Of a DNA stretch of 64,000 nt, positions 1 to 64,000 are shown piece after piece. Position numbers and translations under genes: made by a program. The number at the start of each line of letters is the position of its first letter. Position 1 is the first letter of the stretch. The DNA comes from Knoellia koreensis. GTDB lineage: Bacteria; Actinomycetota; Actinomycetes; Actinomycetales; Dermatophilaceae. A model generated the notes under the pieces. It worked only from the letters and a program-made list of their open reading frames with translations, was not told the origin of the DNA and did not search any database. Location of the stretch: assembly GCF_013041615.1 (NCBI RefSeq), contig NZ_JABEPQ010000004.1:1-64000 (forward strand), in the 5' to 3' direction.

Positions 1-56
1 TCGACAACGCCCGGCGTGCCCGACTTGCCACCCGCCGAGAACACCGCCAGGATCAC
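1..56 (-). CDS. possible 5' end of an unidentified gene, cut by the window edge
   Basis: On the minus strand an AGGAGG-like ribosome site (about 69-74) precedes two candidate starts. A GTG at 56-54 opens a frame reading V-I-L-A-V-F-S-A-G-G-K-S-G-T-P-G-V-V to the edge. An overlapping ATG at 60-58 opens another frame that also stays open. The GTG frame vaguely resembles the N-terminus of MinD/CpaE-like ATPases (hydrophobic strand, then a Gly-rich turn), but 18 residues cannot settle this. It may not be a gene. Confidence 0.25.
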   Translation of the reverse strand, partial: MILAVFSAGGKSGTPGVV

Positions 57-182
57 CCATGAGCACCGCCTCCTGGCTGGGTATTTCAACCGCCAACTGG
101 TGCATTTACTCAGACGCACCTCGGCCCCGAAACCACCCCACCATGCCGACCCACCGGCACCAGTGCCCGGGGACCAACACGA

Positions 183-227
183 AAGGGCGGGTATGCCGCG
201 TGGTGACCACGCGGCATACCCGCCCTT
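183..227 (-). terminator. 22-bp-arm palindrome downstream of rpoC, probable terminator
   Basis: The arms 183-204 and 206-227 are perfectly complementary over 22 bp with a 1-nt centre. The palindrome lies 26 bp past the rpoC stop and is followed on the transcript strand by TTTC. Each arm contains the octamer GTATGCCG/CGGCATAC that recurs across the window. A U-poor intrinsic terminator is usual in high-GC actinobacteria, so termination of rpoBC transcription is the likely role. Confidence 0.7.
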
Positions 228-253
228 GTCGTGCGGTGCCCTCAGGCGAGCAC

Positions 254-4141
<3,888 letters not shown>

Positions 4142-4202
4142 GTGGTTCCTTCTCTCCGTGTCTCTAGCTAAATCTGTGTCAATCGTGGGTCTGCAAGAGG
4201 TG

Positions 4203-4265
4203 CGGTATGCCGGGTGGCCGGCTCGCGGGTGACGTCACCACGCGTGGTGACCACCCGGCATACCG
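4203..4265. repeat. nested palindromes in the rpoB-rpoC spacer
   Basis: The outer arms 4203-4217 and 4251-4265 are perfectly complementary over 15 bp, and each carries the GTATGCCG octamer. Inside is a perfect 16-bp palindrome, TCACCACGCGTGGTGA, at 4235-4250. The element fills half of the spacer between rpoB and rpoC, overlapping the end of neither gene. It could be a partial terminator, an RNA-processing site that sets the beta/beta' ratio, or a passive copy of a dispersed repeat. No T-tract follows it. Confidence 0.6.
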
Positions 4266-4266
4266 A

Positions 4267-7743
<3,477 letters not shown>

Positions 7744-7895
7744 GGAGGGGTCCTTCCACGGGCCTGTATTCGTCAATCGAGAGGGCGCCAGCCGCGATCA
7801 CGGCCACGTGGGGCACCGGCCGGGATCCGTGCCGGAGGGCACGACTGAGGGCTGGTGACTTGCGGGGTCGACGAAAGAGGGCAGCGCAAAGGAAG

Positions 7896-7925
7896 AGCAT
7901 ACACGAAAAGGGCAGGGCCGTCCAA
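7896..7925 (-). promoter_or_regulatory. candidate housekeeping-sigma promoter for rpoBC
   Basis: On the minus strand TTGGAC (7925-7920) and TATGCT (7901-7896) are separated by 18 nt, an acceptable sigma-70-type arrangement. Transcription would start near 7889, giving a leader of about 145 nt before the rpoB TTG start. This is pattern matching only; other boxes are possible. Confidence 0.4.
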
Positions 7926-8081
7926 CCGTGTCCAGTCCGCTCGATGAGCGACCGTCGACGGGGGTCTGCCTCGGGCCTTGCGGCGCCAGTGCGAATCGAC
8001 GCCCACGAGGATGACGTGCCCCGGGGCCGACGTCAAGGGCGCCGCGCCGAACGGACGATGCAGGGGCGTCCCGGGTATGCC

Positions 8082-8111
8082 GCGGCGACGCCCCCGTGGG
8101 GACGTCGCCGC
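8082..8111 (-). terminator. hairpin after the Mce operon
   Basis: The arms GCGGCGACG (8082-8090) and CGTCGCCGC (8103-8111) extend inward through a CCCC/GGGG pairing, giving about 13 paired bases with one bulge. The hairpin lies 54 bp past the stop of the last Mce-operon gene and touches a GTATGCCG octamer at 8075-8082. There is no U-tract. Confidence 0.5.
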
Positions 8112-8165
8112 AGGTGAGGAGGGGTGCGGCCAGGGTCCGTGGCAGATCTCGACCAAGGACCTTGG

Positions 8166-8936
8166 CTAGAAGGCCTCGACCTTGCTGATCAGCCAGCGGT
8201 CGCCGACCTTGCGCATCGTGGCCATCACCCGGTTCTGGTCCACCACCGGGTTCTTGGTGTCGGCACCGACCCGGGCCTGGTTGACGAACGCGAGGACCTT
8301 GACCGTGGTCGGCGATGAGCTCATCACGCCGATGTCGGACACCTTGGCCTGCACGACGGTCTGGTTCTTGACCGCCAGCGGCTTGATGTCCTTGTCCATG
8401 GCCTGGGTGAACTCGCCCTTGAACGACCCCGTCAGCAGGCCCTGGACCTGTGCCTGCTGGGCGTCGATGGTCTTGTAGTTGTAGCTGAGGAGCTGCTCGA
8501 TCGAGGTGCGGGCCTGGCTGGCGGCCGCGCGGTCGGACGCGTCCTGGGCTCCCGGGTCGCGCAGGCTGACGCCCAGCACCACCCCGAGCGCGGCCAGGCT
8601 GGCCACCAGCGCCACGAGGGGTGCGATCCACCGGCGCCGACCCGTGGCCGCCCGCTCGGACCCGGGCTGCCTGGGGGTCTTCGGCGCCTTGGGCTCCTTG
8701 GCCGGCTTCGCGGTCCTGGCCTGGCGCTTGGACTCCGGCGTCACCTCGGGAACCGGGGCCGGGGCGGCGGCGCGCGGCCGTCGCTCCCCCGCGATCCGAC
8801 GCCGCTGCGCGACCTTGCTGTCCCGCGCCCGAGTCTCAGCCGAGCTCGACCGGCTCAGCTCAGCAACCGCTCCGGGCCTCCCCCGCTGCGCTCCTCCGTT
8901 TCCTGCGCGAACGCTTCGCTCAGCCGACGAACTCAA
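8166..8936 (-). CDS. Mce-associated membrane protein (second of two)
   Basis: This predicted 256-residue protein has a basic, Ala/Pro/Lys-rich cytoplasmic N-terminus, one transmembrane helix (region around WIAPLVALVASLAALGVV) and an extracytoplasmic NTF2-like domain ending in W-L-I-S-K-V-E. This is the standard plan of the Mce-associated (Mas) proteins that stabilise or assist Mce lipid importers. The start is a TTG overlapping the end of the preceding gene, chosen because GGTGGAG lies 5 nt upstream; frames extending further run into that gene. It is the last gene of the operon and pairs with its paralogue at 8920-9504. Family membership is well supported; the precise molecular role is inferred. 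Confidence 0.8.
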   Translation of the reverse strand: MSSSAERSVRAGNGGAQRGRPGAVAELSRSSSAETRARDSKVAQRRRIAGERRPRAAAPAPVPEVTPESKRQARTAKPAKEPKAPKTPRQPGSERAATGRRRWIAPLVALVASLAALGVVLGVSLRDPGAQDASDRAAASQARTSIEQLLSYNYKTIDAQQAQVQGLLTGSFKGEFTQAMDKDIKPLAVKNQTVVQAKVSDIGVMSSSPTTVKVLAFVNQARVGADTKNPVVDQNRVMATMRKVGDRWLISKVEAF

Positions 8937-9504
8937 GGTTCTCCACCTTCCACTGCTCGCCGACCAGACGCAGGTCGAGCCGCATCCGGTAGGTCTTGGT
9001 CTCACCGTCGGGCACGGAGGTGTTCTTGGTCGGCGCGACCACGCCCACCAGCGCCACCGCCGAGTCACGGTCCCCGCTCACCAGCGCAGCCTCGGTGCGC
9101 TGCACCGTCGAGACCGACTTGTTGGCGACGAGCACCTTCTTCAGCTGGTCCACCGACGCGGAGTAGCTCTTGAGGAACTCCCCGGTGGCACCGGCCTTGA
9201 CGCGGTTCGTGTCGGCGTCGACCTTCTCGTAGTCCACGGTGACGAAGTTGACGGCCAGCTGTTTGGCCGCCGCGAGCGCGGCCGAGTTGGCCTGCTCGGT
9301 CTGCCGCGCGGCATACCACTCACGGCCCCTCGTGGCAGCGAGCGCGACCGTCGCGACCAGGGCGAGGACCACCAGGGTCCAGAGCAGCTTGGGAGTGACG
9401 TGCAACCCGATCCGTCGGGGTGCCTTCGTCGTGCTGGACCCGGCCACGCTCTCGCGGCCGGAGTCCTTCACCGCCCTCCCGGCTTGGGTGGTGATCGTGC
9501 TCAT
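8920..9504 (-). CDS. Mce-associated membrane protein (first of two)
   Basis: This 194-residue protein has a cytoplasmic N-terminus of about 45 residues, one transmembrane helix (LLWTLVVLALVATVALAAT) and an extracytoplasmic NTF2-like domain ending in W-K-V-E-N-L-E-F-V-G, as in Mce-associated proteins. The start ATG at 9504 follows a perfect AGGAGG six bases upstream and overlaps the mceF stop by ATGA, so translation is coupled. Its paralogue follows with a 17-bp overlap. It presumably sits in the membrane beside the Mce channel, probably helping complex stability. That role is known for mycobacterial homologues and inferred here. Confidence 0.82.
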   Translation of the reverse strand: MSTITTQAGRAVKDSGRESVAGSSTTKAPRRIGLHVTPKLLWTLVVLALVATVALAATRGREWYAARQTEQANSAALAAAKQLAVNFVTVDYEKVDADTNRVKAGATGEFLKSYSASVDQLKKVLVANKSVSTVQRTEAALVSGDRDSAVALVGVVAPTKNTSVPDGETKTYRMRLDLRLVGEQWKVENLEFVG

Positions 9505-10787
9505 CGAGCAGCCTCCTTCATGATCCACAACCACGAGGAGTCGCTGCTCTCACCTCCCGTGGGGGGCTGGGGCACCGACACCTGTGCGGTCGGTATGCCC
9601 AACGAGGCAGCCATGCCCGGGGATACGGGTTGGTCACCGAAAGCGAGCGGGACGGACGAGCCGGGTATGCCGGTGGGTCCGGGAGCGTTCTGCGCGCCGC
9701 GCACGCTCGAGGCCGACCCGCGGGGCAGCGCGCACCGCGCGGAGGTGTTGGCCTTGGTGTTCGACGTCTCCTGCGGCGTGCGCTTGGTCGTGCCCTCGTA
9801 GCCGCGCTCGCAGACCGGGCCGTCCTGGCTGAGGGCGAGGCCGAAGTTGGCGGAGTAGCGCCCGTCCTTGGCCGACTTGTCGACCACGGTGAAGCCACCG
9901 GCGACGACGTCGGGGTAGGTCACGAGCAGCTGGCGGATGCCGGCGACGTTCGAGGTCGTCACCTGGCCGACCGTGATGAGGTTGGCGATCAGGGTGGCGA
10001 GGTTGCCCTGGTTGTCGCGGATCAGCGACTCGAGCTCCTTGGACGCCACGGCGCCGCGGTCGAGGACGAGCCGCAGGTCCGGGTCGGACGTCTTGAGCGT
10101 GGCGGTGAGGCCCTCGAAGTTGGACGCGAACGTCTTGATCTGGCCCGACGTGTCGCGCTGGGTGTCCAGCACGATTCGGCCGTCGTCGAGCAGCTTGACC
10201 GTCTCCGGCAGCGCCTCGGTGGCCGACCTCGTCAGCTTGTCGCCGCTGTCGATGAGCCGCTGGAGGTCGGTGCCGCCACCCTCGAAGGCCTGACCGAGCT
10301 CGTCGACCACGACCCGCAGGTCCTTCTTGTCGACGGAGTTGACGGTCTGGTCGAGGTCGAGCAGCAAGGTGTCGACGCGCAGGGGAAAGGCCGTGTCCTT
10401 GCGTGGGATCACGTCGCCGTTGGCGAGGACCGGGCCGCCCTCGCGGCGCGGCTGGAAGTCGAGGTACTGCTCACCGACGGCGGAGCGGTTCTCCACGACG
10501 ACCTTGGTGTCCTTGGGGATCTTCACGCCGCGCTGGATCTTGGCGTCGACGAGGACACCGTCCTTGGACAGGCGCAGGCCGTCGACCCGTCCGACGGTGA
10601 CGCCGCGGTAGGACACCTCGGAACCGACGAAGATCCCGCCGGACTGCTCGAAGTTGGCCGACACGTGGTACTGCCCACCGACCAACCGGTCGTACAGGCC
10701 GACGTACTTGGCCGACAGCAGGCTCACGGTCACCAGCGTGATGAGGAGGAAGGCGAACAGCTGCACCTTGACGCCGCGGCGGATCAT
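9501..10787 (-). CDS. Mce family substrate-binding protein, MceF position
   Basis: This is the last of six Mce proteins, 428 residues, starting MIRRGVKVQ at ATG 10787 behind GGGAGGTGG. It has one N-terminal membrane helix (about residues 9-30), then the MlaD/MCE domain (V-S-A-N-F-E-Q-S-G-G through Y-L-D-F-Q-P) and a long helical Mce C-terminal region. It ends in a Pro/Ser-rich tail. MCE proteins form the periplasm-spanning tunnel of actinobacterial lipid importers. The start overlaps the mceE stop by 4 bp. The order in the operon assigns it to position F; the transported lipid cannot be deduced. Confidence 0.88.
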   Translation of the reverse strand: MIRRGVKVQLFAFLLITLVTVSLLSAKYVGLYDRLVGGQYHVSANFEQSGGIFVGSEVSYRGVTVGRVDGLRLSKDGVLVDAKIQRGVKIPKDTKVVVENRSAVGEQYLDFQPRREGGPVLANGDVIPRKDTAFPLRVDTLLLDLDQTVNSVDKKDLRVVVDELGQAFEGGGTDLQRLIDSGDKLTRSATEALPETVKLLDDGRIVLDTQRDTSGQIKTFASNFEGLTATLKTSDPDLRLVLDRGAVASKELESLIRDNQGNLATLIANLITVGQVTTSNVAGIRQLLVTYPDVVAGGFTVVDKSAKDGRYSANFGLALSQDGPVCERGYEGTTKRTPQETSNTKANTSARCALPRGSASSVRGAQNAPGPTGIPGSSVPLAFGDQPVSPGMAASLGIPTAQVSVPQPPTGGESSDSSWLWIMKEAAR

Positions 10788-12052
10788 GCGCCACCTCCCG
10801 AGCACAAGACCGGGATCGAGCAGGACGGCGGTCGCGACGTCGACGGGCTCGGCTTCGGCGTCGGCTTGGGGGTCGGGGTGGTCGACTGCTTGGGCAGGAC
10901 CTGGCCGAGCGGGTTGTCCGGGACCGTGATCGGTGGCACCACCCCACCACCGTTGCCGAGACCACCGATAATCCCACCCAGGTTGTCCAGCGGGTTCCCC
11001 GAACCGCCTCCTGCGCCGCCGGCCCCACCGCCAGCACCACCAGTGCCACTGGCGGCGAGGTTCTGCAGCAGCGTGGTGAGGTTGAGGTTCATCTCGGCGG
11101 ACATGTTGGTGTAGTCGCCCTTCATCGCGCCCACGGCGGAGTCGGGGAACGGGTAGGTCAACAGCAGCTGCAACGACTTGGGCAGGTTGTCCCCCGCCTT
11201 GGTGAGCTCGGTGAGGATCGGCTCCAGCGCCTTGAGGTTGGCGGCCGTGTCAGCCTTGCTCTGCTGGATCACCTGGGTGCCGACTGCCCCGAGCCGGCTG
11301 AGCGCCTGGAGCATCTGCACCAGCTGCTGGCGCTGGTCGGCGAGGATCTTCAGCCCCTTCGGCAGCGCCTCGATGGCGGCGGCGATGTCGTCCTTCTGCG
11401 CCGCGAGCTTGGCCGACAGCTTGTCGATGTTGTCGATGGCCCGCACGATCTCGGCCTTCTGCTGGTCGAGGCCGCCGACGAAGGTGTTGAGCTGCTTGAT
11501 GAGGTCGCGGATCTCGGTCTGGTTGCCGTTCATCGCGTTGTTGAGCTCGGTCTCGATGGTCTTGAGCTGCGCGACGCCACCGCCGTTGAGCAGCAACGAC
11601 ATCGCGGACAGCACCTCCTCGACCTCCGGGTTGCGGCCGGTGCGGTCGATCGGGATGTTGTCGCCCTCACCGAGCCGGCCCTGCGGCTTGGCGGTGGTGG
11701 GTGGCTCGAGCGCGACGTACTTCTCACCGAGCAGCGACGTCTGCTTGATCTCGGCAATCGCGTTGTCGGGCAGGTCGACCGACTTCGGCAGCCGCAATGT
11801 GACCCTGGCGGTCCACCCGTTCAGCTCGATCTTCTCGACCGAGCCGACCGTGGCGTCGTTGACCTTGACCGACGACTGGGGCACGAGGTCGAGGACGTCG
11901 GCGAACTCGGCCGTCACCCGGAAGATGTCACCGCGCTGGGCCGCCCCACCGGGCAACGGCAGGTCGAACGCGCCCTGGCACCCACTGAGCGTCAGCACGG
12001 CACCCACCGCGCCGGCCACGACGAGCCGGCGACCCGGCATACCAGTCAGCAT
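10784..12052 (-). CDS. Mce family lipoprotein, MceE position
   Basis: This is a 422-residue Mce protein made as a lipoprotein: a short basic N-terminus, a hydrophobic signal and the lipobox L-S-G-C at about residues 22-25. The MCE domain follows (V-T-A-E-F-A-D-V ... Y-V-A-L-E-P-P), then a helical stretch and a Gly-rich and Pro/Thr-rich tail. The fifth Mce protein is typically the lipoprotein (LprK type in mycobacteria), so both position and lipobox agree. The ATG at 12052 overlaps the preceding TGA by one base. The GTATGCC octamer lies in its signal-peptide coding region (12025-12032). Confidence 0.9.
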   Translation of the reverse strand: MLTGMPGRRLVVAGAVGAVLTLSGCQGAFDLPLPGGAAQRGDIFRVTAEFADVLDLVPQSSVKVNDATVGSVEKIELNGWTARVTLRLPKSVDLPDNAIAEIKQTSLLGEKYVALEPPTTAKPQGRLGEGDNIPIDRTGRNPEVEEVLSAMSLLLNGGGVAQLKTIETELNNAMNGNQTEIRDLIKQLNTFVGGLDQQKAEIVRAIDNIDKLSAKLAAQKDDIAAAIEALPKGLKILADQRQQLVQMLQALSRLGAVGTQVIQQSKADTAANLKALEPILTELTKAGDNLPKSLQLLLTYPFPDSAVGAMKGDYTNMSAEMNLNLTTLLQNLAASGTGGAGGGAGGAGGGSGNPLDNLGGIIGGLGNGGGVVPPITVPDNPLGQVLPKQSTTPTPKPTPKPSPSTSRPPSCSIPVLCSGGGA

Positions 12053-13353
12053 CACTTGGCCACCTCCAGCAGGCCGCCCAGGGACGGGTCGGCACCACGC
12101 ACCGTCACCGCCGCACCTTCGGCGGTGGACGCCGCCGTACCCTGTGGGGCCGCGCTGCGCTGGGTCGTGCCAGCGTCGGCCGACTGCTGCACGGTGTTCG
12201 GCTGGGGAACCGCCGACAACAGGTCGATCGGCAGCTTGAGGCCCAGCCCACCGAGCTGGTCGAGCAGGGCACCGACGGGCTTGAGCAGGTCGGTGATGCT
12301 CTTGCAGACGTTCGTCACGTTGGGCAGGTTGGAGCTCTGGACCAGGCTGCACAACAGGTTGCCCAGCTTGAGGTTCTCGGCGATGTTGGCGCGGGTGTCG
12401 AGGGTGCCGGTCTTGGGGTTGTAGGCGTTCTGGAGGTTGCTGACCGCCACCGGTGCGTTGGCCAGCGTCTCGGCGAGGGCGTCGCGCTGCTTGGCGACGG
12501 TGCCGGTGACCGAGGCGAGCTGGTCGATGTTCTTGGTGAGCCCCGCGCGGTTGTCCTGCACGAACGAGCTGACCTCGCTCAGCGCCACCGCGAGGTTCTT
12601 CAGGGCCGCCGCGAGGTCGTCGCGCTCCCCGTCGAGCTGCTCGGACACCGTCGCCAGGTCGGCGTTGAGCCGCCGCACCTGCGCGTCGTTGGTGGCCAGC
12701 ATCGTGGTGAAGGTCTGGAGGTTCTTGACCGTGCCGAACAGGTCGTTGCGGCCGCCGGACAGGGTCTGCAGGGCGAGGGAGAGGTCCCGGGTCGTGTCGT
12801 GCAGCTGCTTGCCCTGGCCGTCGAGGTTGGCGGCACCGGTGGCGAGTGCGTCGGCGAACGCGCCGTTCTTGTTGGCGCCCTGTGGACCCAGCGCCACGAG
12901 CAGGTCGTCGAGGCTGGAGGAGATGCGGTCGAGCTCGACGGGCACGGCCGTGCGGTCCAGCCCGATCCTCGCCCCGTCCTTCATCACCGGCCCATGCTTG
13001 TATGCCGGGAGGAGCTGGACGTAGCGGTCGCTCACCAGCGAGGGCGCGACGATGGCGGCCTTGGCGTCCGCCGGCACCTTGTACTTGCGGTCGAACTCGA
13101 AGACGACCTTGACCTTGTCACCCATCGGCGTCACCTCGTCGACCTTGCCGACCTGGACGCCCAGGATGCGCACGTCCGACCCCGGGAAGAGGCCGACCGC
13201 GCGGGTGAACTCGCCGGTGACCCGCACGACGTCCTTGCGCGGCCAGAAGGCGTAGGCGCCGGCCGCGAGGGCGACGACGAGCAGGGCCGCCACGAGCTTG
13301 CCGATCAGGCCGAACTGGGGCAGCTGCGGGAGCCGCGGCATACGAGGCGCCAT
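12052..13353 (-). CDS. Mce family protein, MceD position
   Basis: This 433-residue Mce protein has an N-terminal helix (about residues 16-35), an MCE domain beginning V-V-R-V-T-G-E-F and ending Y-V-Q-L-L-P, then a long helical domain and an Ala/Thr-rich tail. The ATG at 13353 sits behind GGGAGG and overlaps the mceC stop by one base, so the gene is translationally coupled within the operon. It is a structural subunit of the lipid-import tunnel. Assignment to position D is by gene order. Confidence 0.87.
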   Translation of the reverse strand: MAPRMPRLPQLPQFGLIGKLVAALLVVALAAGAYAFWPRKDVVRVTGEFTRAVGLFPGSDVRILGVQVGKVDEVTPMGDKVKVVFEFDRKYKVPADAKAAIVAPSLVSDRYVQLLPAYKHGPVMKDGARIGLDRTAVPVELDRISSSLDDLLVALGPQGANKNGAFADALATGAANLDGQGKQLHDTTRDLSLALQTLSGGRNDLFGTVKNLQTFTTMLATNDAQVRRLNADLATVSEQLDGERDDLAAALKNLAVALSEVSSFVQDNRAGLTKNIDQLASVTGTVAKQRDALAETLANAPVAVSNLQNAYNPKTGTLDTRANIAENLKLGNLLCSLVQSSNLPNVTNVCKSITDLLKPVGALLDQLGGLGLKLPIDLLSAVPQPNTVQQSADAGTTQRSAAPQGTAASTAEGAAVTVRGADPSLGGLLEVAK

Positions 13354-14327
13354 CACTTGCCTCCCGGGATGCTGACCGGGCTGGTCAGGTTGGCGATGTA
13401 GGTGTCGAACCACCGGCCGTTGCCGAGCACGTTGGAGAACAGGCGGGTGAACGGCGCCATCGCGGCGATCGTGTCGTTGAGGTCCTGCTCGTGCTTCTGG
13501 AGCACCGCGAGCACCTTGGTCAGCTGGTCGAGGGCGGGCTTGAGCTCGGCCCGGTTCTCCCGCACCAGGGCGGTCAGCTGCTGGGCCATCGCTGAGGTGT
13601 TGGTGAAGAGGGTGTGGATGGCGTCGCGCCGCGCGTTGAGCTCGACGAGGAGCAGGTCGGAGTTCTTGATGATCGACTCGATCGACTTGTTCCGCTGGGC
13701 GACGGTGCCGGAGACGCTGTTGGCCGACGCCAGCAGCCGCTTGAGCTCGGCGTCGCGCGAGGCGATGGTGTTGGAGAGCCGGCTCAGCCCGTCGAGGGCC
13801 GCCTTGACGTCGGGCGGGCTGTCCCGGAACTCGGTCGCGAGCGTGGTGAGCGACTTGGCCAGCTGGGTGGTGTCGATCTGCTCGGTCGTCTCGGTGAGGT
13901 CGGAGAAGGCGTTGACGATGTCGTAGGACGAGACGGTCCGGTCGATCGGGATCTCGCTGTCGGCCTTGAGCTGGCCGGGCCCGGCGGGCTCGAGGGCGAG
14001 GTACTTCTGGCCGAGCAGGGTCTTCATCCGGATCGAGGCACCGGTCTGCGTCCCGAAGGCCGCAGGCTCGGTCACCTTGAAGTCGACGACGACGTGGTCG
14101 CCGGCGAGGTCGACGTTCTTGACCTTGCCGACCTTCACTCCGGCGATCCGGACGTCGTCACCGTCGCGCAGGCCACCGGCCTCGCTGAATGCCGCGCGGT
14201 AGCTGTCGCCGCCACCGATGATCGGCAGGCTGCCGACGTTGAACGCCAGGACCAGCAGGATGGCGATGATCGTCAGACCGGCTGCCCCGATGGGGACGGG
14301 GTTGCGCTCGCGGAACGGGATGGCCAT
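13353..14327 (-). CDS. Mce family protein, MceC position
   Basis: This 324-residue protein starts MAIPFRERNPVPIGA, followed by a transmembrane helix and an MCE domain (Y-R-A-A-F-S-E-A-G-G to Y-L-A-L-E-P-A-G). Its helical C-terminus ends in W-F-D-T-Y-I-A-N, a short pattern repeated in MceB (W-F-N-F-Y-M). The ATG at 14327 lies 2 bp past the mceB stop. It lacks the long low-complexity tail of the neighbouring Mce proteins. Confidence 0.87.
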   Translation of the reverse strand: MAIPFRERNPVPIGAAGLTIIAILLVLAFNVGSLPIIGGGDSYRAAFSEAGGLRDGDDVRIAGVKVGKVKNVDLAGDHVVVDFKVTEPAAFGTQTGASIRMKTLLGQKYLALEPAGPGQLKADSEIPIDRTVSSYDIVNAFSDLTETTEQIDTTQLAKSLTTLATEFRDSPPDVKAALDGLSRLSNTIASRDAELKRLLASANSVSGTVAQRNKSIESIIKNSDLLLVELNARRDAIHTLFTNTSAMAQQLTALVRENRAELKPALDQLTKVLAVLQKHEQDLNDTIAAMAPFTRLFSNVLGNGRWFDTYIANLTSPVSIPGGK

Positions 14328-14329
14328 GG

Positions 14330-15373
14330 CTAGTTGCACCTCGCGTCCGAGGCAGCGGCGGGCTTGCCGATGTTCTGCTTGACCGCGGGCAGGCCCGCGA
14401 CCGACGGGACGATGATCGTGCCGTCGAAGCTGCACATGTAGAAGTTGAACCAGGAGCCGTAGGACCCGGTCCGGGTGATCGTGTTGATCTTGCCCGGCGA
14501 GGTCGAGAGGAACTTCTCGAAGGTCGCGGTGTTGGACGGCTTGTTGAGGTTGGTCGACAGGGCCCTCAGCTGCTTGACGTCAGCCTGGATGGAGGGCCGG
14601 GTCACCTTGAGCAGGTCGGCGGTCTCTGCGGTGAGCGAGTTGATGTTCGTCAGCGACTCACCGATGGCCTTGCGGTCGGCGGCCAGCCCCGACATGAACC
14701 GCTGGAGCTGGTCGATGAGGTCCTTGAAGGCCGCGTCGTGCTGGTCGACGGTGGACAACACCGTGTTGAGGTTGGTGATGGTGCGACCGATGACGGCGTC
14801 GCGGTCAGCGAGGGTCGAGGTGACCGAGGCCGTCTTGGCCAGCAACGAGTTGATGTCACCGCCCTCGCCCTGCAGGACGCTGATGATGTTGGCCGACAGG
14901 TCGTTGACGTCCTTGGGCGACAGGGCCGCGAACAGCGGCTTGAACCCGTTGAACAGGACGGTGAGGTCGAGCGCCGACTGGGTGTGGTCGAGCCCCAGGG
15001 TCGCGCCGTCCTTCAGCGGGGCGGCGCCACCGACCTCTTGGGTGAGGGCGATGTAGCGCTCGCCGACGAGGTTGCGGTACTTGATCGTCGCCTTCGTGCC
15101 CTGGGTCAGCACGCTGGTCTTGAGCACGTTGAACTCGACCTCGGCGTTGACGCGGTTCTTGGCGATGCCGATCTTCTTGACCTCGCCGACGCGCACACCG
15201 GCGATGCGCACCTCCTGCCCCTGGGCGAGGCCGGTGACGTCCTTGAAGACCGCCTTGTAGGTGTACTTGTCGCCGAACTGGGTGTTGGCGATGGTCGCGG
15301 CGAGGGTGCCGGTCGCGAGCAGGGTGACGGCGACGAAGACGAGGAACTTGACCAGGCTCGATCGGGTGCTCAC
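14330..15373 (-). CDS. Mce family protein, MceB position
   Basis: This 347-residue protein has one N-terminal helix (K-F-L-V-F-V-A-V-T-L-L), an MCE domain (Y-K-A-V-F-K-D-V-T-G to Y-I-A-L-T-Q) and a helical C-terminal region. The terminal Cys pair (C-S-F-D and D-A-R-C-N) matches MceB proteins, which often end in a conserved Cys. The start is GTG at 15373, overlapping the mceA stop by GTGA. Confidence 0.87.
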   Translation of the reverse strand: MSTRSSLVKFLVFVAVTLLATGTLAATIANTQFGDKYTYKAVFKDVTGLAQGQEVRIAGVRVGEVKKIGIAKNRVNAEVEFNVLKTSVLTQGTKATIKYRNLVGERYIALTQEVGGAAPLKDGATLGLDHTQSALDLTVLFNGFKPLFAALSPKDVNDLSANIISVLQGEGGDINSLLAKTASVTSTLADRDAVIGRTITNLNTVLSTVDQHDAAFKDLIDQLQRFMSGLAADRKAIGESLTNINSLTAETADLLKVTRPSIQADVKQLRALSTNLNKPSNTATFEKFLSTSPGKINTITRTGSYGSWFNFYMCSFDGTIIVPSVAGLPAVKQNIGKPAAASDARCN

Positions 15374-16686
15374 TTCTGGTTCACCACCGATCCGCGCAGC
15401 ATGGGGCCGGCCAGCAGGGTCGTGATGGCCGAGGGGCGTGCGGTGCCGTCGGTGCTGAGGAGCGCAGCGACGACCTCCTGCTCTGCCACGGTGCCGGCCA
15501 GGCCGGCGTCAGGGTCGGGTATGTCGGCTCCCTGGGTTCCCGTGAACATGGCGGGCAGCGCGCTGCCGGCCGAGCTTCCGCTCGACGAGGTGCCGTCGTT
15601 GAAGTGAAGGCCCTGTCGCGGGTTCGCCTGTCCCCCACCGGGATTGGGCAGGCCGAGACAGCTCGGTCCGCGGTTCTCGCCCCAGCGTGGCTCCTCCCCC
15701 GGCTTGTAGGCCGGGCGCTGCGCCGACGAGATCTCGATGGTGATGTGGAAGGTGTTGTCCCGGAACGCGTCGTCGATGCGCGGCAGCCACTTGACCAGGG
15801 CCTCGCTGAAGCACGGGTACTGCGGGGCGTAGCGGGCGAACACCTCGGTGGTGGGGCGGGTGACCCGACCGACCTGGATGATGCGCTGCCCGTTGGCGTC
15901 GAGGAAGTCGGCCGTGGTGTTGGCGAAACCCGCCGTCGAAGCCAGGAACCCCGCCAGCGCGTCCTGCTTCTCCACGATCGTCGTGTTCGTGGTGATGAGG
16001 TTCTTCAACGCCGACACCAGCTGAGGTGCCGCGACGGCATAAGTGCTGGCCAGGTCGGCCAGACCGCTGATGTCGGCCTGCAACACCGGCAGCTTGGGGT
16101 TGAACGCCTTGAAGTACCTGTCCACCAGCACAAGGTTCTGCCCCAGCTGGGTGCCCCGTCCCTCCAGCGCGGTCGCGAGGGCGTTGAGGGTGGTCGACAG
16201 CTTCGCCGGGTCGACCGCACGCAGTAGCGGCAACAGGTCCTCGAAGACCTGCTCCAGCTCGATCGCGACCTTGGTCCGGTCCTGCGGGATCACGTCCCCC
16301 TCACGGATCGGGCGGCTGGTGTCACCGGCCTGCGGCGTGACGAGGTCGACGTACCGCTCACCGAACAACGTCTTAGGCAGCAGCCGCGCCGACACGTCGG
16401 CCGGGATGAGCCCCACCATCTCGGGCTTGAGGGCCAGCGTCAGGTCAGCACCCGCCCGCGTGGTGCGGATGGAACGCACCTCGCCGACGATGATGCCGCG
16501 CAGCTTGACGTCGGACGCCTCCTGCAGCTGCGACCCGATCCGGTCGGTCTTGAGACCCACCGTCACCACGGGCGTGAACCGCTTCTGGAACGCCGCGATC
16601 GAGAGCCCGACGAGGAGCACGAGCACCACGAGGAAGCCCACGCCGTAGGCGTGGTTCCTGGTGCGCACGAGGGTGCCGCCTGCCAT
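15370..16686 (-). CDS. Mce family protein, MceA position
   Basis: This first Mce protein of the operon has 438 residues. It has an N-terminal helix (Y-G-V-G-F-L-V-V-L-V-L-L), an MCE domain (T-V-G-L-K-T-D-R-I-G to Y-V-D-L-V-T), a long helical Mce C-terminal domain and an extended Gly/Ser/Pro tail. It starts at ATG 16686, 3 bp after the upstream permease gene. In mycobacteria MceA-F assemble as a hetero-hexameric tunnel; the same architecture is inferred here from the six consecutive single-copy paralogues. Confidence 0.88.
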   Translation of the reverse strand: MAGGTLVRTRNHAYGVGFLVVLVLLVGLSIAAFQKRFTPVVTVGLKTDRIGSQLQEASDVKLRGIIVGEVRSIRTTRAGADLTLALKPEMVGLIPADVSARLLPKTLFGERYVDLVTPQAGDTSRPIREGDVIPQDRTKVAIELEQVFEDLLPLLRAVDPAKLSTTLNALATALEGRGTQLGQNLVLVDRYFKAFNPKLPVLQADISGLADLASTYAVAAPQLVSALKNLITTNTTIVEKQDALAGFLASTAGFANTTADFLDANGQRIIQVGRVTRPTTEVFARYAPQYPCFSEALVKWLPRIDDAFRDNTFHITIEISSAQRPAYKPGEEPRWGENRGPSCLGLPNPGGGQANPRQGLHFNDGTSSSGSSAGSALPAMFTGTQGADIPDPDAGLAGTVAEQEVVAALLSTDGTARPSAITTLLAGPMLRGSVVNQK

Positions 16687-16689
16687 CGA

Positions 16690-17517
16690 CTACCCCGCGA
16701 TCCGCACGGTGGTGGTGGCGCCCCAGACCGCCAGGGACAGGAAGAAGTCGACGATGTTGATGGCGACGATGGAGGTCCGGACCGCCTTGCCGACGGCCAC
16801 GCCCACACCGGCGGGACCGCCGGATGCGTTGTAGCCGTAGTAGCAGTGGATCAAGATGATGACGACCGCGAAGACCATCACCTTGATGAACGAGTACAGG
16901 ACGTCGATGGGCGGCAGGAACAGGTGGAAGTAGTGGTCGTAGGTGCCGGCCGACTGCCCGAAGTAGTGGACGACGATGAATCTCGTCGCGGCATACGAGG
17001 AGAGCAGTCCCAACACGTAAAGGGGCACCACCGCGATGAACCCGGCGATCATCCGGGTCGTGACGAGGAACGGCAGCGACGGGATGCCCATCACCTCGAG
17101 GGCGTCGACCTCCTCGGAGATGCGCATGGCGCCGAGCTGGGCGGTGAAGCCACAGCCGACGGTCGCTGCAAGCGCCAGGCCCGCGACGAGGGGGGCGATC
17201 TCACGTGTGTTGAGGTAGGCCGACACGAAGCCGGTGAAGGCGCCCGTGCCGAGCTGGTTGAGCGAGGAGTAGCCCTGGAGGCCGACCTGGCTGCCGGTGA
17301 AGAACGCGAGGAAGGCGATGACACCGACGGTGCCGCCGATGACCGACAGCGCCCCGGAGCCGAGCGAGACCTCGGCGAGGAGGCGCACCACCTCCTTCTT
17401 ATAGCGGCGGATGGTGCGCGGGCTCCAGGCGAGCGAGCGCACGTAGAAGCGCATCTGCTCGCCGAGGCTGTCGAGCGCCTGGACCGGCTTGCCGGCGACG
17501 TCCATGACCTTGCTCAC
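16690..17517 (-). CDS. Mce transporter permease YrbE-B (MlaE family)
   Basis: This is an integral membrane MlaE/YrbE-family permease of 275 residues, the second permease of the Mce ABC importer. The family signature is visible: a long amphipathic N-terminus, helices around V-I-G-G-T-V-G-V-I-A-F, the conserved segment R-I-S-E-E-V-D-A-L-E-V-M-G-I and several C-terminal helices. The start is GTG at 17517 with GAGGAGG upstream; an in-frame ATG four codons later is possible. It probably pairs with the adjacent YrbE-A protein to form the membrane channel above the ATPase. Confidence 0.9.
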   Translation of the reverse strand: MSKVMDVAGKPVQALDSLGEQMRFYVRSLAWSPRTIRRYKKEVVRLLAEVSLGSGALSVIGGTVGVIAFLAFFTGSQVGLQGYSSLNQLGTGAFTGFVSAYLNTREIAPLVAGLALAATVGCGFTAQLGAMRISEEVDALEVMGIPSLPFLVTTRMIAGFIAVVPLYVLGLLSSYAATRFIVVHYFGQSAGTYDHYFHLFLPPIDVLYSFIKVMVFAVVIILIHCYYGYNASGGPAGVGVAVGKAVRTSIVAINIVDFFLSLAVWGATTTVRIAG

Positions 17518-17533
17518 GGGTGGGTGCCTCCTC

Positions 17534-18304
17534 TCAGATCTTCTGCGGGACGACTTGGAAGTAGATGGCGCTGACGACGAAGTTGACGACGAACAGGAAC
17601 ATGAACGTGATGACCACGCTCTGGTTCACGGCGTCGCCGACACCCTTCGGGCCACCGCCGGCGGTGAGGCCCTTGTAGGACGCGACGACGGCGGCGATGA
17701 ACCCGAAGATGACCGCCTTGATCTCGGAGGTCCACAGGTCGGCCAGCTGCGCCAGGGCGGTGAAGGACGCGATGTACGCACCCGGTGTGCCGCCCTGGAT
17801 GATGACGTTGAAGAAGTAGCCACCCGCGACACCGACGACGGACACCAGGCCGTTGAGCAGCAACGAGACCACCATCGCGGCGAGCACGCGCGGCACGACG
17901 AGGCGCTGGATCGGGCTGATGCCGAGCACCTCCATCGCGTCGATCTCCTCGCGGATCTTGCGCGATCCGAGGTCGGCGCAGATGGCCGAGCCGCCGGCGC
18001 CAGCGATGAGCAGGGCGGTCACGATCGGCGACGCCTCACGGATGACGGCCAGCACCGAGGCGGCACCGGTGAACGACTGGGCACCGAGCTGGCGGGTCAG
18101 GGTGCCGAGCTGGAGCGCGATGACCGCACCGAACGGGATCGACACCAGCGCCGTCGGCACGATCGTGACCGAGGCGATGAACCAGCACTGCTGGATGAAC
18201 TCCTTGGTCTGGAACGGCCGCCGCGGCAGCGCCCGCATCGTGTCGAGGACGAGGGCGAAGAGGGAACCGGTCTGGCGCAGGGCACCGGTGACGGGGCTGG
18301 CCAT
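17534..18304 (-). CDS. Mce transporter permease YrbE-A (MlaE family)
   Basis: This 256-residue MlaE-family permease carries the conserved motif K-I-R-E-E-I-D-A-M-E-V-L-G-I, which contacts the ATPase, and about five membrane segments. It overlaps the ATPase gene upstream by one base (TGATG) and is followed 16 bp later by YrbE-B. ATPase, permease A, permease B, then MceA-F is the canonical order of actinobacterial Mce systems. Confidence 0.9.
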   Translation of the reverse strand: MASPVTGALRQTGSLFALVLDTMRALPRRPFQTKEFIQQCWFIASVTIVPTALVSIPFGAVIALQLGTLTRQLGAQSFTGAASVLAVIREASPIVTALLIAGAGGSAICADLGSRKIREEIDAMEVLGISPIQRLVVPRVLAAMVVSLLLNGLVSVVGVAGGYFFNVIIQGGTPGAYIASFTALAQLADLWTSEIKAVIFGFIAAVVASYKGLTAGGGPKGVGDAVNQSVVITFMFLFVVNFVVSAIYFQVVPQKI

Positions 18305-19284
18305 CAGACCTTCTCCCCCACCGACCTGGCACCGGGGACACCGGCGGTGTGTGACTCGAACGACCCCGGCGGTGGCGTCACGCCGTTGTCGGCGCACCAC
18401 TGGCCCGGCGGCCGCTCGCCGCGACGCGGCACGCCACTGCTCGTCCCCAGCTGCAACGGGATCGGCGGCAGCGGCGGGAGCTCCTGTCCCGAGGCGGCCT
18501 CGGCGGCGAGCTCGTCGGCGTCCTTCTCCTCGGACATGCCGATCGGGCCGATGGTCTGGGCGTTGAGGAACTGCCGCACCACCGGCTCCTCGGAGCTGAG
18601 CAGCATCTCGCGCGGCCCGAACATCGCGAGGTGCTTGTGGTAGAGCAGGCCGATGTTGTCGGGCACGGTGCGGGTGGAGTTGATGTCGTGCGTGACGATG
18701 AGGAAGGTCGCGTCGATCTGCGCGTTGAGGTCGATGAAGAGCTGGTTGATGAAGCTCGTGCGAACCGGGTCCAGGCCGGAGTCGGGCTCGTCGATGAGCA
18801 GGATCTCGGGGTCGAGCACCAGGGCCCGGGCGAGGCCGGCGCGCTTGCGCATGCCGCCGGAGATCTCACCGGGCAGCTTGTCCTCGGCGCCCTGGAGGCC
18901 GACGAGCTCCATCTTCTCGAGCACGATGTTCCTGATCTCGGACTCGCCCTTCTTGGTGTGCTCGCGCAGCGGGAAGGCGACGTTGTCGTAGAGGTTCATC
19001 GAGCCGAAGAGGGCGCCGTCCTGGAACAGCACACCGAACAGCTTGCGCACCTCGTAGAGGTCGTGCTCGCGCAGCTGGGTGAGGTCCTGGCCCTCGATCC
19101 AGATCGAGCCGGCGTCGGGCTTGAGCAGGCCGACGAGGGTCTTGAGGAACACCGACTTGCCGGTGCCGGACGGGCCGAGCATGACCGAGATCTCGCCGGC
19201 GGGGAGGGTGAGGGTGACGTCGTTCCAGATCAGCTGCGACCCGAACTTCTTGGTCAGCCCCTCGACCTTGATCTCAACGCCCAC
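18304..19284 (-). CDS. Mce/MlaF-type ABC transporter ATPase (Mkl-like)
   Basis: This 326-residue ATPase energises lipid import. Walker A is G-P-S-G-T-G-K-S at residues 37-44, the signature is S-G-G-M-R-K-R-A, and Walker B is I-L-L-I-D-E-P-D with a downstream switch His (V-T-H-D). A C-terminal extension of about 75 Pro-rich residues follows the domain, as in mycobacterial Mkl/MceG. It is the first gene of the operon, with a GTG start behind GAGGTGA. In Mycobacterium tuberculosis mkl also lies between rplL and rpoB but is separate from the mce loci; here the whole system is at this position. Confidence 0.92.
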   Translation of the reverse strand: MGVEIKVEGLTKKFGSQLIWNDVTLTLPAGEISVMLGPSGTGKSVFLKTLVGLLKPDAGSIWIEGQDLTQLREHDLYEVRKLFGVLFQDGALFGSMNLYDNVAFPLREHTKKGESEIRNIVLEKMELVGLQGAEDKLPGEISGGMRKRAGLARALVLDPEILLIDEPDSGLDPVRTSFINQLFIDLNAQIDATFLIVTHDINSTRTVPDNIGLLYHKHLAMFGPREMLLSSEEPVVRQFLNAQTIGPIGMSEEKDADELAAEAASGQELPPLPPIPLQLGTSSGVPRRGERPPGQWCADNGVTPPPGSFESHTAGVPGARSVGEKV

Positions 19285-19431
19285 TGCTCACCTCGTCGTG
19301 AAAATTGCATGCTGCCCGCGAGGGCCCCGGTTCGCAGTGGCTCAACGAGGAGGTGGCGAGGAAGTTACGGCCGGGTATGCCGCGTGCGTGGGTCCGCAGG
19401 CCGGGTCGCCCTCGCTCCCCGGCCGGCTTCG

Positions 19432-19471
19432 GGGATGCCAGGGGCGCGGCATACTGCGCCTCTGGCAGCCC
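19432..19471. repeat. REP-like palindrome, copy 1
   Basis: The arms 19432-19447 (GGGATGCCAGGGGCGC) and 19456-19471 pair at all but two positions around the loop GGCATACT, which holds the window-wide octamer. Near-identical copies occur at 20013 and 20501. This copy lies 12 bp past the stop of the acetyltransferase gene, where it could also act as a terminator. Confidence 0.8.
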
Positions 19472-19483
19472 TGGAGGTGAGGG

Positions 19484-19960
19484 CTAGCGCGGACGGTTGC
19501 GGCGCATCGCGGGTTCGGCGCAGTCGACGAAGCCCCGGGCCTCGTAGATCGGCCGGCCGAGGTCGGTCGCGAACAGGTCGACCCGCTGCACGTCGGTCTC
19601 GGTGTCGAACCAGTGCAGGACCGCGTCGGTGCAGGCGCTGGCGAGACCGCGCCCGCGGTGGGCCCGGTCGGTCGCGACGTTGAAGAGCAACCCGACCGAC
19701 CCGGACACGATGAACGGGCTGGGTGTCAGCGGGGTGCGCTGCCCACACGCACTGGCGACGACCTGCCCGTCGACCTCGGCCACGACGGCGCGAAAGTCCG
19801 GGCTGGGCAGGTGGGTCCGGAACCACGCGGCGGCCGCCTCACGCCAGGGTGCGGCATCGATCTGTTCGGGGCTGGCGCCCATGACGGCGAACATGACGGC
19901 GCGCATCCGCACGAGGGCGTCGGCATCGGCAAGGGTTGCTGGCCGCAGCTGGGTGTCCAT
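19484..19960 (-). CDS. GNAT family N-acetyltransferase
   Basis: This 158-residue protein fits one GNAT domain. The N-terminal L-R-P-A-T-L-A-D-A-D-A-L strand-helix is typical, and the acetyl-CoA-binding motif A lies in V-A-T-D-R-A-H-R-G-R-G-L-A-S-A-C. Its C-terminus carries the F-A-T-D-L-G-R-P-I-Y-E-A-R-G-F pattern. I took the ATG at 19960 because the longer frame runs through a repeat and does not look like protein. The substrate is unknown. It stands alone on the minus strand between two REP-like palindromes. Confidence 0.85.
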   Translation of the reverse strand: MDTQLRPATLADADALVRMRAVMFAVMGASPEQIDAAPWREAAAAWFRTHLPSPDFRAVVAEVDGQVVASACGQRTPLTPSPFIVSGSVGLLFNVATDRAHRGRGLASACTDAVLHWFDTETDVQRVDLFATDLGRPIYEARGFVDCAEPAMRRNRPR

Positions 19961-20012
19961 GCCGGTCAGTCTGCTCAGTGCGTGCGCGCGTGGCTCGGGG
20001 TTTTCGCGCTCC

Positions 20013-20052
20013 GGGATGCCAGGGGCGCGGCATACTGCGCCTCTGGCAGCCT
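20013..20052. repeat. REP-like palindrome, copy 2
   Basis: This copy has the same arms and the same GGCATACT loop as copy 1, with identity broken only at the outer end. It lies in the divergent spacer between the acetyltransferase gene and the PH-domain gene, so here it cannot be a simple terminator. Confidence 0.8.
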
Positions 20053-20069
20053 CCAGCCATGCTGGGTGC

Positions 20070-20492
20070 ATGACATCGGCGACCGAGCTGCGCTATCCGC
20101 TCAGGGACGCCCAGCCGCGGTGGCTGAAGCTCGCGTTCCCGATAGGGGTGGCCCTGGTCCTGGTCACAGGCCTGGTGCGGGTGCTGGCCGGTCAGCCACT
20201 GTCGGCTCAGGCACCCCGGCTCATCGTGCTCGGCGTCCTCGTCGGCTCTTGGCTGCTGCTGCGCCGGGCCGAGGTCGTGGTCGACCAGAAGGGAATCCGC
20301 GTCCCACTACGGGGCGCCCTCGGCTGGGATGACGTCGTCGGTGTGGAGCAGGCAGGACCGTGGAGCGATGTCGTACGCGTCCGGTGCAAGGACGGCACCA
20401 GCCGCCCGGTCGCGCTGCCGCCGGGATACACGGAACAGGTCGCCGAGATCGGCGGCAAACCCGTTCTGCCGCGGCCCGATCGCACGAGGTGA
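20070..20492 (+). CDS. small membrane protein with bacterial PH-like domain
   Basis: This 140-residue protein has two adjacent transmembrane helices (about residues 21-36 and 50-64) followed by a beta-rich segment (V-V-V-D-Q-K-G-I-R-V-P through G-W-D-D-V). That segment resembles the bacterial PH domain found in many small actinobacterial membrane proteins. I chose ATG 20070 because the upstream frame crosses a repeat. The function is unknown; such proteins are often called PH domain-containing. It is a single gene with no obvious partner. Confidence 0.7.
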   Translation: MTSATELRYPLRDAQPRWLKLAFPIGVALVLVTGLVRVLAGQPLSAQAPRLIVLGVLVGSWLLLRRAEVVVDQKGIRVPLRGALGWDDVVGVEQAGPWSDVVRVRCKDGTSRPVALPPGYTEQVAEIGGKPVLPRPDRTR

Positions 20493-20500
20493 GCCGCTCT

Positions 20501-20540
20501 GGGATGTCAGGGGCGCGGCATACTGCGCCTCCGGCATCCC
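20501..20540. repeat. REP-like palindrome, copy 3
   Basis: The left arm GGGATGTCAGGGGCGC (20501-20516), loop GGCATACT (20517-20524) and right arm GCGCCTCCGGCATCCC (20525-20540) show compensating drift relative to copies 1 and 2. It lies 8 bp past the PH-domain gene and just before the rplL terminator. Confidence 0.8.
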
Positions 20541-20551
20541 GGAAGAAACGC

Positions 20552-20587
20552 AAAGGCGGGGGCGGACCGAAGTCCGCACCCCGCCTT
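20552..20587 (-). terminator. intrinsic terminator of rplJ-rplL
   Basis: AAAGGCGGGGGCGGAC (20552-20567) pairs with 20572-20587 with a single 1-nt bulge around a CGAA tetraloop. On the transcript strand the hairpin ends in CCTTTGCGTTTCTT, the closest thing to a U-tract near any hairpin here. It lies 18 bp past the rplL stop. Confidence 0.85.
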
Positions 20588-20605
20588 TGGCGGTGAAGAG
20601 TCAGC

Positions 20606-20998
20606 TCACTTGAGCTCGACGGTGGCGCCGGCGCCCTCGAGGGCCTCCTTGGCCTTGTCGGCAGCGGCCTTGTCGACCTTCTCCAGGACGGGCTTGGGGG
20701 CGCCGTCCACGAGGTCCTTGGCCTCCTTCAGGCCGAGGGAGGTCAGCGCGCGGACCTCCTTGATGACCTGGATCTTCTTGTCACCAGCAGCGGTGAGGAT
20801 GACGTCGAACTCGTCCTTCTCCTCGGCCGCACCGGCGTCGCCGCCAGCACCGCCGGCAGCGGGCGCACCGGCGACGGCAACGGGGGCCGCGGCGGTGACG
20901 TTGAAGGTGTCCTCGAACTGCTTCACGAACTCGGAGAGCTCGATGAGGGTCATCTCCTTGAAGGCCTCAAGGAGCTCGTCGGTGGAGAGCTTCGCCAT
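20606..20998 (-). CDS. rplL: 50S ribosomal protein L7/L12
   Basis: This is the stalk protein that recruits translation GTPases, 130 residues. The N-terminal dimerisation helices ([12 protein letters not shown]), the Ala/Gly-rich hinge (about 50-65) and the C-terminal domain ([20 protein letters not shown]) are all intact. The start ATG 20998 follows AAAGGA. It lies 74 bp after rplJ in the standard pair. Confidence 0.98.
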
Positions 20999-21072
20999 GA
21001 TGGGCGTCCTTTCTTCTACTTACTTGTATGCCGTGAGTGGCGGTTTGGTTGATGAGCCGGGTCCCTGCGGAC

Positions 21073-21702
21073 TCAGCTCTCGTCGCCACCCTCGGCGACG
21101 TCTGCAGCAGCCTCGGCCGGAGCCTCGGCAGCGGGGGCCTCGTCCGCGGCCTCGGCGGCGGGAGCAGCGGCGTCAGCCACCGGACCCTCGGCCTCGACCT
21201 TGGCACGCAGCGCGTCGACGACCCGAGCGGTCTGCGACAGCGGCGCGGCGAAGAGGTAGACAGCCTTGCTGAGCGACGCGTTCATGGCGCCGGCCAGCTT
21301 GGCCAGGAGCACCTCGCGGGACTCGAGGTCCGCAAGCTTGCTGATCTCCTCGGTGCTCAGGGGCTTGCCGTCCATGACGCCGCCCTTGATCACCAGGAGG
21401 GGGTTCGCCTTGGCGAAGTCACGCAGACCCTTGGCGGCCTCGACCGGGTCGCCATCGACGAACGCGATGGCGGACGGTCCGACGAGCTGGCCGTCGAACG
21501 CGGTCACACCGGCGTCCTTGGCAGCGAGCTCGGTCAGCGTGTTCTTCACGACGGCGAAGGTGGCGTTCCCGCGCAGCGAGTTGCGCAGCTCGGTGATCTG
21601 CTTCACCGAAAGACCGCGGTACTCGGTCAGCACGGCCGCGCCGGAGGTGCGGAACTTGTCCGACAGCTCGGCGATGGCGGCAGCCTTGTCAGCCTTGGCC
21701 AT
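21073..21702 (-). CDS. rplJ: 50S ribosomal protein L10
   Basis: This is the stalk base protein L10, 209 residues. It shows the family start ([14 protein letters not shown]), the T-E-Y-R-G-L-S-V block and a C-terminal helix that binds L7/L12 dimers. An extra acidic, Ala/Glu-rich tail of about 35 residues is common in actinobacteria. ATG 21702 follows GGAAGGGAG. A leader of about 190 nt upstream is the expected site of L10 autoregulation. Confidence 0.98.
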
Positions 21703-21892
21703 GGGGCCTCCCTTCCGTGGTGTGCGACCGCCGGGCAGCGAGCCCCCACATGAAGAAAGCCCCGGCGCAGGGCTCGGGGCACGGCACGCAGCACGCTGGC
21801 TGGTGCGGTAACTCGGCCTGCGCTGGCGCCCACCTCAGGTGGGACCTTCGGTCACCGTGCCGGGCACGGGACAACCAAGCGGTCTCTGGTCG
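21703..21892 (-). promoter_or_regulatory. probable L10 leader with attenuator-like hairpin
   Basis: The untranslated region upstream of rplJ can form several hairpins. One, GCCCCG (21775-21780 on the minus strand) pairing with CGGGGC (21759-21764), is followed on the transcript by TTTCTTC, like an attenuator. L10 (with L7/L12) binds such leaders to repress its own operon in many bacteria. Position and length fit; I cannot confirm the consensus fold by eye. Confidence 0.5.
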
Positions 21893-21898
21893 CCTCCA

Positions 21899-21928
21899 AG
21901 GGTACGGGCCGGAGGGTGCCCCGACCAA
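21899..21928 (-). promoter_or_regulatory. candidate promoter for rplJL
   Basis: TTGGTC (21928-21923) and TACCCT (21904-21899) are 18 nt apart on the minus strand, the same spacing as the candidate rpoB promoter. A start near 21892 would give the leader described downstream. Assignment is by pattern only. Confidence 0.35.
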
Positions 21929-21966
21929 ATCGAGGGTATGCCGCCCGACTGGATCCGACGCCATGG

Positions 21967-22449
21967 TCAGCTGCGCAGGGCCGCGACGACTGCGGCCCCG
22001 AGTGAGAGTGCCGAGGTGAGGAAGCGCAGGACGTTGAGCCGCGCCCAGGGCGCCTCGAAGGCCACCCGGACTGCGTGCAGGTCGCGGATGGAGTCGACCT
22101 GACCGGCTCGGTCGAGGGCGTTGTTGAGCGGGATGTTGCCGCCCATGGTGATGACGATCGTCGCGATGGCGAGCACCGCCGCCCCCCACGCCCACGGCCG
22201 CGCCTGGGGTGCGGCGATGGCTGCGGCCACGACCGTCAGCAGGGGTGCGCCGAGAAACGTGAGGAGGAAGGCCGGGTTCACGATGGCGATGTTCATCTGC
22301 TGCATCGCGTGGACGAAGGTGCGGTCGTCGACGCGGGCGAGCCCGGGCATGACGCCGGTCGCCCAGGTGTAGTAAGTGCCGGCCTGCAGGCCGGTGGCCA
22401 GGGCGGCGATGACCAGGACGGGTGCGCGGAGGCTTTCGAGCTGAGGCAT
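21967..22449 (-). CDS. DUF1772-family membrane protein
   Basis: This 160-residue protein has four membrane segments and the features of the DUF1772 (anthrone oxygenase-like) family: T-Y-Y-T-W-A-T-G-V-M-P-G-L near the first loop, the A-M-Q-x-M-N-I-A-I motif, and N-I-P-L-N-N-A-L. Many members are annotated only by this domain. It is divergent from an AraC regulator starting 106 bp away, which may control it. The GTATGCC octamer lies in the spacer (22502-22509). Confidence 0.75.
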   Translation of the reverse strand: MPQLESLRAPVLVIAALATGLQAGTYYTWATGVMPGLARVDDRTFVHAMQQMNIAIVNPAFLLTFLGAPLLTVVAAAIAAPQARPWAWGAAVLAIATIVITMGGNIPLNNALDRAGQVDSIRDLHAVRVAFEAPWARLNVLRFLTSALSLGAAVVAALRS

Positions 22450-22554
22450 GTCGTGAAGTCTCGCCGCCCAGGGGAAGACGATCCATCGCTTCCCGACTTG
22501 GCGGCATACGAGATCGTCTCGACAGGCCGTCACCTTCGACCTAGCGTTTCGACC

Positions 22555-23508
22555 ATGGACGGTCTCACGGCCCTGCTCGACGGGCCCCGCGCCCGCGGCG
22601 CCTTCGTGCTGCGCTGCCTGCTTGACCAGCCGTGGGCGATCCGGCTCGAGGACGGCGCTCCCCTGTCGGTCACCGCGGTGGTGCGGGGCCAGGCCTGGGT
22701 GCACGCCGACGGCGCCGACCCCGTGCGGCTGGATCCCGGCGACGTCGTCGTGCGGTGCGACCCGGAACCGTGGTCGATGGCCGAGCCCGCCGATGCCCCG
22801 ACGTTGGCGGTGATCGAGCCGGGGCAACGGTGTGTCACCCCCGACGGCCGGTCGCTCGACCTTCCGCTGCGCCAGGGCATCCGCAGCTGGGGCACGGGGC
22901 CGACCGCGAGAACGGAGCTGCTCACCGGGGTCTACGAGGTGGAGGGCGCGGTCGGCGGGAGGCTGCTGCAGTCGCTGCCGCCGACGATGGTGGTGCGCCG
23001 CGGCGAGCTCGACACCCCAGTCGTCGAGCTGCTCGCGCGCGAAGCCGCCCGCGAGGCGCCGGGTCAGGAAGCAGTGCTCGACCGGATGCTCGACCTACTG
23101 ACGATCACCACGGTGCGGGCGTGGTTCGCGCGTCCGGACGTCGTGGCGCCGGGGTGGTTCCGGGCCGCAGCGGACCCCGTGGTGGGGCGGGCCCTGGAGC
23201 TGGTGCATCACCAGCCCGAGCAGCCGTGGACGGTCGAGTCGCTCGCGCGCGAGGTCGGGCTGTCGAGGGCGGCGTTCGCTCGCCGGTTCACCGAGCAGGT
23301 CGGGGAGCCGCCGATGGCGTTCCTCACCCGGTGGCGGATCGACCTCGCCGCAGACCTGCTGCTCGACCCCTCGATGACGGTGGGGGCGGCGGCACGACAG
23401 GTGGGTTACGCGACACCGTTCGCCTTGAGCGCGGCGTTCAAGCGCGAGCGCGGCATCAGCCCACGCGACCACCGCCGGCAGTCGCTGCCGACGGTGGTCG
23501 CGGGCTGA
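22555..23508 (+). CDS. AraC family transcriptional regulator with N-terminal cupin
   Basis: This 317-residue regulator has an N-terminal cupin domain of the AraC-associated type (about 1-190; D-G-A-D-P-V-R-L-D-P-G-D-V-V-V). Its C-terminal double helix-turn-helix (about 215-310) shows L-A-R-E-V-G-L-S-R-A-A-F-A-R-R-F and V-G-Y-A-T-P-F-A-L-S-A-A-F-K-R. The second HTH ends in I-S-P-R-D-H-R. ATG 22555 is the first good start. Related regulators often control the divergent oxidoreductase or DUF1772 gene next to them, as seems likely here. Confidence 0.88.
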   Translation: MDGLTALLDGPRARGAFVLRCLLDQPWAIRLEDGAPLSVTAVVRGQAWVHADGADPVRLDPGDVVVRCDPEPWSMAEPADAPTLAVIEPGQRCVTPDGRSLDLPLRQGIRSWGTGPTARTELLTGVYEVEGAVGGRLLQSLPPTMVVRRGELDTPVVELLAREAAREAPGQEAVLDRMLDLLTITTVRAWFARPDVVAPGWFRAAADPVVGRALELVHHQPEQPWTVESLAREVGLSRAAFARRFTEQVGEPPMAFLTRWRIDLAADLLLDPSMTVGAAARQVGYATPFALSAAFKRERGISPRDHRRQSLPTVVAG

Positions 23509-23530
23509 CCTGGGTGGGTAGTGGTGGTGA

Positions 23531-24346
23531 TCAGCTCTTCGGCATCTGGAGCGAGCCGACCTGGCTGGCCGGCGGGGCCGCGATCTTCACCGGCTGACCC
23601 CACTTCGACATGGTGATGGCGACCTTCTGGCCCGCCACCTCGGTCTCGACCAGCGTCGGCAGCGAGTCCTTGTCGAGGGTGATCGCGTAGCTGAGGCCGT
23701 CAGGCAGGTTCTTCAGCGTCTCGGCGTCCATGCCCGGAAGCTTTCCCGACTGGGCGGACAGCTGCTCCTTGGTGAGCTTGATGTCGTAGGTCGTCCCCGA
23801 CGCGTCGGCCTTGGTGACCGTGCCCTTGACGCCCTTCATCGCGGCGAACTGCTGGGCCGGGTTGGCGACCATCTGGTCCATCTGCTCGAACATCGGCTTC
23901 AGCTGCTGGCTCAGGGGATCCGTGCCGTTCGGGTCGGCCTTGACCCACTTCTTGCCGCCGGTCATCTGGGCGAACATGTCACCGCCCATGTAGAGCGCCT
24001 TGTCGACGAGCACCATGTCGAGCGACTGCCCACCCATGTCCATCGTCATCGACATCGACGGCGACGCACCGCCGTAGTCGACATCGGCCTCCATCTTGCC
24101 GGCGCTGCCGAGGCTCATCGCCATGTGCCCGGTCTTCTTGGCCTTGACCGCCTCGGTGCTCTTGGACATCGCCTCGGAGATGTCCACGGTGTCGCCGACC
24201 TTCGCGACCGGCGCCGCGCTCGAGCTCGACGAGCTCGAGCTCGAGGACGACGCGGCCTTCGAGCCGGAGTCGCCACCCGAGCTGCCGCAGGCGCTCAGCC
24301 CGAGCGCCACCGCCAGGGCGCCGGCCGCAATCGTGGTCTTCTTCAT
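23531..24346 (-). CDS. secreted lipoprotein, LppX/LprG-like fold
   Basis: This 271-residue lipoprotein starts MKKTTIAAGALAVALGL with a lipobox L-S-A-C (about residues 17-20). A run of 11 serines follows, encoded by alternating GAGCTC-type units. The mature part (D-T-V-D-I-S-E-A-M-S-K-S to the end) has repeated beta-strands and a Met-rich segment, S-M-S-M-T-M-D-M-G-G. This resembles the LolA/LppX-like lipoproteins of actinobacteria that shield lipids or act as surface sensors. No partner gene is adjacent. The family assignment is tentative; export and lipidation are clear. Confidence 0.7.
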   Translation of the reverse strand: MKKTTIAAGALAVALGLSACGSSGGDSGSKAASSSSSSSSSSSAAPVAKVGDTVDISEAMSKSTEAVKAKKTGHMAMSLGSAGKMEADVDYGGASPSMSMTMDMGGQSLDMVLVDKALYMGGDMFAQMTGGKKWVKADPNGTDPLSQQLKPMFEQMDQMVANPAQQFAAMKGVKGTVTKADASGTTYDIKLTKEQLSAQSGKLPGMDAETLKNLPDGLSYAITLDKDSLPTLVETEVAGQKVAITMSKWGQPVKIAAPPASQVGSLQMPKS

Positions 24347-24464
24347 GTCTGGGTTCCCCTCATCGTGGTTCGACCCGTGCAGCTGCCCCGGGCCCGCAGC
24401 GGAGGGCGCGGCCGTCCGTGCGTGCCGCCACCCTACGCGGCGACCCTGGACGCGTTCCCAATCA

Positions 24465-24488
24465 CGCGGCATACGCGGGTATGCCGCG
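24465..24488. repeat. inverted pair of the GTATGCCG octamer
   Basis: CGCGGCATAC (24465-24474) and GTATGCCGCG (24479-24488) form a perfect 10-bp inverted repeat with a 4-nt centre. It directly abuts the rplKA terminator, 49 bp past the rplA stop. Confidence 0.75.
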
Positions 24489-24520
24489 AGCCCGCCACCC
24501 ACGGGGGTGACGGGCTCGCG
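24485..24520 (-). terminator. terminator after rplA
   Basis: CGCGAGCCCG (24485-24494) pairs with CGGGCTCGCG (24511-24520), and a CACCC/GGGTG pairing extends the stem inward. It lies 16 bp past the rplA stop. There is no strong U-tract. Confidence 0.65.
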
Positions 24521-24536
24521 GTGTGGTCGGCGAGGC

Positions 24537-25262
24537 TCAGGCCTCCGCGCTGCCACCGTCCTCGGCCAGGAGGTTGCGGGTGCGCGAGGCGTCCAGCGGG
24601 ACGCCCGGACCCATGGTGGTGCTCATCGTGGCCTTGGTGATGTAGCGGCCCTTGGAGGCCGACGGCTTGAGCCGCAGCACCTCCTCGAGAGCAGCCGCGT
24701 AGTTCTCCACGAGCGCCTTCTCGTCGAAGGACGCCTTGCCGATGATGAAGTGGAGGTTCGCGTGCTTGTCGATGCGGAACTCGATCTTGCCGCCCTTGAT
24801 GTCCGACACGGCCTTGGCGGTGTCCATCGTGACGGTGCCGGTCTTCGGGTTCGGCATGAGACCGCGCGGGCCGAGCACCTTGCCCAGACGACCGACCTTG
24901 CCCATCATGTCCGGCGTCGCGACGACGGCGTCGAAGTCGAGCCAGCCGCCGGCGACCTTCTCGAGCAGCTCGTCCGAGCCGACGTAGTCGGCGCCGGCCT
25001 CACGAGCGGCCTCGGCCTTGTCACCGTTGGCGAACACCAGGACCTTGGCGGTCTTGCCGGTGCCGTGCGGCAGGTTGACCGTGCCGCGGACCATCTGGTC
25101 GGCCTTGCGCGGGTCGACACCGAGGCGCATGGCGACCTCGACGGTCTCGTCGTACTTGGCCTTCGCACCCTCCTTGGCGAGGCGGACGGCCTCCAGCGGG
25201 GCGTAGACCTTGGCGGGGTCGATCTTCTCTGCGGCGGCCTTGTAGGCCTTGCTGCGCTTCAT
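24537..25262 (-). CDS. rplA: 50S ribosomal protein L1
   Basis: This is ribosomal protein L1 of the mobile stalk, 241 residues, the usual actinobacterial size. The family blocks [14 protein letters not shown] and [14 protein letters not shown] are present, with M-G-P-G-V at the C-terminus. ATG 25262 follows AAGGAGAAG. It lies 97 bp after rplK, separated by a strong hairpin. L1 represses its own operon in many bacteria. Confidence 0.98.
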
Positions 25263-25321
25263 TTCTTCTCCTTGAGTGGATGTGGAGTTGTGGTGCGGGC
25301 CAGCGCTGGCCCTCCCACGTC

Positions 25322-25351
25322 CTCGGTATGCCGCGTGGGCGGCATACCGAG
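25322..25351. repeat. 13-bp-arm hairpin between rplK and rplA
   Basis: CTCGGTATGCCGC (25322-25334) and GCGGCATACCGAG (25339-25351) are perfectly complementary around GTGG. The hairpin sits between two genes normally co-transcribed, 8 bp past the rplK stop. It may attenuate or process the transcript, or be a copy of the dispersed octamer in paired form. Confidence 0.7.
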
Positions 25352-25359
25352 CCAGCTCA

Positions 25360-25791
25360 TCAGAGCTGAGTGTCGATGCCCATCGAGCGGGCGGTGCCGG
25401 CGATGATCTTCATCGCCTGGTCGACGTCGTTGGCGTTGAGGTCTTCCATCTTCTGCTCGGCGATGGCGCGGACCTGGTCGGCCGACAGCTTGGCGACCTT
25501 GGTCTTGTGCGGCTCGCCGGAGCCCTTCTGCACACCAGCGGCCTTCTTGATCAGCTCGGCAGCCGGCGGCGTCTTGGTGATGAAGGTGAAGGAACGGTCC
25601 TCGTAGACCGTGATCTCCACCGGGATGACGTTGCCGCGCTGGGACTCCGTCGCAGCGTTGTACGCCTTGACGAACTCCATGATGTTGACGCCGTGCTGAC
25701 CGAGGGCGGGACCCACGGGCGGAGCCGGGGTGGCCGCACCGGCCTGGATCTGCAGCTTGATGAAGCCGGAGACCTTCTTCTTGGGAGGCAT
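25360..25791 (-). CDS. rplK: 50S ribosomal protein L11
   Basis: This is L11, 143 residues, the GTPase-centre and thiostrepton-site protein. The start [18 protein letters not shown] is followed by the Pro-rich [15 protein letters not shown] motif, and the C-terminus ends [11 protein letters not shown] 25791 is clear. It follows nusG by 96 bp. Confidence 0.98.
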
Positions 25792-25887
25792 TGCTTTGTC
25801 CTTCTTGGGTTTTGGGCCGACGCCGTGGGCGATGACCCGGTTGCAGTCCCGGTATGCCGTGTGGTCACCCGGGGGCTGTCACTCGCC

Positions 25888-26889
25888 TCAGATCTTGGCG
25901 ACCTGGTTGAACGACAGCTCGACCGGGGTCTCCCGGCCGAAGATCGAGACCAGCACCTTGAGCTTCTGGGTGTCGGCGTTGATCTCGGAGATCGTGGCGG
26001 GAAGGGTCTCGAACGGCCCCTCCATGACGGTGACGGACTCGCCGACCTCGAAGTCGACGACCGCGACCTCCTTGGGCTTGCCCGCGGCGCCGGTGCCGGT
26101 ACCGGCGGCGGCACCGGTGGTGGCCTCCTCGGCGCCCAGGTCGGCGGGGGCCAGCATGGTGAAGACCTCGTCCAGGCTGAGCGGAACCGGCTGGTGGGCG
26201 TTGCCGACGAAGCCGGTCACGCCGGGCGTGTGGCGCACGGCGCCCCACGACTCGTCGGTGAGGTCCATGCGGACCAGCACGTATCCGGGCATCCGGACGC
26301 GGCGGACCAGCTTCTTCTGGCCGTTCTTGATCTCGGTGACCTCTTCCATCGGCACCTCGGCCTGGAAGATGAAGTCCTCCATGTTGAGGGACGTGGTGCG
26401 GTTCTCGAGGTTGGCCTTCACCCGGTTCTCGTAACCGGCGTAGGAGTGGACGACGTACCACTCGCCGAACTGGCTGGCGAGCATGTCCTTGAACTCCTGG
26501 ACCGGGTCGCCCGCGGGGGCGTCGACGGCAGCCGCCTCGTCGGCGCCCTCGGCGTCGGTGCCATCGGCGGCCTGCTCGGCGTCGAGGTCCCGCTCGACCT
26601 CCGCCTCGGTCTCGATGTCGGCGACACCGTCGACCTGCTCGGCCTGCGCCTCGACCTCGGCGTCGTCGGCGTGGGCGGCCTCGACCTGGTCGTCGGTCGT
26701 GACCGGGGCGTCGTCCGTGGTCTCGGGGGCGACGCGCTCGCCGGCCTCGCCCTCCTCGAGCTCGGCCGTCTCACCGTCGACCGAGATGGCCTCGGTGGCG
26801 GGTTGCTGCTCGAGGTCCGGGTTCACCGTCTCGTCCGTGGACTGGGCGTCCGCGGACTCGGTGTTCTCGGTGGTCCACTGGTCGGACAC
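25888..26889 (-). CDS. nusG: transcription termination/antitermination protein NusG
   Basis: NusG links RNA polymerase to the leading ribosome and to Rho. The conserved NGN domain ([16 protein letters not shown]) begins near residue 145, and the KOW domain ([12 protein letters not shown]) occupies the C-terminus. At 333 residues it is much longer than E. coli NusG. The extra N-terminal 140 or so residues are acidic and low in complexity, as in other actinobacteria. The GTG start at 26889 has AAGGAAG about 10 nt upstream. A linker between NGN and KOW is also expanded with Gly/Thr/Ala. The gene sits in the classic secE-nusG-rplK-rplA order. Confidence 0.97.
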
Positions 26890-26951
26890 GCTGAACCTAC
26901 TTCCTTCTGGTGATCACCGGGCGTGGCCCGGGCGAGTGCGGCGCGGCGGGG

Positions 26952-27221
26952 TCAGCCGCCGAAGACCCACAGGACGAGCTTGGTGAAGCCGTAGTCGACG
27001 CTGGAGACCAGCGCCATCACGAACGACACGAAGACGATGACGACGATGGTGTACTGGATCAGCTCCTGCCGCGTCGGCCGCACGACCTTGCGCAGCTCGT
27101 CGAGGATCTGGCTGATGAACAGCGACACCGAGCGGAAGAACCGCGAGATCGGGTTGCCGCCCTTGCCGCGGTTGCGGTTGGTGCGGCCAGAGCCGCGGGT
27201 GTCCGCGCTCACGTCCGTCAC
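26952..27221 (-). CDS. secE: preprotein translocase subunit SecE
   Basis: This 89-residue small subunit of the SecYEG translocon has a basic N-terminus, the conserved amphipathic segment L-D-E-L-R-K-V-V-R-P-T-R-Q-E-L, and one transmembrane helix (Y-T-I-V-V-I-V-F-V-S-F-V-M-A). The GTG start at 27221 is preceded by GGGAGAAG. It lies between tRNA-Trp and nusG. Confidence 0.96.
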   Translation of the reverse strand: MTDVSADTRGSGRTNRNRGKGGNPISRFFRSVSLFISQILDELRKVVRPTRQELIQYTIVVIVFVSFVMALVSSVDYGFTKLVLWVFGG

Positions 27222-27282
27222 GATCGTCTTCTCCCTGGAGGTATGCCGCGCCGCCGGGTCGACGTCACGGGTCCTGCTTGCG

Positions 27283-27355
27283 CAGGGCAGGAGGGACTCG
27301 AACCCCCAACCGCCGGTTTTGGAGACCGGTGCTCTACCAATTGAGCCACTGCCCT
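27283..27355 (-). tRNA. tRNA-Trp (anticodon CCA)
   Basis: A complete 73-nt cloverleaf reads on the minus strand: acceptor AGGGCAG/CTGCCCT, D-arm GCTC/GAGC, anticodon arm CCGGT with loop CTCCAAA, and T-arm GGGGG-TTCGAAC-CCCTC. The CCA tail is not encoded. Its position just upstream of secE is conserved in actinobacteria. Confidence 0.97.
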
Positions 27356-27534
27356 ACGGAACTCGCCGGTGGGGCGACGGGTTCCGGGAGGTTGACCGGC
27401 CAGCACCACGAGCCCGGTTCAGGGCACGCCGGAAGTCTGGTCGAAGTCAACCGAGGAGCAAGCATACGTGAGGCCTCACCCCGGATGCGAATCACCGCCG
27501 AGACACCGGCCGGACGGCCGCAGCTCTCGTTCAG

Positions 27535-28149
27535 TCAGCCGAGTCGGGTGAGCCCGGGGCCAGTGAGATCGGCGAGGGCGACGTCGCGGCCCGAGGTGAC
27601 GAGCAGGAGAGAGAGCGCCGGACCGCGCACCTGCGGCCCCTCACCGATGGCCAGGTCCGCGTCGGTCGCCACGAGCCGCACGCCGGCGATCCGCTGCTTG
27701 CCTCCGCCCACCTTGACCGACGTCCGCGCCTGGTAGCCCAGGGCGCGCACCACCGCTTCCGGTGCGTACTCGTGGCGCAGGCCGAGCGGTCGGCGGATGT
27801 CCTCGCCGTGGACCACCTCCTCGACAAGCCGACTGTCCAGCGGGGCGGGCGGCGTGTTCGTGGCGGCCACCACCGCATCCAGGCGCGTCAAGGTCTCGGC
27901 CGGGGTGGCGCCCTTCTCGGCCGCGACGCCGTTGGCGTTCTGCCGGTCGAAGTCGAAGCGCGCCCGTGCCATGTCGCGGATGATGCCGAGCCGCGTGACC
28001 TTGGCGTTGTTGACCAAGTGGGCCACCACGTCGTGGACCGACCACCCGGGGCAGAGCGACTGCATCTCCCACTGGTCGTCATCGAGGGTGGCGAGGTCGT
28101 CGACGAGAGCCTGACGTTCGGCGTGCACGAGCGTCCACACGGGTTTCAT
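27535..28149 (-). CDS. maleylpyruvate isomerase family (DinB-like) protein
   Basis: This 204-residue protein has the mycothiol-dependent maleylpyruvate isomerase N-terminal fold. The start W-T-L-V-H-A-E-R-Q-A-L is followed by W-E-M-Q-S-L-C-P-G-W-S-V-H-D-V-V-A-H-L, in which the His residues (H-D-V-V-A-H) and a later E-V-V-H-G-E-D-I-R-R-P-L would hold a metal. Such proteins are usually annotated TIGR03083 or mycothiol-related. The substrate is unknown; mycothiol chemistry fits an actinobacterium. It is divergent from aspC across a spacer with two palindromes. Confidence 0.8.
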   Translation of the reverse strand: MKPVWTLVHAERQALVDDLATLDDDQWEMQSLCPGWSVHDVVAHLVNNAKVTRLGIIRDMARARFDFDRQNANGVAAEKGATPAETLTRLDAVVAATNTPPAPLDSRLVEEVVHGEDIRRPLGLRHEYAPEAVVRALGYQARTSVKVGGGKQRIAGVRLVATDADLAIGEGPQVRGPALSLLLVTSGRDVALADLTGPGLTRLG

Positions 28150-28196
28150 GGCTCTCAGCCAACCAGCCGCCACCGACGCCGCCGACCGAGGCACCC

Positions 28197-28269
28197 GCGA
28201 ACTTTGGGCCACAGTTCGCCACTGCTGGGAACCTTCCCGGCACACGCGAACTTTGGGCCAAAGTTCGCC
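28197..28269. repeat. tandem palindromes GCGAACTTTGGGCC(A)nAGTTCGC
   Basis: Two 24-bp copies at 28197-28220 and 28246-28269 differ at one base. Each is itself an inverted repeat (GCGAACTTT / AAAGTTCGC around GGGCC; the first copy has one mismatch). They are 49 bp apart, start to start, in the divergent spacer upstream of aspC. They could be operators for a dimeric regulator or dispersed repeats. Confidence 0.65.
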
Positions 28270-28333
28270 GGCGGGGCGCTCGGGTGACCGGCGTGCGGAC
28301 GACGAGGTCGCGGCATACCGGGCCTCTGGGACG

Positions 28334-29644
28334 ATGGGACCCGTGACCGAGCAGCAGACGCAGTCCCGCACCCCCCTCACCGACCTCTCCCCCGAGGCGC
28401 TGGCCGACTTCGCGCGCGAGCAGCGGGCGGCCTATGACGAGCTCGTGGCCAAGGGGCTGAAGCTCGACCTCACGCGCGGCAAGCCGGCCAGCAACCAGCT
28501 CGACCTGTCCAACGGGCTGCTCGCGCTGCCCGACGGTGTCACGGACGCGAGCGGCACCGACACGCGCAACTACGGTGGGCTGCAAGGGATTGCGGAGCTG
28601 CGCGAGATGTTCGCCGAGCTGCTGTGGGTCGAGCCCGAGCAGGTCATCGCGGGCGGCAACTCGAGCCTGACGATGATGAAGGACACCCTCGTCGACCTGT
28701 GGATCTGGGGCGGTGTCGACTCGCCGAGGCCGTGGTCGCAGGAGGAGTCGGTGAAGTTCATCTGCCCGGTGCCGGGGTACGACCGGCACTTCACGCTGCT
28801 CGCGGCGTTCGGGATCGAGATGGTGACCGTGCCGATGAACGACGACGGGCCGGACGCGGCAGCCGTGGCGAGGCTGGTCGCCGACGACCCGAGCATCAAG
28901 GGCATGTGGGTCGTGCCGACCTACGCCAACCCCAGCGGGGCGATCGCCTCGCACGAGGTGTCGGCGGCGTTGGCGTCGATGCCGACCGCGGCACCGGACT
29001 TCAAGATCTTCTGGGACAACGCCTACGCGTTCCACCACCTCACCGAGGACGAGGCCAAGAGCGCGGACATCCTCACGCTGGCGTCCGCCGCGGGGCACCC
29101 GCACCGACCGTTCATCTTCGCCTCGACGTCCAAGATCACCTTTGCGGGTGCCGGCGTCGGGTTCCTCGCCGCGTCGACCGAGAACGTGAAGTGGTGGCTG
29201 GGTCACCTCGGCAAGGGCTCGATCGGGCCGGACAAGGTCAACCAGCTGCGGCACGCACAGTTCTTCAAGACCGCCCAGGGCGTGCGCGACCACATGACCG
29301 GGCACCGCGACATCATCGCGCCCAAGTTCGCCGAGGTGCAGCGGGTCCTGCGCGAGCGGCTCGGCGGGCTCGGGGTGGCGACCTGGACCGACCCGACCGG
29401 CGGCTACTTCGTCAGCCTCGACGTCCTCGATGGCACCGCCGCGCGGGTGGTCGAGCTGGCCAAGGCGGCGGGGGTGGCGCTCACGCCCGCCGGCTCGTCG
29501 TTCCCCCACTGCGACGACCCGGACGACCGCAACATCCGGCTCGCCCCGACCTTCCCGCCCCTCGACCAGGTCACCGAGGCGATGGAGGCCGTGGCCACCT
29601 GCGTCCTCGTGGCCGCGGCCGAGAAGCTGGGCGCGAGCGCCTGA
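28334..29644 (+). CDS. aspC: aspartate aminotransferase, Rv3722c/AspC type
   Basis: This 436-residue PLP-dependent transaminase closely resembles the mycobacterial Rv3722c family along its length: L-D-L-T-R-G-K-P-A, N-Y-G-G-L-Q-G, C-P-V-P-G-Y-D-R-H-F, D-N-A-Y-A, and the PLP lysine in F-A-S-T-S-K-I-T-F-A (about residue 267). In M. tuberculosis this enzyme is the main aspartate transaminase for nitrogen distribution. The start is either ATG 28334 or GTG 28343; neither has a good ribosome site. A large two-tier hairpin follows the stop. The antisense frame across this gene is a shadow. Confidence 0.9.
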   Translation: MGPVTEQQTQSRTPLTDLSPEALADFAREQRAAYDELVAKGLKLDLTRGKPASNQLDLSNGLLALPDGVTDASGTDTRNYGGLQGIAELREMFAELLWVEPEQVIAGGNSSLTMMKDTLVDLWIWGGVDSPRPWSQEESVKFICPVPGYDRHFTLLAAFGIEMVTVPMNDDGPDAAAVARLVADDPSIKGMWVVPTYANPSGAIASHEVSAALASMPTAAPDFKIFWDNAYAFHHLTEDEAKSADILTLASAAGHPHRPFIFASTSKITFAGAGVGFLAASTENVKWWLGHLGKGSIGPDKVNQLRHAQFFKTAQGVRDHMTGHRDIIAPKFAEVQRVLRERLGGLGVATWTDPTGGYFVSLDVLDGTAARVVELAKAAGVALTPAGSSFPHCDDPDDRNIRLAPTFPPLDQVTEAMEAVATCVLVAAAEKLGASA

Positions 29645-29684
29645 GGCGAGTGGGCGGCATACCTCTCCGCCTGTCCTGACCCCG

Positions 29685-29757
29685 CGCAAAACGGGGGTTG
29701 CGGACGTGAAACGGGGTGTTCTGATCCCCGTTTCACGCAAGCAACCCCCGTTTTGCG
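29685..29757 (+). terminator. two-tier 73-nt hairpin after aspC
   Basis: The outer arms CGCAAAACGGGGGTTGC (29685-29701) and 29741-29757 pair perfectly over 17 bp. A 3x3 internal loop follows, then a perfect 12-bp inner stem (29705-29716 with 29726-29737) and a 9-nt loop. Both tiers contain an AAACGGGG core. Termination after aspC is likely; the regularity also suggests a mobile miniature repeat. Confidence 0.7.
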
Positions 29758-29810
29758 GCAAGCGCTGCGGGTGAGTTGCGGCGGTGCGTGCTGGGGCGTT
29801 GGGTGGTGCC

Positions 29811-30260
29811 ATGAGCGACTTCGACCAGATGGCAGACCGGGGCAGCGCCGCCGCCGACCCCGACAGTGACGCGAACCTCGAGCTGACCGACGAGGAGCTC
29901 GGCGGGCTCGACTCCAGCGTCGACCGCGACAGCGAGGACCTCGACGAGGTAGCGGTCGACGCCGAGGAGGACCAGGCCGACGACTACCTCGACGACTCGA
30001 GCGAGAGCGAGGACGAGCCGTGGACGCCGCCGGAGTCGCAGCCGATCAACGCCGAGATCGCCTACGGCAGCCCGGACGACGACACCGAGGAGACCATCGA
30101 CCAGCGGATCGAGCAGGAGGAGCCCGAGGCCGGGACCGCCTACGGCAAGCCCGAGTCCGGCGTGGACGAGCGTCGTGAGGAGTACGGCCTGGGCGACCCC
30201 GACGACGTCGACCTCGACGAGACCGCCGAGGAGTCGGCCATGCACGTCACCGACGAGTGA
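29811..30260 (+). CDS. DUF5709 family acidic protein
   Basis: This 149-residue, strongly acidic protein matches the DUF5709 family of actinobacteria: L-T-D-E-E-L-G-G-L-D near the start, E-D-E-P-W-T-P-P-E-S in the middle, and E-T-I-D-Q-R-I-E-Q-E-E-P-E followed by a D-D-V-D-L-D-E-T-A-E-E-S-A-M-H-V tail. It is probably disordered and cytoplasmic. No function is known. It lies alone between aspC and add. Confidence 0.8.
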   Translation: MSDFDQMADRGSAAADPDSDANLELTDEELGGLDSSVDRDSEDLDEVAVDAEEDQADDYLDDSSESEDEPWTPPESQPINAEIAYGSPDDDTEETIDQRIEQEEPEAGTAYGKPESGVDERREEYGLGDPDDVDLDETAEESAMHVTDE

Positions 30261-30309
30261 CCGGCCGGTCCACCTGACCGGCGGGCGGTCGCCTGACAGA
30301 CTGCCCCGC

Positions 30310-31344
30310 ATGGTGCGGCCGGTCGAGGAACTCCCCAAGGCCCACCTCCACCTGCACTTCACCGGTTCGGCGCGCGTCGACACGGTGCGCGAGCTCGCCG
30401 ACCAGCACGGGCTGCGGCTGCCCGACGCGCTGACCGGCGACTACCCGCCGCAGCTGAGCGCGCGCGACGAGCGCGGGTGGTTCCGGTTCCAGCGGCTCTA
30501 CGACGCAGCCCGGGCCGCGGTGCGCGACGAGGACGACCTGCGGCGGATCGTGCGCGAGGCAGCCCTCGACGACGCGGCCGAGGGGTCGCGCTGGCTCGAG
30601 CTCCAGGTCGACCCCACGTCGTACGCGCCGCGCCTCGGCGGCATCACCCCGGCGCTCGAGATCGTCCTCGACGAGGCCCGGTCGGTGTCGGCCCGATCCG
30701 ACGCGGCGCAGGTCGGCGTCATCGTCGCCGCGAGCCGGATCAGGCACCCGCTCGACGCGCGCACCTTGGCGCGGTTGGCTGCGAGGTATGCCGGGGACGG
30801 ACCGGGTGCGGTCGTGGGCTTTGGCCTGAGCAACGACGAAAGACGTGGCGTGACAGAGGAATTCGCGCCCGCGTTCGAGATCGCCCGGCGGGCCGGGCTC
30901 GCGTTGGTGCCGCACGCCGGGGAGCTGCTGGGTCCGACGGCAGTGGAGACGACGGTCGAGTCGATCCACCCCGACCGCGTCGGCCACGGCGTGCGCTCGA
31001 CCGAGGACCCGCGGGTGCTCGACCTCGTCGCCGACTCCGGCATTGCCCTCGAGGTGTGTCCCGGCAGCAACGTGTCGCTCGGGGTCTACGGCAGCCCCGA
31101 GGAGGTGCCGTTGCGCGCGATCGTCGACCGCGGCATACCCGTGGCTCTCGGCGCCGACGACCCGCTGCTGTTCGGGTCACGCCTGGCCGACCAGTACACG
31201 ACCGCACGCGAGGAGCTGGGCTTCGACGACGAGGGGCTGGCCGCCCTCGCGCGCGGGTCGTTCGAGGCGTCGCGCGCCCCGGCCGAGGTCAAGGCAGCCG
31301 CGCTCAAGGACATCGACGCCTGGCTCGCCGCTCCCGCAGGTTGA
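30310..31344 (+). CDS. add: adenosine deaminase
   Basis: This 344-residue metal-dependent deaminase converts adenosine to inosine in purine salvage. The zinc motif A-H-L-H-L-H-F (His12, His14), the catalytic H-A-G-E, the S-I-H-P-D-R-V-G-H-G block and the G-A-D-D-P-L-L-F metal site are all present. ATG 30310 is used. Two octamer copies inside the gene (30787, 31133) encode Tyr-Ala and Gly-Ile-Pro, the latter using the rare ATA codon. It is convergent with murB over a shared hairpin. Related aminodeoxyfutalosine deaminases have a similar layout, so the exact substrate is not certain. Confidence 0.85.
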   Translation: MVRPVEELPKAHLHLHFTGSARVDTVRELADQHGLRLPDALTGDYPPQLSARDERGWFRFQRLYDAARAAVRDEDDLRRIVREAALDDAAEGSRWLELQVDPTSYAPRLGGITPALEIVLDEARSVSARSDAAQVGVIVAASRIRHPLDARTLARLAARYAGDGPGAVVGFGLSNDERRGVTEEFAPAFEIARRAGLALVPHAGELLGPTAVETTVESIHPDRVGHGVRSTEDPRVLDLVADSGIALEVCPGSNVSLGVYGSPEEVPLRAIVDRGIPVALGADDPLLFGSRLADQYTTAREELGFDDEGLAALARGSFEASRAPAEVKAAALKDIDAWLAAPAG

Positions 31345-31385
31345 GTGCCTGAGAACGACCCATGGGTAGGTCTCAGGCACTCAAC
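31340..31385. terminator. bidirectional terminator between add and murB
   Basis: GTTGAGTGCCTGAGA (31340-31354) and its exact complement (31371-31385) form a 15-bp stem around a loop that contains ACCCATGGGT. The first base of the stem overlaps the add stop region. The hairpin lies just before the murB stop, so it serves both convergent genes. Confidence 0.8.
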
Positions 31386-31388
31386 TCG

Positions 31389-32474
31389 TCAGACAATCAC
31401 TGGTTCGTTGACGAGGGTGACGCCGAACGCGTCGTGCACGCCGTCGCGGATGTGCCGCGCCAGGGCAAGCACGTCGTATGCCGTGGCGTCACCGCGGTTG
31501 GTGATGGCCAGCGTGTGCTTGGTCGAGAGAGCCGCTCCGCTGCCGGGGAGGGCGAAGCCCTTGCCGAAGCCGGCCTGGTCGATGAGCCACGCCGCCGAGG
31601 TCTTGACGTTGCCGTCGGGGTCCGCGAACCGCGGCGGCGTGGGTCCATCAGCGCCGAGCCGTTCGGCCGCACGCTGCTCGAGGGCGGCGAACCGGTCGGC
31701 CGACAGGATCGGGTTGGTGAAGAACGACCCGCACGACCAGGTGTCGTGGTCGTCGGCATCGAGCACCATGCCGCGCCGCCGCCGCTGCGCCAGCACGGCC
31801 TCGCGCGCGTCGGTCAACGGCACCCGGTCGCCCACGGCGACGTCGAGCTGACGCGCCAGGTCGGCATACCCGATCGGCGCGCTCTGCTCGCGCGGGATGA
31901 GCTGGAAGAGCACGTCGAGGACGACGTAGCGGCCGCTCGGCCCCCCGCGGAACCCCGCGCCCTTGAACAGCGAGTGGCGGTAGGTGAAGGCGCAGTCGAG
32001 GTTCGCGAAGGTGCGCACGGCGTGCTCGTGCCGGTCCCAGACGCGCACCGAGGCGATGGTCTGGGCAACCTCCTGGCCGTAGGCACCGACGTTCTGCACC
32101 GGCGTCGCGCCGGTGCCGCCGGGGATGCCGGACAGCGCCTCGATGCCCGACCAGCCCTCGGCGACGGCTCGCGCGACGAACTCGTCCCACGGCACGCCTG
32201 TGGCCACGCGCACCATGACGCCACCGCACGCGTCGGCCGACTCCACCGCCACCCCGTCGGTCGCGACCTGCAGCACCGTGCCCGGGAAGCCCTCGTCGGG
32301 GAGCACGACGTTGGAGCCACCGGTGAGGACGAGCAGCGGCTCGTCGGCGTCGTCCACCTCGCGCACGGTGTCGACGACCTCGTCGGTGGTCTGGGCGACC
32401 ACGAGCCGCGCAGCCGGGCCGCCCACCCGCATCGTCGTCAACGGCGCGAGCGGGGCGTCGAAGGTCTCCTGCAT
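31389..32474 (-). CDS. murB: UDP-N-acetylmuramate dehydrogenase
   Basis: This FAD enzyme reduces UDP-GlcNAc-enolpyruvate to UDP-MurNAc in peptidoglycan synthesis; it has 361 residues. The FAD-binding motifs R-V-G-G-P-A-A-R, L-T-G-G-S-N-V-V and S-G-I-P-G-G-T-G-A-T-P-V-Q-N-V-G-A-Y-G are present. The substrate-binding Y-R-H-S, the catalytic Ser in C-G-S-F-F-T-N-P and the C-terminal L-I-D-Q-A-G-F-G-K-G-F are also visible. It overlaps the stop of the dehydratase gene by one base and so is probably part of the rpmG-dehydratase-murB transcription unit. Confidence 0.95.
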   Translation of the reverse strand: MQETFDAPLAPLTTMRVGGPAARLVVAQTTDEVVDTVREVDDADEPLLVLTGGSNVVLPDEGFPGTVLQVATDGVAVESADACGGVMVRVATGVPWDEFVARAVAEGWSGIEALSGIPGGTGATPVQNVGAYGQEVAQTIASVRVWDRHEHAVRTFANLDCAFTYRHSLFKGAGFRGGPSGRYVVLDVLFQLIPREQSAPIGYADLARQLDVAVGDRVPLTDAREAVLAQRRRRGMVLDADDHDTWSCGSFFTNPILSADRFAALEQRAAERLGADGPTPPRFADPDGNVKTSAAWLIDQAGFGKGFALPGSGAALSTKHTLAITNRGDATAYDVLALARHIRDGVHDAFGVTLVNEPVIV

Positions 32475-32896
32475 CAGGCGAGCGCCACGACCGCCTGGCA
32501 GCGGCCGAGGACCTTGGTGTCGCCGGCCGTGACGCCGAGCTCGACGGTCGCGCGGCGGGTGTCCTCGTCGAGCGACTTCACCGTGCCGGTGACGACGATC
32601 TCGGTGCCCTCGCGCGGCACGACGACCATCGAGGTGAACCGGGTGCCGAACTCCACGATGCGCCCGCCGTCGCCGAGCCACTGCTCGAGCACCGACCCGG
32701 CGGCGCCCATGGTCCACATGCCGTGGGCGATGATGTCGGGCAGGCCGACCGTCTTGGCGAAGTCCTCGTCCTGGTGGATGGGGTTCTGGTCACCGGAGGC
32801 GTTCGCGTAGGCCACGAGCGTCTCGCGGCCCACCGGTACTGCCGTCGGGCCGAACGTCTCGCCGACGGAAACCTCGTCGAAGCTGCGGACCGCCAT
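32474..32896 (-). CDS. MaoC family dehydratase, HadB-like
   Basis: This 140-residue hotdog-fold protein has the hydratase-2 motif Y-A-N-A-S-G-D-Q-N-P-I-H-Q-D, with catalytic Asp and His, followed by G-L-P-D-I-I-A-H-G-M-W-T-M-G. Position and sequence match mycobacterial HadB (Rv0636), the catalytic half of a 3-hydroxyacyl-ACP dehydratase. I prefer ATG 32896 because GGAGGGG is well spaced from it; a GTG at 32902 overlaps the upstream stop. It is coupled to the HadA-like gene before it. The substrate in a bacterium probably lacking mycolates is uncertain. Confidence 0.82.
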   Translation of the reverse strand: MAVRSFDEVSVGETFGPTAVPVGRETLVAYANASGDQNPIHQDEDFAKTVGLPDIIAHGMWTMGAAGSVLEQWLGDGGRIVEFGTRFTSMVVVPREGTEIVVTGTVKSLDEDTRRATVELGVTAGDTKVLGRCQAVVALA

Positions 32897-32898
32897 GC

Positions 32899-33345
32899 TC
32901 ACTCCCCTCCCCGGATCACGATGGTCGACGTCGAGGTGGTGAGCGCCTCGCCGCCGTCGGTAGCGAGCTCGGCGCGGGTCGTCACCATCGTGTGGCCGCC
33001 GGCCTGGCGCACCGAGTCGACGGTGAGGGTGCCGAGCACCTGGTCGCCGGCGGTGATCGGTCGGTGGTGGACGAACTTCTGCTCGCCGTGGACCACCCGG
33101 CTGAAGTCGACCCCCGCCTCGGGGTCGGCGATGAACTGCCGGTCGACCTGCTGGGCCAGCGACACCGCGAAGGTCGGCGGCGCGATCACGTCGCGGTACC
33201 CCGCGGCCCGCGCCGCCTCGGCGTCGGTGTGCACCGGGTCGGTGCTGCTCACCGCGAGGGCGAACGCGGCGATCCCGGCCGCGTCCACGGCATACGGGCC
33301 ACTGGGCGGGTAGGTGCGCCCCACGAACTCTGCGTTGACGGCCAT
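32899..33345 (-). CDS. FAS1-like/MaoC N-terminal dehydratase, HadA-like
   Basis: This 148-residue protein begins M-A-V-N-A-E-F-V-G-R-T-Y-P-P, as does the MaoC_dehydrat_N family. It carries A-A-R-A-A-G-Y-R-D-V-I-A-P-P-T-F and F-V-H-H-R-P-I-T-A-G-D, and lacks the catalytic Asp-His of its partner. This matches HadA (Rv0635), the substrate-binding half of the heterodimer. In M. tuberculosis the order rpmG2-hadA-hadB upstream of secE-nusG is the same. I infer a shared ancestral arrangement with a role in fatty-acid elongation or another acyl hydration. Confidence 0.8.
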   Translation of the reverse strand: MAVNAEFVGRTYPPSGPYAVDAAGIAAFALAVSSTDPVHTDAEAARAAGYRDVIAPPTFAVSLAQQVDRQFIADPEAGVDFSRVVHGEQKFVHHRPITAGDQVLGTLTVDSVRQAGGHTMVTTRAELATDGGEALTTSTSTIVIRGGE

Positions 33346-33401
33346 GGCGCCCACCCTATTGCGCCCGCCCGCGCCCACGCGAAGCCGTCCGGACACGCGA
33401 A

Positions 33402-33437
33402 AGCCGCCCGTCGGTTCGCGTTGGACCGGGGGCGGCT
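33402..33437 (-). terminator. hairpin after rpmG
   Basis: AGCCGCCC (33402-33409) and GGGCGGCT (33430-33437) pair, with further G/C pairing inward through a small bulge. It lies 28 bp past the rpmG stop and before the dehydratase genes. No U-tract is present. Confidence 0.45.
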
Positions 33438-33465
33438 GTCGTCTGGGTGCGCCGGAGCGCGAGGG

Positions 33466-33636
33466 TCAGCGGGTCTCGCGGTGGAGGGTGTGCCGGCCGT
33501 CGCGGGGGCAGAACTTCTTCATCTCCAGGCGGTCGGGGTTGTTCCGACGGTTCTTCTTGGTGATGTAGTTGCGCTCCTTGCACTCCACGCACGCCAAGGT
33601 GATCTTGGGGCGGACGTCTGCGCTCTTGCTAGCCAC
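33466..33636 (-). CDS. rpmG: 50S ribosomal protein L33 with altered zinc ribbon
   Basis: This 56-residue L33 starts at GTG 33636: [14 protein letters not shown]. The first zinc knuckle is intact (Cys16-V-E-Cys19), but the second reads Cys43-P-R-Asp46 where L33 proteins of this type usually have C-P-x-C. I checked the codons and the fourth ligand is GAC (Asp). The body [14 protein letters not shown] and the terminal H-R-E-T-R are canonical. It lies next to two tRNA genes and upstream of the HadA/B-like genes. Confidence 0.95.
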
Positions 33637-33770
33637 GGGGCAACCTGCTCTCGAAACTGACGGGTGGAACTGCTGAGACTGTGAGCCCGTGCTCGGGGTC
33701 GGAGCGACCCGCAGCACGCGGCGACACGTCAGGATACGCGACCGCAGGGAGATTCCTGAAATCGCTGTCG

Positions 33771-33844
33771 TAGCGGGAGCGGGGCTCGATCCCGCGACCT
33801 CACGATTATGAGTCGTGCGCTCTAACCAGCTGAGCTATCCCGCC
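33771..33844 (-). tRNA. tRNA-Met, elongator type (anticodon CAT)
   Basis: This is a 74-nt cloverleaf on the minus strand: acceptor GGCGGGA/TCCCGCT with a G-U first pair, D-arm AGCTC/GAGC, anticodon loop CTCATAA, and T-arm GCGGG-ATCGAGC-CCCGC. CCA is not encoded. The paired first acceptor base argues against initiator tRNA. Confidence 0.95.
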
Positions 33845-33876
33845 GTGGGGAACGGCGCTCGGTGACGCCGACCCAG

Positions 33877-33949
33877 AGCCCCCTGTCGGAATCGAACCGA
33901 CGACCTTTTCCTTACCATGGAAACGCTCTGCCGACTGAGCTAAGGGGGC
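33877..33949 (-). tRNA. tRNA-Thr (anticodon GGT)
   Basis: This is a 73-nt cloverleaf: acceptor GCCCCCT/AGGGGGC, D-arm GCTC/GAGC, anticodon stem TTTCC/GGAAA with loop ATGGTAA, and T-arm GTCGG-TTCGATT-CCGAC. CCA is not encoded. It lies 32 bp upstream of tRNA-Met and is probably co-transcribed with it and rpmG. Confidence 0.96.
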
Positions 33950-34029
33950 CTGCCGCGACCGACGCGGCAGGGCCGCGCGGAAGTGCGACGGTGAGACTAC
34001 AGGCTCACGTGGCCGGGAGTGAAATCGGC

Positions 34030-34479
34030 TCAGGGCTTGGGGTGGACGAGCTCGGAGATGCGCGCGATGGCGTATGCGTAGCCGCTCGGGCCGCACCCGA
34101 CGATGACCCCGGTGGACACCGCCGACAGGTAGCTGTGGTGGCGGAACTCCTCGCGCGCGAACGTGTTCGACAGGTGCACCTCGAAGATCGGCGCCGACAC
34201 CGCGGCGAGCGCGTCACGCAGTGCGACGGAGGTGTGCGAGTAGGCGCCGGCGTTGACGACGAACCCGGCCGCGTCGTGGCGACGCTCGTGGATCGCGTCG
34301 ATGAGCTCGCCCTCGTGGTTGCTCTGCCGGAAGTCGACGGAGAGCCCGGCCAGGCTGGCGGCCTTGCGGCACAGCGCCTCCACGTCGGCGAGGGTGTCGT
34401 GGCCGTAGATCTCGGGCTCGCGCTCACCCAGCAGGTTGAGGTTGGGGCCGTTGAGGACGACGACGGTCGGCTCGCTCAT
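34030..34479 (-). CDS. aroQ: type II 3-dehydroquinate dehydratase
   Basis: This 149-residue enzyme dehydrates 3-dehydroquinate in the shikimate pathway. Type II features are clear: [14 protein letters not shown] with the flexible-loop Arg20 and catalytic Tyr25, F-R-Q-S-N-H-E-G, the N-A-G-A-Y-S-H-T-S block, and E-V-H-L-S-N with the catalytic His. ATG 34479 follows AGGAGC. No other shikimate genes are near. Confidence 0.96.
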
Positions 34480-34662
34480 GGGGATGCTCCTGTGCTGGCT
34501 GTATGCCGCGTGGCTGGGGTTGGTGGGGCAACGCTGCCATGCGGGTCGTTCCCCTCAGGGTAGGTCAGCGCAGGTCGGCATGACCGGATGAGCGCGGGGT
34601 CAGCCGTTCGGTGGGCGGCTGGATTCGGACCGGAGGGGCGGCGCCGTCCGCGGTCGAGCAGG

Positions 34663-36081
34663 ATGGGCCCGGTGACCAGATCGACGGACCAGCCGGGGTT
34701 CACGGGTGCGCTCGGGCTCGTGTCGGCCAGCACGCTCGTCTCGATGGTCGCGTATGCCGCGCCGCTGGGGAACGCGGTCACCCTCACCCGTGCGTTCGCC
34801 GCGTCGACGGCGGGCACCACGTGGATCCTCAGCTCGATGAGCGTGGGGCTGGCCGTCGCGATGCTGGGCGCCGGGGTGCTGGCCGACGAGGTCGGGCGGC
34901 GGCGGATCTTCCGGGTGGGCGCGGCGGTGTTCGCGCTCGGCTCGGTCGCGTGCACCGCGGCCACGTTCGGCGGGCACGCGGCCGCGACAGCGGTCTTCGT
35001 CGGGGGCCGGGTCGTCGAGGGGCTCGGCGCCGCCGGGATGATCGCGACCGGGCTCGGCCTGGTCGCGTCGTTGGCGACCGACGACCACCACCGGACGGCT
35101 GCGTCGCGCTGGTGGGCCGTGGCGATGGGCGCCGGCATCGCGCTCGGGCCGGTGCTCGCGGGCCTCTTCGACGAGGTGGGAGCCTCGTGGTGGCCTGCGA
35201 CCTACTGGCTCCTGGCCGCCGCGGGGGTGGTGGTGACGGTCGCGGGTGGACGGATGCTGCCCGAGGTGGCGGCGACCCAGCGACGGCGGCTCGACGTGCT
35301 CGGCCTGGTGCTGCTCACGGTGAGCCTGTGCCTGCTGCTCGTCGCCCTGGTAGAGACCCGGAGCGGGTCGACGACTGCGGCGTGGGCGACGGGCGCCGGT
35401 GGGCTGGTCTTGCTGGGCGCGCTGGTGGCCTCACAGCTGCGCCGCAGCACCACGCTCGTGGAGCGAGACCTGCTGCGCCGCAACGACTTTCACGCAGCCA
35501 ATGTGGCCGCGCTCGTCTGTGGGCTCGGCGTGATCGCCATCATGTCGTTCTCCTGCACCTACCTGACCCGGGCCCTCGGGATCACGACCCTGCAGGCCGG
35601 GCTGCTCCTGGGCCTGTGGTCCGGGACGAGCGCGCTGGCCGCCCTCGCGGCGCGCTCGTTGCTGGCGCGGATTCCGGGCAACCGCCAGCTCGCGCTGGGC
35701 CTCGTGGGTGTGGGGGTCGGCATCGCGCTGCTGACCGGTGTCGCGCCGGGCTCGCCTGCGTGGCACGTGGTGCCGGGCATGCTGGTGGCCGGGGTCGCGT
35801 CCGGGGTACTCAACGCCGGGCTGGCGCGGCAGGCCGTGGCCTCCGTGCCGCCCGACCGCGCCGCGATGGGGACGGGCTCTAACAACACGATGCGCTACTT
35901 CGGCTCGTCGCTGGGCGTCACGCTCGTGAGCGTCATCGCGCTCGGCGCGGCCGACATCGGTGCCGGCTGGACCGTCGCGGCATGGGTCTGCGCCGCCGTG
36001 TCGGTGGCCGGCGCCGTCGGGGTGGTGCTGCTGGGCCGCACCACTCCTGGAGAGAGGCCGTCCGCGAGCGCCAACGGGTGA
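34663..36081 (+). CDS. MFS transporter, drug-exporter-like
   Basis: This 472-residue major facilitator protein has about 12-14 membrane segments. The loop after helix 2 carries A-D-E-V-G-R-R-R-I-F-R-V, the MFS motif A, and helix 5 carries the exporter motif region G-A-G-I-A-L-G-P-V-L-A-G, pointing to the DHA2 type. The start is ATG 34663 or GTG 34672. The substrate is unknown. It is convergent with coxG, with only 13 bp between the stops. Confidence 0.87.
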   Translation: MGPVTRSTDQPGFTGALGLVSASTLVSMVAYAAPLGNAVTLTRAFAASTAGTTWILSSMSVGLAVAMLGAGVLADEVGRRRIFRVGAAVFALGSVACTAATFGGHAAATAVFVGGRVVEGLGAAGMIATGLGLVASLATDDHHRTAASRWWAVAMGAGIALGPVLAGLFDEVGASWWPATYWLLAAAGVVVTVAGGRMLPEVAATQRRRLDVLGLVLLTVSLCLLLVALVETRSGSTTAAWATGAGGLVLLGALVASQLRRSTTLVERDLLRRNDFHAANVAALVCGLGVIAIMSFSCTYLTRALGITTLQAGLLLGLWSGTSALAALAARSLLARIPGNRQLALGLVGVGVGIALLTGVAPGSPAWHVVPGMLVAGVASGVLNAGLARQAVASVPPDRAAMGTGSNNTMRYFGSSLGVTLVSVIALGAADIGAGWTVAAWVCAAVSVAGAVGVVLLGRTTPGERPSASANG

Positions 36082-36094
36082 CGGGCGGCCTGCC

Positions 36095-36913
36095 CTACCT
36101 CGACCGGATGAACCGGCGCACCACCGCGAAGGCCGTGACCGCGCCGAGGACGGCGGCCAGCGGCTTGGCGTAGCTGCGCAGCAGGACCGGCAGGACGGTG
36201 GCGCCCAGGTCGAGCGCGTCGTCCTGCGCCGGCGCGGACGTGGTGCGCGACGGGCTGGGTGCCGGCCTGGCCGCGGGCGAGGGAGTGGGGGTCGCGGGCG
36301 GGGTCGTCGAGGTGGCGTCACCCGACGAGCCCGTGGCCGCCGACGTGGTGGCGGCTGACGCTGCGGCCGCAGTCGCGGCAGCCGTCTTCGCGGCCGAGCC
36401 ACTGGTGTCCGCGGCACCCGCGTCCGACCCGGTCAACGTGGTGGACTCGGCCGACGGCTCCTCGGCGCCTCCGCCGACCTTTCCCTCGATACAGGTGATG
36501 AACTGCTGGAGCAGCTTGTCCGACACGTCCTGCATGACGCCGCGGCCGAACTGCGCCGGCTTGCCGGTGATGGCGAGGTCGGTCGTCACGTCGGCCTTCG
36601 TCTGGTTGTCACCGGCGTCGGTGAGCTGGATCGTCACGGTGGCGCCGGCGGTGCCGTTGCCCCGCTTGTCCTTGCCCTTGGCCTCGATCACGGCCCGGTG
36701 CGCGGCGTCGTCGCGCTCGGTGAAGGCGCCGGTCCCGGCATACTGCAACGCAATCGGGCCGAGCTTGACCTTCACCGTCCCCGCGAAGCCGTCGTCGCTG
36801 ACCTCGGTGACGGTCGCGCCCGGAAAGCAGCCACCGACCTTCTCGAGGTCCATGAACGTCGCCCACGTCTCCTCGACGGAGGCCGGGACGGTGAACGAGT
36901 GCTTCAGGTCCAT
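36095..36913 (-). CDS. coxG: CoxG family SRPBCC protein with C-terminal membrane anchor
   Basis: This 272-residue protein has an N-terminal SRPBCC/CoxG domain (about 1-150): M-D-L-K-H-S-F-T-V-P-A-S-V-E-E-T-W, D-L-E-K-V-G-G-C-F-P-G-A and F-G-R-G-V-M-Q-D-V-S. An Ala/Thr/Ser/Pro-rich linker and a C-terminal hydrophobic helix (V-L-G-A-V-T-A-F-A-V-V) with a basic tail follow. CoxG in CO dehydrogenase systems is thought to tether the enzyme to the membrane, which fits this layout. It is the last gene of the operon, 4 bp after coxM. Confidence 0.88.
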   Translation of the reverse strand: MDLKHSFTVPASVEETWATFMDLEKVGGCFPGATVTEVSDDGFAGTVKVKLGPIALQYAGTGAFTERDDAAHRAVIEAKGKDKRGNGTAGATVTIQLTDAGDNQTKADVTTDLAITGKPAQFGRGVMQDVSDKLLQQFITCIEGKVGGGAEEPSAESTTLTGSDAGAADTSGSAAKTAAATAAAASAATTSAATGSSGDATSTTPPATPTPSPAARPAPSPSRTTSAPAQDDALDLGATVLPVLLRSYAKPLAAVLGAVTAFAVVRRFIRSR

Positions 36914-36917
36914 GAGC

Positions 36918-37772
36918 TCACTTTCCGGCGGCCGCCAGGACCGCTCGTCGGGTCAGCACCGTGGCGAGGTGCTTGCGGTAGTCGCTGTCGCCGTTGAGGT
37001 CGGACGGCGGGTTGGTGCCGTCGGCCGCCGCCGCGCACGCCTCGCGCACGGCGTCGTCGGTGGCGGGCTTGCCGACGAGCGACTCCTCGACAGCGGTGGC
37101 GCGCAACGGGGTCGACCCCATGTTGGTCAGCGCGATGGCCGCCTCGGCGATGGTGTCGCCCTCGACCCGCACGGTCGCGGCGACTGCGACGATCGACCAC
37201 TGGTGGGCGACCCGCACGAACTTCTCGTACCGGCTCCCCCAGCCCGCGTGCTTCGGGATGCGGATCGAGGTCAGCAGCTCGCCGTCGCCGACTGCGGTTT
37301 CGAAGAGGTCCTTGAAGAACTCCGCCGCCGGCACGGTCCGCTCGCTCGACGGCCCGGTCACGGTGAGCACCGCGTCGAGGGCAAGGATCGGCGCGCCCAC
37401 GTCGCCGGCCGGGTCCGCGTGGACCAGCGCGCCACCGATGGTGCCGCGGTGCCGGATCTGCGGGTCGGCCACCTCGGTGACCGCGTCGTGCAGGACACCG
37501 GCGTTCTCGCGCACGAGGTCGGACGCCAGCACGTCGGCATACGTGGTCATGGCGCCGATGACGATGGAGTCACCGTCCTCGCGTATGCCGCGCAGCTCCT
37601 CGATGCGACCGAGGTCGATGATCTTCTCGGGAGCGTTGAGCCGCATGCGCAGGATTGGGAGCAGGCTCTGCCCACCGGCCAGCACCTTGGCGTCGTCCCC
37701 GGCTTCGGCGAGTGCGGCGAGCGCGTCGGCGACTGATGTGGGAGCGACGTAGTCGAACTGGGCGGGGATCAC
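36918..37772 (-). CDS. coxM: molybdenum hydroxylase FAD subunit, CoxM type
   Basis: This medium, FAD-binding subunit of a CO dehydrogenase-like enzyme has 284 residues. The FAD motifs A-G-G-Q-S-L-L-P and T-I-G-G-A-L-V-H-A-D-P-A are present, with the CoxM C-terminal domain after residue 170. It moves electrons from the iron-sulfur subunit to the acceptor. The GTG start at 37772 overlaps the coxL stop (GTGA). Gene order S-L-M is typical of form II operons. Confidence 0.93.
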   Translation of the reverse strand: MIPAQFDYVAPTSVADALAALAEAGDDAKVLAGGQSLLPILRMRLNAPEKIIDLGRIEELRGIREDGDSIVIGAMTTYADVLASDLVRENAGVLHDAVTEVADPQIRHRGTIGGALVHADPAGDVGAPILALDAVLTVTGPSSERTVPAAEFFKDLFETAVGDGELLTSIRIPKHAGWGSRYEKFVRVAHQWSIVAVAATVRVEGDTIAEAAIALTNMGSTPLRATAVEESLVGKPATDDAVREACAAAADGTNPPSDLNGDSDYRKHLATVLTRRAVLAAAGK

Positions 37773-40285
37773 TGGCCCGCTCCTTCCGTCGGGGTGCCGG
37801 TACTGCTGGCGTCGGCCGGCGCCTGGTTGGGTGCGCCCTCGTCGAAGTGCGGCTGGGCGTCACTCGTCGTGGCGTCGGACTGGTTGGCGCCGGCCGTCTG
37901 GATGGCGCGCCAGACGCGCTCGGGCGTGGCCGGCATCTGGATGTCCGTCACGCCCATCGGGCGGAGCGCGTCGACGATCGCGTTGACCACGGCCGGGGTC
38001 GAGGCGATGGTGCCCGCCTCGCCAACTCCCTTGGTGCCCAACGTGTTCGTCGTAGACGGCGTGGACCGGTGGTGCACGTCGAAGCTGATCGTGTCGGCCG
38101 CCGTGGGGAGCGTGTAGTCGACGAACGAACCGGACACCAGGGTGCCCTGGTCGTCGTAGACGGCGTCTTCCCAGAGCGCCTGCGCGATGCCCTGGACGAG
38201 TCCGCCGTGGACCTGTCCCTCCACGATGAGGGGGTTGATGACGTTGCCGATGTCGTCGACCGCGGTGTACTTGCGCATCCGGATCTGCCCGGTCTCGGTG
38301 TCGACCTCGACGGCGCACAGGTGGGTGCCGTGCGGGTAGGAGAAGTTGACCGGGTCGTAGGTGGAGTCGGCGTCGATCGACGGCTCCATCCCGTCGGGCA
38401 GGTTGTGCGCGGCGAAGGTCGCGAGCGCGATCTCCTGGATCGTCAGGCCCTGGTCGGTGCCCTTGACGCCGAACCGCCCGCCGGAGAACTCGAGGTCGTC
38501 GGCGGAGACCTCCAACAGGTGTGCCGCAACGGGTTTCGCCTTCTCGATCACCTTGTCGGCGGCGCGCACGAGCGCCTCACCACCGACGACGAGGGACCGG
38601 GAGCCGTAGGTGTCGAGACCCTTGACCGCCACCTGGGTGTCGCCATGGAGGACCTCGACGTCCTCGAACGGCACGCCGAGACGGTCGGCGACGATCTGGC
38701 TGAATGCCGTCTCGTGGCCTTGGCCGTGGGCGCTGGCGCCGGTGACGACCTCGACCTTGCCGGTGGCGAGCATCCGGACGCTGGCGCTCTCCCAGCCGCC
38801 CGCGCCGTAGTCGAGCGAACCGAGGACGCGCGACGGCGCGAGCCCGCACATCTCGGTGAAGGTCGAGATGCCGATACCGAGCTGCACAGGGTCCTTGCGG
38901 TCGCGGCGTTCCTGCTGCTCGCGGCGCAGCTCGTCGTAGCCGAAGCTCTCCTTGGCCTCGGCCGTGGCGGCCTCGTAGTTGCCGGAGTCGTACTCGAGCC
39001 CGGCGACCGTGGTGAACGGGAACTCCTCGTGCTTGATCCAGTTCTTCTCACGCAGCTCGAACGGCTCCATGCCGAGCTCGGCCGCGAGCTCATCCATCAT
39101 CCGCTCGATGCCGAACGTCGCCTCCGGGCGACCGGCGCCGCGGTAGGCGTCGGTCCAGGTCTTGTTGGTCAGGACCGTCTGGCAGGCGAAGTGGTAGGCC
39201 GGGATCTTGTAGATCGCGTTGAACATGAACGCACCCAGGACGGGCACACCACCGCCGACGACGGCGACATAGGCACCGAGGTCGGCGAGCAGCTCGACCT
39301 TGAATGCCGTGAGCTCGCCGTCCTTGGTCGCGGCGAGGGTGAGCTTCTGCCACTGGTCGCGGCCGTGGTGGGCGGACAGCAGTGACTCCGAGCGTGTCTC
39401 GGTGTACTTCACCGGCTTGCCCAGGCGGCGGGCGATGGCCCAGGCGAGCCACTCCTCCGGGGTCACCTGGAGCTTGCCACCGAAGCCACCACCGACGTCG
39501 GGGGCGATGACCCGGATCTTGGACTCGGGCACTCCGGTGGTGGCGGCGAGCGCGAAGCGCACGATGTGGGGCACCTGGGTGGCCGACCACATGACGTTCT
39601 GCTCGCCGGTCGGGTCCACCACGACCGAGCGTGGCTCCATGAACGCCGGGATCAGCCGCTGCTGGCGGAACTCGCGCTCGACGACGACACCGTCCGTGCG
39701 GGCCTTGCTGATCGCCTCCTCGACGTCGCCGCCGGTGCCGGCCTCCTTGGAGTCGAAGACCCACAGGGCCGACTTGTTGGTGCCGAGGTCGGGGTGCGCG
39801 ATGGCCTTGTCCTGCGCGGCCTCCTTGAGGTCGAGGGCCGCCGGCAGCTCCTCGTAGTCGACGTCGACGAGCTCGGCGGCGTCCCGGGCCGCGGCTGCGC
39901 TGCGGGCGACCACGACGGCGACGATCTCGCCCGCGAAGGCGACCCGGTCGACCGGCATCGGGAGGTGCGTCGGGGTCTTCTGGTCCGGCGTGATGGGCCA
40001 GGCGTTGATGAGGACGCCCTGCGACTCACCGAGGTCCTTGCCGGTGAGGACCGCATGCACGCCGGGGGCGGCCTTCGCAGCCTCGGTGTCGATCGAGGTG
40101 ATCTTCGCGTGGGCGAACGGGCTGCGCACCATCGCCAGGTGCAGCATGCCCGGCAGCTGGATGTTGTCGGTCCAGCGGGTGCGGCCGGTGATGAGGCGCT
40201 GGTCCTCCTTGCGCTTGCGCGCGGTGCCGATCTCGCCCTTGGCGTCGTCCTGCGCGGTCTCGGGGCGCTCGTCGACGGCGGTCAT
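37769..40285 (-). CDS. coxL: form II CO-dehydrogenase-like molybdenum subunit
   Basis: This large molybdopterin-cytosine-dinucleotide subunit has 838 residues. The active-site loop reads A-Y-R-G-A-G-R (residues 380-386), the form II signature; true aerobic CO dehydrogenases (form I) have A-Y-x-C-S-F-R with a copper-binding Cys, absent here. Other family landmarks are [15 protein letters not shown] and the catalytic Glu in G-V-G-E-A-G. Form II enzymes may oxidise substrates other than CO, so activity on CO should not be assumed. A low-complexity C-terminal tail of about 45 residues is unusual. The start ATG 40285 overlaps the coxS stop. Confidence 0.93.
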
Positions 40286-40806
40286 GACTGCGCACCTGCC
40301 TTCTCGCCGGCGTCGGCGGTCGCGGTGGCGCCGGCTGACGATCCGTTGCCCGAGCCCGCCGCCTGCTGCACGGCCCGCACGATGTTGTGGTAGCCGGTGC
40401 ACCGGCACAGGTTGCCCTCGAGCCCGACGCGGATCTCGTCCTCGGTGGGGTTGGGGTTGTCGTTCAGCACGTCGATCGACTGCATGATCATGCCCGGGGT
40501 GCAGTAGCCGCACTGGAGGGCGTGGCAGTCGTGGAACGCCTGCTGCATCGGGTGCAGCTCGCCGTCGGTGGCGATGCCCTCGATCGTGGTGACCTCGTGC
40601 CCGTCGGCCTGGACGGCCAGCACGTTGCAGGACTTCACGCTGCGGCCGTCGAGGTGGACGGTGCAGGCCCCGCAGTTGCTCGTGTCGCAGCCGACGACGG
40701 TTCCGGTCTTGCCGAGCGTTTCTCGCAGGTAGTGGACGAGGAGCATCCGTGGCTCGACCTCGTCGGTGTAGTCGACGCCGTCGACCTTCACGTTGATGCG
40801 GGTCAT
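40282..40806 (-). CDS. coxS: molybdenum hydroxylase 2Fe-2S subunit, CoxS type
   Basis: This 174-residue small subunit has two [2Fe-2S] clusters. The plant-ferredoxin-type cluster uses Cys40, Cys45, Cys48 and Cys60 ([10 protein letters not shown] ... S-C-N-V). The second uses Q-C-G-Y-C-T-P-G-M and N-L-C-R-C-T-G-Y. A short Ala/Gly/Ser tail follows residue 150. ATG 40806 lies behind GAGGTGA. It is the first structural gene, 67 bp after xdhC. Confidence 0.95.
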
Positions 40807-40873
40807 TCCATCACCTCTCTGTGACGAACTGCTGCGCGGCAACAAACCCCGGTAGTCGGATCCTCTCCTGCCC

Positions 40874-42031
40874 TCAGCGACTCGGCAAGGGGGCGTGATG
40901 GTGGTGGATCGGGCCGTCGCGCTCGGTGAGGCGGTCGCCGCCACCGCCCCACTGGAGGGCGACGATCTCGGCGGCGATGCTCACCGCGGTCTCCTCCGGC
41001 GTACGCGCACCGAGGTCCAGTCCGATGGGGCTGGCGAGCCGCTCGAGCTCGGCCTCGGTGAGCCCTGCCTCCCGCAACCGCTGCATCCGGTCGTCGTGGG
41101 TGCGCCGTGAGCCCATGGCCCCGATGTATGCCGCCTGCGGAAGTCGCAGCGCGATCTCCAGCACCGGCACGTCGAACTTGGGGTCGTGGGTGAGGACGCA
41201 GATCACCGTGCGGGCATCGATTCGGCCGGCATCGCGCTCGGCCGCGAGGTAGCGGTGGGGCCACTCGACGACGACCTCGTCGGCCGACGGGAACCGGCTC
41301 CTGGTGGCGAACACGGGCCGGGCGTCGCAGAGGGTCACGTGGTAGCCGAGGAAGCTGCCCTGGTGGGCCACGGCCGCCGCGAAGTCGATCGCGCCGAAGA
41401 CGATCATCCGTGGCTTGGGCGCGTAGGAGGACACGAAGACCCGCATCCCCTCGCCGCGGCGCTCGCCATCGGGGCCGTAGGTGAGTGTCTCGGTGCGCCC
41501 GTTTGCGAGCAGACCGCGCGTATCGTCGACGACGGCAGCGTCGGCCCGGCCGCTCCCGAGCGAACCTGAGGCCACACCGGCGCCGGACTCGTCGTCGGGG
41601 TGCACGACGAGCCGTCGACCGACCCACTGCGGGTCGGGGTGCTCGATCACCGTCGCGACCGCCACGGGACGTCCCGCCTCGATGTCGTCGGCGACGTCGC
41701 CCAACTCGGGGAACGTCTCGCGGTTCACCCGCTCGACGAACACGTCGAGGATTCCCCCACAGGTCAGCCCCACGGCATACGCGTCGTCGTCGCTCACGCC
41801 GTAGCGCTGAAGCTCTGGAACACCTTGCGCCACAACGCTTTCCGCGAGCTCGTAGACAGCACCCTCGACGCATCCGCCGGAGACCGACCCGACCGCCTCA
41901 CCGCCCGGACCGACGAGCATCGCGGCACCGGCCTGGCGCGGCGCCGACTTCCAGGTGGCCACCACGGTGCCGACGCCGACCGTCGCGCCCGCGCGCCACC
42001 ACCGCAACAGCTCGGGCATCACGTCACGCAC
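40874..42031 (-). CDS. XdhC/CoxF family molybdoenzyme maturation protein
   Basis: This 385-residue XdhC/CoxI-family protein loads sulfurated molybdenum cofactor onto hydroxylases. The N-terminal XdhC_CoxI domain shows [11 protein letters not shown] and V-G-L-T-C-G-G. The C-terminal Rossmann-like domain shows [12 protein letters not shown] and [11 protein letters not shown], then [10 protein letters not shown]. The usual G-A-G-H-x-A in the Rossmann loop is replaced by G-A-I-D-F-A. It starts with GTG and overlaps coxE, and is probably dedicated to the enzyme downstream. Confidence 0.88.
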
Positions 42032-43157
42032 GCGCCACCACCTCCACGACCTCCTCGAACGCCGCCATCGAGTGGCCGGCTACGAAGTCGTCGACGTGCG
42101 GCAGCGCCGCGACGATGCCCTGCTGCACCGGCTGGTAGCCGTCCTTGCCGCGGTGCGGGTTGACCCAGACGACGCGGTGGGCGACGGCTCTCAGCCGCCG
42201 CATCTGCTCGCCCAGCGCCTCCGGCTCGGACCTTTCCCAGCCGTCACTGAAGACCACGACGACGGCACCGCGGGCCATCCCCCGACGCCCCCACCGGTCG
42301 AGGAACGCGCCGACGCCGTGGGCCAGCCGGGTGCCACCGGACCAGTCCGGCACGGCCTCCCCGCAGGCGACGAGGGCCCGGTCGGGGTCGCGTTGGCGCA
42401 GGGCGCGGGTGACCTGGGTGAGCCGGGTGCCCATCGTGAACACCTCGACCGGCAGCCCGCTCGTCGCATAGGCGTGCGCGAGCCGCAGCAGCGCGTCCGC
42501 GTAGCCGCTCATCGAGCCGCTGACGTCGACGAGCAGGACCACCCGCCGGGCGCGGGATCCCCTGTGCCGCCACGCGATCGGGCCGGGCTCACCCATGCGG
42601 CGCAGCTGTTCGCGCAGGGTGCGGCGGGCGTCGACGAGACCACGGCGAGACGGGGTGTGCCGGTGCGCGGGCCTGCGTGGCGACCGCGGACGCAGACTCG
42701 CGAAGAGGGCGGCGAGCCTGGCGCGCTCGGCCGCGCTGAGGGCAGCGACGTCACGATGGCGCAGGACCTCCGCGTCGCTGGCCGACGCCCGCACGGGGTC
42801 GTCGTCCTCACCGTGTGAACGCTGCGCTCCCCCGCCCTCGTCGAGCGCCGCCTGCGTGACCGGGCGCGGCTCGTCTCGGCGCGGGCGGTCGACGGCGCGC
42901 TCCAGACCGAACCACGCGGCATACACCTGGTCGTAGCGCTCGAGGTCGGACGGTGAGCCGCACAGTGTCGACCGGCCGGCCCAGTAGGCACGGCGCTCGG
43001 ACCCGGCACCGACAGCGGCGACGGCCTCGAGGTAGGTGCGTTCACGGTCGGCGGTGACTCCCACCCCGGCGGCGCGCAGAGCCCGGGCGAAGCCGAGGAA
43101 GACCTCGTCCGGGGCGTGCCGGGCGGGTCGGTCCGGGGCCATCGCCACGGCCGTCAT
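42024..43157 (-). CDS. coxE: VWA domain protein, CoxE type
   Basis: This 377-residue protein has a von Willebrand A domain with an intact MIDAS, D-V-S-G-S-M-S starting at Asp211, and a later W-S-G-G-T-R and F-S-D-G-W-E. CoxE works with the AAA ATPase CoxD in maturation of the CoxL active site. ATG 43157 overlaps the coxD stop by ATGA and the C-terminus overlaps xdhC by 8 bp. A charged, Arg-rich stretch fills residues 105-190. Confidence 0.9.
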   Translation of the reverse strand: MTAVAMAPDRPARHAPDEVFLGFARALRAAGVGVTADRERTYLEAVAAVGAGSERRAYWAGRSTLCGSPSDLERYDQVYAAWFGLERAVDRPRRDEPRPVTQAALDEGGGAQRSHGEDDDPVRASASDAEVLRHRDVAALSAAERARLAALFASLRPRSPRRPAHRHTPSRRGLVDARRTLREQLRRMGEPGPIAWRHRGSRARRVVLLVDVSGSMSGYADALLRLAHAYATSGLPVEVFTMGTRLTQVTRALRQRDPDRALVACGEAVPDWSGGTRLAHGVGAFLDRWGRRGMARGAVVVVFSDGWERSEPEALGEQMRRLRAVAHRVVWVNPHRGKDGYQPVQQGIVAALPHVDDFVAGHSMAAFEEVVEVVARA

Positions 43158-44056
43158 CGCGCGAGGATCCGGTCGAGGGCGGCGCGGACGCGCTCGGCGT
43201 CCTCGCGGTACTTCACGGCGACACCGAGGGACGCGGCAGCGGTGTCGAGGTCGAGGTCGGACGCGCCGAGCTCGTGCAGGGCGCGGGCCCAGTCGAGGGT
43301 CTCGGCGACACCCGGCGGTTTGATGAGACCGCCGCCATTGCGCAGCTGCTGGACCGCCGAAACCACTTGTGCTGCAAGGGTTTCAGAGACCTCAGGCGCG
43401 CGGGTGCGCACGATCTGGAGCTCGCGCTCAAGGCTCGGGTGGTCGATCCAGTGGTAGAGGCAGCGGCGCTTGAGTGCGTCGTGCAGCTCGCGGGTGCGGT
43501 TCGACGTCAGGACGACGACGGGCGGCGTCGCCGCGGTGACCGTGCCGAGCTCGGGGATCGTGACCTGCCAGGTGGACAGCACCTCGAGCAGGAACGCCTC
43601 GAACTCGTCGTCGGCCCGGTCGATCTCGTCGACGAGCAGCACCGCCGGCGCCTCGCGCAGCGCCCGCAGGACCGGCCGCGACAGCAGGAACCGCTCGTCG
43701 AACAGCTCGTCCTCGACCGCGGAGACGTCGGCACCCGCACGGGCGTCGCCGGCGGCCAGCGCCTCCACGGCTCGCAGGTGCAGGATCTGGCGCGGGAAGT
43801 CCCAGTCGTACAGCGCCTGGGTGGCGTCGATGCCCTCGTAGCACTGCAACCGGATCAGCGGGAGGTCCAGCGCGGCGGCGACGGACTCGGCCAGGGCGGT
43901 CTTGCCGGTGCCCGGCTCGCCCTCGAGCAACAGGGGGCGCTGGAGCCGCAACCCGAGCCACCCGACCGTGGCCAGCGCGTCGTCGGCGAGGTAACCGGTC
44001 TCGCCCAGCGCGGCACGCAGCGCACCGGCATCGGCGAACGCCTCCCTTGGCTCCAT
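43154..44056 (-). CDS. coxD: MoxR-type AAA ATPase, CoxD
   Basis: This 300-residue AAA+ ATPase has Walker A G-E-P-G-T-G-K-T at residues 46-53, Walker B V-L-L-V-D-E-I-D, sensor 1 V-L-T-S-N-R-T-R and a C-terminal lid. CoxD in carboxydotrophs partially unfolds CoxL so its metal centre can be completed. In a form II system lacking the copper Cys its job may differ, for example cofactor insertion. It is the first gene of the tightly overlapped maturation block. Confidence 0.9.
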   Translation of the reverse strand: MEPREAFADAGALRAALGETGYLADDALATVGWLGLRLQRPLLLEGEPGTGKTALAESVAAALDLPLIRLQCYEGIDATQALYDWDFPRQILHLRAVEALAAGDARAGADVSAVEDELFDERFLLSRPVLRALREAPAVLLVDEIDRADDEFEAFLLEVLSTWQVTIPELGTVTAATPPVVVLTSNRTRELHDALKRRCLYHWIDHPSLERELQIVRTRAPEVSETLAAQVVSAVQQLRNGGGLIKPPGVAETLDWARALHELGASDLDLDTAAASLGVAVKYREDAERVRAALDRILAR

Positions 44057-44105
44057 CGGCCAAGCATCACAAACTGTGCGGCCCAGCGGTACCCCGGGGC
44101 TGACC

Positions 44106-44666
44106 TCAGAGGTCCTGCGGCCGGTCGACGTCGCGGCCGGTGGCGAGGTCGCCGCACTCGACGAGCAGCACGTCGTGGGACGCGAGGTAGCCCCTGGCGC
44201 CGGTGTCGCCGGAGAGGGTCTCGAGGAGGTCGGCGACGTGGTCGCGCCCGATCACGACGGGGTGACCGGGCACGCCGTCGTATGCCGCCCGCGCGAGGAC
44301 CGTGGGTCCGTCCCCTGCCGCTTCCCGGACGCGTCGGACGACGTCCGCGCCCACGTCGGGGAGGTCGACGAGCAGGAGGCACACGGCATACGCGTCGAGG
44401 TCGGCCACGCCGTCGAGTCCGGCGCGCACGGACGAGCTCTGTCCCGCGGCCCAGTCGCCCGCCTCCACGATCCGGTCGGCAGCCGCCGCGAGGGGGCGCA
44501 CCCGCTTAGCCTCGGCGCCGAGCACGACGACGACCGGGTGACAGCCACCGTGACGCAGGGCGGCGATGCCGCGCTCGACGAACGACACCCCGTCCGGTCC
44601 GGTCACCAGCGCCTTGGCCCGCCCCATGCGGCGGCCCGCACCCGCGGCGAGCAGCAGACCGATCAC
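44106..44666 (-). CDS. mocA: molybdenum cofactor cytidylyltransferase-like protein
   Basis: This 186-residue nucleotidyltransferase has the MobA-like NTP-transferase fold: I-G-L-L-L-A-A-G-A-G-R-R-M-G-R-A-K at the N-terminus, V-V-V-L-G-A-E-A, L-L-L-V-D-L-P-D-V at the metal site, and G-V-P-G-H-P-V-V-I. CTP-using MocA makes the MCD cofactor needed by CO dehydrogenase-type enzymes, which fits its place 49 bp upstream of coxD. I chose GTG 44666 by homology; a ribosome site is not obvious. Confidence 0.85.
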   Translation of the reverse strand: MIGLLLAAGAGRRMGRAKALVTGPDGVSFVERGIAALRHGGCHPVVVVLGAEAKRVRPLAAAADRIVEAGDWAAGQSSSVRAGLDGVADLDAYAVCLLLVDLPDVGADVVRRVREAAGDGPTVLARAAYDGVPGHPVVIGRDHVADLLETLSGDTGARGYLASHDVLLVECGDLATGRDVDRPQDL

Positions 44667-44680
44667 TGCGCCATTCAACC

Positions 44681-44732
44681 CGAGTCGTGTGGGTGACGGC
44701 GCTCGATGGCGCACCCTCACCCACACGACTCG
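44681..44732 (-). terminator. hairpin between the giant carboxylase and the cox operon
   Basis: CGAGTCGTGTGGGTGA (44681-44696) and its exact complement (44717-44732) form a 16-bp stem around a 20-nt loop. It begins one base past the carboxylase stop, so it should end that transcript before mocA. Confidence 0.75.
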
Positions 44733-44733
44733 G

Positions 44734-50238
<5,505 letters not shown>

Positions 50239-50387
50239 CGAGTGGGCCTCCCAAGCGGTCGTGGCAACGGTCCGGCGACACGGCCGGCGTACCGGGTGCA
50301 CCGGCCCTGAGCCTGCCACCGATGGAAGGTGACGCGCGAGTAATGCCCAGACCAGCAGGTCGGCGCCTCAGCGCCTAGGGTCGAGAC

Positions 50388-51764
50388 GTGGGTGCAGCCG
50401 GGTCGATCGTGTGGTTGCGTCGCGACCTCAGACGGCACGACCTGCCATCGCTGGGCGCGGCGGCGGCCGCTGCCGGCGACCGTTCGGTCCTGCCGCTCTA
50501 CGTCCTCGACCCCGTGCTGTGGCGGGGCGCCGGCGACGCGCGGCGCGCCTGGCTCGCAGCGACCCTGCGCGCCGCCCGCGACGCCTACGACGGCCGGCTC
50601 TGCCTGCGGTGGGGTGACCCGCGCGTAGTGGTCCCCCGGGTGGCGCGGGAGGTCGACGCCGGCTCGGTGCACGTCTCGCGCGAGACGACGCCGCTGGGGC
50701 GCAGACGCGACGCCGCGGTCTCGGCGTCGTTGGCCGAGCTCGGGGTCGACTGGGTCGAGACGGGGACGCCGTATGCCGTGGGGCCGGGTTCGGTGGTCAA
50801 CCGCGAGGGCGGTGAGTACAAGGTCTTCACACCGTTCAGCCGCGCGTGGCGCGACCACGGCTGGCCCGCGCCAGCACCAGACAGCCGGGGCCTGACCCTG
50901 TCGCGAGTCGGCTCGGACGACGAGGCCTGGGCCAAGGTCAACCGCACCCTCGCCGAGACCGAGCTGCCCACGCTGCCGGACGCCGGCGAGGACGCCGCCC
51001 TCACGCGGTGGCGCACGTTCACCGATGGTGCGCTCGCGGCATACGCGACGGACCGCGACCGGGCCGACCTCGACGGCACCTCACGGATGTCCGCGCACCT
51101 CAAGCTCGGCAGCATCCACCCGCGCACCCTCCTCGCCGACCTCGCGAGGCGGCGGAGCGAGGGCGCCGCCAAGTTCGTCGACGAGCTCGCGTGGCGCGAG
51201 TTCTACGCCGATGTCCTGTGGCGGCACCCCGACTCGGCCTGGCACGACCTGCGGCCGACGCTGGAGGGTATGGCGTACGACGAGGACGACGACCTGGTCG
51301 AGGCATGGCGCACCGGCCACACGGGCTACCCCGTCGTCGACGCCGCCATGCGGCAGCTGCTCGCCGAGGGGTGGATGCACAACCGGATGCGGATGGTGAC
51401 CGCGAGCTTCCTCACCAAGGACCTGCACACGTGGTGGCCCGTCGGCGCGCGGCACTTCCTCGCCCACCTCATCGACGGCGACCTCGCGTCGAACAACCAT
51501 GGCTGGCAATGGGTTGCGGGCACCGGCACCGACGCGTCCCCCTACTTCCGCGTGTTCAACCCCGTCACCCAGGGGCTGAAGTACGACCCGGACGGCGACT
51601 ACGTGCGGCGCTATGTCCCCGAGCTGGCGCACCTGCCGGGCAAGGCCGCGCACGAGCCGTGGAAGCACGCCGAGGGCTACCTGCGCGGCTACCCCCAGCG
51701 CATCGTCGACCACGCCGAGGAGCGCCAGGAGGCGTTGCGCCGGTATGCCGCGGTGCGCCGATGA
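50388..51764 (+). CDS. phrB: deoxyribodipyrimidine photolyase (CPD class I)
   Basis: This 458-residue light-driven repair enzyme splits cyclobutane pyrimidine dimers. The N-terminal antenna-binding domain begins I-V-W-L-R-R-D-L-R-R-H-D. The FAD domain carries K-F-V-D-E-L-A-W-R-E-F-Y, W-R-T-G-H-T-G-Y-P-V-V-D-A-A-M-R-Q-L, G-W-M-H-N-R-M-R-M and N-N-H-G-W-Q-W-V-A-G-T-G-T-D-A-S-P-Y-F-R, with the Trp relay and DNA-binding residues. The GTG start at 50388 is used. It overlaps the CPBP gene by ATGA. Confidence 0.95.
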   Translation: MGAAGSIVWLRRDLRRHDLPSLGAAAAAAGDRSVLPLYVLDPVLWRGAGDARRAWLAATLRAARDAYDGRLCLRWGDPRVVVPRVAREVDAGSVHVSRETTPLGRRRDAAVSASLAELGVDWVETGTPYAVGPGSVVNREGGEYKVFTPFSRAWRDHGWPAPAPDSRGLTLSRVGSDDEAWAKVNRTLAETELPTLPDAGEDAALTRWRTFTDGALAAYATDRDRADLDGTSRMSAHLKLGSIHPRTLLADLARRRSEGAAKFVDELAWREFYADVLWRHPDSAWHDLRPTLEGMAYDEDDDLVEAWRTGHTGYPVVDAAMRQLLAEGWMHNRMRMVTASFLTKDLHTWWPVGARHFLAHLIDGDLASNNHGWQWVAGTGTDASPYFRVFNPVTQGLKYDPDGDYVRRYVPELAHLPGKAAHEPWKHAEGYLRGYPQRIVDHAEERQEALRRYAAVRR

Positions 51765-52486
51765 GGGGCCCCGTCGCCGAGCTGCGGGCGTTCGCCCGCG
51801 CCGCGCTCGTCACGCCGGTGCCGCGTGACCACACCGAGTCCGACGCGGCCTTCCGGCGACGCCGCGTGGTCGCGCTGGTGACCCTCGTGATCGGTGCGGT
51901 CCTGCTGACCCTCGCGCTGCGGGTCGAGCCGGGCGACGACCTGTTCTACGTCTTGACCCTCGCGCTGGCGGTCGTGTGGGCGGTGGGCGCCTTCGCGTCG
52001 GGGCCGCTGCACCTCGGCCGGGCGCACACCCGCGCCGGCGCCGGGCTGGTGCGGCCCGTGGTGCAGTCCCTGTCGCTGGGCGCCGCGCTGCTGGTCGTGT
52101 TTCTCGTGGGCGGGTTCGTCGTGGCCCGGGTGCCGGCGCTGGGCGACCCGGTGCGCGCGCTGCTCGACCACGCCCGCCTCGGGTCGCTGGCGCTGGTCGC
52201 CGTGATCACCGCGGTCAACGGCGTCGCCGAAGAGCTGTACTTCCGCGGCGCCCTCTACGCAGCCGTCGGGCGCCGGCACGCGGTGCTCGTCACGACGGCG
52301 GTCTACGCGCTCACGACGGCCGGCGCCGGCATACCCCTGCTCGTCCTCGCCGCGGCCGCGCTCGGCCTGCTGACCGGCCTCCAACGGCGCGTCACCGGGG
52401 GCGTCCTCGGACCGATCATCACCCACCTCACCTGGTCGCTCGGCATGCTCTTCCTGCTGCCGGTCGTCCTGTCGACAGGAGCCTGA
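51761..52486 (+). CDS. CPBP family intramembrane metalloprotease
   Basis: This 241-residue membrane protein has about seven helices and the CPBP (Abi) signature in order: N-G-V-A-E-E-L-Y-F-R-G-A-L-Y, carrying the E-E-x3-R motif, and later I-I-T-H-L-T-W, carrying the H-x3-W-type motif. Such proteases process membrane substrates or prenylated peptides. The start ATG overlaps the photolyase stop and the next gene begins 3 bp after its stop, so the three genes form an operon. Confidence 0.88.
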   Translation: MRGPVAELRAFARAALVTPVPRDHTESDAAFRRRRVVALVTLVIGAVLLTLALRVEPGDDLFYVLTLALAVVWAVGAFASGPLHLGRAHTRAGAGLVRPVVQSLSLGAALLVVFLVGGFVVARVPALGDPVRALLDHARLGSLALVAVITAVNGVAEELYFRGALYAAVGRRHAVLVTTAVYALTTAGAGIPLLVLAAAALGLLTGLQRRVTGGVLGPIITHLTWSLGMLFLLPVVLSTGA

Positions 52487-52489
52487 ACC

Positions 52490-53884
52490 ATGACCACCGT
52501 CCTCGTCACCGGTGCCACCGGGTACATCGGGGGCCAGCTCGTCCCCGCGCTCCTCGACCGAGGCGTCACCGTCCGGGTGCTGAGCCGGAACCCCTCGTCG
52601 GTGCGCCGCCAGCCGTGGGGCTCGCAGGTGGACGTGGCCGAGGGTGACGCGTCCGACGCAGCCGCCGTGCGCCGGGCCCTCGACGGGGTCGACGTCGCCT
52701 ACTACCTGCTGCACTCGATGGACGGCGGCAGCGACTTCGCCGGCCGCGACCTCGCCATGGCACGCGGGTTCGCGAAAGCCGCTGCGGCACAAGGCGTGGA
52801 GCGCATTGTCTACCTGGGCGGGCTGCACCCCGATGGCGAGCTCTCACCCCACCTGGCGTCGCGTGTCGAGGTTGGCGAGGTCTTCCTCGAGGGGCCGGTG
52901 CCGGCGGTGGTGTTCCAGGCCGGGATCGTGCTCGGTGACGGGTCGGCGTCGTTCGACATGCTGCGCCACCTCACCGAGCGGCTGCCGGTCATGGTCGCCC
53001 CGCGGTGGGTCGACAACCTGATCCAGCCGATCGCCGTCGCCGACGTCGTGCACTACCTGGCCGGCGCACTCGACCTGCCATCGGGCACGAACCGCAGCTA
53101 CGACATCGCCGGATCGGACGTCCTGACCTACGGCGACATGATGCGTCGCTATGCCGAGGTGGTCGGGCTGGGCCCGCGGCGCATCGTGTCGGTGCCGGTG
53201 CTGACGCCGCGCCTCGCCGGCCTCTGGGTCGACGTGGTGACACCGGTGCCCGCCGGCGTGGCCCGGCCGCTGGTCGGCAGCTTGGTGCACGACGCCGTGG
53301 CCGACGAGGACGACGCCCTGCGTGACATCGGCGAACCGCCCGGCGGACGCACCGGATTCGATCGCGCCGTGCGGGCGGCCGTGCGCGACGTGGACCCGCA
53401 CCGCTGGCGCCGCACCCTGGCCCGCACGTCGGCGGTGGTGGCGGCCGCGGCGGTGGCCGGTTCCCTGCTCGCAGACCCCGAATCCCGCTGGTACCAGAGA
53501 CTTTCCAAGCCAGCCTGGCAACCGCCCAAGGCGGCGTTCCCCGTTGTCTGGACCGGCCTGTATGCCGCGACGGCCCTCACCACCGCGCGCGCCAGTGCCG
53601 AGCTCGCCGAGGCGGGCAAGGCGGACGACGCGCGCGACCTCGAGGTCGCGCTCGGGGCCAACATGGCGCTCAACGCGGCGTGGCCAGGACTGTTCTTCCG
53701 GTCGCGCCGACCGTGGCTGGCGGCGGCCGAGTGCGCGGCTCTCACCGCCAGCTCGGCCGACCTCGCGCGCCGCACCGGCGCGGCCGGGCGCGGCAAGGGT
53801 GCCATCGTTGGCGCGTATGCCGCGTGGTCCGGCTTCGCGACCGTCCTCTCCGCCGCGATCGCGCGCCGCAACCGAGCACGCTGA
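52490..53884 (+). CDS. SDR-type NAD(P)-binding protein fused to TspO/MBR domain
   Basis: This 464-residue two-domain protein has residues 1-300 as an atypical short-chain dehydrogenase: V-T-G-A-T-G-Y-I-G-G-Q-L-V binds the nucleotide, and A-Y-Y-L-L-H-S-M and V-Y-L-G-G-L follow. Residues about 310-460 look like TspO, the tryptophan-rich tetrapyrrole-binding membrane protein: W-Y-Q-R-L-S-K-P-A-W-Q-P-P-K-A-A-F, P-V-V-W-T-G-L-Y, then N-M-A-L-N-A-A-W-P-G-L-F-F with four or five helices. It follows photolyase and CPBP in one operon. TspO proteins respond to light and oxidative stress in some bacteria; the fusion suggests a redox reaction on a membrane-bound tetrapyrrole or carotenoid, which is inference. 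Confidence 0.85.
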   Translation: MTTVLVTGATGYIGGQLVPALLDRGVTVRVLSRNPSSVRRQPWGSQVDVAEGDASDAAAVRRALDGVDVAYYLLHSMDGGSDFAGRDLAMARGFAKAAAAQGVERIVYLGGLHPDGELSPHLASRVEVGEVFLEGPVPAVVFQAGIVLGDGSASFDMLRHLTERLPVMVAPRWVDNLIQPIAVADVVHYLAGALDLPSGTNRSYDIAGSDVLTYGDMMRRYAEVVGLGPRRIVSVPVLTPRLAGLWVDVVTPVPAGVARPLVGSLVHDAVADEDDALRDIGEPPGGRTGFDRAVRAAVRDVDPHRWRRTLARTSAVVAAAAVAGSLLADPESRWYQRLSKPAWQPPKAAFPVVWTGLYAATALTTARASAELAEAGKADDARDLEVALGANMALNAAWPGLFFRSRRPWLAAAECAALTASSADLARRTGAAGRGKGAIVGAYAAWSGFATVLSAAIARRNRAR

Positions 53885-53900
53885 CCGCTGCGTCGCGCGG

Positions 53901-55175
53901 TCAGCCGAGGACGCGGTCGAGGAAGGCGTTGCCGAACGTGCGGTCGGGGTCGAGTCGGTCACGCAGGTCGGCGAAGTCCGTCCACCGCGGGTAGAGCGGC
54001 GCGAGCGCATCGGCCTCCGCGACGAAGCACTTGCCCCAGTGCGGCCGGCCCTGGAGCGGAAGCAACACCTCCTCGATCGCCGGCAGCACGGCATACACGG
54101 CATCGAGGTCCAGCGACCACGTGAAGTGCAATGCGACCGTGTCGCGGCCCTCGGATCCGCTGAGCCACAACGCATCCGGTGCGGTCGTGCGGATCTCGCA
54201 GACCTGGAGGACACCGGCCAGCTGCTGCGCGAGCGGGCGCATCGCGGCGAACGCGTCGCGCGCGGCCGACCGCGGCAGGAGGTACTCGCTCTGGAGCTCG
54301 GCACCCCGGCTGGGTGTGAACCCGAGCCGGAAGTGCGGGAGCCGCTCGAACCCCGGTCCGGGGACGCCGAGCTGCTGGGTGACGGCGTCCGTCTCGGCGC
54401 CACTGAGCATGTGCATCGGCGTGGTCGCCGCCACCGCCCCGGGGAAGGGCGGCACGGCGTCATCCCGCGCCCCGTCGTCGGCGTCCACCCGGCCCTTGAC
54501 CCAGACCTGCTCGACGCCGTCGGCCCAGTGGGTGAACATGCTGACGCTGTAACCGCTGGTGGTGATGGCGTCGAAGTGCTCGTCGAGCAGGTCCCACGTG
54601 AGCCCGGTCCAGACGTCCTGGCGCACGGTGAAAGCCGGCTCCACATCGAGCGTCAACGACACCACCGGTCCGAGCGCCCCCAGCGAGACCACTGCGCCAT
54701 CGAAGCCCTCGTCGCCGCGCGCGAGGCGGACCAGCGAGCCGTCCGGCGCGACGAGCTCGAGGGCCGCGACCGCGGCACCGAGGGCGGGTATGCCGTCACC
54801 CGAGCCGTGCGTGCCGGTCGCCACCGCGCCGGCGACGCTGATGTGCGGGAGCGAGGCCAGGTTGGCGAGCGCAAAACCCTTGGCGTGCAACGGTTCCACC
54901 AGGTCGCCATACCGGATGCCACCATCCACCGTGACCTGGCCAGCAGCCGGGTCGAGCTCGATGCGCCGTGGCAGCTGCGCGGGGCTGATGAGCGTGCCGG
55001 CCGTGTCCGTGATGTCGGTGAAGGAGTGCCGCGACCCCAGCACCTTGACCCGGTCGGCCGAGGCGACCACCTGCTGGAGCTCCTCGACCGTGGTCGGGGC
55101 CACCCACTGCGGAGCGGTGTACCGGTAGCTGCCGGCCCAGTTGGTGGCGGGGCGTTCCGCGGGGGTGCTCGTCAT
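53901..55175 (-). CDS. alditol oxidase-like FAD oxidoreductase
   Basis: This 424-residue flavoenzyme of the VAO/aldonolactone oxidase family resembles the streptomycete alditol oxidase AldO throughout: N-W-A-G-S-Y-R-Y-T at the start, V-L-G-S-R-H-S-F-T-D-I with the His that can carry 8-alpha-linked FAD, N-L-A-S-L-P-H-I-S-V-A-G-A-V-A-T-G-T-H-G-S-G, and C-terminal R-P-H-W-G-K. AldO oxidises sugar alcohols such as xylitol and sorbitol with O2, releasing H2O2. There is no signal peptide. It is convergent with the SDR-TspO gene and stands alone. Confidence 0.88.
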   Translation of the reverse strand: MTSTPAERPATNWAGSYRYTAPQWVAPTTVEELQQVVASADRVKVLGSRHSFTDITDTAGTLISPAQLPRRIELDPAAGQVTVDGGIRYGDLVEPLHAKGFALANLASLPHISVAGAVATGTHGSGDGIPALGAAVAALELVAPDGSLVRLARGDEGFDGAVVSLGALGPVVSLTLDVEPAFTVRQDVWTGLTWDLLDEHFDAITTSGYSVSMFTHWADGVEQVWVKGRVDADDGARDDAVPPFPGAVAATTPMHMLSGAETDAVTQQLGVPGPGFERLPHFRLGFTPSRGAELQSEYLLPRSAARDAFAAMRPLAQQLAGVLQVCEIRTTAPDALWLSGSEGRDTVALHFTWSLDLDAVYAVLPAIEEVLLPLQGRPHWGKCFVAEADALAPLYPRWTDFADLRDRLDPDRTFGNAFLDRVLG

Positions 55176-55206
55176 GGCACCACCCTTTCATCGGGTGGTG
55201 GCTTCG

Positions 55207-57360
55207 TCACTCGCTACGTCGCGGTCGGCGCAGCGAGGCTGCCACGGCGCTCAGGATGCCTCCGAGCACGACCAGAGCCGCACCCCACGCCAGGGCGGCC
55301 GTCGACCCGGCGCCGGTGTGGGCCAGGGCCGAAGGTCCCTGGTTCGCGGCGGCGGCCGATCCCCATGCCCCGTAGGGCGATCCGTCACCCGAACCGGCGC
55401 CGGCTCCGCGGCGCGCCCCGTCAGCGGTCGACCAGTCCGTCCGCGTGTCCAGCCGGTAGGGGCCGGACAGCACGTCGGCACCGTCCGGAGCCGTGCCGCG
55501 GGACGTCGCCACGTTGCGCACCCGTCCCCGGTCGATGTCGGCCTGCGTCACCGTGTACCAGGGAGCAACGCAGGTCATGGTCTCGCCGGGCGCCAGGACT
55601 GTGCTCGGGCAGGTGGCGGAGAGCCCCAGCAGCGCGAGGGCCGGGTCCTCGACCGAGACCTCGGTCAGGGTGACGAGACCGGTGTTGCGCACGGTGAACC
55701 GGTACTCGATGCGTTCCCCCGCGTCGGCCAGCTGGTCGCCGTCCTTCTCCTGCAGGACCACCCACTTGGTGATCGAGATCCCCTTGCGCCACACCGTTTC
55801 CGTGCGGATCTTGGAGGGCTTCGAGACCACCGTGACGTCGTTCGGGGCCACGGCTGAGGCGGTGGCGCGGTTGGCGACGACCCCGGCGTCGACGTCGGCC
55901 TGCGTCACGGCATACCGGCTCGAGGTGCACGTCATCGACGCCCCCGCCGCCAGCGTCGTCGACGGGCAGGTGACCGTCACCTCCGGCCCGGCCGGCGCGG
56001 CGAGGGCGTCGTGGACCGCCACCCCGGTGAGCCGCACCGGCCCGGTGTTGCGCACCACGTACCGGTAGGTCAGCTGGTCGCCGACGCCCGGCAACCCGTC
56101 CGCGTCGTGGTCCAGCACCAGGTCGGCTGAGGTGCCAAGGGTGACCGAGGGCGCGCCGACGGTCAGGGTCGCAGCAGCCGGCGGGACGAGTCCGGCGACG
56201 TCGTGCACCCCGCTCCCCGGGGCGTTGGTGTAGCGCCCGGACGCGGCAGCGACGACGTCGACCGAGATCGTGCACGACCGCTGCCCCTCGTCGATCGTGC
56301 CCTGCACCTGCAGCTCCTCAGAGCCGGGCCTCGCACCGATGGTGGTCGTGTCCTCACAGGTGTTCCGGAGACCGGGGTTCGGTGCCACCACCAGGCCCGG
56401 CGGCAGGGTGTCCACGAAGGACCAGCCCCGCTTCTCCGCAAGCTCGCTGGTGTTGGTGACGGTGAACGTCAGCCTCGAGGTCTCGCCGGGCGCCACGACG
56501 TCGGGGGTGAACGACGTGGTCAGCCGTGGCGTGACGTCGAGCAGCCGGAGGTTGTCGAATGCCGTGTCGTTGCCCATGCCCGAACCGTTGGCGTTGCGGA
56601 CGACGAGGCCGGCCGTGGCGGCGTCGAGCAGAACCGCCGGCGTCGTGTGGCTCGCGACCCGGACGTCGGCCTCGGACGCCCCCGAACCCGGCGGCGCGGG
56701 GACCACGACGGTGCCGCCGCTCCCGCAGGAGTCGAGCGCCGGACCGAGCGGCACCTCAGCGCCACCGCCGGGCGCGACGAAGACGCGCAGCCGCGCGCCC
56801 CCGAACTCACAGTTCACCGACGCCGTGTCGACCCGCGCCGCGAGGAACCGGCTCGTGGCCGGGCCACCGAGCGCCACCGGTCGCACCGTCGCCAGCTCGA
56901 CCCGCCCCGCGCCGGGGTCCTCGCCGTCGGTGTAGCTCGCGAGCGCGTGGTTGGTCCGGGCGCCCTGCCCGCCGAGCGGCGCAAGCGCGCGCGCCATCTG
57001 GCGGATCCGGCTGTAGGCGAACTCGTTGGTCGCGACCTGGCGCGTGCAGTCGGCCGCCTCGCGGGCCGTCTGCGGCGCGCTCCACGAGAGCACCACCCCG
57101 TTGCAGGCGCGCAACCAGGCCGGGTCCGCGGCATACGCCGTCCCCGTGGCGCCCCGGTAGGAGTCGAGGAGCACGGGCTGGTCACCCACACCGTTCTCGA
57201 AGTCCTCGTCGAGCACCACGCGGGGGTCACTCGGGCCGGCCACGGCAGCGAGGGCAGGCTGCGGGGACGCGGCCCGCGCGCCGGGTGCGGCGGCGAGCAG
57301 CACGGCGGTGACCAGTCCCGTCGCCAGCGCGACGCTGGCGGACAGCGCGCGACAACGCAT
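55207..57360 (-). CDS. secreted DUF11/DUF7507-repeat surface protein with LAHTG sorting signal
   Basis: This 717-residue exported protein has an N-terminal signal peptide (about 1-28), then a unique domain of about 220 residues. Three beta-sandwich repeats of the DUF11/DUF7507 type follow, marked by L-T-Y-R-Y-V-V-R-N-T-G, T-C-P-S-T-T-L and Y-A-V-T-Q-A-D-V-D. The C-terminus is L-A-H-T-G (679-683), a hydrophobic helix and R-R-P-R-R, the layout recognised by class E sortases. It is therefore probably linked to peptidoglycan as a stalk or adhesin. I used ATG 57360; a GTG at 57387 is possible. It is divergent from the sigma-factor operon. The GTCA-N16-CGTCTC element is not seen on its own strand. 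Confidence 0.88.
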   Translation of the reverse strand: MRCRALSASVALATGLVTAVLLAAAPGARAASPQPALAAVAGPSDPRVVLDEDFENGVGDQPVLLDSYRGATGTAYAADPAWLRACNGVVLSWSAPQTAREAADCTRQVATNEFAYSRIRQMARALAPLGGQGARTNHALASYTDGEDPGAGRVELATVRPVALGGPATSRFLAARVDTASVNCEFGGARLRVFVAPGGGAEVPLGPALDSCGSGGTVVVPAPPGSGASEADVRVASHTTPAVLLDAATAGLVVRNANGSGMGNDTAFDNLRLLDVTPRLTTSFTPDVVAPGETSRLTFTVTNTSELAEKRGWSFVDTLPPGLVVAPNPGLRNTCEDTTTIGARPGSEELQVQGTIDEGQRSCTISVDVVAAASGRYTNAPGSGVHDVAGLVPPAAATLTVGAPSVTLGTSADLVLDHDADGLPGVGDQLTYRYVVRNTGPVRLTGVAVHDALAAPAGPEVTVTCPSTTLAAGASMTCTSSRYAVTQADVDAGVVANRATASAVAPNDVTVVSKPSKIRTETVWRKGISITKWVVLQEKDGDQLADAGERIEYRFTVRNTGLVTLTEVSVEDPALALLGLSATCPSTVLAPGETMTCVAPWYTVTQADIDRGRVRNVATSRGTAPDGADVLSGPYRLDTRTDWSTADGARRGAGAGSGDGSPYGAWGSAAAANQGPSALAHTGAGSTAALAWGAALVVLGGILSAVAASLRRPRRSE

Positions 57361-57533
57361 CGTTCCCTGCAATGGATTCCTCGTCACTGACACGGCGTCC
57401 ACGGTCCCGTCACCGCGGCGCCACCCGGGCGCTCGGGTCGAGCCGACGGCGCCAAGGCGTCCGGTCAGTGAACCATCGCCCGCGTCGGCGGGCAATGGGA
57501 CCGGGGTCGCGTTTATCTTGTCCCGACACGCGC

Positions 57534-57563
57534 GTCACGGTTTGGCCGTTCACCCGTCTCACC
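57534..57563 (+). promoter_or_regulatory. ECF-type promoter element 1, upstream of the sigma operon
   Basis: GTCAC (57534-57538) and CGTCTC (57555-57560) are 16 nt apart and followed by ACC. The same arrangement recurs at 59631 and 61225. CGTC-type -10 boxes are typical of ECF sigma factors. Transcription would start near 57568, 28 nt before the first gene of the operon. Confidence 0.6.
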
Positions 57564-57595
57564 CTCAGGACGACCAACCACGAAGGACCCACGGA

Positions 57596-58030
57596 ATGAC
57601 GATGAACGCAGCCGATGGGCACGGCGACCTGCCCGGCGACCTGCTCTACCGCTTGGAAGTTGCCGAGCTGTCACGCCCGCACATCGTCGTCACCCGCGAC
57701 CGCCGCACGGGGCGCGAGTCGTTCTCCGGGCCCTACCCGAGCGCGGTGGGGGCGCTGTGCGCGGCCGAGACCGAGTACCAGGTCGACCGCGACGGCGGCG
57801 GCCTCGGCGAGCTCACCTTCCACGTGGCCGCGCTCTACCCGCCCCTCGAGGGTGCGGACTGCGGTGGCGCCAGCCAGGCGTCCGCAGCCGGTCGCCACCG
57901 TGGGCGCGCCACCGTGGCGAGCCGCTTCGCGGGCTCGGTGGCGTATGCCGCGCGGCGGCTGCGTGCGCGGGTGGCGCCCGCGGTGGGAGGCACCGTCGGC
58001 CTGGTTCGTCGTTCCCGGCGGGTGTCGTGA
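57596..58030 (+). CDS. small protein of unknown function coupled to the ECF sigma gene
   Basis: I do not recognise this 144-residue protein. It reads from ATG 57596 behind GAAGGA. The first half (L-Y-R-L-E-V-A-E-L-S-R-P-H-I-V-V-T-R-D) looks like a small folded domain and the last 45 residues are Arg/Ala-rich. It has no signal peptide or membrane helix. Its stop overlaps the sigma-factor start by GTGA, so the two proteins are made together. A regulatory partner of the sigma factor is a reasonable guess and no more. One octamer lies near the 3' end (57943-57950). Confidence 0.7.
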   Translation: MTMNAADGHGDLPGDLLYRLEVAELSRPHIVVTRDRRTGRESFSGPYPSAVGALCAAETEYQVDRDGGGLGELTFHVAALYPPLEGADCGGASQASAAGRHRGRATVASRFAGSVAYAARRLRARVAPAVGGTVGLVRRSRRVS

Positions 58031-59553
58031 GGCTCAGCGACGACCGCACCGATCTGCAGCTGGTCGAGGCTGCTCGCGAAGGGCACAAGGATGCCGTCGT
58101 CGAGCTGTGGCAGCGGCACTACGCCGCGACCCTGTCCGCTGCCCGCCGCGTCGCCCGCCAGCCCCGCGACGCCGAGGAGCTCGCCTCGGACGCCTTCTCC
58201 CGCATGTTGTCGGCGATGTCGACCGGTGGAGGCCCGACGGCCTCGGTCCGCGCCTACCTCGCCACCTCGGTGCGCAACCTGGCCGTGTCACGCATCCGGC
58301 ACTCGTCCGCAGGTGAGGTCCTCACCGACGACGACGGCACCCTGGAGCGGCTCGCCGCCGACGGCAGCGACCCGGTCGCCCGGCACGGTGAGCTGGGCAT
58401 CATGCGCGAGGCCTTCGCCGCCCTGCCCAAGCGCTGGCAGGTGGTGCTGTGGCGCACCGCGGTCGACCAGGACAGCAACATCGCCGTCGCCGAGGAGCTG
58501 GGCCTGTCCCCCAACGCCGTCGCGGCGCTGACGCGACGCGCGCGCAAGGGGCTGCGCACGGCATACCTGCAGGCGCACGTCTCCACCCGTGGCGTCGACG
58601 CCGCCTGCGCACCGCACGTGGCGCTGCTCGCCGACCTGGCTGTGGGCCAGGCGGTGCCTGCCGCGACGAGGTCCCACGTGGACGGCTGCGCCCGCTGCCA
58701 GGCTCGAGTGGCCGAGCTGACCGAGGTCGAGACGCGGCTCGCCGGTGTGCTGGCTCCAGCCATTCTCGGGCTTGCCAAGGGCACCCCGGTGGCCGCGGCA
58801 GCGACCACGGCCGGTGCGACCAGCGGCGCCGGGCAGGTGGCCGAGACCACCGCGCGCGTGGGCGCGTGGGGCTGGCGGGGCAAGGGCCTGCTCCTGGGCG
58901 CGGCCGTGGCCGCGGTGGCCGCGACGGTGTGGGCACTCGGCCAGGGGGACGAGCCCAAGGTCGCCCCTCCGGAGGTCCTGCCCGCCACGACCACGACGAG
59001 CCAGACCTCGACACCGACCACCGCTGCCACGACCGTTCCACCGACCCGCACCACGACCACCACCCCGGCCAGGGCCACGACGACGCTGCCGGCCCCTCCC
59101 ACCACGCCGAGTCTCACGCCGCCGACCAGCACCGCGGCGCGCTCCACGCGTCCGGCCCCGCCGGCGCCGAGCCCGCGCACCACTGCGCCACCCAGCACCA
59201 CCTCGGTCGCGATGACACCGCTGGTGGCCGAGCTGTCGGTGACCGGTGACCGGCGGGAGACCATGATCGACCTGCGGGCCGAGGTCAGGGGAACGCGCGG
59301 CCCGCTCACCGCACAGCTGACGGTGCCGAGCGGTGTGCGGTACGGCGGGTCGTCCGGTGCGTGGGGCGGGTGCCGCCAGACCGGCACGACGGTGACCTGC
59401 ACCGGCGCCCACCAAGAGTCCGGGGTGTGGTCCGGCTCGATCCGGGTCGCCTGGCCGCCCGGGACGTCCGGGCGGATCGTGGCCGAGGTCAGCGGCACGT
59501 ACGCCAACGGCAGCCCGGCACGCGGCTCGGTCGGCACCACCTGGAGCGAGTGA
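58027..59553 (+). CDS. ECF sigma factor fused to zinc-finger anti-sigma, membrane helix and extracellular domain
   Basis: This 508-residue composite regulator has sigma region 2 (about 8-75: D-A-V-V-E-L-W-Q-R-H-Y ... D-A-E-E-L-A-S-D-A-F) and region 4 (about 115-170: L-P-K-R-W-Q-V-V-L-W-R ... A-E-E-L-G-L-S-P-N-A-V) at the N-terminus. A zinc anti-sigma motif, His217-x3-Cys221-x2-Cys224, follows. One transmembrane helix spans about 286-304. A Thr/Pro-rich extracellular spacer reaches about 395. The final 110 residues form a beta-rich domain with one Cys pair (G-C-R-Q-T-G-T-T-V-T-C), reminiscent of DUF11 folds. Release of the sigma part by proteolysis is the likely activation route. It starts at GTG 58027, coupled to the upstream gene. 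Confidence 0.9.
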   Translation: MRLSDDRTDLQLVEAAREGHKDAVVELWQRHYAATLSAARRVARQPRDAEELASDAFSRMLSAMSTGGGPTASVRAYLATSVRNLAVSRIRHSSAGEVLTDDDGTLERLAADGSDPVARHGELGIMREAFAALPKRWQVVLWRTAVDQDSNIAVAEELGLSPNAVAALTRRARKGLRTAYLQAHVSTRGVDAACAPHVALLADLAVGQAVPAATRSHVDGCARCQARVAELTEVETRLAGVLAPAILGLAKGTPVAAAATTAGATSGAGQVAETTARVGAWGWRGKGLLLGAAVAAVAATVWALGQGDEPKVAPPEVLPATTTTSQTSTPTTAATTVPPTRTTTTTPARATTTLPAPPTTPSLTPPTSTAARSTRPAPPAPSPRTTAPPSTTSVAMTPLVAELSVTGDRRETMIDLRAEVRGTRGPLTAQLTVPSGVRYGGSSGAWGGCRQTGTTVTCTGAHQESGVWSGSIRVAWPPGTSGRIVAEVSGTYANGSPARGSVGTTWSE

Positions 59554-59604
59554 GCCGGCTCCGGGGCTGCCTGATCCACGACGCCGGCGCTGCCGACGTT
59601 GGGA

Positions 59605-59620
59605 AAGTTTCAAGAAACTT
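59605..59620 (+). promoter_or_regulatory. small AT-rich inverted repeat before the adhesin promoter
   Basis: AAGTTTC (59605-59611) and GAAACTT (59614-59620) form a perfect 7-bp inverted repeat with a 2-nt gap, 52 bp past the sigma stop and 11 bp before promoter element 2. It is conspicuously AT-rich for this genome. It could be an operator or a weak terminator. Confidence 0.4.
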
Positions 59621-59630
59621 CCTGCGGCGC

Positions 59631-59660
59631 GTCATGATCCGGTCAGCCGTGCGTCTCTCC
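59631..59660 (+). promoter_or_regulatory. ECF-type promoter element 2, upstream of the adhesin gene
   Basis: GTCAT (59631-59635) and CGTCTC (59652-59657) are again 16 nt apart and followed by TCC. Transcription would start near 59665, so the adhesin start at GTG 59711, rather than the earlier ATG at 59663, would be used. Confidence 0.55.
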
Positions 59661-59710
59661 CAGTGACAACCCACCGACGGGGGTGGGTCCGACCAGGGGG
59701 TTTCTTCCTC

Positions 59711-61024
59711 GTGCACCACCAGTACGCCAAGCCAACCGTCCACGAGCACGCCACGCGGCGGTCGCGACTCGTCGTCGTGCTCGCGGCGCTCATGCTGGCC
59801 GCCATCGGCGGTCTCGTCGCCGCACCAGCCGCGTCGGCGGCGGTGATCCCCGGGGCGATCACCTCCATCTCCACGAAGTCGAGCAAGGTCGCGCAGTGGG
59901 ACCAGGTCGACTTCTCGTGCACCTGGGCCGTCCCGGACGGCTCCAAGCCGGGTGACACGTTCACGCTCCAGCTGCCCGACGAGCTCCGGTGGTCCGGGTC
60001 GAAGACCTTCGACCTGTTGTCACCGGACGGCGCCGTCGTCGCCAAGGCCGTCGTCAACGACTCCGGCTACGTCGTCTTCACGCTCACCGACTACGTGGCG
60101 ACCCATCCACTCGACGTCCACGGCACGTGCAACTTCACGACCCAGTACGCCGCGGTCACGACCGGCGGCACCGTCAACCTGAAGTTCGAGGTCAACGGGG
60201 AGGTCGTCACCGTTCCCGTGGGCACCGCGCCGCCGTGCCCCTCGGGGTGTGCGACCGACCGGTCCTGGGCGCAGAAGTGGATGTGGTGGTCCAACCCCGA
60301 GCAGACGGCCACGCGCTCGCTGCTGATGGCGCCGGCCACGACGACCGACGACGCCACCGTGGTCATCACGGACACCCCCGGACCGGGCCTCGACCTCGAC
60401 TGCACCACCGTCGAGGCCACCGTCGGCAAGAACCTCGACGGCAGCGGCATGATCACCGACCCGCGCGACGACGCGGCATACCCGGCCACGATCAGCTGCA
60501 CCCCCGACAAGGTGACCGTCACGTGGAAGGGCCTGCCGAAGGGCGAGTACACCGAGGTGCGGGTCAAGTCGGTCGTGACCGACCCCACGCAGGCCAGCTA
60601 CGAGAACGCCGGCACCATCTCGATCGCCGGCAAGGAGAGCCCGGTCTCGGCCGGGACCAAGCGCACCAACGCCGGCGGCACCGGCGTCGGCACCACCCCG
60701 GCTCCCACGACGAGCAGCCCCAGCTCGACCACGTCACCGTCGAAGACCTCGACCAGCAGCCCGTCCAGCACGACGTCGGAGACGACCGCGGTCGTGGGCG
60801 GCTCCGGCGATGAGAGCGGCGCCGCCACGGTCGAGGGGCGGTCGACGGCGGCGGCCGGGTCCTACGAGCAGGGGGCGTATGCCGAGAGCGCGCCTGCCGA
60901 GCAGAGCGGCCCGCTCGCGTACACCGGCGCCGCGGTGTGGCCCACCGTCGCGGCCGGGGTGGCCCTGCTGCTCGTGGGCGGCCTGCTGTTGCTGAGCCGT
61001 CGCCGAGTCGCACGCCGCCACTGA
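59711..61024 (+). CDS. MSCRAMM-like adhesin with LAYTG sorting signal
   Basis: This 437-residue cell-wall protein has a signal peptide of about 43 residues ending A-S-A. The next domain resembles the Ig-like adhesive domains of Gram-positive MSCRAMMs: W-D-Q-V-D-F-S-C-T-W, then G-D-T-F-T-L-Q-L-P-D-E-L, D-L-L-S-P-D-G-A-V-V-A-K-A and F-T-L-T-D-Y-V. A second beta-rich domain follows, then a Thr/Ser/Pro stalk, L-A-Y-T-G (402-406), a hydrophobic helix and a basic tail, the class E sortase pattern. I chose GTG 59711 because the predicted transcription start lies after the upstream ATG. It directly follows the tethered sigma gene. The ligand is unknown. Confidence 0.85.
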   Translation: MHHQYAKPTVHEHATRRSRLVVVLAALMLAAIGGLVAAPAASAAVIPGAITSISTKSSKVAQWDQVDFSCTWAVPDGSKPGDTFTLQLPDELRWSGSKTFDLLSPDGAVVAKAVVNDSGYVVFTLTDYVATHPLDVHGTCNFTTQYAAVTTGGTVNLKFEVNGEVVTVPVGTAPPCPSGCATDRSWAQKWMWWSNPEQTATRSLLMAPATTTDDATVVITDTPGPGLDLDCTTVEATVGKNLDGSGMITDPRDDAAYPATISCTPDKVTVTWKGLPKGEYTEVRVKSVVTDPTQASYENAGTISIAGKESPVSAGTKRTNAGGTGVGTTPAPTTSSPSSTTSPSKTSTSSPSSTTSETTAVVGGSGDESGAATVEGRSTAAAGSYEQGAYAESAPAEQSGPLAYTGAAVWPTVAAGVALLLVGGLLLLSRRRVARRH

Positions 61025-61029
61025 GGCCA

Positions 61030-61061
61030 GGCTGCCCGCCTCGGGCGTGAGGCGGGCAGCC
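61030..61061 (+). terminator. terminator of the adhesin gene
   Basis: GGCTGCCCGCCTC (61030-61042) and GAGGCGGGCAGCC (61049-61061) form a perfect 13-bp stem with a 6-nt loop, 5 bp past the stop. Confidence 0.8.
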
Positions 61062-61224
61062 AACTCCGGTGACGCTCGGCGCCACCGGAGGAAAACAACT
61101 GAATACTCGCGGGCCGGCGCCCGGGGCGGTGACCCATCAGGGAAGGTCACGAGCGCCGCGCCGGTCCGCGCAGGACGCCTGGTGGGACGCCGGAGGATTC
61201 CCGCGGAAAAAGTGTCATGGTGCC

Positions 61225-61254
61225 GTCACATTTCGCGGGTTCGCGCGTCTCACC
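61225..61254 (+). promoter_or_regulatory. ECF-type promoter element 3
   Basis: GTCAC (61225-61229) and CGTCTC (61246-61251) are 16 nt apart and followed by ACC. Compared with element 1, about 20 of 30 positions match. It would drive the small gene at 61373 through a leader of about 110 nt. Confidence 0.6.
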
Positions 61255-61270
61255 AGGTGCAGGGGGCAAT

Positions 61271-61314
61271 GCGGCGGCCGGCTGCGCGCCGGGGGGGCGC
61301 GAGCCGGCCGCCGC
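61271..61314 (+). promoter_or_regulatory. strong hairpin in the leader of the 61373 gene
   Basis: GCGGCGGCCGGCT (61271-61283) pairs perfectly with 61302-61314, and a CGCGCC/GGCGCG pairing extends the stem to about 19 bp around a G-rich loop. It lies between promoter element 3 and the start codon, so it may attenuate or stabilise the transcript. The remaining 61062-61224 holds only a small CTCCGGTG/CACCGGAG repeat and no gene that I can see. Confidence 0.5.
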
Positions 61315-61372
61315 GGTCCGTGTGGAGACACCACAGGACCGGGGCACCACACACGACGGACGAGACGGGACC

Positions 61373-61828
61373 ATGGTCAAGCGCAGACGCAGGTGGCAGG
61401 TGGCGCCGGTGACCGCCACTGGCGACTCCGTGCCCGGAGGTGCGGGCCCGAGCTCGACAACGGCCGGCGACGACCGGACCCCGGCGGCTGCGCATCCCAG
61501 CGGCCCGGTGCAGCGCCTGTGGCTGCTGCTGGTGCAGCTCGACCGTGCGGTCTGGCGTTCGACGCCGTCCTTCCGTGAGGGGCGTGCAGCGGCGCGGTCC
61601 TGGGAGGACGCGGCCAAGCTGGTGCTGCAGGCGCAGATGGCGATCGGCGGGCTCACCCGCGACCTGCCCGCGCTGCCGGACGAGGAGGACCTGGCCGCGT
61701 CGCACCTGGTCGACAGCGCCCGTGACACCCTCGCCGAGGTCGACGAGCTCGAACCGCGCGGGTGGCCGCAGGCGCGCGAGCTCGTCGTCGAGGCGCTCGA
61801 TGCCAGCGAGGTGGTGACGACCGCGTGA
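61373..61828 (+). CDS. small protein of unknown function, possible ECF regulon member
   Basis: I do not recognise this 151-residue cytoplasmic protein. The N-terminus is basic (M-V-K-R-R-R-R-W), followed by a disordered stretch to about residue 45. The rest is helical (L-W-L-L-L-V-Q-L-D-R-A-V-W-R ... L-V-L-Q-A-Q-M-A-I-G-G-L). There is no signal peptide. Its interest lies in the promoter element it shares with the sigma operon and the adhesin. It ends at a shared terminator with the convergent ArsR-type gene. Confidence 0.7.
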   Translation: MVKRRRRWQVAPVTATGDSVPGGAGPSSTTAGDDRTPAAAHPSGPVQRLWLLLVQLDRAVWRSTPSFREGRAAARSWEDAAKLVLQAQMAIGGLTRDLPALPDEEDLAASHLVDSARDTLAEVDELEPRGWPQARELVVEALDASEVVTTA

Positions 61829-61886
61829 CGGGGCGCGGTTGCAGGCCGTGACCGAAGGGGAGTTCGCTGCCTGCAGGGGGAAGGGC

Positions 61887-61923
61887 GAGGGCCTCGGCCG
61901 GACGGGTTCCGGTCGAGGCCCTC
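61887..61923. terminator. bidirectional terminator
   Basis: GAGGGCCTCGGCCGG (61887-61901) pairs with 61909-61923 with one mismatch and a 7-nt loop. It ends immediately before the stop of the convergent ArsR/SRPBCC gene, serving both genes. Confidence 0.75.
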
Positions 61924-62715
61924 TCACTCGGCCAGGAAGTCGGTGAGGGCGTCGAGCAGCTGGCTCCAGCCGGGCTCGAGGCCTGCGACGGCTGCTGCCG
62001 CGCCGGGCTGCACGTCGGTCACCTCGATGGACAACGACAGCCGGGTCGACCCGCGACCGGTCATCGTGACGACGTGGCGGGCGCTGAACAACGGCCGGCC
62101 AGCCGGGTCGAGCGGGGCGAGGGTGAACACCAGCCGGCCCACGCGGGCAGACTCCACCCGCCCCCGCGACTCGTGCTCGGCACCGTCGCCCTCACGCAGG
62201 ACGACACGAATCTGCGCACCAGCCTTGGGTTCCAGCTCGAAGGTCGTCACGTCGAAGTGCCGCGGGGCCCACCACTGCGCCGCCTTGGCTGGGTCGGTCC
62301 AGGCACTCCAGACCGCGCGCCGTTCGGCCGGCAGCTCGCGCTCGAACCGCAGGGTGCGGCCCGCGTTGCCGGCGGCGACGAGCGCCTCGTCACGGTCGAC
62401 GGCGCGGCCGTAGTCGGCCAGGGCGATGTCGTCGGGCGAGGCCTCGGCCAGGGCGGCGAGGTGCGCCGCGACTCCGCCCAGGACGCCGCGGTCGAGCTGG
62501 GCGACACGGCGCCGCCCCAGCCGATGGACCGTGACCACCCCGGCGGCCTCGAGGGCCTGGAGGTGCTTGGTCGTCTGCGGCTGTAACGCGCCCAACGCCT
62601 CGGCGACCTCTCCGACGGCATACGGCCGCTCGGCCAGCAGGGTGATGATCCGGAACCGGGTCGGCTCCCCCATCGCGCTGAGCGCCTGCTGCACGTCGTC
62701 GGCCACGTCCGCCAT
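61924..62715 (-). CDS. ArsR family regulator fused to an SRPBCC/AHSA1 domain
   Basis: This 263-residue fusion has an ArsR winged helix-turn-helix at residues 1-90: A-L-S-A-M-G-E-P-T-R-F-R-I-I-T-L-L, V-A-E-A-L-G-A-L-Q-P-Q-T-T-K-H-L and R-R-V-A-Q-L. The C-terminal half is an AHSA1-type lipid or small-hydrophobe binding fold with R-A-V-W-S-A-W-T-D-P and A-Q-W-W-A-P. No metal-binding Cys is visible, so it is not a classic metal sensor. It follows a stand-alone AHSA1 gene by 21 bp and is presumably the operon repressor. Confidence 0.88.
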   Translation of the reverse strand: MADVADDVQQALSAMGEPTRFRIITLLAERPYAVGEVAEALGALQPQTTKHLQALEAAGVVTVHRLGRRRVAQLDRGVLGGVAAHLAALAEASPDDIALADYGRAVDRDEALVAAGNAGRTLRFERELPAERRAVWSAWTDPAKAAQWWAPRHFDVTTFELEPKAGAQIRVVLREGDGAEHESRGRVESARVGRLVFTLAPLDPAGRPLFSARHVVTMTGRGSTRLSLSIEVTDVQPGAAAAVAGLEPGWSQLLDALTDFLAE

Positions 62716-62736
62716 CGAAGCAGGTTTCGCCGTGAC

Positions 62737-63204
62737 CTACTTGCCCGCCACGAGGGCGACGAGGTTGTCGAGCTCGTTGGCCCGGCCGGCGACGAGCCGC
62801 TCGGTCCAGACCTGGTCGTGCAGCGGCTCCATGGTCATGACCACGCGCGTGCCGCCGTCGGCCGGTTCGAGGTCGACGACGGTGAGCTGCTCGTACGCCT
62901 CGTGGTCGGGGACGAAGTCGATGAGCGACCGGTAGGCGAGTCGGGACGGCTCGTCGACCTCGGTGAAGCGCTTGCGCGACTCGGTCGCGAGGGGCATGCC
63001 GTTCTGCTCCATGAAGGCGACCTGGGCCGGGGCGACGGCGGTCATCGTGTAGACGAGCTCGCAGTCCGGGCGCAGGTCGAGGGTCGACACGTCGGTGCGG
63101 AACCCCTCCGGCGCCCACCACTGGGCGATGCCGTCGGAGGTGGTCCAGAGCTCCCAGACGCGGGCTGGCGGGGCGGGGACGATGCGTTCGATGGTGGTGT
63201 TCAT
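62737..63204 (-). CDS. SRPBCC/AHSA1 family protein
   Basis: This 155-residue protein has one AHSA1 (activator of Hsp90-like) START-fold domain: P-A-P-P-A-R-V-W-E-L-W-T, I-A-Q-W-W-A-P-E-G-F and C-terminal T-R-V-V-M-T-M-E. It pairs with an ArsR-type fusion that shares the same fold, a common arrangement in actinobacteria. The predicted promoter places the transcription start on the A of the ATG, so the mRNA may be leaderless. The physiological ligand is unknown. Confidence 0.88.
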   Translation of the reverse strand: MNTTIERIVPAPPARVWELWTTSDGIAQWWAPEGFRTDVSTLDLRPDCELVYTMTAVAPAQVAFMEQNGMPLATESRKRFTEVDEPSRLAYRSLIDFVPDHEAYEQLTVVDLEPADGGTRVVMTMEPLHDQVWTERLVAGRANELDNLVALVAGK

Positions 63205-63210
63205 GAGAGC

Positions 63211-63238
63211 AATATATTCGTCCTTACGAATATGTCAA
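63211..63238 (-). promoter_or_regulatory. promoter with overlapping operator for the AHSA1-ArsR operon
   Basis: On the minus strand TTGACA (63238-63233) and TATATT (63216-63211) are 16 nt apart, a near-consensus sigma-70 promoter. ATATTCGT-CCTT-ACGAATAT at 63214-63233 is a perfect 8-bp inverted repeat filling the spacer. An ArsR-type dimer bound there would block polymerase. The region is strikingly AT-rich for this genome. Confidence 0.75.
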
Positions 63239-63250
63239 TAGTCGTTGCGG

Positions 63251-63280
63251 GTATGCCGCATGGCCGGCTGGGCGGCATAC
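63251..63280. repeat. inverted pair of the GTATGCCG octamer
   Basis: GTATGCCGC (63251-63259) and GCGGCATAC (63272-63280) are exact complements around a 12-nt centre. The pair lies just upstream of the AHSA1 promoter, between it and tRNA-Tyr. I see no gene in 63281-63408. Confidence 0.7.
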
Positions 63281-63408
63281 GTCCCCTCTCGTGGCGTCCG
63301 TGGCGCCGGACCAGCTTCGCCTTGGGGCCCAAGGTGATTCGCCGCGGGGGGCGGAAGAGTCGGACGCGCAGTCAGGGCCGCGGCCACTCGTGAGACCGGC
63401 CACACGGC

Positions 63409-63450
63409 GAAGGGCCCTCGACCGGCATACCTGCTGGTCGAGGGCCCTTC
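63409..63450 (-). terminator. terminator after tRNA-Tyr
   Basis: GAAGGGCCCTCGACC (63409-63423) and its exact complement (63436-63450) form a 15-bp stem. The 12-nt loop GGCATACCTGCT contains the core of the window-wide octamer, as in the REP-like palindromes near 20 kb. Confidence 0.8.
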
Positions 63451-63460
63451 GTGCACGGGG

Positions 63461-63541
63461 TGGCGGGTGAAGGATTCGAACCTTCGTAGCTTTCGCGACG
63501 GATTTACAGTCCGCTCCCATTGGCCGCTCGGGCAACCCGCC
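63461..63541 (-). tRNA. tRNA-Tyr (anticodon GTA)
   Basis: This is an 81-nt type II tRNA with a long variable arm: acceptor GGCGGGT/ACCCGCC, anticodon arm GCGGA/TCCGT with loop CTGTAAA, and T-arm GAAGG-TTCGAAT-CCTTC. CCA is not encoded. It is transcribed away from the yajQ-family gene. Confidence 0.96.
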
Positions 63542-63652
63542 TGGTGCGCGTGGAAGGATAGCAAGGACACCAACGAATGCCGAAACCGGCGTCCTCGCCC
63601 AGCCCCGCAGCACCACCCGGGCCGACGCGCGGACGCCCCAGGAAGGACCCCC

Positions 63653-64000
63653 ATGGCCGACAGCTCGTTCGACATCGTCAGCAAGATCGACCGGCAGGAG
63701 GTCGCCAACGCGATCAACAGCGCCGGGCGCGAGGTCTCCCAGCGCTACGACTTCAAGAACGTCGGCGCCTCGATCGAGGCCAGCGGTGAGGACGCCGTCG
63801 TCATCAAGGCCAACACCGAGGAGCGTGCCAACGCCGTGCTCGACGTGTTCCAGACCTGGCTGGTCAAGCGCAAGGTGAGCCTCAAGCACCTCGACGTGCC
63901 CGAGCGCGGCCCGCAGCTGTCCGGCAAGGAGTACCGCCTCGAGGTCAGGCTCAAGGAGGGCATCAGCCAGGAGAACGCCAAGAAGATCAACAAGATCATC
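63653..64000 (+). CDS. YajQ family cyclic-nucleotide-binding protein (5' part)
   Basis: The first 116 residues of a YajQ/DUF520 protein run off the window. The start M-A-D-S-S-F-D-I-V-S-K-I-D follows AGGAAGGA. V-S-Q-R-Y-D-F-K-N, V-S-L-K-H-L-D-V-P and K-E-G-I-S-Q-E-N-A-K-K-I-N-K are family hallmarks. YajQ proteins bind nucleotides or RNA and, in Xanthomonas, cyclic di-GMP. Full members have about 163 residues, so about 45 are missing. Confidence 0.95.
   Translation, partial: MADSSFDIVSKIDRQEVANAINSAGREVSQRYDFKNVGASIEASGEDAVVIKANTEERANAVLDVFQTWLVKRKVSLKHLDVPERGPQLSGKEYRLEVRLKEGISQENAKKINKII

Follow-up and report, generated by a model that had tools for sequence, protein, structure and literature searches.

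Organization of the locus

The window, which is the whole 64,000-nucleotide stretch of DNA that was analyzed, carries a gene for a fused ECF sigma factor on the forward strand at 58027-59553. The 508-residue product is encoded in a frame without a stop codon and combines sigma region 2 (about residues 27-93), sigma region 4 (about 125-174), a zinc anti-sigma motif (C194/H217/C221/C224), a transmembrane helix (about 285-305), a Thr/Pro spacer (about 310-395) and an outer domain (about 396-508), confirming the single-chain fusion proposed in a preliminary description of this DNA. Pfam Sigma70_r2 matched above its cut-off (E 9.8e-9), Sigma70_r4_2 matched below its own (E 5.6e-4), and NCBIfam TIGR02937 (sigma70-ECF) scored 54.4 bits against a cut-off of 42.9, which places the protein among the ECF sigma factors. 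The sigma domain retains its conserved residues in alignment, and the H-x3-C-x2-C motif named in the preliminary description (H217, C221 and C224), together with C194, was invariant in all 14 aligned sequences. Pfam zf-HC2 gave no match to the window protein at E<=1; among 15 scanned relatives it scored above its cut-off in 8, below it in 2 and missed 5, three of them from the same genus. A single hydropathy peak was found at residues 287-305, and the Thr/Pro richness of residues 310-395 was judged by eye.

We looked for a frameshift between the sigma and C-terminal parts and saw no sign of one: GC3 was 0.82-0.98 in all 50-codon blocks from the sigma domain through the outer domain, and this steadiness means that a frameshift is not indicated. 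Linker frameshifts do occur in relatives (L026, L083/L031 and L040). Programmed or phase-variable frameshifting was considered for these and set aside, errors and biology not being separable there; the L040 assembly is suspect because its adhesin gene is split too.

The outer domain, of about 110 residues, is 37-43% identical in five same-genus homologues. It had no Pfam match at E<=1, our search for solved relatives returned no credible one, and its description as beta-rich rests on the look of the sequence. Outer domains of relatives vary widely and include NPCBM, ricin-B, Big_6 (below cut-off) and DUF11. A resemblance by eye to the DUF11 repeats of adjoining wall proteins (W..C and TC) was rejected when hhalign, comparing 12 outer domains with 5 wall-protein repeats, returned a probability of 0.5%; Pfam found DUF11 in only 1 of the 12 (E 0.013).

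The small gene to which the sigma gene was said to be coupled lies at 57596-58030 on the forward strand and does overlap it, by 4 bases. Its 144-residue product, with a core around PHIV...SGPY...LTFHVAALYP, matched no Pfam or NCBIfam family at E<=1. Across 11 same-genus genomes, this family (A3) was present in 6 of 6 with a fused sigma and 0 of 5 without. Neither a single-sequence search of 29 further genera from the same taxonomic family nor a search of the fetched loci from other genera with a family profile returned a match, and no credible solved relative turned up.

Downstream, at 59711-61024 on the forward strand, is a gene for an adhesin-like surface protein with a Big_8 match (E 1.1e-16), a Microco_LAVTG match marginally over cut-off, and a C-terminus consisting of LAYTG, a hydrophobic stretch and a basic tail. 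The frame is open from 59663, a start only 5 bases past the -10 box described below, and GTG 59711 is therefore the likelier one. Homologues of the adhesin in L021 and L025 are 53% identical. On the reverse strand, in a frame spanning 55207-57495 with a likely start at 57360, is a divergent wall protein (55207-57360) with DUF7933/DUF7507/DUF11 repeats and an LAHTG sorting signal. Both tails are thus as described previously, and with 2 sortases encoded in the genome these proteins are predicted to be sortase-anchored at the surface. Run on 20 control regions of this genome, 400 kb in total, our sorting-signal detector made no call, so the LAxTG genes beside the sigma gene are not there by chance. 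Beyond the adhesin, a forward-strand gene at 61373-61828 (from ATG 61373) encodes 151 residues with a WLLLVQLDRAVWR core and no Pfam or NCBIfam match; it has a partial homologue at L024:9002-9373 (43% over 51 residues, tblastn E 7.8e-6).

Surface genes beside fused sigma factors in other genomes

Within the genus the neighborhood is mostly kept, with Big_8 adhesins and/or DUF11 wall proteins adjoining the fused sigma at 5 of 7 same-genus loci; in the other two, L023 and L024, the 19 kb retrieved contained no credible sortase substrate. Big_8 occurred in 5 of 33 fused-sigma loci versus 0 of 40 control regions, 4 of those 5 loci having also contributed to building the profile. Outside the genus, some fused sigmas have a pilus cluster or adhesin next to them and many have neither. 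Sorting signals were detected near the fused sigma in L041, L042, L044, L066, L067, L069, L071 and L073, and in L040 by reading, and none in 16 others (L043, L045, L064, L065, L068, L070 and L074-L083, where L077 spans only 3.7 kb and a VACTG tail called in L079 belongs to the C-terminus of the fused sigma). On these 16 loci we rejected a universal link between fused sigmas and surface proteins. The pattern that would have told against the preliminary description, homologues consistently without an extracellular part or neighboring surface genes, is not seen among close homologues; distant ones frequently have no surface genes beside them.

A repeated promoter-like dyad

The pattern CGTCAY-N16-CGTCYH matched exactly three times in the 64 kb, always on the forward strand and once before each of three units. 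CGTCAC-N16-CGTCTC at 57533-57560 precedes the operon of the small and sigma genes, CGTCAT-N16-CGTCTC at 59630-59657 the adhesin gene, and CGTCAC-N16-CGTCTC at 61224-61251 the 151-residue gene, with leave-one-locus-out scores of 20.4, 15.9 and 20.4. In 100 shuffles of the window the mean was 0.43 dyads and no shuffle contained three. Judged by sequence, spacing and place, the dyad is a candidate ECF-type promoter; reading of the upstream regions led us to abandon an earlier by-eye idea of a -35 box of GGAAC or GTTTA type. In the 300 bases before the likely start of the window's DUF11 wall gene the best score was 4.4 and no dyad was present, so this gene was rejected as a predicted direct target. 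Its counterparts in L021 and L026 are predicted direct targets, as is that in L022, with an imperfect box.

Across the seven same-genus fused-sigma loci (93,297 bases) a spacer of 16 gave 22 dyads, and each of nine other spacers gave 0-2. The count is partly circular, as the dyad was first spotted on some of these loci and the matrix was trained on 15 of the 22 copies. Permuted box pairs (up to 200) gave a mean of 0.23 and a maximum of 3 on the same loci. Held-out tests were the leave-one-locus-out run, the third site of the window and sites outside the genus. In the first, 14 of 17 upstream regions scored at least 11.4, and 2 of 176 control upstreams scored at least 11, one of the two belonging to an LPVTG adhesive protein that adjoins a fused sigma. 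The partial homologue of the 151-residue gene is likewise preceded by a dyad (L024:8870-8897). No convincing gene follows the same-genus dyads at L022:3752, L023:8442 and L024:9468, and extensions of two loci (L115 and L116) held neither a sorting signal nor a dyad.

Beyond the genus, the dyad was found before fused sigmas of other genera or families in L070 and L078 and, in weaker form, in L068, L079, L081 and L082; those in L078, L079, L081 and L082 lie 250-285 bases before guessed starts. In Arthrobacter StoSoilB13 a variant, CGTCAY-N16-CCACTC, is common to the sigma and Big_8 adhesin upstream regions. Among 31 further sigma upstream regions, whose start codons were guessed, 24 scored below 11.

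Relation to known ECF systems

Coupling of an outer sensor to a sigma factor for surface-related genes is known from SigI/RsgI of Clostridium thermocellum, where polysaccharides are sensed by RsgI, an anti-sigma protein separate from the sigma. ECF41 factors have a soluble, SnoaL-like C-terminal domain; unlike the window protein they are not known to have a membrane helix, and their target is a COE gene. Their tested promoter, TGTCACA-n16-CGTC, is built like the dyad and stands before the sigma gene and a neighboring target in a local regulon (PMC3426412). IutY likewise couples an outer sensor domain to a sigma, and differs in being Gram-negative and siderophore-responsive (PMC8999054).

The preliminary description was right that sigma/anti-sigma membrane fusions are known: the fused architecture of ECF52, ECF48 and ECF53 is covered in PMC5826349 and PMC8999054, and we found no link in print between it and surface genes. 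ECF53 and ECF48, compared by architecture only, share a fused zinc anti-sigma module and transmembrane helices (PMC8999054). ECF52 is closest. The one studied member named in these two sources, SCO4117 of Streptomyces coelicolor, is likewise a single chain of sigma domain, zinc motif, transmembrane helix, Pro/Thr-rich spacer and outer domain; its signal is not known and its promoter is disputed, and autoregulation and proteolytic release have been proposed for the group. The window protein has the fused zinc module and, after its transmembrane helix, a proline-rich extension, but no carbohydrate-binding outer domain of the ECF52 kind was found in it, whereas the same Pfam method detected NPCBM at E 2.9e-27 in a relative with the domains of SCO4117. 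In a tree of 46 sigma domains, drawn without SCO4117 itself or the published ECF group models, the clade of the window protein (8 rows, support 100/100) was separate from the clade (98/96) holding that NPCBM protein and the ricin-B proteins. Like ECF52, the architecture was confined to actinobacteria within the plasmid collection: the 16 records covering at least 80% of the query came from Streptomyces, Arthrobacter, Paenarthrobacter and Nonomuraea, and the Agrobacterium plasmid matches listed cover 50% of it. A scan of a contig collection gave a lone 26-residue match in a deltaproteobacterial MAG, which is irrelevant.

A proposed local switch for surface adhesion

We consider it probable, taking the evidence as a whole, that the membrane-tethered sigma acts as a dedicated, local switch of surface adhesion and is not a global regulator. 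The protein would be an ECF52-like tethered sigma with its own anti-sigma module and outer sensor. In the resting state, the sigma domain would be held inactive by its fused zinc module and by the tether to the membrane; a signal at the outer domain would free it, probably via regulated proteolysis. We infer that the freed sigma reads CGTCAY-N16-CGTCYH and so may switch on three side-by-side units, namely its own operon, the LAYTG Big_8 adhesin and the 151-residue protein, activation of its own operon providing positive feedback that would include the small partner protein. Because the dyad clusters at sigma loci and its other genomic copies are mostly intragenic, the most likely reading is that the sigma drives itself and neighboring surface genes as a local regulon. 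Of the surface-gene circuit suggested in the preliminary description, the part supported by the shared dyad of the sigma operon, adhesin and next gene stood, and the part involving the DUF11 gene of the window did not. Weighing against the proposal are the partly circular spacer count, the mostly noise-like occurrence of the pattern genome-wide, the low scores of most further sigma upstream regions, the dyads without a convincing gene, the two same-genus loci lacking a credible sortase substrate, the pleiotropy and differing motif of SCO4117, the unfused ECF genes discussed below, which could read the dyad, and an unfused ECF locus of G047 (L072) that also has two sorting-signal genes nearby.

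It is unlikely, in our judgment, that the protein is a typical regulator of the ECF52 type whose broad regulon includes the adhesin as one target among many, the local dyads belonging to a larger set whose looser sites escape the strict pattern. Looser boxes do exist (AGTCTT at L023, GCTCTC at L022), and SCO4117 is pleiotropic (PMC5826349), in contrast to the local regulon proposed here, with a proposed motif that differs from the dyad. The whole genome, however, holds 15 strict dyads, 3 of them at this locus, and 400 kb elsewhere in it held 2. Nine of the other 12 lie inside called genes, a tenth lies inside a further open frame, and a called gene begins in the 350 bases after just one of the 12, which itself falls in a ribosomal-protein gene. 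Strict dyads numbered 11-22 in six genomes with a fused sigma and 7-19 in five without; the 22 sites at sigma loci make up most of that difference. We find it still more doubtful that an unfused ECF reads the dyad while the fused protein serves as a regulated surface receptor whose sigma role has been lost or has yet to be used. In G007, an unfused ECF gene (L029) does have a dyad 7 bases before its likely start, another in L024 lies within a dyad-bearing operon, and the genome of the window encodes one (G000:C8, E 1.2e-21 with the sigma profile) with an upstream near-match, CGTCAC-N16-CGTCAT, apparently in a hairpin. Yet G000:C8 has no strict dyad, the intact residues of the fused sigma domain argue against loss of function, and within the genus dyads cluster at fused sigmas.

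The full circuit of the preliminary description, with an outer domain that watches the wall proteins and a sigma set free when these are bound or strained, seems improbable to us. The recurrent linkage of sigma and adhesin would fit a client-aware sensor, but the outer domain shows no sequence relation to the wall-protein repeats, no wall protein lies close to the sigma at two same-genus loci, and the variety of outer domains among relatives favors varied ligands. As far as the sequences can tell, control of the adhesin by the sigma is better supported than signaling from the adhesin to the sigma.

Extended beyond this genus, the local-switch reading would make membrane-tethered fused ECF sigmas a widespread actinobacterial class of dedicated, self-amplifying switches for sortase-anchored adhesins and pili, each carrying its own outer sensor and reading a CGTCA-N16-CGTC-type promoter repeated before its own operon and the adjoining surface genes, with a new obligate partner family in this genus; we offer this as a tentative idea that falls somewhat short of even chances. 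If true, a one-protein outside-to-gene switch would let actinobacteria time the addition of adhesins or pili to the wall. The locus, of about 4.3 kb, is a compact testable system comprising a sigma, its likely promoter, a client adhesin and a partner protein, and offers a candidate sigma/promoter pair for dissection.

Sigma factor gene and its neighborhood

Translation of 58027-59553 gives a single frame of 508 residues, in which Pfam finds sigma region 2 and, below its cut-off, region 4, and which NCBIfam assigns to the ECF sigma factors. Across 14 aligned sequences the zinc-motif residues of the anti-sigma part (C194, H217, C221 and C224) never vary, there is only one hydrophobic peak (residues 287-305), and GC3 is high along the whole gene. 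Translation, domain searches and alignment thus agree with the preliminary description, which had seen a one-frame fusion with a zinc motif and a membrane segment. The small gene it had called coupled (57596-58030, 144 aa) does overlap the sigma gene, by four bases. A whole-protein search (E<=0.001) found no second fused sigma in this genome.

The wall proteins named earlier were also recovered by Pfam and sorting-signal detection: a Big_8 protein with an LAYTG signal lies downstream (59711-61024), and a DUF7933/DUF7507/DUF11 protein with an LAHTG signal is divergent (55207-57360). Two sortases are encoded in the genome. The window locus has two sorting-signal genes within 4 kb, versus none in 400 kb of control DNA (20 regions of 20 kb from the same genome).

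We surveyed 11 genomes of the genus and found close fused sigmas at seven loci in five genomes, and a divergent one in G004. The outer domain, whose consistent absence from homologues had been named as evidence against the reading, is kept in all six intact close copies, the seventh (L026) being frameshifted. The expectation that relatives would keep the surface genes held in part: sorting-signal proteins occur in the fetched regions of five of the seven loci (window, L021, L022, L025 and L026), while those of L023 and L024 have none save one called, spurious-looking VSGAG tail. Counterparts of the Big_8 adhesin in L021 and L025 show 53% identity. L026 adjoins a pilus cluster (L026:11130-17715, genome G002), which starts less than 1 kb from the frameshifted sigma, comprises SpaA-type pilins and two sortase-like genes, one below the Pfam cut-off, and has a dyad of the kind described below at its far upstream end (17688-17715). 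In G008, two LAFTG proteins lie in tandem downstream of the fused sigma (L161:969 and 3315), one a large DUF7507/DUF11 protein and the other of up to 476 aa.

A promoter-like dyad shared by three units

Five of the upstream regions that we read for sigma operons and surface genes of the genus contain the boxes CGTCAC/T and CGTCTC at a distance of 22 bases. The pattern CGTCAY-N16-CGTCYH has exactly three matches in the window, all on the plus strand: at 57533 before the small gene and sigma, at 59630 before the Big_8 adhesin gene, and at 61224 before a third unit (61373-61828), outside the regions inspected earlier. None of 100 shuffles reached three. The 93 kb surrounding the seven sigmas of the genus contain 22 matches with spacer 16; at spacers 12-15 and 17-21 the counts are 2, 0, 0, 1, 2, 2, 0, 1 and 0. 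This test is partly circular, since some of these loci are where the dyad was first noticed and 15 of the 22 sites went into training the weight matrix. Permuted boxes gave a mean of 0.23 matches (maximum 3), and 400 kb elsewhere in the genome held two dyads.

Independent evidence comes from the third window site, from sites outside the genus and from a leave-one-locus-out run in which the matrix was trained without the locus under test. In that run 14 of 17 upstream regions scored at least 11.4, against 2 of 176 controls scoring at least 11; the three regions that failed lie before the window's DUF11 gene, the small gene of L027 and the first small gene of L022. The better control match (L071:2291) belongs to a protein that carries an LPVTG signal and an ice-binding-like adhesive domain and adjoins a fused sigma.

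Most matches to the pattern outside the sigma loci are noise, given 11-22 dyads per genus genome with a fused sigma versus 7-19 without. The window's genome has 15 strict dyads, 12 of them outside the locus; by a simple gene caller, nine of these fall within called genes and a tenth within another open frame. Just one of the 12, itself within a ribosomal-protein gene, precedes a called start within 350 bases. The build equals that of the tested ECF41 promoter, TGTCACA-n16-CGTC (PMC3426412). On these grounds the dyad probably marks a local regulon that comprises three units, one of them the sigma operon itself.

An unfused ECF sigma could read the same sites. One in G007 (G007:C4; L029:9006-9733), 44% identical to the window sigma domain, has a dyad directly upstream, so that cross-talk is possible, and in the window's own genome a near-match, CGTCAC-N16-CGTCAT (L162:8496-8523), lies upstream of an unfused ECF gene (G000:C8:216667-217194), within an apparent inverted repeat. 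Both count against exclusive reading of the dyad by the fused sigma. We still consider it rather probable that the fused sigma reads the dyad as a dedicated local switch of three units, adhesin included. A signal would be received at the outer domain and the sigma then released, with positive feedback on its own operon and adhesin display as the output. One chain, conserved parts, a shared dyad and local clustering are the established portion of this account, as read from sequence.

In L024 of G002 a dyad precedes an operon (11591-12868), divergent from the small gene, that encodes an unfused ECF sigma together with an IrrE-like protein (Peptidase_M78 below cut-off, E 7.5e-4).

A candidate small partner family

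A small gene lies upstream of the fused sigma, overlapping it or at most about 175 bases away, in six of six intact genus copies; the frameshifted L026 has none. By profile search (alignment A3) the family is present in the six genus genomes with a fused sigma (G000, G002, G004, G007, G008 and G009) and absent from the remaining five of 11; two of these, G006 and G010, show nothing more than weak matches to the sigma domain. All but one of the 11 copies are found no more than 9 kb from a fused sigma; the exception is in G008 (E 1.2e-4). Pfam and NCBIfam searches gave no relatives, the PDB none that was credible, and the fused-sigma loci retrieved from other genera contained no member. Translational coupling suggests that the protein is a partner of the sigma; it may assist in retaining or freeing it. 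The divergent fused sigma of G004 (G004:C1:3202672-3212412; L027, L115) has no recognizable outer domain and adjoins a WhiB gene, with two small-family genes 5-9 kb off; neither L027 nor L115 has a sorting-signal gene or strict dyad.

Fused sigmas beyond the genus

The fused architecture is already known. PMC5826349 and PMC8999054 describe ECF52 proteins of the same anatomy, take fused zinc modules to act as anti-sigma factors, and propose release by proteolysis. ECF52 proteins have a carbohydrate-binding domain, which domain searches did not reveal in the window protein. A tree built from 46 sigma domains sets the window clade (seven genus rows, the window's included, plus G033; support 100/100) apart from an NPCBM/ricin-B clade (98/96). 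For these two reasons we do not file the window protein as ECF52, although it probably works like one. G098 (L163) encodes a protein with the domains of the ECF52 protein SCO4117, NPCBM included, a likeness by domains alone. Outer domains among relatives include NPCBM, ricin-B, Big_6 (below cut-off), DUF11 and unassigned ones, a range suggesting that each fused sigma senses its own ligand.

A tblastn search of 72,556 plasmid records with the sigma part matched 26, the best six of which were read closely. In Arthrobacter alpinus there are two fused sigmas, and next to each stands a cluster with SpaA-related pilin and class C sortase genes; the one in Paenarthrobacter OM7 is divergent from a cluster of this kind. 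In Streptomyces NBC_00334 the sigma is followed by a protein annotated as an LAETG sortase substrate (its actual tail is LAATG), and in Arthrobacter StoSoilB13, an unannotated, error-prone record, it is divergent from a Big_8 adhesin. The Streptomyces goshikiensis and Nonomuraea records showed no surface-protein neighbor. Order-wide, 12 of 39 genomes (own included) match at E<=1e-20, some with unfused sigmas only. At five of the 12 fused-sigma loci retrieved from the order, a sorting-signal gene is present within about 19 kb, versus one of 20 control regions from the same nine genomes, that one spurious-looking; a thirteenth locus, L072, with an unfused ECF, likewise has two. Big_8 adhesins occur at five of 33 fused-sigma loci and none of 40 control regions, by a profile that four of those five loci helped to build; the one at L073, in another bacterial family, directly follows its sigma and was recognized by Pfam. 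By these counts the linkage recurs and is not universal.

The genus matrix, applied to 31 further sigma upstream regions, scored at least 11 in seven, the unfused L029 among them. StoSoilB13 has a variant, CGTCAY-N16-CCACTC, common to its sigma and adhesin upstreams. That fused ECF sigmas form a widespread actinobacterial class of self-amplifying switches for sortase-anchored adhesins or pili, acting through CGTCA-N16-CGTC-type promoters, each with its own outer sensor and, in this genus, a new obligate partner family, is a tentative proposal that we consider somewhat less likely than not. The G000:C8 near-match and the unfused locus with sorting signals slightly lowered our confidence in both this proposal and the local switch. 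Among the open-access papers listed, judged partly by title, none described a surface-protein regulon of such sigmas, ECF52 with sortase included; surface genes may be mentioned in the principal classifications (Huang 2015, Pinto 2019, Casas-Pastor 2021), which lie outside this scope.

Frameshifts in the Ala/Pro-rich linker break several fused sigmas: L026:8734-10515 (G002), L083/L031 (G033) and L040 (StoSoilB13), whose adhesin is split too. They resemble a stop in the proline-rich region reported for S. clavuligerus in PMC5826349, and sequencing error, decay and slippage are indistinguishable here. The tRNA-Trp, tRNA-Met, tRNA-Thr and tRNA-Tyr genes of the window (27282-27355, 33770-33949, 63459-63541) are ordinary. 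In three families, reaching to Nonomuraea, the fused sigma has a divergent neighbor gene of ~230-260 aa (L064:10252-11022, L066:8194-8982, L067:10183-10974 and L043:6200-6889). The three scanned (L064, L067 and L043) had no Pfam match; the four appear by eye to be one family, and a dyad precedes the gene in L064 and L043.
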